This document shows positions 1 to 26,659 of a stretch of 26,659 nt of DNA, piece after piece; within the stretch, counting starts at the first letter, position 1, and each line of letters begins with the position of its first letter. The stretch spans positions 1-26,659 of the IMG/VR virus record IMGVR_UViG_3300012936_000135, one strand, 5' to 3'. The notes beneath the pieces were generated by a model, which saw only the letters and a list, made by a program, of their open reading frames with translations, searched no databases and was not told where the DNA came from. This DNA is from a virus. The translations under genes and the position numbers were made by a program.

Positions 1-379
1 CTAAATATATAATACTATTATATGCGTTGTTTGATGTTAAATATAATCTAACATTTTCAGATGTATCTCTAAATTGCACATCACCATAAACATCAAGAGC
101 ATAAGATGGACTTGATGAACTTCCAATGGTAATTGCATTAGTCGTTGAATTTCCATTATCAGTAACTTCTTGCAACGTATCGGCTGTTCCGACTTGAGTG
201 TCAACGTATGCTTTTATACTTTCACTTGTTGCTAAACTTGTAGCACTTGCAGTTCCAAAAGTATCGTCATCTATGTAACTACTAATTGCAACACTTCCAG
301 AATCAATACTTGTTGCTGTAATATCAAAGCCACCAACTGTTCCTTTTGTTTTGTTTTGGTATTGAGCCGCTAAGTCATC
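1..379. repeat. Terminal near-direct repeat, left copy
   Basis: Bases 1-379 match bases 26281-26659 in the same orientation with 20 mismatches counted by eye. Bases 1-103 and 288-379 are identical in the two copies; all differences lie between 104 and 287. The repeat lies inside coding sequence of the tail fibre gene. Only three of the differences change the protein: Gly to Ala, Thr to Ser and Ser to Thr. Confidence 0.97.
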
Positions 380-3349
380 TTGATTAATTAAAACAATAGA
401 TCCAATATTTATGTCATCAAATAAAGCTGTTGATGTTACGTTTATTACAGTATCACCAGCACTCTGATTAGATGTTACATTTAACTCCATTATTTCACCA
501 CTATTAGAGTTTATTAAATTAAATGTATCACCGCTTTTAAATACAGCCGAATCAAGTGGCTCAATCGGCACTTGACTTAATGATTTTTGCTCCTCTATTC
601 TAACAAATGTAACTGTTCCTGTAAATGTTGTTCCAGCTTGAAATTTTATTTGTGTATTTCCTAAACATTGTTTGTAGATAATATAATCACCACTTGTTGT
701 GACCACCTCAGTTCCACCACTTGTTCCAGCTTTTACAGTTAAAGTTCCAGCTGTGACCTCGACCCTAAAACTTATTTTATAGGTTTTTTCTAATTCTAAA
801 ACATCTTGAACTAAATCACTTGTTGACCCAGTTGCTGTAAATTTAGCCTTAGAGATAGTTGTATCAATACTCCAGCCAGTTCCTAAAGTCCAACCAGTAG
901 CGGTGTTAAAGTTACCATTTACAGAAACATTTGAGCCAGTAGATGCAACTGTTTTTCTTAAATAAGCAACTGGTGCATTTTGCATTAAAGCATTTGTAAC
1001 TGGCCCTTGCATTCTAGCATTTGCTAAAGGTGCATCAGTTTGTGAGCCACCTAAACCACCTAAATCATTTGTTGTTGTTGTTGCGGTTACAGTATCTCTT
1101 ATAATTTGATAACCCTCATAATCCCATTCGTCTTGTAAAGTAAAAAAACTTCCTCTTCTAAAAAAATATTCTGGGTCAGTTTCATTGCTTCTTGTTTCTC
1201 TAAGCCTACCTATTGGATTGACATATCTAGGTCTTTCAGCTGTTCCACCACCACTTGCAGTTGATGTTTGGTTTTTCAAAGCCTCACTTACTACTAACCT
1301 CATTGTTGGTGATATAACAACTTTAACTTGACCACTCAAAAATTCATCAATTAGTAATTCAGTAAATGTTTTTGTTCCACTTAATGTGCCTCGACCCCAT
1401 TCCCCATCTGGATTTGTTTTTACAAATGTGCTACCATTGTTAACTCTTAAAGCACCGATTGTAGCTTGTAAAACAGCATCACCCCAAATCAAAGTTCCAA
1501 AGTCATGAATCTCTGTATTGTTGCTGTTGTTTATAGTAGTAACAACTTGATTTCCATAAGACGCATTTTGCGTTGTATTTAGAGTTTGTAAAAAGCCCAT
1601 AAAGGCTGAATTTGTAAGTAGTTGAATATCTGGCTGAGGAGTTCCAGCATCAAAAGTAACTGGCACATTTGTGCTAGGTACTAATATTTGTGTGGGGTCT
1701 TGTAAAGTATTTGACCAGCTTACTGTTCCAGATGGTGTTGTTCCACTACTTAATGGGTCTGGCAACAAAATACTTACTAAAGGATTTCTTTGAACAACTG
1801 TTCCAGTAAAATTATTGTATTCGCTAAAACGACAAAAGAAAGACCCTCCATTTTGTGTTGCATAATCCTCAATATCTAAAAAGAATGACCATGCACCATT
1901 CATTGTTATTGCATTTCCATTAGCATCTACAAATGGAATTTGCTCTTGAAAACCTATATAATTAGTTTCTATGTTACGCCTTGACTTTATTACATACTTT
2001 GGTGACTTAACTATTGGTGACCAATCGGCTTTTAATACCCAGTAATAAGTTCCAGTTGTTTGCTCATATTGCAAATAATATTCAGTTGTTCCATCAGTTG
2101 CATAAAAATTAAACTTTATTGAACACCACCATCCTCCAGTATGTTGAACAATATTTGAGTTAGATAAATCCCAAACCCAGTTTAATGGAATCGATAAAAA
2201 TAAAAAGTTAGCACTAGATGGGTCAATAATAGTCCCTTGAAATATTTCTTGACTTGTAGCATCATTTCCAAATGGAAAACCACCATAATAATTTTTGGAG
2301 GCAAAACTTAAAAAGTCAGCTGAGGCTCTATGTGTTATTGGCAAATAATTATATTTAGTTCCAACTAATTTACTTATTTGGTCTGGTCCAACTGTTTGTT
2401 CATATCTAGTGAAAAAAGTATCGCCTAAATGGTCTTGGCTAGATTGTAAAGCTCCAAACCTATTATATTGTCTTGTATTGATATTATCAGGATTATCAAT
2501 AAAACCAGTTTCGTCTTGTATGTATTCTGGTATTTGTACTATCCAAAACTCATGTTTCCAATAAGTTATCCTTGCACCCCAATGCCTTAAAAGCTCTTTT
2601 AATACTGTATAGCAATTTTCTGGAGTGAATACTTGTTGATCGTTTTTTGTGTGAAACATTGAGACCACACATTGAGTATTTCCAAAAGGGTCAAAGTTTT
2701 GATTAGTGTTTGGCATTGCACCATTGTACCAATTTATTGCGGTAGTAAATCCATAATCTTGAGTAACTCCTTGACCATTTACTCCGCTTATCGCAGCTCC
2801 AGTTTTAGCTAAAATTTCTCTTATCCAAAAAGTATAAATAGCTGGTCCAAAGTACATATTTTCTTGAGCATAGTTACCCATAACCCTATCAGCAAAATCC
2901 TCATTGCTCAAATCAACAAAATCAATATCTTTTAATAATGCTAAACCATCAACAAAAGTTAATTTTTGTTCATAAGGAAATGAAACATCCTCACCAGCTC
3001 CTAAATCCATAACCATAAATCCAGACCACAATGGTTTTGTTGTACTATATGTAGAACTAGATGCTCTATATAAATGTAAATAAATTTGCCTTTCTTGAAA
3101 AGTAGTTCTAAGTTCCTCTATAAAATCTTGATGTAAAGTGTTTTGAACTAAAAAAGGTAGCTCACATTGTGAACTTAGTATTGGTGAAAATCTATCCTCT
3201 TGGTCAGTTTCGTAAGTTATAACTGGTCCTCCTTTTCCTAATACTATTTCTGTTGCTGTGCCAGAAAAGTTTGCAACAAACAATTCAAGATAATAATCTA
3301 AACCATTGTTGCTCTTATATGATGAAAAATATTTTTTTCCAAAACTCAT
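1..3349 (-). CDS. Giant tail-tip/fibre protein, N-terminal 1,116 codons (open at left edge)
   Basis: The ATG at 3349 lies 2 nt after the tape measure stop. The frame stays open to base 1, so the gene is partial here. Directly after a tape measure gene one expects distal tail and tail-tip/hub proteins, but no separate Dit or Tal gene exists, so this chain probably does both jobs. Residues 1 to about 790 match no domain I recognise and are rich in aromatic residues. Residues about 805-920 are Thr/Gly-rich and look like a jelly-roll carbohydrate-binding module (NFNTATGW near its start). Around 1040-1080 comes a linker with TLQEVTDNGN, a motif common at the head of fibre repeats in marine phages. 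The frame is the same as that of the fibre open at the right edge (codon starts 79 and 26359 are equivalent). If the ends join, this is the first half of a roughly 2,159-residue protein. Host recognition is the inferred role. Confidence 0.75.
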   Translation of the reverse strand, partial: MSFGKKYFSSYKSNNGLDYYLELFVANFSGTATEIVLGKGGPVITYETDQEDRFSPILSSQCELPFLVQNTLHQDFIEELRTTFQERQIYLHLYRASSSTYSTTKPLWSGFMVMDLGAGEDVSFPYEQKLTFVDGLALLKDIDFVDLSNEDFADRVMGNYAQENMYFGPAIYTFWIREILAKTGAAISGVNGQGVTQDYGFTTAINWYNGAMPNTNQNFDPFGNTQCVVSMFHTKNDQQVFTPENCYTVLKELLRHWGARITYWKHEFWIVQIPEYIQDETGFIDNPDNINTRQYNRFGALQSSQDHLGDTFFTRYEQTVGPDQISKLVGTKYNYLPITHRASADFLSFASKNYYGGFPFGNDATSQEIFQGTIIDPSSANFLFLSIPLNWVWDLSNSNIVQHTGGWWCSIKFNFYATDGTTEYYLQYEQTTGTYYWVLKADWSPIVKSPKYVIKSRRNIETNYIGFQEQIPFVDANGNAITMNGAWSFFLDIEDYATQNGGSFFCRFSEYNNFTGTVVQRNPLVSILLPDPLSSGTTPSGTVSWSNTLQDPTQILVPSTNVPVTFDAGTPQPDIQLLTNSAFMGFLQTLNTTQNASYGNQVVTTINNSNNTEIHDFGTLIWGDAVLQATIGALRVNNGSTFVKTNPDGEWGRGTLSGTKTFTELLIDEFLSGQVKVVISPTMRLVVSEALKNQTSTASGGGTAERPRYVNPIGRLRETRSNETDPEYFFRRGSFFTLQDEWDYEGYQIIRDTVTATTTTNDLGGLGGSQTDAPLANARMQGPVTNALMQNAPVAYLRKTVASTGSNVSVNGNFNTATGWTLGTGWSIDTTISKAKFTATGSTSDLVQDVLELEKTYKISFRVEVTAGTLTVKAGTSGGTEVVTTSGDYIIYKQCLGNTQIKFQAGTTFTGTVTFVRIEEQKSLSQVPIEPLDSAVFKSGDTFNLINSNSGEIMELNVTSNQSAGDTVINVTSTALFDDINIGSIVLINQDDLAAQYQNKTKGTVGGFDITATSIDSGSVAISSYIDDDTFGTASATSLATSESIKAYVDTQVGTADTLQEVTDNGNSTTNAITIGSSSSPSYALDVYGDVQFRDTSENVRLYLTSNNAYNSIIYL

Positions 3350-3351
3350 AT

Positions 3352-5214
3352 TTATACACTTCTTAGCCTACTCATTCCACCTCTTTGATTACTAATAAAA
3401 ATATCATTTCCACTTATACGTCCAAACACTTCAACTTGTTGAGTTCCACCTCCATTTATCATTCCTTTTAATTTATCTAAAGGAGCAACAACTTCTGGAT
3501 TCGATGCACTGGTCCCAGCTCCCTCACCAATCAATCCTAATGTTGGACCAGTTACTAAACCTCCTTGAGCAAAAGCTGGAATTAAAGAATTAAAAGCACT
3601 TCTCGCAAGACCAGCAGCCAATCCAGCAATTACTGGAATTAGAAAAGGTGCTATTTTTAAAGCTGGATTTGACAAAGCATTGCTTATAGCGGCTGCAACT
3701 CCTTGAGATATTAATGCCCCTATTGTTTCTCTTATTGCATTTTTTGCAGTTGTAGCAAACTCTTTCATATTGTTTGCTCCTTGTTGTAACTGTTGACCTA
3801 AAGATTGACCCATTTTTAGAATAGATTGCTCGGTCATTCCAAAAGCTTCGGCTAGTTGTTCTGTTAAAGTTTTTGTTTTAAATAATTCTTCATTTGCTTT
3901 TTTGAAATCCTCAAATGAACTAAATGCTGGTTCTACGTCACCAACTATTGTATCTTTATTTTCTGAATCTGGTGCTGTCGGCGACCCCAAACTTAAAGGA
4001 TTACTTAAAAAACCTAAAGCTTTCGCTAGTTCGGATGCTTGATTTTTTATTGCATCTGCAAAACTAGTAAATTCTGTTTCGTAATCTTTAGATTCTTTTT
4101 TAAATTCTCTAATTGTGTCACCAATGCCCAAAGCTATGGCAAATCTACCGCCTAAAATTTCTGTTAAATCTGCTGCCGCTTCAATCAAAGCATTTCTCCA
4201 CCATGACCAATCAGATAATCTAACTTTAAATGCTTCATAATTTTCTCTAACAAACATAAACCCAGCAACCATAGCCGCTAGACCCATTAAAATAATACCA
4301 GTTCTACTAAAAAGATTTGAAAATAATTTTAACAAACTACCAGAAACAGACAATAATGGACCAATAGCAGCTGCTAACAAAGTAAAATTTGCAATACTTT
4401 GTTTTAGTTGAGGATTCATATTTTGTATGTTTTCTACAAAACCTTTAGCCCAGTTTAGTATTTTTTGAGCTACTGGTAGCAACATAGTACCTATTTCTAC
4501 ACCTAAATCATTTAAATCACCTACTAAAATTCTAGTTTGATTTGCAAAACTTCCAGATGTTCTGTTAAAATCACCAATTGCTTTTGTGCTTTGTTGAGCT
4601 GCAAGTTGAAAAGTTAAAGTTGCTTTTTCTACTCTCGTTAATTCTTTAAAAATTAAACCTTGTTCTAAAGCAAAAGTTTTTAAATCTGCTTCTGTTATTG
4701 CAATTCCTAAAGATTTTATTGATTCTCTTTCACCTAATAAGGCTTTTGTCAAAGCTAAAGATGCTCCCTCAGCACCTCCAGAAAAGTTTGTGAATGAGGC
4801 TAAATCCACAGCCAATTCATTTACTTGTTTAGATAAGTTTAAAGCTTCTTTTTCAGTAAAACCAAAACCAACTAATAAATCACCAGTGTCACCAAGCATT
4901 TGTTTTGCAGCCTTACTTGATAGACCAAAAGAATTTTTGAAAGTGTGTGCTGTATTTTCAGCTTGTTTTTGTATGCTACTAAAAACTGTTTTGAATTTTG
5001 AATCTGTTTCCTCAAAATCACTAGCCATTTTTATTGCAGCGGCTCCTAAACCAAGAACTGGTATGGTGATATTTCTTGTAAGAGTCTGACCAGTACGTTC
5101 CATTTTTGCACCAAACCTACTGACACTTTTTTGAGCCTTTTTCATTGCTCTGTCAAAGCCTTGGAAATCAGCTCCAAACATTACAGTTAATTTTCCAACA
5201 AGTCCTAATGCCAT
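3352..5214 (-). CDS. Tail tape measure protein
   Basis: At 620 residues this is the longest tail gene before the fibre, and it follows the tail chaperone pair, which is the standard place for the tape measure. The start (MALGLVGKLTVMFGADFQGF) and the Lys-rich helix after it match the TP901-1-like tape measure family, in which the protein sets tail length and is delivered through the tube. Hydrophobic stretches lie around residues 270-325 and 520-550, as expected for segments that reach the host membrane. The C-terminus has the Gly-rich GGLVTGPTLGLIGEGAG segment followed by PEVVAPLDKL, frequent at the end of such proteins. Using the usual 1.5 angstroms per residue, the tail would be about 90 nm long. 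The start is preceded by AAATAAAAA and has no Shine-Dalgarno. No muramidase or peptidase domain is visible. Confidence 0.93.
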   Translation of the reverse strand: MALGLVGKLTVMFGADFQGFDRAMKKAQKSVSRFGAKMERTGQTLTRNITIPVLGLGAAAIKMASDFEETDSKFKTVFSSIQKQAENTAHTFKNSFGLSSKAAKQMLGDTGDLLVGFGFTEKEALNLSKQVNELAVDLASFTNFSGGAEGASLALTKALLGERESIKSLGIAITEADLKTFALEQGLIFKELTRVEKATLTFQLAAQQSTKAIGDFNRTSGSFANQTRILVGDLNDLGVEIGTMLLPVAQKILNWAKGFVENIQNMNPQLKQSIANFTLLAAAIGPLLSVSGSLLKLFSNLFSRTGIILMGLAAMVAGFMFVRENYEAFKVRLSDWSWWRNALIEAAADLTEILGGRFAIALGIGDTIREFKKESKDYETEFTSFADAIKNQASELAKALGFLSNPLSLGSPTAPDSENKDTIVGDVEPAFSSFEDFKKANEELFKTKTLTEQLAEAFGMTEQSILKMGQSLGQQLQQGANNMKEFATTAKNAIRETIGALISQGVAAAISNALSNPALKIAPFLIPVIAGLAAGLARSAFNSLIPAFAQGGLVTGPTLGLIGEGAGTSASNPEVVAPLDKLKGMINGGGTQQVEVFGRISGNDIFISNQRGGMSRLRSV

Positions 5215-5217
5215 TTT

Positions 5218-5876
5218 TTATTTAGTTTTGTGTTCCGATAATTTTTTAATATACTCAGCTTTTTCTTTCAACTTTTTATAATCTATCTCTTTTTGTTTCT
5301 TGTCCCACTCAAATTCAATCAGATCAGTTGGCTTTAACTTTTTACCTTTTGCTATTTGTATATTTAATAACAATGTTGTTTGCCACCTTGTTCGTTCCCA
5401 GTTTGCTCTTTCTTTTATATTTTCAATCTCATAAAAACCATCCAACTTATTCCAAAAATGTTTAGGCAAGTAGTCGTAAAATTCCTCAACTCCCATTCCT
5501 AAATATCCAAAAGCAATTTTCTCAAGTTTACGCCAAGAAAGTTTTTCTTTTACTTCTTGGCTTTTTGCTTTTTTTCAGTATCACCGCCCATTTGCTCTGC
5601 AAGAATTTCCATAGCCTTTGCAATAGAATCATAATCATTATCTATTAAGTCAGCTAAGTCATCTATTGTTATTTTGCACTCTTGCTTTGCAGCTCTGTAA
5701 CCATCCTCTATTCCGCAATAAATTAAATTTAAAGCATTGTCTAAAGTCATGTTGTTACCTAGTTTATCTAAATCTTGCAAAGTTGTATTAGTTTTAGATG
5801 AATATTTTCTTAAGGCGTTAAAACCAAATTTTATTGGATGTTTTTTATTATCTATTTTTATAAAAGTATAATTCAT
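5218..5876 (-). CDS. Tail assembly chaperone fusion (G-T type) made by -1 frameshift
   Basis: Reading begins at the ATG at 5876, slips -1 on A AAA AAG (5574-5568) at codons 102-103, and continues without a stop into the frame ending at 5218. The product is about 219 residues: 103 shared with the short form, 24 bridging codons, then 92. The bridge reads KLSWRKLEKIAFGYLGMGVE and continues into EEFYDYLPKHFW, the Leu-Gly/Glu-Phe-Trp pattern of the T-part of tail assembly chaperones. A stand-alone start at 5496 (Met in YLGMGV) is possible but would cut this motif in half. In lambda-like phages G and GT bind the tape measure and recruit tail tube subunits at a fixed ratio. The position just ahead of the tape measure gene fits. 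Confidence 0.85.
5532..5574 (-). promoter_or_regulatory. Programmed -1 ribosomal frameshift signal
   Basis: The heptamer A AAA AAG at 5574-5568, in the correct zero-frame phase, is the same slippery sequence used in E. coli dnaX. After a 6-nt spacer (CAAAAA, 5567-5562) comes a hairpin: GCCAAGAAG (5561-5553) pairs with TTTCTTGGC (5540-5532), nine pairs including one G-U, with a 12-nt loop. The zero-frame stop TAA (5552-5550) is inside the loop. Confidence 0.88.
5550..5876 (-). CDS. Tail assembly chaperone, short form (G type)
   Basis: This is the zero-frame product, 108 residues, between the tail tube gene and the tape measure gene. It is acidic in the middle (DDLADLIDNDYDSIAKAMEI) and ends in a Lys-rich tail encoded by the slippery region. 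Size, position and the frameshift overlap with the next frame identify it as the G-like tail assembly chaperone, a cytoplasmic assembly factor that is absent from the finished tail. The N-terminus (MNYTFIKIDNKKHPIKFGFNALR) resembles the chaperones of Gram-positive and Bacteroidota siphoviruses. The start is preceded by AAACTAAACAAAA with no Shine-Dalgarno. A hairpin lies upstream at 5900-5933. Confidence 0.85.
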   Translation of the reverse strand: MNYTFIKIDNKKHPIKFGFNALRKYSSKTNTTLQDLDKLGNNMTLDNALNLIYCGIEDGYRAAKQECKITIDDLADLIDNDYDSIAKAMEILAEQMGGDTEKKQKAKK

Positions 5877-5899
5877 TTTTGTTTAGTTTAAAAGGATCA

Positions 5900-5933
5900 G
5901 AGCAATGATACTAAACAAAAAGTATCAAAGCTC
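5900..5933 (-). promoter_or_regulatory. Intergenic hairpin after the tail tube gene
   Basis: An inverted repeat TGATACT/AGTATCA (5906-5912 and 5921-5927, 8-nt loop) is extended, after an AA/AA internal loop, by GAGC/GCTC (5900-5903 and 5930-5933). It sits between the tail tube stop (5947) and the chaperone start (5876). There is no U-run directly after it on the minus strand, so it is more likely an mRNA stabiliser or weak attenuator than a full terminator. Confidence 0.5.
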
Positions 5934-5946
5934 CTCACCTAAAGTT

Positions 5947-6378
5947 TTAGTTTACTGTTTGTGTAATAGCACCAGTCCCCTCTATACTTAGAGAATATGT
6001 TGCCGTGTCCTCTGTTCCGCCAGTAAAGCTCATTGATGTTATAAAACCACTCCCAGCATAACTTACATCATTAGAGGATGTATCTCCAAATATAAATGAG
6101 ACCGCTGTTCGGTTAGTTCCTAATAAATTAGATGCTGCTAAGTCATCAGCTCCATTTGTTAAAGCCGAGCCACTTGCATCAGTCCAAGCATAAGCACCAT
6201 CTATATCAATAGAGAAATCTCTTACTCCTTCTAAAATTTCTTTAAATCCAGCACTTTCTTTGTTAGTAATCTCTCTTGGTGAGTGATTCATATTTAACGT
6301 ACAGTTTTGAGCAAAGGCAACAAGATTAGTTGTTCCAGAGCTATAAACTTTTATTTCTGTTCCATTTAAAATAGCCAT
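5947..6378 (-). CDS. Major tail tube protein (TP901-1 type)
   Basis: This 143-residue protein starts MAILNGTEIKVYSSGT and has the features of the TP901-1-like major tail protein family: an early basic-polar NHSPREITNKES segment, the FSIDIDGAYAW strand, and a C-terminal beta-rich FTGGTEDTATYSLSIEGTG. Hundreds of copies stack as rings to form the non-contractile tail tube. The position between the tail terminator and the tail chaperones is standard. The hairpin directly downstream and an A-rich leader (AAATAAAAGAAA) before the ATG fit a highly expressed gene. It has no extra C-terminal Ig-like domain, so this is a minimal tube protein. Confidence 0.9.
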   Translation of the reverse strand: MAILNGTEIKVYSSGTTNLVAFAQNCTLNMNHSPREITNKESAGFKEILEGVRDFSIDIDGAYAWTDASGSALTNGADDLAASNLLGTNRTAVSFIFGDTSSNDVSYAGSGFITSMSFTGGTEDTATYSLSIEGTGAITQTVN

Positions 6379-6398
6379 TTTCTTTTATTTTTTATTAA

Positions 6399-6587
6399 TT
6401 AATTATTTTTTTCGGCATTTACTTTTTTGCCTTTTTTTTCTTTTTTTTCTTTTTTGTCTGTTTCTTTAAATACATATCCATTCTCTTTTAAAAATTTTAA
6501 TGTTTCTTTATTTTTTATTATCATGATTGTTCCAGCCTTATTTAGTTGACCATACGCCCTCCAATCTTTTTCTAGTTTTATTTTCAT
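6399..6587 (-). CDS. Small Lys-rich protein of the tail region
   Basis: A 62-residue protein of unknown role lies between the tail terminator and tail tube genes. Residues 1-40 form a compact folded-looking part (MKIKLEKDWRAYGQLNKAG, then KFLKENGYVF). The last 22 residues are a low-complexity Lys/Glu tail. It starts 5 nt after the stop of the preceding gene, so it is co-transcribed and probably coupled. Small proteins in this place occur in other Bacteroidota phages. A structural or assembly role is inference from position only. Confidence 0.7.
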   Translation of the reverse strand: MKIKLEKDWRAYGQLNKAGTIMIIKNKETLKFLKENGYVFKETDKKEKKEKKGKKVNAEKNN

Positions 6588-6592
6588 ATTAT

Positions 6593-7009
6593 TTATGTTG
6601 TTGGATTAATTTGTCTAATTTCAAAATCTAAAGCTTTTCTAAAAATACCAGAATCACCGCTAGTGTCATCAAATATATCATTGTAACTTTGAAATTGACT
6701 TGATTGTATTGTTTCACCTCCATATGTTCCCTCATTAATTCTATCCATTGCAACTCTAATTTTTTGTGCTAAATCAGATGCCTCAGAATATGTTTCACTA
6801 TAACAAGAAATCATTACGTCATTAGTGTCAAGTGTACTTGCACCATCCTTTGTGTCATTAGGGTCAACACCAGTTATATCATAAATTATAAAAGGAAATT
6901 GAGTTGTTTGTGGTGCTACATTAGGAAATATCCTTGTTCCTACTAAATCAAAAACATCACCACTACCTCCATTGTATAAAATATTATATATAGCTTTTCC
7001 TAATTGCAT
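6593..7009 (-). CDS. Tail terminator / tail completion protein (DUF3168-like)
   Basis: The 138 residues begin MQLGKAIYNILYN and continue with the hallmarks of the DUF3168 family: an N-terminal helix, a TRIFPNVAPQTTQFPFIIYDI strand pair, a VMISCYSETYSEASDLAQKIR helix and a C-terminal strand ending in Arg-Gln. Members include the HK97 gp10/SPP1 gp17-type tail completion proteins, which cap the tail tube and join it to the head. The order gp6-like, adaptor, gp10-like, DUF3168, tube is the canonical one. The ATG lies 1 nt after the stop of the previous gene. Confidence 0.85.
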   Translation of the reverse strand: MQLGKAIYNILYNGGSGDVFDLVGTRIFPNVAPQTTQFPFIIYDITGVDPNDTKDGASTLDTNDVMISCYSETYSEASDLAQKIRVAMDRINEGTYGGETIQSSQFQSYNDIFDDTSGDSGIFRKALDFEIRQINPTT

Positions 7010-7010
7010 T

Positions 7011-7577
7011 TTAACTGTAACCTAATGTTCCAAATTTAACTAATTTTTTTGATTCTCTAAACATCACTTTTCTCGCATCTACTAGCATGTTAGTCATCAA
7101 CATTCTTTTTGTTTTGTCAAAGGCTGGTTTTATGAATGGTCTAGCTGGTCCCCATTTATAAGTTGGATTATCAGCATCTCGACCCATTTCTATCCAAGCC
7201 CCATAAAAACCACTTCTACCGCTTTTATTATTAAAAGCTCCTTTAGCTCTAAGACCAACATAACCACCTCCAATTCTTCTTGATGCAGTTGTTGTTATAA
7301 ATCCAACTGACTTTTCTAATATACTTGAGCCAATACTTCCATTTTTAAATTTCATTCCACTTATATTAGATTTTATTTCTTGTTGCAAAGGCTTTGAGTT
7401 TTCCCTAAATATTCTAGTCATATTTTTTGGTGTGTTTAATTGTCTAGGAAAATCTCTAAAAAAGTTTTGTAGTTCTTTTATTCCAATAACATTTACTCCA
7501 ACTCTGTTTTTTGTTCCAGTTGTTCCAGCCAATCCAGCCGCTTGACTTCTACTTCTATCTCCAAATGTTAAAGCCAT
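7011..7577 (-). CDS. HK97 gp10-like head-tail joining protein
   Basis: The 188-residue protein has the pattern of the HK97-gp10-like family: a helix with GIKELQNFFRDFPRQL, a basic middle, then YGAWIEMGRDADN and GPARPFIKPAFD, which correspond to the conserved EfGT...ARPFlRPA element. It forms part of the neck between the head connector and the tail. About 25 extra residues at the N-terminus (Ser/Gly/Thr-rich) look unstructured. Its ATG shares a base with the upstream stop (TAATG at 7579-7575), which implies translational coupling to the adaptor gene. It is somewhat longer than typical gp10 members of 120-150 residues. Confidence 0.85.
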   Translation of the reverse strand: MALTFGDRSRSQAAGLAGTTGTKNRVGVNVIGIKELQNFFRDFPRQLNTPKNMTRIFRENSKPLQQEIKSNISGMKFKNGSIGSSILEKSVGFITTTASRRIGGGYVGLRAKGAFNNKSGRSGFYGAWIEMGRDADNPTYKWGPARPFIKPAFDKTKRMLMTNMLVDARKVMFRESKKLVKFGTLGYS

Positions 7578-7903
7578 TAATCTTTATTTTCGCAAATTAT
7601 TTCTAAAAAAGCTGTTCTACCATCTATCTCATTAATTACTTTAGGAAAATAGAATTTTCCATCATAAGTAATTCTTGATTCCAAAGTTAAACTTGCAACA
7701 TCTAAATTTCTAATATAAATATGCAACCTAGTCATTCCAGTAATTTTACTAGATTCGTCTGTTTTTTCACTTCCCCCCTTCCATTCGATTGCAGCCCAAA
7801 CTGTTCGGAAAAGGCTATAAGACCTTGTTAGTTCACCATAACTATTTGCTGAGGTGCTAACATTGTGAATCTCAACTCTTCTATCTAGTTCGCCTATTGT
7901 CAT
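7577..7903 (-). CDS. Head-tail adaptor / head closure protein (SPP1 gp16-like)
   Basis: At 108 residues this has the size and pattern of the phage head-tail joining family that includes SPP1 gp16. It starts MTIGELDRRVEIHN, equivalent to the conserved iGeLrhRI.i, then has YGELTRSYSLFRTVWAAIEW and a C-terminal beta barrel ending in ICENKD. It closes the head after packaging and gives the tail its docking surface. The ATG overlaps the stop of the gp6-like gene (ATGA at 7903-7900) and its own stop overlaps the next start (TAATG). Confidence 0.9.
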   Translation of the reverse strand: MTIGELDRRVEIHNVSTSANSYGELTRSYSLFRTVWAAIEWKGGSEKTDESSKITGMTRLHIYIRNLDVASLTLESRITYDGKFYFPKVINEIDGRTAFLEIICENKD

Positions 7904-8478
7904 CCTACTATTTGTACTTTATAAGTATTTAAAAGCCACTTAACATTTTGAGGCAATTCAGTTGCTATTCTACCAATTACAACACTAGACCTATTTTCAT
8001 AAAAGTTTGCAATTGTTAAAAGAATAGCTTGTTTTATTATTTCTGGAACATCACTTGCAGAACTTCCATAACCAACTGTATATCTTGCTATAACCGCATC
8101 ATTTCTTTTTGTAATACTTGGAAAACTTTGACCATCAGCTAATTGTATTTGTGATGGCTCATAACTTAACATTTTATCATAAACAGTTGCACTTAATGTT
8201 TGCAAACTATTATCACTATCATAATATTTTACATATTGCACATCATTTACTTTACTTTTAAATAATGTTTCTAACTCTTTAAAACTACTACATGTTTGGT
8301 CTATTACTGTATTTATAAAAAATCTATTAGTGTACTCTTCACTAAGTTGAGTTGCAGCTTTTATCAAAGATTCAATATAAGTGTCATCCGCAGTTGTATC
8401 AACTTTTAAATGTGCTTTTGCCTCAGTTAAACTTACTGGAAATGTACTAGCGGCTGTAATTACTTGATATGTTTTCAT
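7900..8478 (-). CDS. Head-tail connector (gp6-like)
   Basis: A 192-residue protein directly downstream of the major capsid gene. The N-terminus has PVSLTEAKAHLKVDTTADD followed by YIESLIKAATQLSEEYTNR, which is diagnostic of the gp6-like head-tail connector family that stacks under the portal. A C-terminal helix (PEIIKQAILLTIANFYENR) also matches. Its leader holds the terminator-like hairpin at 8492-8527, so it probably receives only part of the capsid transcription. Confidence 0.88.
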   Translation of the reverse strand: MKTYQVITAASTFPVSLTEAKAHLKVDTTADDTYIESLIKAATQLSEEYTNRFFINTVIDQTCSSFKELETLFKSKVNDVQYVKYYDSDNSLQTLSATVYDKMLSYEPSQIQLADGQSFPSITKRNDAVIARYTVGYGSSASDVPEIIKQAILLTIANFYENRSSVVIGRIATELPQNVKWLLNTYKVQIVG

Positions 8479-8491
8479 ATTGTTAAGTTAT

Positions 8492-8527
8492 AAAAAAAGG
8501 AGTGATGGTTAGTCCACCACCCCTTTT
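8492..8527 (-). terminator. Intrinsic terminator / attenuator after the major capsid gene
   Basis: On the minus strand GGGGTGGTGG (8523-8514) pairs with CCATCACTCC (8508-8499) across loop ACTAA, ten pairs with two G-U. It is flanked by AAAA on the 5' side and seven T on the 3' side (8498-8492). It lies between the capsid stop (8546) and the connector start (8478). Since downstream head and tail genes have no other obvious promoter, it probably works as a partial terminator that keeps capsid mRNA in excess. Confidence 0.82.
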
Positions 8528-8545
8528 CTGAATTAAGTATTAATA

Positions 8546-9772
8546 CTAAGCCTCCAAGTTTTTCTGGAATGTTGTCGCTTGAACAGCAGCAGCATCTACT
8601 AAAGATGTGATAACCATTCTTGGCAATCCTTTTGCTGAATTTGTATATGGGTCAAATAGTATATCTAAACCACCAAATTGAGCAATATGCACTTTAGAGA
8701 AATCTCCAAATAAAGCAGCAGTTTTAGTAGCATCAACTCCAACACCAGAGTTTAAGTTAGATGTAATAAATGAAAAATATCCATTTAATGTTTTGTCTCT
8801 ATTGTCATATAAAGCTGACACATTTGATACTTGGTCTAACACCTTAACGTCTGCATAAGCAGCTGGGTTTAAAATGTACGCCATTCTAGCACCCTCTAAA
8901 GCAACATTTGCAGCTAATAAATCAGTTTCCATTTTTAACACATTTGCAGCTGAGATAACAGTTGTTGCAACAGATGTAGCGTCTTTGAATAAAGATGTTG
9001 GTGCATTAGTAACGTCATCATTTCCTAAGAAAGCTGATTCCATAGTTGCAGCAATATTAGCCGCCATGTTTCTTTGTAGAGCAGCTTCTAATCCAGTATT
9101 TTGAATCATTGCCTCTTGGCTCATGTTTACAATAGAAATCAATTTTTTAGGGGACAGCGTGACCGCACTTGTAGTTCCATCTGTGCTTACAGTTCCACTT
9201 GACCCATCCTCAGAAACAAACGTTGAATCTATTCCAGAAAATACTGGGAATTTCATATTATTGATTCCAGAGTAAAAATTAGCTCCAGCACTTGTTAAAA
9301 CTAAGTTTGCCTCTAGTTGGTCAGTAAACGCCATAGTTTGTGAAGAGTTTACATCAGCAGCATTAACATTTGCTCTTGTTAAAACGCTTGATGGTATTCC
9401 AACTCCTTTAACAGAGCCTCCAGTATATCTACATTCGTTGATAGCCTCTTGGTGCATTTCTTTAACTATGCCATCCATGTTACCAGTATAAGCAGCTCTA
9501 GCAGCAGCTTGAAAAGTAAATTTTTCTAGGTCTTTGTCTTTCTTTGTAGCTGTAACTCCAGAAACAACCGCAGCGTTACGCTTGATAGTTTCCATTTTTT
9601 CAGCTCTTTCAATCTTAGCGTCTAGGTTATCTATTTCAGTTAATAACCCATCCACTTGACTGTTTTCGTCAGAGGTCAAATCTCTTTCCTCAGTTGTAGC
9701 AACATCTTTAATGTTTTCCAACTGAGAAATAATGTCTGATCTTTCCTCCTTTAAAATAATTGATGTTTTCAT
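8546..9772 (-). CDS. Major capsid protein (HK97 fold)
   Basis: The 408-residue protein has the HK97 major capsid layout. An N-terminal coiled coil of about 75 residues (SDIISQLENIKDV, then LLTEIDNLDAKIERAEK) acts as the delta/scaffold domain. A processing region around 75-120 is followed by the capsid core. Core features include KKLISIVNMSQEAMIQNT, the helix with AANIAATMESAFLGND, the P-domain helix VLKMETDLLAANVALEGARM, AYILNPAAYADV and the C-terminal GDFSKVHIAQFGGLDILFDP. The delta domain is expected to be removed by the protease encoded just upstream. The leader before the ATG is A/T-only with no Shine-Dalgarno. A terminator-like hairpin follows the gene. Confidence 0.95.
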   Translation of the reverse strand: MKTSIILKEERSDIISQLENIKDVATTEERDLTSDENSQVDGLLTEIDNLDAKIERAEKMETIKRNAAVVSGVTATKKDKDLEKFTFQAAARAAYTGNMDGIVKEMHQEAINECRYTGGSVKGVGIPSSVLTRANVNAADVNSSQTMAFTDQLEANLVLTSAGANFYSGINNMKFPVFSGIDSTFVSEDGSSGTVSTDGTTSAVTLSPKKLISIVNMSQEAMIQNTGLEAALQRNMAANIAATMESAFLGNDDVTNAPTSLFKDATSVATTVISAANVLKMETDLLAANVALEGARMAYILNPAAYADVKVLDQVSNVSALYDNRDKTLNGYFSFITSNLNSGVGVDATKTAALFGDFSKVHIAQFGGLDILFDPYTNSAKGLPRMVITSLVDAAAVQATTFQKNLEA

Positions 9773-9788
9773 TTTATAATTTTTAAAT

Positions 9789-10415
9789 TTATTTTCTCTT
9801 TTTTAATTCAATATTTAATGAGATAAGAGAATTTCTCACTAAACTGTTTTTCTTTTGTTCTTTAGTTTTTTCAACTAAACTTTCTTGATATTCTTTTAAA
9901 CCTCTCTTAGCAACAACTAAATCACTTTCAGCCTGACTATATGCTGGAAATGTTACGCTTGAGATGTCAAATATTTGGTCAAATTTTTTGATTGTTCTAA
10001 TATTGTTACCATCAGCATCAGTTGACCATTCGTCTCCATTTGGAGCAATTGTAAAGGCAAACGAACTCTGGCTTATATCCCCTCGCTTTAAGGAAATAGC
10101 TAAATCTTTTGCGTAAGAAAGCTCTGGGTCAATTTCAAATTCATACCTTAAACCTTTTTCATCCGCTCTTAAATTTAATGTGCCAAAACCATTTTTGCTA
10201 CGAGCCATTATTTTTGAGGCGTCATGATTAATTAAGGCTCTGACGTCTGATTTTTGAATCAATTCATCAGTAAAAGCTCCTCTTTCTATATATTCATAAA
10301 AGCCACCAAGATTGTTAGACCTAGAATCATATACACTAGCATATCCAACAACAACATCTTTTCCCTCTTCATTAGTGTCAACTCTTGTTTCTATATTAAA
10401 AATTCTTTTTTCCAT
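9789..10415 (-). CDS. Possible internally initiated free prohead protease
   Basis: An in-frame ATG at 10415 precedes EKRIFNIETRVD, exactly where a normal HK97-type prohead protease begins. From there the product is 208 residues, the usual size for the family. The upstream bases (AATAATAAT) resemble the A/T-rich leaders of other genes here. Two products from one gene are therefore plausible, but the sequence alone cannot show it. Confidence 0.35.
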   Translation of the reverse strand: MEKRIFNIETRVDTNEEGKDVVVGYASVYDSRSNNLGGFYEYIERGAFTDELIQKSDVRALINHDASKIMARSKNGFGTLNLRADEKGLRYEFEIDPELSYAKDLAISLKRGDISQSSFAFTIAPNGDEWSTDADGNNIRTIKKFDQIFDISSVTFPAYSQAESDLVVAKRGLKEYQESLVEKTKEQKKNSLVRNSLISLNIELKKRK

Positions 10416-11390
10416 ATTATTATTTTTTATTGTTCTGTTATTCATAACGTCCATAATTTCTTTATGTGATTCAAATGCCATATATACTTCAAGTGAATCT
10501 AGTTGGTGAGTATGAAATCCATCACCTTGACCATCCCACCCCATTTCTTTAGCTTCATTGATTGCCTCTTCTTTAGTATCATATAAATTCATTTCAATGC
10601 CATCAGTAATCATTGTGCCTACTTTTTTTCTATAATTTTTTTCTTCTTTCATTTTTTTTACAACTGGGTGATTATCTGGTAGCAAATCAGTATCATGTTT
10701 GCCTCCTCTAAATTTTCCATTTTTTACAGCGTAAAGAAAAGAATTAACTCTGGCTAAAGCCCATTGGTCAGGGCTTTTAACTGTTGGACGTACACTTTGA
10801 GGATTTGTATTGTAAGCTCCAATCCCCCTATCATAAACTTTTTCAAGTTTAGCATAAGTAACTTTTGTATTCCAATTTTTTTTTGAATCTTTAACGTCTT
10901 CATTATGATCTTTAACTTTATTCTCTAAAGCTGTTTTTATTTTTTTTGAAACTCTTTCTTCTTCTTTAATAATTTCTTTTCTTTTTCTTTCACTCCATTT
11001 TACAGCAGCATCGCCTCCCCACAAAGCCCAAGCTATTCGTCCGGCACTTGGAAAACCATCTTGATCTGGATAAAAACCTTTTCCTTTTTTATCAACTTCA
11101 TGTCTTTTTAAATAGCTAAACATTCTAGTAACTCTATCTGGAGTTAGTTCATTATTTATTATCATATTAGCTGTTTTTAAACCAACCTCAGTCCCACCTC
11201 TTCCAAACTCTTTACGCCATTCTTTTCCTTTTTTTGCTTCATTAATCATGCCTTCAGTTGAGGTTAAATCAATGTCACTTAAAGCTCTGTAATCACTATT
11301 CGCGTCATCGGCTTCTTTTTTTGAATCATAAATACATGAGCCATTTTCACCCCATTTCCATTTACCATTGTCACACTGTATACTAGGCAT
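9789..11390 (-). CDS. Prohead protease with a long N-terminal extension
   Basis: The C-terminal ~208 residues are an HK97-type prohead protease (family U35). They run from MEKRIFNIETRVD through GYASVYDSRSNNLGGFYEYI, the catalytic His in ALINHD (about residue 389), the Ser in ISQSSFAF (about 443) and the DISSVTFPAY strand. The ~325 residues in front contain three modules I recall from marine phage minor head proteins: an N-terminal CDNGKWKWG...CIYDSKKEA element, a KEWRKEFGRGG...WALWGGDAA element, and GIGAYNTNPQSVRP followed by DQWALARVNSFLY and HDTDLLPDNHP. An Asn-rich linker joins the parts. I chose ATG 11390 (MPSIQC) over the TTG at 11399 because it is the common family start. It overlaps the portal gene by 8 nt. 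An in-frame ATG at 10415 could release a free protease. Confidence 0.88.
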   Translation of the reverse strand: MPSIQCDNGKWKWGENGSCIYDSKKEADDANSDYRALSDIDLTSTEGMINEAKKGKEWRKEFGRGGTEVGLKTANMIINNELTPDRVTRMFSYLKRHEVDKKGKGFYPDQDGFPSAGRIAWALWGGDAAVKWSERKRKEIIKEEERVSKKIKTALENKVKDHNEDVKDSKKNWNTKVTYAKLEKVYDRGIGAYNTNPQSVRPTVKSPDQWALARVNSFLYAVKNGKFRGGKHDTDLLPDNHPVVKKMKEEKNYRKKVGTMITDGIEMNLYDTKEEAINEAKEMGWDGQGDGFHTHQLDSLEVYMAFESHKEIMDVMNNRTIKNNNMEKRIFNIETRVDTNEEGKDVVVGYASVYDSRSNNLGGFYEYIERGAFTDELIQKSDVRALINHDASKIMARSKNGFGTLNLRADEKGLRYEFEIDPELSYAKDLAISLKRGDISQSSFAFTIAPNGDEWSTDADGNNIRTIKKFDQIFDISSVTFPAYSQAESDLVVAKRGLKEYQESLVEKTKEQKKNSLVRNSLISLNIELKKRK

Positions 11391-12561
11391 CTTCTCCAAT
11401 TTTATCTATTGTAGTCATATTCATTTGCATGAAATGTTTATCACCGCCCTCAATAGAATTCATATTTTCTTTTTGTCTAACTTCATTTATTGTCATGTAG
11501 CCATTTGTTATTGCACTTCTATAAGCCTCTGTTCTTGACTTAACATCACCCCTCAATAATCCATTGACATTAAACTCAACAAACTTTGACCCAAGCTCAT
11601 TTGTTCTAAATAGTTTTAGATTCATCTCTTGCTCCAACCTATTTATATAAGGCATTAACGTATAAGTTAAAAACTCTTGAGATTGCATTTCAATATTATT
11701 AAAACTAGATTTGCTTAAATCTTTTAGCATGTGAGGTGGGATGTTAAATATACGAGCTACCTCTTCAATACTAAATTGCCTGCTAGATAAAAACTGGGCT
11801 TGTTCTGGACTTATTGAGATTGGTTTAAATGTAAGACCCTCTTCTAAAACAATTGTCGAATTACTATTTTTTAATTTACCATAGTTGTTATTAAAACTTG
11901 TTTTTAATCTTTGTAAAGCGGTATCACTTAAAGCTCTATCTGTTTGCAAAATAGAACTTGGCTTAGCACCATTAGAAAAAAATGTGTTTCCAAACTCTTG
12001 CAAATTTTCAGAATATTTTAAAGCTTTAGCACATTGATCAATAGGACTTATTCCATCAATACCATTATCTGTAAGCGTTTTAAAATGTAAAATATCAGAT
12101 GAATCTAAAACCCCTCCATTGTCAACTTGATAAAATAATTCACCTCCATTAATTACAACTGTAACATTTTCTGGATTCAAGCATATCAATTCTACTGGTG
12201 TTCCAGAATTGTTTCTTACTATTTGCACATAACTATTTCCCTCAGTACAAATACAGAGCATTATGTATTCAAAAAATGTTATTTTATTTTGATAAAAATT
12301 TGGCTTAAACTTTATTAATTTGTATATTGGACTTTTTACATCCTCAAGTTTGTCACCATTATTTTGTTTTGAATAAACAGAAATTGGTAAGGATGAAACA
12401 CTTTCAGCCAATAATCTTATTGCACACCAAACCGCAGTGAGTGTCAAGGCTTTGTCAGTATCAAAAGAATTTGAATCTGGAAATAATGTGTTTAAAGATA
12501 AATCTCTTTTTTGAGTTTTTGCTGGGATGAATACGTTTGTAATTCTCTCTAGTAAAGTCAA
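11383..12561 (-). CDS. Portal protein (HK97 family)
   Basis: The 392-residue protein matches the HK97-type portal family. It has LTAVWCAIRLLAESVSSLPI near residues 41-60, SPIYKLIKFKPN, the LCICTEGNSYVQIVRN strand, LHFKTLTDNGIDGISPI, and FSIEEVARIFNIPPHMLKDL followed by NNIEMQSQEFLTYTLMPYI. Twelve copies form the DNA entry ring at one head vertex. The C-terminal NSIEGGDKHFMQMNM is typical. No ATG is available: an in-frame stop lies at 12591-12589 and the first plausible start is TTG at 12561. The untranslated stretch between terminase and this TTG contains a hairpin abutting the start. Confidence 0.92.
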   Translation of the reverse strand: MTLLERITNVFIPAKTQKRDLSLNTLFPDSNSFDTDKALTLTAVWCAIRLLAESVSSLPISVYSKQNNGDKLEDVKSPIYKLIKFKPNFYQNKITFFEYIMLCICTEGNSYVQIVRNNSGTPVELICLNPENVTVVINGGELFYQVDNGGVLDSSDILHFKTLTDNGIDGISPIDQCAKALKYSENLQEFGNTFFSNGAKPSSILQTDRALSDTALQRLKTSFNNNYGKLKNSNSTIVLEEGLTFKPISISPEQAQFLSSRQFSIEEVARIFNIPPHMLKDLSKSSFNNIEMQSQEFLTYTLMPYINRLEQEMNLKLFRTNELGSKFVEFNVNGLLRGDVKSRTEAYRSAITNGYMTINEVRQKENMNSIEGGDKHFMQMNMTTIDKIGEDA

Positions 12562-12562
12562 G

Positions 12563-12581
12563 GTGAAATAATTATTTTCAC
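12563..12581 (-). promoter_or_regulatory. Hairpin abutting the TTG start of the portal gene
   Basis: GTGAAA and TTTCAC, separated by a 7-nt A/T loop, form a short hairpin ending one base before the portal TTG start. It would cover the leader that ribosomes use. Low translation of a protein needed in only twelve copies is a possible purpose. Confidence 0.4.
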
Positions 12582-12637
12582 AATAATACTACGCTATTCG
12601 TTTTTTAAAAAATAATTTATAATATTTTTTTTAACAA

Positions 12638-14182
12638 TTATAAAACCAATATATCTCTTTGGTCATAAATACTATCGCTACTTTCAGTTGTAAGATAACA
12701 ACCCAAAGCCATTACTAGAGCAACAACTGGGTCTATGCGGTCTACACTTTTATTTTTGCTTGGCTTTATATTTCCAGCTGGGTCTTCTTGCAAAGCAATG
12801 TTACTAACACACCAATTCATGCAAGGATTGTTATTATGGATTATATTTTTTGCAAGTATCTTAGCCTCTAAAGTTTTTGTTGGCATACTCATTGATCTAA
12901 ACCCTTGACCAAATGGGTCCATGTTAGCACCCTCATTTTGTAAATCAATAACTAATTGACTAGCATTCCACCTATCGTAACAAATAGATTGTATTCTATA
13001 TTTTTTTGAAAGCTCGTTTATCTTTGCTTTTATAAAATTATAATCAGTCACATCACCACTTGTTCCATAAACATGACCATCTCTCAGCCATGCAACATAA
13101 TCAACCCCATCCCTTTCACTCCTTTTCTTTGCATTATCCTCTGGAATAAATATGTATGGAATAAAAACAAACTTACTATCTACATTAAATAACAAAACAA
13201 AAGCTGTTAAATCTCTTGTTGAGGCTAAGTCGAGACCACCCCAGCATTCTTTTCCCTCTAAAATATTATAATCAAATTCTTGATGACACGCATTCCATTC
13301 ACCAGATGTAAGCCATGCCGAATGAGATTCAGTCCATTGGTTTAACATTAAACGTCTAAAAGTGTTTTGATATGAGGGAACGTCAATTGCTCTTTGACTT
13401 TCTCTTTTCATATATTCTTTTTTTAAGCTAATACCATAATTTGGATTGGCTTTTTTCCAAGTAGATTCTAGAGTAATATCGTCATCAGCATTAGCTTCAT
13501 ATATAACAGAGTAAAAACTTTCATCTTTTATTGTGCCATCATTTACTTTTTTTGCATAAGAATATAATTCAAAACAAATTGTATTTTTATCATAACCAGC
13601 TGTTGTTATTGCAATTATTAGAGGCTGTCTTCTTGCTCCAGTTGAGGTTAATAATGTGTCAAATAAATCCCTAGATTTTGCGGTGTGAACTTCGTCATAT
13701 ATGACACAATTAGCTGAGAATCCATGTTTGGTATTTGCATCAGCACTTATAGCTTGAAAAAAATTTCCTTTAGATTCATTGACAATTGAGTTTCTATACA
13801 CTTTACCTCTATCAGATAATTCTTTATTTTGTAAAACCATGCTCTTAGCTATTGAAAATAAAATCCCACTTTGGTTTCTGTCAGATGCCGCACAATATAT
13901 TTCAGAGCCTCTTTCGGAATCCATGTATAACATTAGAAGAGCAATTGAAGAGGCAAGTGTCGTTTTTCCGTTCTTTCTACCTAGCTGAATGTAAACTGTT
14001 TTAAATTTTCTAAGATTTGTTTCTTTATGTTTCCAGCCAAATATATCACCTACAATTTTACTTTGCCATTTTTCTAGTTTTAAAGGCTCACCAGTTTTTT
14101 CTCCTTTTGTATGTGTGCAAAAAGTTTCAATAAAACCAATAGCTTTTTGTGCAGCTTTTTTATCAAAGTAATATTTACTCAA
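12638..14182 (-). CDS. terL: Terminase large subunit
   Basis: The 514-residue protein is a Terminase_1/HK97-type large terminase, the ATP-driven packaging motor with its own nuclease. Walker A is GRKNGKTT (residues 68-75), Walker B VIYDE (160-164, catalytic Glu164), and the coupling motif ITTAG (192-196). The C-terminal RNase H-like nuclease has its acidic residues in GLDLAS (Asp318), CYDRW (Asp403) and RIDP (Asp484). N-terminal LKLEKWQ is the usual adenine-binding Q motif region. It overlaps the small subunit by 8 nt, so the two are coupled. HK97-type large terminases usually cut cos sites. The length is typical for the family. Confidence 0.96.
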   Translation of the reverse strand: MSKYYFDKKAAQKAIGFIETFCTHTKGEKTGEPLKLEKWQSKIVGDIFGWKHKETNLRKFKTVYIQLGRKNGKTTLASSIALLMLYMDSERGSEIYCAASDRNQSGILFSIAKSMVLQNKELSDRGKVYRNSIVNESKGNFFQAISADANTKHGFSANCVIYDEVHTAKSRDLFDTLLTSTGARRQPLIIAITTAGYDKNTICFELYSYAKKVNDGTIKDESFYSVIYEANADDDITLESTWKKANPNYGISLKKEYMKRESQRAIDVPSYQNTFRRLMLNQWTESHSAWLTSGEWNACHQEFDYNILEGKECWGGLDLASTRDLTAFVLLFNVDSKFVFIPYIFIPEDNAKKRSERDGVDYVAWLRDGHVYGTSGDVTDYNFIKAKINELSKKYRIQSICYDRWNASQLVIDLQNEGANMDPFGQGFRSMSMPTKTLEAKILAKNIIHNNNPCMNWCVSNIALQEDPAGNIKPSKNKSVDRIDPVVALVMALGCYLTTESSDSIYDQRDILVL

Positions 14183-14651
14183 AGTAATTATTTATTTGTG
14201 TATTATTATTTGTAACTGGAGCTGATATGTTTGCTCTTGCACTTGGTGTAATTCCAAAGTTTGCTGCAAGTTTCAAAGCATTATTCAAAGCATCATTTTT
14301 CATTTTTACAAATGGCTTGGCTTGAGTTCTAATTATGTCACCATTAGTATTTTTGAAAGTGTCAACTCTACCAGTTTTTTTTAATTCAGTTTCGCATTCT
14401 ATGTATGTAGCCATCTCATTGCAATAGGCTAAAATTAAACTAAGGTCAACATGATGTAACATTTTTAAATTAAATAATTGACTTGTTATTTTATACCATT
14501 CAACAACACCTATTTCTGATAACATTTCTGGTGGCTCTGGTAGTTGCAAAACAAGATCAGCAGTCATTTCATTTACAACTAATCTATCAGCTCTAGCTGT
14601 TCCTTGCATTTCTTTCAATACAGTTGGGGTTTTTTTGCGTCCTCTACCCAT
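14175..14651 (-). CDS. terS: Terminase small subunit (P27 family)
   Basis: The 158-residue protein begins MGRGRKKTPTVLKEMQGTAR, the basic N-terminus of the P27-like small terminase family (usually GR.r.Pt.lk...G). The helical middle has VVEWYKITSQLFNLKMLHHVDL and LILAYCNEMATYIECETELKK, and the C-terminus has NNALKLAANFGITPSAR, all conserved in the family. It recognises the packaging site and stimulates the large subunit. It starts in a TAATG overlap with the zinc-ribbon gene and ends inside the large-subunit start. Confidence 0.92.
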   Translation of the reverse strand: MGRGRKKTPTVLKEMQGTARADRLVVNEMTADLVLQLPEPPEMLSEIGVVEWYKITSQLFNLKMLHHVDLSLILAYCNEMATYIECETELKKTGRVDTFKNTNGDIIRTQAKPFVKMKNDALNNALKLAANFGITPSARANISAPVTNNNTQINNYFE

Positions 14652-14842
14652 TATTTTTTAGTAAGTGTTGGCTCTGTTCTAATTAAATAAGGCACACCAA
14701 ATTCTTTTTGCACCTCAACCATGTAATCACCACAATTATCACACTCGCTATTTTTTGTAACAACTTTAGATTCAACAATTTGCAAAATTGCTTTTTCTAA
14801 TTTTTTTTCTGTTTTACATTTTACGCAATGAAATATGAACAT
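14651..14842 (-). CDS. Small zinc-ribbon protein
   Basis: A 63-residue protein with two Cys pairs, CVKC near residue 6 and CDNC near residue 34, which would form a zinc ribbon. The stop overlaps the small terminase start (TAATG), so it belongs to the packaging operon and is its first gene. Function is unknown; DNA or protein binding during packaging is a guess from context. The leader contains a perfect 7-bp inverted repeat (14855-14874). Confidence 0.75.
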   Translation of the reverse strand: MFIFHCVKCKTEKKLEKAILQIVESKVVTKNSECDNCGDYMVEVQKEFGVPYLIRTEPTLTKK

Positions 14843-14979
14843 AGTTTTTTGGTTTTAGTTTGAACTTAAACTAATATGATATTAATATTGATACCTAAAC
14901 ATTTAATTTTGACAACGAGAACAAAAAAACAAAGCTGCGGTTACGCTGACGTACTAAGTTAAGATTAAAAACACCCCTA
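14843..14979 (-). promoter_or_regulatory. Intergenic region between replication and packaging genes; candidate late promoter and cos
   Basis: This 137-nt gap is one of the two largest in the window. It holds the inverted repeat TTAGTTT/AAACTAA (14855-14874), the palindrome ATATTAATAT just inside it, and an unusually G+C-rich patch at 14934-14958 (GCTGCGGTTACGCTGACGTA). The position directly ahead of the terminase operon is where HK97-like phages carry cos and where late transcription could start. I found no exact Bacteroidota promoter (TAnnTTTG), so both roles are inference. Confidence 0.4.
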
Positions 14980-15240
14980 CTATTTATTTTTTTTTTGTAA
15001 TATATATAGTTCATTTTTTAAATGTTCTATTGCTTTTATTATACACTCATCTGGTTTATTATGTTTTCTATTACTTCTTAAAAGATAACTAACTGCTGTT
15101 CCTAAATTATAATTTAATTTATAATCTTCTATTATATCAAAAGCTTTTATGCCATATACTTGACCAATATAATAATACGGAGTGTTGCCAACTGGTTTGT
15201 TTCTTTCAGTGTCATAATAATATTTACTTTTTTCTTTCAT
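14980..15240 (-). CDS. DUF3310-like protein
   Basis: The 86-residue protein carries the DUF3310 pattern. YYIGQVYGIKAFDIIEDYKL corresponds to the family's start (y....yG.e.~d~ie), followed by LGTAVSYLLRSNRKHNK for the conserved gna.kYl.R...K, and IIKAIEHLKNEL for the C-terminal KA..yl...l. Such proteins are often fused or adjacent to nucleotide-metabolism enzymes in phages and are thought to belong to the MazG-like/SaV nucleotide pyrophosphohydrolase group. The biochemical role here is unproven. The start overlaps the HNH gene by 17 nt. Confidence 0.7.
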   Translation of the reverse strand: MKEKSKYYYDTERNKPVGNTPYYYIGQVYGIKAFDIIEDYKLNYNLGTAVSYLLRSNRKHNKPDECIIKAIEHLKNELYILQKKNK

Positions 15241-15559
15241 AATTTTTTATTCCTTTTCTGTACTCTATTGATTCGTAAGCTGATTTTTTTGCATGACATT
15301 TATTGCATAACGACTGTAAGTTACTGTTATGTAACATTAAGCCACCTAAACTTATTTGCTTAATATGATCTACCATTTGTGCAGCTGTTGTTTCTCCTTT
15401 ACGTTTACACATCTCACATAATGGATTGTCTTTAATATAAAACTTTCTTGTCATCCTCCAAGCCTTACTATGATAAAATGCTGAGTTATCATGTTGCCTT
15501 GTATGCTTAGGCATTGTTTTAATCCAGCTTCTTTTTTTTGCTTTAGGTAGCGTTGGCAT
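15224..15559 (-). CDS. HNH endonuclease (packaging-associated type)
   Basis: The 111-residue protein has the full HNH signature. CEMCKRKG holds the first zinc pair and MVDHIKQISLGG the catalytic His with its following strand. HNSNLQSLCNKCHAKKSA gives the Asn and second zinc pair plus the final His. The segment WRMTRKFYIKDNPLCEMC is the same arrangement as HK97 gp74-like HNH proteins, which are encoded beside terminase genes and promote cos cleavage by the terminase. Only DUF3310 and the zinc-ribbon gene separate it from terS. It overlaps both neighbours by about 17 nt. Confidence 0.88.
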   Translation of the reverse strand: MPTLPKAKKRSWIKTMPKHTRQHDNSAFYHSKAWRMTRKFYIKDNPLCEMCKRKGETTAAQMVDHIKQISLGGLMLHNSNLQSLCNKCHAKKSAYESIEYRKGIKNYERKK

Positions 15560-15809
15560 AATATTTTGCTTCTTTAATTATATCTTGATTCTCTTTTATT
15601 TTTTTTCCTAATATCTTAAAAAACAATTCCATCTCTTCTTTATAATCTTTATAACTAAAAACATAACCAATTGTTGATAGCATGTAAATAATTTTTACAT
15701 ATTCATCCTCATTTTCCCATTCGTAATCTTTACTTATTTCTTTTAAAATATTTATTGTTTGCTCTAAACATTCCATTGTGCAATAAGTTATCTCATTATT
15801 TTTAGACAT
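15543..15809 (-). CDS. Hypothetical protein, helical and acidic
   Basis: An 88-residue protein that I do not recognise. It is predicted mostly helical, with Glu/Lys-rich stretches (NILKEISKDYEWENEDEYVK and FFKILGKKIKENQ), and has two Cys near the N-terminus (YCTMEC). It overlaps the HNH gene by 17 nt and the upstream HNH-like gene by 8 nt, so it is part of one tightly packed operon. No membrane segment or signal peptide is visible. Confidence 0.65.
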   Translation of the reverse strand: MSKNNEITYCTMECLEQTINILKEISKDYEWENEDEYVKIIYMLSTIGYVFSYKDYKEEMELFFKILGKKIKENQDIIKEAKYYANAT

Positions 15810-16137
15810 TTAACTCAGTTATTATATAATAATATTCTAGATCAACTTCTTTTATATATGCTAAGTTAGTAAAATAATCTAAAAGTTTATGCCTATCTTT
15901 TGCTGATTCCCATAATGTGTGACAACCAGTTCTTTCACCCATTGATAAACAATGCAATGTAATGTTCCTTCTATCAGTAACTAAATCACCTCTTCTTGAT
16001 CTTGGTATTATATGAGAAAAACTTAAAGGAACAGCATTCCCATGTTGACCGCAACCAGAGCAACTATTGCGTTCTAACAATATCTCATGATATATTTTAT
16101 TTAATTGTCTTTTGATTTTGTCTTGTTTTTTGCTCAC
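15802..16137 (-). CDS. HNH-like zinc-binding nuclease
   Basis: The 111-residue protein has CSGCG (about residue 26) as the first zinc pair, then PLSFSHIIPRSRRGD with the likely catalytic His, RRNITLHC, and GCHTLWE as the second zinc/His element. This is an HNH-type layout distinct from the protein encoded at 15224-15559. It resembles NinG/HNH-like proteins that accompany phage recombination genes, and its neighbours are a VRR-NUC nuclease and a NinB-like protein. It starts 4 nt inside the VRR-NUC gene end (ATGA-type overlap at 16137-16134). DNA cleavage is the inferred activity. Confidence 0.72.
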   Translation of the reverse strand: MSKKQDKIKRQLNKIYHEILLERNSCSGCGQHGNAVPLSFSHIIPRSRRGDLVTDRRNITLHCLSMGERTGCHTLWESAKDRHKLLDYFTNLAYIKEVDLEYYYIITELNV

Positions 16138-16469
16138 CTTAAATAATTATCTATTTCATTTTTACATTCTTCAAAGCCTTTGCATATAACAGCTTTGTAG
16201 CCTCTTTTATTTAATGCTTTTATCCAATCTTTTTGGTTTTTTGTAGCTCTACCAGTTTCAGTTTTAATTTCTATAAATAAGCCATAATAGTTATGATTTG
16301 GCTCTGTTATTTGTAGGTCTGGAAAACCAGCCCAATAGCCAGTTCTTTTAGCTTTACGAGCCTGAGAAATTGATGTTCTAATTCCACCTAAACTTGCACA
16401 AAACCTAGCCTTAGGATATTGCATTCTAATATAGTTCACTACATGCATTTGTAAATCAGTTTCATTCAT
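16134..16469 (-). CDS. VRR-NUC domain nuclease
   Basis: The 111-residue protein is a stand-alone VRR-NUC domain of the PD-(D/E)XK fold. The catalytic residues are visible in GFPDLQI (Asp) and GLFIEIKTETG (Glu and Lys), followed by NQKDWIKALNKRGYKAVIC, which matches the family's Q..wl..L...Gy.a.vc. Phage members cut branched or single-stranded DNA during recombination or help resolve intermediates before packaging. It overlaps the NinB-like gene by 8 nt. Confidence 0.9.
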   Translation of the reverse strand: MNETDLQMHVVNYIRMQYPKARFCASLGGIRTSISQARKAKRTGYWAGFPDLQITEPNHNYYGLFIEIKTETGRATKNQKDWIKALNKRGYKAVICKGFEECKNEIDNYLR

Positions 16470-16845
16470 AAGTTGGTAATGTTAAATTTAATGTTGTTGA
16501 ACTCCAATAACTTATGTTATTCATTAAATCATTAAATTCTTTTTTTGTAAGTGTTGATGTTCCCTTTAAATATACCTCAGTAAAGCCTTCTTCATTTTGT
16601 CTTTCTCTTTGTAAAAATTTATAAGATATTAGCTCTTTTGTTTCCTCTTTTGTGTAACCAGTTTCTTTGCTAATAATATCAATCCATTTCCAAAACAAAC
16701 TGTTTTGATCTTTAGTTCTATTATTATTCTTTTCAACTATTTTTATTACAACTTCTTTTCCCTCATATTGTTGTAACTGGTCATTGAAAAGCTCTTTGTT
16801 ATTCAACTTCAAGATTCCCTTTTTTACTCTTCCAAAGTGTTTCAT
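16462..16845 (-). CDS. NinB-like recombination protein
   Basis: The 127-residue protein has RTKDQNSLFWKWIDIIS, close to the conserved R...QN..fW..l.ei. of the NinB/Orf family, followed by ELISYKFL, a STLTKKEFNDLMN helix and a C-terminal LTLPTY. NinB/Orf of lambda binds single-stranded DNA and helps recombination initiate. The adjacent VRR-NUC and HNH-like genes support such a role. The first 30 residues add a beta-rich part ending KNNNRTKDQN. It overlaps a 44-residue membrane ORF at its start. Confidence 0.72.
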   Translation of the reverse strand: MKHFGRVKKGILKLNNKELFNDQLQQYEGKEVVIKIVEKNNNRTKDQNSLFWKWIDIISKETGYTKEETKELISYKFLQRERQNEEGFTEVYLKGTSTLTKKEFNDLMNNISYWSSTTLNLTLPTYE

Positions 16846-16933
16846 GTGTTGCTATTGTTATTGCTCCGATTAACAAAATTATCATTAATGGAGTTATTAA
16901 TATTGATGTTAAAATTTTAAATATTGTTTTCAT
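16799..16933 (-). CDS. Hidden small membrane protein (44 residues)
   Basis: A 44-codon frame starts at the ATG at 16933, which shares a base with the stop of the upstream gene (TAATG). It encodes a short basic start (MKTIFKIL), one strongly hydrophobic span (residues about 8-28, SILITPLMIILLIGAITIA) and a short Lys-rich tail (WKSKKGN). It overlaps the NinB-like start by 47 nt. The coupled start and clean membrane span favour a real gene; the function is unknown. Confidence 0.6.
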   Translation of the reverse strand: MKTIFKILTSILITPLMIILLIGAITIATHETLWKSKKGNLEVE

Positions 16934-17214
16934 TAAATTAATCTTATTACTACAAGTTTTTTGCAGTTTCTTTCATATAACTTTAAATGTTCATCAGTCA
17001 GATCAGTATGCCAAATGTCTTTTATTTCAACCCCAGTTTTTTTATACCATTCGTTTATTTGTTTTTTTGTTCCGACTAAACGAATGTCTTGAGATATTTT
17101 TTGATAATCTGCAATATATCCACCATTTTTACCTTTGTCGTAACTCCAAACAGATGTTGGCAATAAAGATGGTTTTAACCACCAATCCTCACAAATGACC
17201 TCATTATCATTCAT
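16933..17214 (-). CDS. Hypothetical protein, Trp-rich
   Basis: A 93-residue protein of unknown function. The N-terminus is acidic and aromatic (NEVICEDWWLKPSLLP), followed by GTKKQINEWYKKTGVEIKDIW and a C-terminal strand-like CKKLVVIRLI. The start overlaps the previous gene by 8 nt and the stop overlaps the hidden membrane ORF start. It belongs to the early operon. Confidence 0.65.
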   Translation of the reverse strand: MNDNEVICEDWWLKPSLLPTSVWSYDKGKNGGYIADYQKISQDIRLVGTKKQINEWYKKTGVEIKDIWHTDLTDEHLKLYERNCKKLVVIRLI

Positions 17215-17440
17215 TGTCTTCTATATTTTTTATTTCTCCAGTTTCAATATTGACTTGTACTTTTCCATACTTATCCTCAAATTCATCTGTAATATATTTT
17301 ACTTGCTTTTCATAGTTTGCAGTATCAATTATCATTTGTTGCTTTTGCATTTCAATTCTACCTAAATTGTTTAAAGCATTATTTAATTGTGTAACTTTTT
17401 CTTGTAAACTTTCGAGTTCTTTTTTTGTGAGTTTTTTCAT
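17207..17440 (-). CDS. Small coiled-coil protein
   Basis: A 77-residue protein. Residues 1-55 form a regular amphipathic helix (KKLTKKELESLQEKVTQLNN, then IDTANYEKQVKYITDEFED) likely to make a coiled coil. The end, KYGKVQVNIETGEIKNIEDN, resembles the KYG..~~di.tGei tail I recall in many small Bacteroidota phage proteins next to replication genes. Function unknown. It starts 4 nt after the previous stop. Confidence 0.7.
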   Translation of the reverse strand: MKKLTKKELESLQEKVTQLNNALNNLGRIEMQKQQMIIDTANYEKQVKYITDEFEDKYGKVQVNIETGEIKNIEDNE

Positions 17441-17444
17441 TTGA

Positions 17445-17798
17445 TTATTTATTAGTTATTAATTTTGTTTCTGTTCTATATGCTAAACGTTTATCTTTTT
17501 GGTGGTCTGCAACACCCTCATTATTCCAAATTATACTCCGCCATAGTTTTAGCCACTTATAATAAGTTTTTGCATTTATGTTAAAATCCTCTGTATTGCG
17601 AACACCATTCCAAAAGCTCATTTCAACATCTCTCCATAAAAGTGATGAAAAGGATTTTTTTAAATCTGATGCTAAACTTTGAGCCATTAAAACTTTTGTT
17701 TTTGCGTCAATATTATGTTGACCAAGATCAAGATATGTTTTTGATAATAATTCAACACACATTTTTGTAAGTTCGGCTTCACTAATTTTTTTTATCAT
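17445..17798 (-). CDS. Hypothetical protein of the replication block
   Basis: A 117-residue, largely helical protein directly after the winged-helix replication gene, overlapping it by 17 nt. The middle has LASDLKKSFSSLLWRDVEMS followed by NGVRNTEDFNINAKTYYKWLK, a pattern I recall from Bacteroidota phage proteins that follow the replication initiator. The coupling suggests a partner of that protein, for example a helicase loader-like role, but this is inference from position only. Confidence 0.6.
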   Translation of the reverse strand: MIKKISEAELTKMCVELLSKTYLDLGQHNIDAKTKVLMAQSLASDLKKSFSSLLWRDVEMSFWNGVRNTEDFNINAKTYYKWLKLWRSIIWNNEGVADHQKDKRLAYRTETKLITNK

Positions 17799-18447
17799 TG
17801 TCTTGTATTTGTTTTAATATTTGCATTGCCTCATTATGTGTTTGCAAATGTTTATCAACCTTGCTTATTCCAACACTACTTAAAGCCCATTTTGATTCGT
17901 TTTTTGCCCATGTTTTAAGCCTCCTTGACGTTGACCAAGTTTTCATTGTATCTTTTTTTAAAATACCTTTTTTTGTTGGCTCTGACCAATATTCAAAAAA
18001 ATCAGTAAGCATTTGTTTTGAGTAATTTTCAAAAGCCATAACCTCATTAAAAAATTGATTTTTACTGTTATCTTTATTAAATTGATTATTAATTATATTA
18101 TTACTTAATTGTACATCGTTTTGTGATATCATAAAATCCGCAGTCGAGTTTTGTAACTTTGGTGATTCAAAAACAGTATAATTTACCCCTACAAACATTC
18201 CTTCTTTTCTTATTTGCTCTCTTTCAACATAACCATTTTCTATTAATTCATTCATAGTTGATCTTATACTTGTTCTTCCTTCTTTTAAAATTGATTCTAG
18301 TCCATTTATTGATAATTTCCACCTATCACTAAAACTTAATAACATTGCTATTAATCCTTTTGCTTTTAATGATAATCTTTTATCTTTAAATATACGATTA
18401 CAAATAGTTGTGTAATCTTTACTTTTTATTACTCTTACAACTTCCAT
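17782..18447 (-). CDS. Winged-helix replication protein (DnaD/RepA-like)
   Basis: The 221-residue protein begins with a helix-turn-helix domain of the HTH_36/RepA-N kind. It has RIFKDKRLSLKAKGLIAMLL, WKLSINGLESILKEGRTSIR (recognition helix near residues 55-65) and LIENGYVEREQIR (the wing). After a polar linker (about 95-130) a C-terminal domain contains NEVMAFENYSKQML, then FFEYWSEPTKKGILKKDTMK and RLKTWAKN, as in phage primosome or DnaD-like replication proteins. It probably binds the phage origin and recruits host replication proteins, since no phage helicase or polymerase is visible. The start overlaps the previous stop (TAATG at 18449-18445). Confidence 0.8.
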   Translation of the reverse strand: MEVVRVIKSKDYTTICNRIFKDKRLSLKAKGLIAMLLSFSDRWKLSINGLESILKEGRTSIRSTMNELIENGYVEREQIRKEGMFVGVNYTVFESPKLQNSTADFMISQNDVQLSNNIINNQFNKDNSKNQFFNEVMAFENYSKQMLTDFFEYWSEPTKKGILKKDTMKTWSTSRRLKTWAKNESKWALSSVGISKVDKHLQTHNEAMQILKQIQDNDKKN

Positions 18448-18689
18448 TATAATAAACTTAATTGTTCATTTAATATACTTATTTTACTTTTTTTATAATT
18501 TGGAAGTTTTCCGTTTTCTTTTAATTCAAGCCCTTTAATTATATCATATATTTGTAAATTTGGAAAATTTCTTTTACCATTTTCATGCCATGTTATTATA
18601 TGTTTATTTTCTAATTTTAATTTATAAGTTATAATTCTTTCAAATGGGCCATCATAAGGACCTATTTTTTTAATAATTTTTGCTATCAT
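18447..18689 (-). CDS. Small hypothetical protein beside the thymidylate synthase homologue
   Basis: An 80-residue basic protein of unknown function, beta-rich at the start (MIAKIIKKIGPYDGPFERII and LENKHIITWH). Both ends overlap neighbouring genes as TAATG, so it is translated together with the synthase homologue upstream and the replication protein downstream. Composition is extremely AT-rich. Confidence 0.65.
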   Translation of the reverse strand: MIAKIIKKIGPYDGPFERIITYKLKLENKHIITWHENGKRNFPNLQIYDIIKGLELKENGKLPNYKKSKISILNEQLSLL

Positions 18690-19324
18690 TATGTATTTAA
18701 TTTAAAATTTACTTTATTGCCTTTTAATAATAATTTTGTTTTTTCTATATTATTTTCATATATATGAGCATTACCTATAAAAAATGTTATATTTTCTAAT
18801 TGAATATCTATCATTTTTGAAATTAAATATGCATGATAAATATCACTTGGTAAACCTAAATTGCTATCTGCTGATCTTTGGTAAACAGTTATAAATAATT
18901 TATTATTACTAATTTGAAATTGAAATAAAGATAAACATGGTAATTGTGAAGTTTCAACTCCAGTTTCTCCAATAAATAATATATAATTTTTTGATGATCT
19001 TTTTTCTTTATTTATTTTGTTAATTAATTCAGGAAGTTTTTTAAAGTATTTAGGATATGTATTTATCATTTTTGGTTTACAATAATCCCACCATGTAATT
19101 TTTAATTTATTATATTCATTTACTTCATCAACACCATTACAATATAATATTAATTCATTTTTTAATTTTTTCTTTGCTATTTTATGTTCATTAAATATTT
19201 TATTTAAATCATTTACATTCATAGATAAAACTTCATTTAACAAATAAATAATATTTCCTTTTTTATTATTTTGTTTTTGTCCGGTATTAATTATATTATT
19301 TAATAATTTATAATATTTATTCAT
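18689..19324 (-). CDS. Thymidylate-synthase-fold enzyme, probable dCMP methyl- or hydroxymethyltransferase
   Basis: The 211-residue protein aligns with thymidylate synthase: YYKLLNNIINTG at the start, ELILYCNG (Glu57), TWWDYC, the nucleophile Cys130 in LPCLSLFQFQ, YQRSAD (Arg150), GLPSDI and AHIY (His187, Tyr189). Spacing from Cys to Arg (20) and Cys to the specificity residue (31) equals that in E. coli TS. That specificity residue, Asn177 in TS, is Asp161 here. Asp at this place is what makes T4 dCMP hydroxymethylase, and TS Asn-to-Asp mutants, prefer dCMP. The phosphate-site RTG is KKG here (KTG in T4 gp42). The Arg-Arg dyad appears as Lys-Asn and GD.HIY as GNAHIY, so the enzyme is divergent and short (TS is about 264). 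Likely substrate dCMP, acting in the cytoplasm; activity is inference. Confidence 0.75.
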   Translation of the reverse strand: MNKYYKLLNNIINTGQKQNNKKGNIIYLLNEVLSMNVNDLNKIFNEHKIAKKKLKNELILYCNGVDEVNEYNKLKITWWDYCKPKMINTYPKYFKKLPELINKINKEKRSSKNYILFIGETGVETSQLPCLSLFQFQISNNKLFITVYQRSADSNLGLPSDIYHAYLISKMIDIQLENITFFIGNAHIYENNIEKTKLLLKGNKVNFKLNT

Positions 19325-19698
19325 TTTTTATTTATTTCATTTAACAGTTGCTTTAACTCCATTCTTTTTTCATAGAATCCCCAACCATATAAATTAAATC
19401 TTCGCATTTCTACAACAAATTTATTATGTGATTTTTTTACGTCATCATATTTATCTTTTTCAAATTTAAATTTGTTTACATGATGAATGCTAGAGGCATG
19501 ATGTAAGTTTTTAATATATTTTTTCATTGCATTATGCTTTATACCTAAATATTCATATAAATAATACAAAAACATTCTTTTTGCTTTTATTGTAGATGAA
19601 TGCCTATTTTTGTTACTCGTAACAAATTTTTTATTTGCATTATATATTTCACAACTTATTTTCAAAGCATGTGTTATTAATTTATCTTTGTCATTCAT
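19321..19698 (-). CDS. DnaA domain IV-like DNA-binding protein
   Basis: The 125-residue protein resembles the C-terminal DNA-binding domain of DnaA. STIKAKRMFLYYLYEYLGIK matches the R..a.yl.r...g.s helix pair. HHASSIHHVNKFKFEKDKYD parallels the DnaA-box-reading DHSTV.ha..k signature, with Asp-His-Ser-Thr replaced by His-Ala-Ser-Ser. There is no ATPase domain. It may recognise DnaA-box-like sites at the phage origin. It is coupled to both neighbours (ATGA-like 4-nt overlap and TAATG). Assignment is by pattern only. Confidence 0.55.
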   Translation of the reverse strand: MNDKDKLITHALKISCEIYNANKKFVTSNKNRHSSTIKAKRMFLYYLYEYLGIKHNAMKKYIKNLHHASSIHHVNKFKFEKDKYDDVKKSHNKFVVEMRRFNLYGWGFYEKRMELKQLLNEINKK

Positions 19699-20075
19699 TA
19701 TGGCTGATGTTTTATTTCGTCTTCAGAATAAGTATTTGTTAAACCAATAGTTTGCACAATGCATCTAGCTTTTGCTCTTTTTTCTGCAATTTCAACTTTA
19801 AAATGTTGTATGCAATTTTTATCGGTAGCACTACCAAAAGTTTCAATTTGTTTAAGCCATTCGCCATCTTGATCTAATAAAAAACTATTTGCTTTTATAA
19901 CTACATTATCTTTTTCGCATTTTATTACATCAAATTCAATTTTTATGTTTTGATTAAATTGTATTTTTTCTATACCAGACCTTGTTATAATTATAAAACC
20001 TCTTCTATCTTGAAAAATATCGTTTTTTGATAAATTATAATTTTTATAAATTTTTGTTAATTCTTTTTTTGTCAT
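19698..20075 (-). CDS. Conserved Bacteroidota phage protein of unknown function
   Basis: The 125-residue protein starts MTKKELTKIYKNYNLSKND and contains ITRSGIEKIQFNQNIKIEFD, then IETFGSATDKN and EIAEKRAKARCIVQTIGL. I recall this combination, ITR.GI.kIq with FG.A and AEKRA..R..l...G, as a widespread family in Bacteroidota phages and prophages, located with recombination and replication genes. The AEKRA..R segment is reminiscent of the end of single-strand annealing proteins (ERF/Rad52 type), but the chain is too short for a confident claim. It overlaps the preceding stop as ATGA (20075-20072). Confidence 0.65.
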   Translation of the reverse strand: MTKKELTKIYKNYNLSKNDIFQDRRGFIIITRSGIEKIQFNQNIKIEFDVIKCEKDNVVIKANSFLLDQDGEWLKQIETFGSATDKNCIQHFKVEIAEKRAKARCIVQTIGLTNTYSEDEIKHQP

Positions 20076-20290
20076 AATCTATCCATTAATGAGCCTAACA
20101 TCAACAATGCTGTTGATGCTAAAGCTACTGTTAAAAATGCAATAATGTTACCAACTACTTTTTCAATAGTTAATTTATCTTTTATTGTATAATTTGTAAT
20201 ATCTTGTTTTTCAAAAAACTTTACTACTTCTAAATCATTTAACTGATATTGTTTTTTGTTAAATTTATTTGTGACTATATGTTGTTTCAT
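20072..20290 (-). CDS. C-terminally anchored small membrane protein
   Basis: The 72-residue protein has a polar N-terminal half (MKQHIVTNKFNKKQYQLNDL) and one hydrophobic span at residues about 46-67 (VVGNIIAFLTVALASTALLML) near the C-terminus. It is the first gene after the terminator at 20384-20402 and therefore probably the first early gene. Such small tail-anchored proteins at the head of early operons often interfere with host functions, but nothing in the sequence shows the role here. Confidence 0.65.
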   Translation of the reverse strand: MKQHIVTNKFNKKQYQLNDLEVVKFFEKQDITNYTIKDKLTIEKVVGNIIAFLTVALASTALLMLGSLMDRL

Positions 20291-20383
20291 AATGTTGTTT
20301 TTTTTGCTAATATATACAAACTTTTTAACACTATGTATAAAACTTTTAATTTTTTTTGTTTACTAGATATAATAAATTAAAAA
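20291..20383 (-). promoter_or_regulatory. Leader of the early operon, probable promoter region
   Basis: This non-coding stretch lies between the terminator and the first early gene. It is almost pure A/T and contains TTTTATACAT, GTTAAAAAGTTTG and TATATATTAG on the minus strand. GTTTG followed by a TATATAT stretch is loosely like a Bacteroidota promoter, but the spacing does not match TAnnTTTG. A promoter is required here because transcription from upstream is terminated. No RNA gene is seen. Confidence 0.4.
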
Positions 20384-20402
20384 AGCCTCTACAAAAGAGG
20401 CT
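20378..20402 (-). terminator. Rho-independent terminator at the end of the lysis unit
   Basis: On the minus strand AGCCTCT (20402-20396), loop TTTGT, AGAGGCT (20390-20384) form a perfect 7-bp hairpin followed by TTTTTT (the last T of the hairpin merges into 20383-20379). It stands 57 nt after the metallophosphoesterase stop. It ends the late/lysis transcript and insulates the early operon. Confidence 0.9.
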
Positions 20403-20459
20403 ATTTAACAAGTTATTACGAAACAAATTTAATTTTAAAAACGTACAAATATATAAAAA

Positions 20460-21686
20460 TTATATAACAATTTTAAATACTGTTTGTTTTTTGTGTGTTT
20501 TATCTAAACTTTTAGCATTATAAGCTGATAGCTCTTTATTTATTGCATAACCATTAAATCCTTTTGTATGTTGCAAATCAATTCTAATATCATGCCTTTC
20601 ATTGTCTTTCATAATATATATGTTTTGAGCCGCCCTAGAGCTTAATAATAAGGCATTTTCACTATAAGCATTAGCCCCTACTAATGAACTTGATCTAGCA
20701 AACATATCAGTTATCTTAGTTTCATGTAAATGACCACACATCATAAAATCAAGTATTATACCATTTCTAGCATATTTACTTACTACTTTAGCTATTTTAT
20801 CATTTTGCATGTTTCCTAATTGATGACCATGTATTAGTAGGCATTTGTGACCATTAACCTCAACAACTAATTCTAGGCCTCCAGATGTAATAAAATTAAT
20901 ATCTGGTAACAAAATTCTAAGTATTTCAAAGATAGAATAATCGTAATTGTCACTAGCTACAATGTCTACGAAACCCAGCTCATAAGCTCTTGATTCATTT
21001 CCAGAAACACATCCGACACTAACATTTGCTATACTGTTTAAATCTAAAATAAAATGCTTTAATAAGTGAACACCTAAAAAAGTAGCCTTTGCCCTATTAG
21101 TTGACATTGCTAATTTTTCATCAAGCCTTCTATCTGAGTTAAGTAAATCACCAGTTATTGCTATAAATATTTCATTTACATTGTAAAAACTAGCATATTC
21201 TTTTACATAATGAGCAAACTTTTGTAACCTTTTAGATGCAACCTCAAAATCATACTTATTATTTTTTAAATCAACAAGTTCATTAAAATGTGTGTCAGCA
21301 ATTTGAACTATTATAGCTTGTTTACCTTTGTTTTTATGCTGTTTTATTGTTGTTTTAAGGCTTTCTGCTTTAAGCAAATCAATTAAAGCTTTATTATACT
21401 CAACTAAAGCATTTTCAAGCCTTACATGCTCTCTAAATGATTTGTTCTTTATTCTATTAAGATCAGCTTGTTTTTGACTTTTTTTAGCTAGTTTTAAGTT
21501 TTCCTCTATAACTTCTTTGTCAGCTAATTCATATTGTATAATATCTTTTATTCTATGCCTTAAACTTCTTTTACTTACATTTAAATTATATTTATCAATT
21601 AAATGTTGTGCAATAGTTTGGTAGCCATTGCCATTCCAAAAATGTTCTATTATTTCATCTTTGTATTCTAAATATTTTGATTCCAT
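20460..21686 (-). CDS. Metallophosphoesterase with N-terminal helix-turn-helix
   Basis: The 408-residue protein has an N-terminal helix-turn-helix (about residues 1-52: IIEHFWNGNGYQTIAQHLID, then SKRSLRHRIKD) and a basic helical linker (60-118). A calcineurin-like phosphoesterase domain follows with DTH (131-133), GD (179-180), GNES (229-232), HGH (286-288) and GHLH (318-321). In most members the third motif is GNH; here the catalytic His is Glu231, as in a phage subgroup with SGNE. Substrate is unknown; a DNA phosphodiesterase or nuclease, guided by the DNA-binding end, is plausible. The ATG follows the endolysin stop with no gap. It is the last gene before the terminator at 20384-20402. Confidence 0.85.
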   Translation of the reverse strand: MESKYLEYKDEIIEHFWNGNGYQTIAQHLIDKYNLNVSKRSLRHRIKDIIQYELADKEVIEENLKLAKKSQKQADLNRIKNKSFREHVRLENALVEYNKALIDLLKAESLKTTIKQHKNKGKQAIIVQIADTHFNELVDLKNNKYDFEVASKRLQKFAHYVKEYASFYNVNEIFIAITGDLLNSDRRLDEKLAMSTNRAKATFLGVHLLKHFILDLNSIANVSVGCVSGNESRAYELGFVDIVASDNYDYSIFEILRILLPDINFITSGGLELVVEVNGHKCLLIHGHQLGNMQNDKIAKVVSKYARNGIILDFMMCGHLHETKITDMFARSSSLVGANAYSENALLLSSRAAQNIYIMKDNERHDIRIDLQHTKGFNGYAINKELSAYNAKSLDKTHKKQTVFKIVI

Positions 21687-22046
21687 CTAATAAGTCCAAA
21701 TAACACATTGTGTTTTATCCTCATCTAAATCAACATGAATAAAATTATGACCAATACCAAATCTACTAAATCCAGCATTCATTAAAGCTGCAAGTATTAC
21801 AGCTCTTTCTCTACTATTTTTTACTAATATATCAGCCGCTAATCCTTTTATATGTGAGCTTGTTGGTTTACTTACTGGGTGATTTTCGCATCTATAACCG
21901 CTTGTTATTATAAAAGGTACATCTGAGCCATCCTCATTTTTTGAAAAAGCTCTAGCAGCATCTAATACTTTTACAAATGTTCTATTTATTTTGTTTTTGC
22001 CACATCCACAATTGCATACAAATTCTCTTAACTTAAAGTATTTCAT
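21687..22046 (-). CDS. Endolysin, peptidase M15 (D-Ala-D-Ala peptidase type)
   Basis: The 119-residue protein is a minimal M15A peptidase. FKLREFVCNCGCG is the usual start. Zinc ligands are His in SSHIKGLAADI (the HxxxxxxD pattern) and His in NFIHVDLD, with ITSGYRCENH before them. It cleaves peptidoglycan cross-links or stems to lyse the host. It has no signal peptide, so it needs a holin, and membrane proteins lie just upstream. The N-terminal CNCGCG adds Cys residues seen in many marine phage members. No cell wall-binding domain is present, as is usual for phages of Gram-negative hosts. Confidence 0.92.
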   Translation of the reverse strand: MKYFKLREFVCNCGCGKNKINRTFVKVLDAARAFSKNEDGSDVPFIITSGYRCENHPVSKPTSSHIKGLAADILVKNSRERAVILAALMNAGFSRFGIGHNFIHVDLDEDKTQCVIWTY

Positions 22047-22161
22047 AACACATATAAATTTTACAACCTTTTATTTCTTTATGTAAAACCTTTTTATATT
22101 TTTTTGTTTTTTCTTGCTTTCTATATTTTGGATTTGTGCTGTTTAGTTTTCTTTTTTTCAT
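22033..22161 (-). CDS. Short Lys-rich reading frame ahead of the endolysin
   Basis: A 42-codon frame (MKKRKLNSTNPKYRKQEKTK and on to CYEIL) with about one third Lys/Arg. It overlaps the endolysin start by 14 nt and the previous short frame by 41 nt. It fills a gap that is otherwise empty, but its composition may only reflect A-rich DNA, so it is a candidate only. Confidence 0.35.
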   Translation of the reverse strand: MKKRKLNSTNPKYRKQEKTKKYKKVLHKEIKGCKIYMCYEIL

Positions 22162-22249
22162 ATCTTTTTTTTACACTTTTTGCAATACAACCAAATTGCA
22201 TTTCTAAACTGTTTACTTTGTCTGGATTATATAGTTTTGTTTTTGCCAT
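22121..22249 (-). CDS. Short basic reading frame after the holin-like gene
   Basis: A 42-codon frame from ATG 22249: MAKTKLYNPDKVNSLEMQFG, then CIAKSVKKRYEKKKTKQHK. It overlaps the end of the holin-like gene by 23 nt. The first half has mixed composition like a real protein, the second is Lys-rich. The role is unknown. Density of genes in the lysis cassette supports it modestly. Confidence 0.45.
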   Translation of the reverse strand: MAKTKLYNPDKVNSLEMQFGCIAKSVKKRYEKKKTKQHKSKI

Positions 22250-22628
22250 TGTTTATTTTTTCAAAAGAACGTCCGCCAAAGTAAGCTGTAAAAACTGTAA
22301 TTAATAAAATTCTATAAGTATCGATAAACTCTGTTTGTATTTTAAACTGACCTATATTGCCGCTAAATATTGATATAATTACAAACATAAAAGTCAAAAA
22401 TGCTAAGGCTATCGGTCTAATATTTTTAGTTAATAAACCACCTTGATTATCACTTAACCATCTACTTGTAACTTGCTCTTGCATTTTACTTTCATAATTA
22501 AGTAAAACTTCTTTTAGCTTTTTTTTAGCCTCTAGCTTCTCTTCTTTTGATGTCGTTAAATTATCAACAACATCACCAACATCTTTGACTAAATCACCAG
22601 AATTAAATAAATTTTTTATAAAACTCAT
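22227..22628 (-). CDS. Holin-like membrane protein
   Basis: The 133-residue protein has an amphipathic, charged N-terminal half (DLVKDVGDVVDNLTTSKEEK, then EQVTSRWLSDNQGG), and a membrane part with NIRPIALAFLTFMFVIISIF and TYRILLITVFTAYFGGRSFE. The RW..D...G.L..~iRP...~ motif followed by FGGRS.EK is the signature of the GTA-like/3TM holin family. It would form the inner-membrane lesion that lets the endolysin out. The start overlaps the stop of the 53-residue membrane gene as ATGA (22628-22625). Confidence 0.82.
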   Translation of the reverse strand: MSFIKNLFNSGDLVKDVGDVVDNLTTSKEEKLEAKKKLKEVLLNYESKMQEQVTSRWLSDNQGGLLTKNIRPIALAFLTFMFVIISIFSGNIGQFKIQTEFIDTYRILLITVFTAYFGGRSFEKINNGKNKTI

Positions 22629-22786
22629 TTTTTAAAGTTCCAATAATATATCTTATATATTGAAATGCCTATAGCTAAAACTAAAGAGATAAAAGTCAAG
22701 TATTCGTTACAATCTGTAATACTAAATCCAATTGCTGTTCCATTTGCAGCCAATATTTCTATTGTATCTTTTACCTCACCTTTCAT
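22625..22786 (-). CDS. Small membrane protein of the lysis cassette (53 residues)
   Basis: A 53-residue protein, MKGEVKDTIEILAANGTAIG, with a hydrophobic span from about 30 to 47 (LTFISLVLAIGISIYKIYY) and a basic end. Its ATG overlaps the upstream stop as ATGA (22786-22783) and its own stop overlaps the holin-like start as ATGA (22628-22625). Being bracketed by two such overlaps is strong evidence for a real gene. The small N-out/C-in style membrane protein looks like a second holin or an antiholin; I recall similar proteins in marine flavophages. It is below common ORF length cutoffs. Confidence 0.8.
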   Translation of the reverse strand: MKGEVKDTIEILAANGTAIGFSITDCNEYLTFISLVLAIGISIYKIYYWNFKK

Positions 22787-23130
22787 GACACCCATGGCAA
22801 AGGCAAAGTTTCCTCAACTGGGTTTTTTTGCAATTCAATATTTGCAGCCAATTGTGTATCTATTTCAGTTGGAGTTGGCTCAGTCATTTCATTTAACCAT
22901 GCTTCAACATTTTCCTTAGTCAAATCATTATAAGGAATAAATGTTGCTGGGTCAACTGGTCCAACACTTAAAGCTCCATAAACATCAGCATAAAAACCAG
23001 TTTTTGTTTCTGGGTTATAGTCATCTGTTTTAGCCGAACGCCTCCAATGTACTGTTATAACGACGTCATCAAGACCCTCTTCATGGATTTTACTATCCAT
23101 GCTACTTATTATCCAATTATATGTTATCAT
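22783..23130 (-). CDS. DUF7936-like protein after the tail fibre
   Basis: The 115-residue protein (start MITYNWIISSMDSK) has VVITVHWRRSAKTDD, then FYADVYGALSVGP, FIPYNDLTKENVEAWLNEM and a C-terminal PLPWVS. This is the pattern of a small family that often follows tail fibre genes in marine phages (DUF7936, by recollection). Its role is unknown; association with the fibre or host range is a guess. An in-frame ATG at 23169 would add 13 residues (MHNTKVNNKKIKK) but overlaps the fibre gene. I prefer 23130 because it directly follows an A-rich leader (AAAAAAATAAAAAAAATG) and matches the family start. Confidence 0.75.
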   Translation of the reverse strand: MITYNWIISSMDSKIHEEGLDDVVITVHWRRSAKTDDYNPETKTGFYADVYGALSVGPVDPATFIPYNDLTKENVEAWLNEMTEPTPTEIDTQLAANIELQKNPVEETLPLPWVS

Positions 23131-23149
23131 TTTTTTTATTTTTTTATTA

Positions 23150-26100
23150 TTAACTTTCGTATTGTGCAAGTGTTCTAGTTACAACACCCTCACTACCATT
23201 TATTTTTATTTTTAAATCAAAATTACTATCTAAATAAATAACACCAGTATTTGCTGGAGGGTCACTCGGAGCTGTTGACCTACTTACTTGAACTGGTTTA
23301 TTTAATTTAATTAAACTATTCTCAAATTCTGCAACAGTTACTTCACCACCAGTTCCAGCTGTTGATGTATTTGCTCTTATTTGTACTGTTCCATTTGCAG
23401 CTCTATTGGCTAAAGCAACAACATCTGACCCAGCAAACAATAAACCATACCTTTGTGAGCCGCCACTATCTTTGTATAAAATACCCTCATTGTTTCCGCC
23501 AGAGCTACCTTTAAAATGTATTTTGTCAGAACTTCCAATAAAATCAATGTTACCAGAAATTGTCATGCTACCGCCAGAATCAGTTGTTGTATTTAAAAGT
23601 AAATTTTGAGAAACATTTACAGTTGTTTGGCTACCATCTAATTTTAAATAATCAGCTATTCCACCAGTTCCATCATCACATCTAAACAAAATATCAGCAT
23701 CCTCAGTATCTTGTCTGATAATTAAATTACCAGTTCCAGCTTGTTGAATAGTGCTGTTATTACCATCGTGAAAAATACCTAAATCACCACTACCAAACTC
23801 TGCTTTGACATTATCAAGAAAACGCATAAATTTATGAACATTAGTTCTTGTAGCACTACCATCTAAAGTAATATAAGCTGTTGTTCCACCACTTCCATTA
23901 TCACATTTAAATATTATATCTTTGTCGTCAGCTCTTTGTTCAAATGTTATATTTCCAACGTAGTTTTCAATTAAAGTGTTGTTACTATCGTGAAATATTT
24001 GCAAATCACTACTACTACCAATTATAAGTTTTACATTGTCACCTAAACTGACATCTTTACTAAATATATTTCTTACTGCACCGCCATCTATGTTAAAATA
24101 TTCTGTAACACCACCGCTTCCGTCATCACAATAAAATGTTATGTCTTTTCCATCAGCCGCATTATATATACCAAAATGACCAGTACTGTTATACATTGTT
24201 GTGTTACTTCCATCATGTCTTATATAAAAATCATTTCCAGTTCCAATATAAAGAAAATTGTCATTTAGTTTTACATTACCATTTACTTGCAGTTTGCTCG
24301 AGCCATCGTCAGTTGTAGTATTAATGAGTACGTTTCCAGAGGATGTAATACGCATTCTTTCATTTGCTCCAGCACTTAAAGACATATCATTTCCAATAGC
24401 TCCAATAGTGACATAGGTTCCTCCACTTGTTCCTGAGCCACTAAAAGCAATTTCACCAGCACTATTGTTACCACCATCAAAAATTGCAACAGTTTGTGAA
24501 GATGTGTTTTTTACATGCAGTGGTCTTGTTGGACTTGAAGTTCCTATGCCCACGTTTCCATTTACTATTGACATTTTGTCAACTCCTCCTTGTAAAAATC
24601 TTGTTCTTGGATTTGTGCCAGAATCAAATAAAAATCCTCCACTACCAATATACCCACCAGTTCCATCCATTATTATACTTCCAGTAAATGATGAGCTTTT
24701 TAAATCTAATTTAGAAAAATGAACTGTGTTTTCAATTGTAACATAACCACTACCAGCTGATGTGCTTTTAATGTGTAAATCTGTTGATGGATTAGTCAAG
24801 CCAATACCTAACCGCCCAGTAGATGTTAAGCGCATTTTTTCTGTATTGTCATTATTAGGTGTGAAAACTATTCCATTGTTTCCACCACTACCTTGACCAA
24901 CAATTCTAGTCATTCCATTTAAAACTCCAAAAACACCTACTCCATTTATTCTAATAGCATTTACACTAGTAGCTAAACCTAAATCACCATTAACGTCTAA
25001 AGTTCTTGCTGGGCTATCAGTTCCAATTCCTACGTTTCCACCATTAAAAAATGTAACACCATCTGCCTTAAGTTGTACAGCTGAAGTTTCATTATCATAT
25101 AAAGCTAAAAAACCTTTATGAGTTGTGTTACCAAAATTTAAAGCCAACCCATTAGCGTGATTTGTATTGATGTGCAAATGACCTCCTCCTTGAGTTATTG
25201 TAGAAAATCTTCCAAAACTACTTTCAAGTTTTATAACACAGTTATCGTCAAATAAATGTAATCTAGCATCTGAACTTGTCGTTCCGATTGACAAATCACC
25301 GTCAGATGTTAAACGCATTTTTTCTGAGTTATTTGTTCCAAAACTCAAATTTCCATTATTACGATTAAATAAGTACGCAGTTCCACCAGTATCTAATAAC
25401 ATATCATATCCAGTTGTATAACTACCAGAAATTAAACGCATTGTAGCTAATCCACTATTTCCTTGAACTTGTGCGGTTGCATTACTACTTCCATAAACAT
25501 GTAAAAGTTGGGCTGGACTAGTCACACCAATTCCAACGCTAGTATTAGTTATAGTTAAAACATCAGCCCCAACACCCATTATAATGTTATCTGTACCCCT
25601 TAATCTTATTTGTCCATTTTGTGCGTCTATAAAAAAGCTATCACCATCAGTTCTATTTACTAAAAACTTTTGATTTCCAGTTCCAGCAATTTCCATTTTT
25701 GTTGTGGGGCTTGAGGTTCCTAGACCTAAATGCCCATCAGATGTTATTCTTAATAACTCACCATTATTGTTTGCAAATTTGTAACCTCTTATTCCACTTG
25801 ATAAACTAAAATCGCCACCATCGCTTGTTGAGCCTATTGTTAAGTTGTTTGTTCCTCTAATTTTTACGTTACCTACTACATCTAACTTTTCTGAAGGCGT
25901 TAAAGTTCCAATACCAGTATTTGATCCATCAATATATATTTGTGTACCAGCAAAAGTACCAATAGATACATCACCAGCAGTTGACCTAATTTCTAAATTA
26001 GCTGATTGAAAATAACCAATAAAACCCCCTTGTGCTCCAGTTGAATCATACCAGCTAATATCACTATTTAATTCACTTCTAGATGCAGCACTTGTGTCAT

Positions 26101-26659
26101 CAATTCTTATGTTAGGATTATTACCAGCTAAATTTAAAATCTCACTAGGGCTAGACGTACCTAGACCAAATTGCCCATCAGATGTTATTCTAGCTTTTTC
26201 AGAAGCATTAGTATAAAAACCTAAACTATTATTTGCATTTACATATTGTATTCTTCCAATAGTTCCATTATTATTATCACCTAAATATATAATACTATTA
26301 TATGCGTTGTTTGATGTTAAATATAATCTAACATTTTCAGATGTATCTCTAAATTGCACATCACCATAAACATCAAGAGCATATGATGGGCTTGATGAAC
26401 TTCCTATGGTAATTGCATTAGTAGTTGTATTGCCATTATCAGTAACTTCCTGAAGCGTATCGGCCGAGCCAACTTGAGTGTCAACGTAAGCCTTTATACT
26501 TTCACTTGTTGCTAAACTTGTAGCACTTGCAGTAGCAAAAGTATCGTCATCAATATAACTACTAATAGCAACACTTCCAGAATCAATACTTGTTGCTGTA
26601 ATATCAAAGCCACCAACTGTTCCTTTTGTTTTGTTTTGGTATTGAGCCGCTAAGTCATC
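23150..26659 (-). CDS. Tail fibre, C-terminal part (open at right edge)
   Basis: The frame is open from the right edge to the stop at 23150: 1,169 codons plus stop. A GTG at 26359 is only the first start-like codon and not a likely start, since the frame continues upstream with TLQEVTDNGN. From 26359 the chain has at least eight copies of a (G/S)IGT.SP...LdV.G element (GLGTSSPSE, GIGTLTPSE, GLGTSSPTT, GIGVTSPAQ, GIGTDSPAR, GIGLTNPST, GIGTSSPTR and variants), often preceded by E(K/R)MR(L/I)TSDG. Three longer repeats follow (23590-24281). It ends with APSDPPANTGVIYLDSN and TRTLAQYES. I see no peptidase S74 chaperone at the end. It is a trimeric, beta-rich adhesin by analogy. Joined to the left-edge frame it gives about 2,159 codons. 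Confidence 0.85.
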   Translation of the reverse strand, partial: DDLAAQYQNKTKGTVGGFDITATSIDSGSVAISSYIDDDTFATASATSLATSESIKAYVDTQVGSADTLQEVTDNGNTTTNAITIGSSSSPSYALDVYGDVQFRDTSENVRLYLTSNNAYNSIIYLGDNNNGTIGRIQYVNANNSLGFYTNASEKARITSDGQFGLGTSSPSEILNLAGNNPNIRIDDTSAASRSELNSDISWYDSTGAQGGFIGYFQSANLEIRSTAGDVSIGTFAGTQIYIDGSNTGIGTLTPSEKLDVVGNVKIRGTNNLTIGSTSDGGDFSLSSGIRGYKFANNNGELLRITSDGHLGLGTSSPTTKMEIAGTGNQKFLVNRTDGDSFFIDAQNGQIRLRGTDNIIMGVGADVLTITNTSVGIGVTSPAQLLHVYGSSNATAQVQGNSGLATMRLISGSYTTGYDMLLDTGGTAYLFNRNNGNLSFGTNNSEKMRLTSDGDLSIGTTSSDARLHLFDDNCVIKLESSFGRFSTITQGGGHLHINTNHANGLALNFGNTTHKGFLALYDNETSAVQLKADGVTFFNGGNVGIGTDSPARTLDVNGDLGLATSVNAIRINGVGVFGVLNGMTRIVGQGSGGNNGIVFTPNNDNTEKMRLTSTGRLGIGLTNPSTDLHIKSTSAGSGYVTIENTVHFSKLDLKSSSFTGSIIMDGTGGYIGSGGFLFDSGTNPRTRFLQGGVDKMSIVNGNVGIGTSSPTRPLHVKNTSSQTVAIFDGGNNSAGEIAFSGSGTSGGTYVTIGAIGNDMSLSAGANERMRITSSGNVLINTTTDDGSSKLQVNGNVKLNDNFLYIGTGNDFYIRHDGSNTTMYNSTGHFGIYNAADGKDITFYCDDGSGGVTEYFNIDGGAVRNIFSKDVSLGDNVKLIIGSSSDLQIFHDSNNTLIENYVGNITFEQRADDKDIIFKCDNGSGGTTAYITLDGSATRTNVHKFMRFLDNVKAEFGSGDLGIFHDGNNSTIQQAGTGNLIIRQDTEDADILFRCDDGTGGIADYLKLDGSQTTVNVSQNLLLNTTTDSGGSMTISGNIDFIGSSDKIHFKGSSGGNNEGILYKDSGGSQRYGLLFAGSDVVALANRAANGTVQIRANTSTAGTGGEVTVAEFENSLIKLNKPVQVSRSTAPSDPPANTGVIYLDSNFDLKIKINGSEGVVTRTLAQYES
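23590..24281 (-). repeat. Three tandem ~75-residue fibre repeats
   Basis: Three successive copies of about 220-238 nt each encode (D/G)NVK...G..DL.IFHDG.N..., a variable stretch, D.DI.F.CD(D/N)G(S/T)GG....Y..LDG. Copies are approximately 24044-24281, 23817-24043 and 23590-23816. The diverged sequence and constant spacing suggest old tandem duplication inside the fibre shaft. Confidence 0.85.
24500..26200 (-). repeat. GIGT-SP fibre shaft repeats
   Basis: At least eight degenerate copies of a short element encoding (E/K)KMRLTSDG, then .GIGT.SP...L.V.G, recur at irregular 150-260 nt spacing. They are protein-level repeats; DNA identity is low. The element is widespread in fibres of marine phages. 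Confidence 0.8.
26281..26659. repeat. Terminal near-direct repeat, right copy
   Basis: Second copy of bases 1-379, same orientation, 20 mismatches. The reading frame through it is open and in register with the left copy. Most differences are at silent positions. Left and right flanks beyond the window cannot be seen. Confidence 0.97.

Follow-up and report, generated by a model that had tools for sequence, protein, structure and literature searches.

We conclude that the site studied here is very probably a programmed −1 ribosomal frameshift signal, which would join the putative tail assembly chaperone G of an uncultivated phage to its putative T domain. The window, by which we mean the whole stretch of viral DNA analyzed, comprises positions 1 to 26,659 of IMG/VR record IMGVR_UViG_3300012936_000135. 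The relevant features are as follows, in the order in which they are read.

6593 to 7009, minus strand: tail terminator (PHROG 347, E 8.6e-31)
5947 to 6378, minus strand: major tail (tube) protein (Pfam PF06199, E 1.6e-9; PHROG 1407, E 1.1e-24), directly upstream of G
5553 to 5876, minus strand, with its TAA at 5552 to 5550: G-like open reading frame, 108 amino acids, the zero-frame product and putative tail assembly chaperone (PHROG 2115)
5218 to 5574, minus strand, with its stop at 5220 to 5218: T-like reading frame, −1 to G, 118 amino acids counted from the heptamer, no start codon before M26
5568 to 5574, minus strand: predicted slippery heptamer A_AAA_AAG, in phase
5562 to 5567, minus strand: spacer CAAAAA, 6 nt, its spacing kept in relatives
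5554 to 5561, minus strand: predicted hairpin 5' arm, GCCAAGAA
5550 to 5552, minus strand: zero-frame stop TAA, in the predicted hairpin loop
5532 to 5539, minus strand: predicted hairpin 3' arm, TTCTTGGC, overlapping a conserved Trp codon of T
3352 to 5214, minus strand: tail length tape measure protein (PHROG 1535, E 7.9e-31), directly downstream of T

The genes follow the order large terminase, portal, head maturation protease, major head protein, head-tail connectors, tail terminator, major tail protein, G, T, and tape measure, with the T frame ending at 5218, three bases ahead of the tape measure gene. In tailed phages, the tail assembly chaperone pair sits between the major tail protein and the tape measure gene. 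The lambda case is covered in a review (PMC5009743). G matches PHROG 2115, "tail protein" (E 1.4e-6), and its AF2 model (pLDDT 83) has as its best PDB match the HK97 tail assembly chaperone 2ob9 (Z 4.4), followed by YqbN 3klu (Z 3.7), both weak (VIA); several BFVD matches bear the name tail assembly chaperone. Foldseek found nothing significant for the model in PDB, tail chaperone families in Pfam, including Phage_TAC_12, scored below the cut-off for G, and searches of phage records using G gave no match. T belongs with PHROG 16333 (E 1.5e-26), a family with no assigned function. The Pfam score of the window's T (PF06223, E 0.042) is below the cut-off; Pfam Phage_TAC_6 (PF09550) was matched by 7 of 35 aligned T relatives, with a best E of 1.2e-7. 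Relatives of T from isolated phages come only from Cellulophaga and Bacteroides phages, so the host is likely a member of the Bacteroidota; a search of GTDB genomes found no T relatives, and hence no prophage and no direct host link. Elsewhere in the phage, at window 18689-19324 and 20460-21686, lie genes for a thymidylate synthase homologue and an exonuclease.

At the end of G, the zero-frame codons on the minus strand read GGT GAT ACT GAA AAA AAG CAA AAA GCC AAG AAG TAA. A first-pass annotation of the sequence had placed an in-phase A AAA AAG here, followed by a 6-nt spacer, and the coordinates bear this out on the minus strand. It had also called the −1 frame open; that frame is closed by a TGA overlapping GAA and then runs open for 118 codons down to 5218, encoding the putative T domain. 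Because the −1 frame opens only after this TGA, any frame switch is confined to a 25-nt overlap, and the heptamer (5574-5568) lies at the 5' edge of that overlap in the correct phase. The 9-pair hairpin of the same annotation comes close to the predicted fold, although the count has to be amended to 8 pairs, a 1-nt bulge, and 2 further pairs around a loop of 9 nt. Its placement of the TAA within the loop was right: the U belongs to the last predicted pair, which closes the loop, and the remaining letters lie inside.

The 37 nt 3' of the heptamer have a minimum free energy of −11.1 kcal/mol (z −4.65), which none of 200 dinucleotide shuffles reached, and only 0.6% of 37-nt windows on the minus strand fold as well. 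In-phase A_AAA_AAG occurs 5 times in the 7,242 codons of the phage, so that the chance of finding one in the 8-codon overlap is about 0.5%. A stronger argument against chance than either statistic is the conservation of the arrangement in all 115 distinct close relatives. A wider fold, in which the slippery region pairs with a downstream TTGCTTT, was dropped since it looks nonconserved (relatives of about 70% identity have GCATTT). An upstream Shine-Dalgarno stimulator is absent from the window, where GGGCGG stands in its place; GGAGG is present in 15 of 37 relatives and is not conserved.

The survey of IMG/VR metagenomic phage contigs and four phage-record loci yielded 250 distinct junctions, 245 of them with a usable G frame. 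T lies in the −1 frame relative to G in 244 of these 245, and in the +1 frame in one (Cellulophaga phage phi39:1). The site is a homopolymer, and an indel in its A run, introduced during sequencing or assembly, could in principle have split one continuous gene. We regard the probability of this as negligible and reject it on the basis of the survey: the two-frame layout recurs in 250 distinct junctions from many metagenomes, run lengths differ yet the frame relation stays −1, and a version with G and T in a single frame was found in none of the 250. One-frame homologues were what the first-pass annotation had said would point to such an indel.

The close clade of the window comprises 115 distinct relatives with 71 distinct cassettes. 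Every one of the 115 has an in-phase heptamer and, exactly 6 nt further on, a 6-bp stem that pairs completely, a count for which the heptamer with the paired arm was chosen where there were several candidates. The heptamer is A_AAA_AAG in 108 and the lambda-type G_GGA_AAG, which is lambda's own, in 7; by context, there are 73 cases of A7G, 33 of A6G, 2 of A8G, and 7 of GGGAAAG. The 3' arm was anchored on the conserved Trp codon of T, that is, on the protein frame and not on pairing, which keeps the pairing count from being circular. Among distinct cassettes, the arms are GCCAAG/CTTGGC (49), CCCAAG/CTTGGG (13), GCCAAC/GTTGGC (4), GCCAGC/GCTGGC (3), and GCCAAG/CTTGGT (1), i.e., four Watson-Crick versions with compensated changes plus one G-U version. 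Arm variants are fully paired in 21 of 22 cases, against a mean of 10 after shuffling. The sole unpaired variant is that of relative L376, for which the first of two heptamers had been picked; this sequence has more than one in-phase A-rich heptamer before the stem, and we take the shift site to be the one 6 nt ahead of it. In a 25-sequence alignment, 100% of cells are paired and three pairs have changed on both sides, a covariation score matched by 1 of 500 shuffles. Compensatory changes in related phages had been anticipated in the first-pass annotation and are now in evidence. The exchange of AAAAAAG for GGGAAAG, together with the four compensated stem versions, makes the comparative support unusually good.

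These data also bear on whether the ribosome or the RNA polymerase would slip. In the latter case, the polymerase would slip on A7 and T would be read from mRNA with an extra A. Runs of A7 to A8 are capable of slipping at a low rate, and the distant clade described below looks as if it behaves this way. Nevertheless, we consider transcriptional slippage very unlikely for the window and its close relatives. Their phase is fixed while the A run varies from 6 to 8, 7 of 115 have GGGAAAG without a long run, and the hairpin at 6 nt covaries, whereas an RNA polymerase needs neither a fixed phase nor a covarying hairpin. Retention of the phased heptamer despite the varying run therefore argues for the ribosome over the polymerase in this clade.

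T appears to depend on the shift, because in 114 of the 115 close relatives the stretch from the heptamer to the conserved Trp codon contains no ATG, GTG, or TTG. The first ATG in the T frame is usually 13 codons past that Trp, inside a block conserved as protein. In the window, an open reading frame with an ATG does run from 5496 to 5218, and an internal start there would yield a separate T, leaving G and T unlinked. This is highly improbable, and we reject a separate T start: the conserved N-terminal block SWRKLEKIAFG lies upstream of the ATG, is retained as protein in relatives, and has no start codon ahead of its Trp; the T frame of relative L047 lacks an ATG altogether; and the conserved heptamer and stem would be left unexplained.

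We propose that the majority of ribosomes would translate G and terminate at the TAA. The hairpin 6 nt ahead would hold the ribosome with AAA AAG in its P and A sites, and some tRNA pairs would re-pair one base back as AAA AAA. The shifted ribosomes would continue in the T frame and produce a G-T fusion in minor amounts. If lambda is a guide, G would coat the tape measure protein, and the tail tube protein would be recruited by the T part. We infer both the occurrence and the rate of slippage, as well as the roles of G and G-T.

The first-pass annotation had considered the enclosure of the stop within the stimulator a notable variant, reasoning that a ribosome terminating in the zero frame must melt the hairpin. 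This view was not supported: the base of the stem is already 6 nt ahead when AAG is in the A site, so shifted and unshifted ribosomes alike have to open the stem, and the position of the stop varies. Even so, enclosure of the stop is a nearly constant trait of the clade. Of 71 distinct cassettes, 70 have the stop between the stem arms, at +12 to +30 nt from the heptamer, and all 71 have it ahead of the 3' arm; across all close relatives, the distance is +0 to +30 nt. In L051/L375 it is located in the spacer, ahead of the stem, and in L085 it touches the predicted stem. As an addition to ribosomal frameshifting, the loop stop might be a working part, in that a zero-frame ribosome would end atop the opened stem and thereby change how quickly the hairpin re-forms ahead of the following ribosome. 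The near-constant enclosure speaks for this idea, which we consider doubtful given that the stop precedes the stem in L051/L375 and that another zero-frame stop follows 1 to 21 codons from the Trp codon in most relatives, so a short G tail may suffice. We see no evidence for a special role of the enclosed stop.

The initial reading of the site as a lambda-like G/GT −1 frameshift cassette is supported by the frame relation and by the conservation of heptamer and stem. As in lambda (PMC5009743), the frames overlap between the major tail protein and tape measure genes and the −1 shift would occur near the end of G, at a heptamer of the X_XXY_YYZ type. The features shared with the lambda type are thus the gene position, a −1 overlapping T with no upstream start, and a conserved in-phase heptamer. 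The window clade differs from lambda in its common heptamer, A_AAA_AAG, and in the conserved hairpin 6 nt downstream; T resembles lambda T only below the Pfam cut-off, and G showed no such similarity. Escherichia coli dnaX has the same A_AAA_AAG with a 3' hairpin a few nucleotides downstream, and according to PMC3711429 and PMC5009743, its shift gives a shorter product and is aided by an upstream Shine-Dalgarno stimulator. Here, in contrast, the shift would give the longer product and such a stimulator is not conserved. The use of a dnaX-type heptamer had been flagged as notable in the first-pass annotation; this was not supported, as no other shift-prone heptamer of bacteria is better known than A_AAA_AAG (PMC5009743).

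More distant relatives of T (about 30 to 49% identity) lack the heptamer-plus-stem layout. They come from marine and other contigs, Bacteroides phages F4 and Bacuni_F1, and a faecal contig, and their 121 distinct junctions fall into four groups. At the frame change, the run is exactly 9 A long in 102 of the 121 and 10 A long in 14 (116 of 121 together). The A9 run starts in codon phase 0 in 19 cases, phase 1 in 30, and phase 2 in 53, and no consistent hairpin was found at the A9/A10 junctions (L095-L214, L418, and L426-L537, e.g., L126, L163, and L467; L132 and L133). In the T tree, which is built on a short alignment and has many unresolved forks, the phase has changed no fewer than 7 times, with the run remaining 9 to 10 A long, and the heptamer-stem group forms one side of a branch with SH-aLRT 90. 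A run that keeps its length while its phase changes is expected under polymerase slippage, and this pattern suggests that the distant relatives use RNA polymerase slippage. Slippage by the ribosome is also possible, since any A9 run contains an in-phase A_AAA_AAA. Thermus thermophilus dnaX, for which transcriptional slippage (PMC5009743) at an A9 run (PMC3711429) is reported, is like the distant relatives and unlike the window's own site.

Several records in the wider family deserve mention. In Bacteroides phages F4 and Bacuni_F1 (L133 and L134), the annotation gives the two halves as hypothetical proteins that overlap; an unannotated G-T fusion is likely in both, given their A9 run and −1 relation. 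Cellulophaga phage phi39:1 (L131; KC821626.1, around 10690-10710) has an A8 run with T in +1, the sole such usable junction, which is either a real change or a homopolymer miscount in the record. One small group (L454-L457, L460-L464, L096, and L097) has a G-rich site, ACA AAG GGG GAG or GAG GGG GAG, ahead of the stop, and a CCTCAG/CTGAGG stem after the stop; it is possibly a third version of the shift signal.

The cassette in the window is of a known kind, the tail gene −1 frameshift already familiar from lambda. What is new is a well-supported signal of this kind in an uncultivated phage group, probably of Bacteroidota. Annotation pipelines treat the halves as genes in their own right or as hypothetical ones; the Cellulophaga and Bacteroides phage records are examples. 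The A9/A10 relatives are a more interesting line than the window's own site. The proposition that one tail chaperone family uses two machines to make G-T, ribosomal slippage in the window clade and RNA polymerase slippage in the distant one, has in our judgment an even chance of being right. For dnaX and IS elements, switching between these two modes is known (PMC3711429). The texts searched contained no report of such a switch for tail chaperones, and polymerase slippage was linked to tape measure genes nowhere beyond a general review; absence from these texts is weak evidence. If the proposition is true, translational recoding would have been exchanged for transcriptional recoding in a phage gene pair that is essential by analogy with lambda. 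In the wider family, nature has set ribosomal slippage beside what may be transcriptional slippage for the same job, so that the two can be compared.
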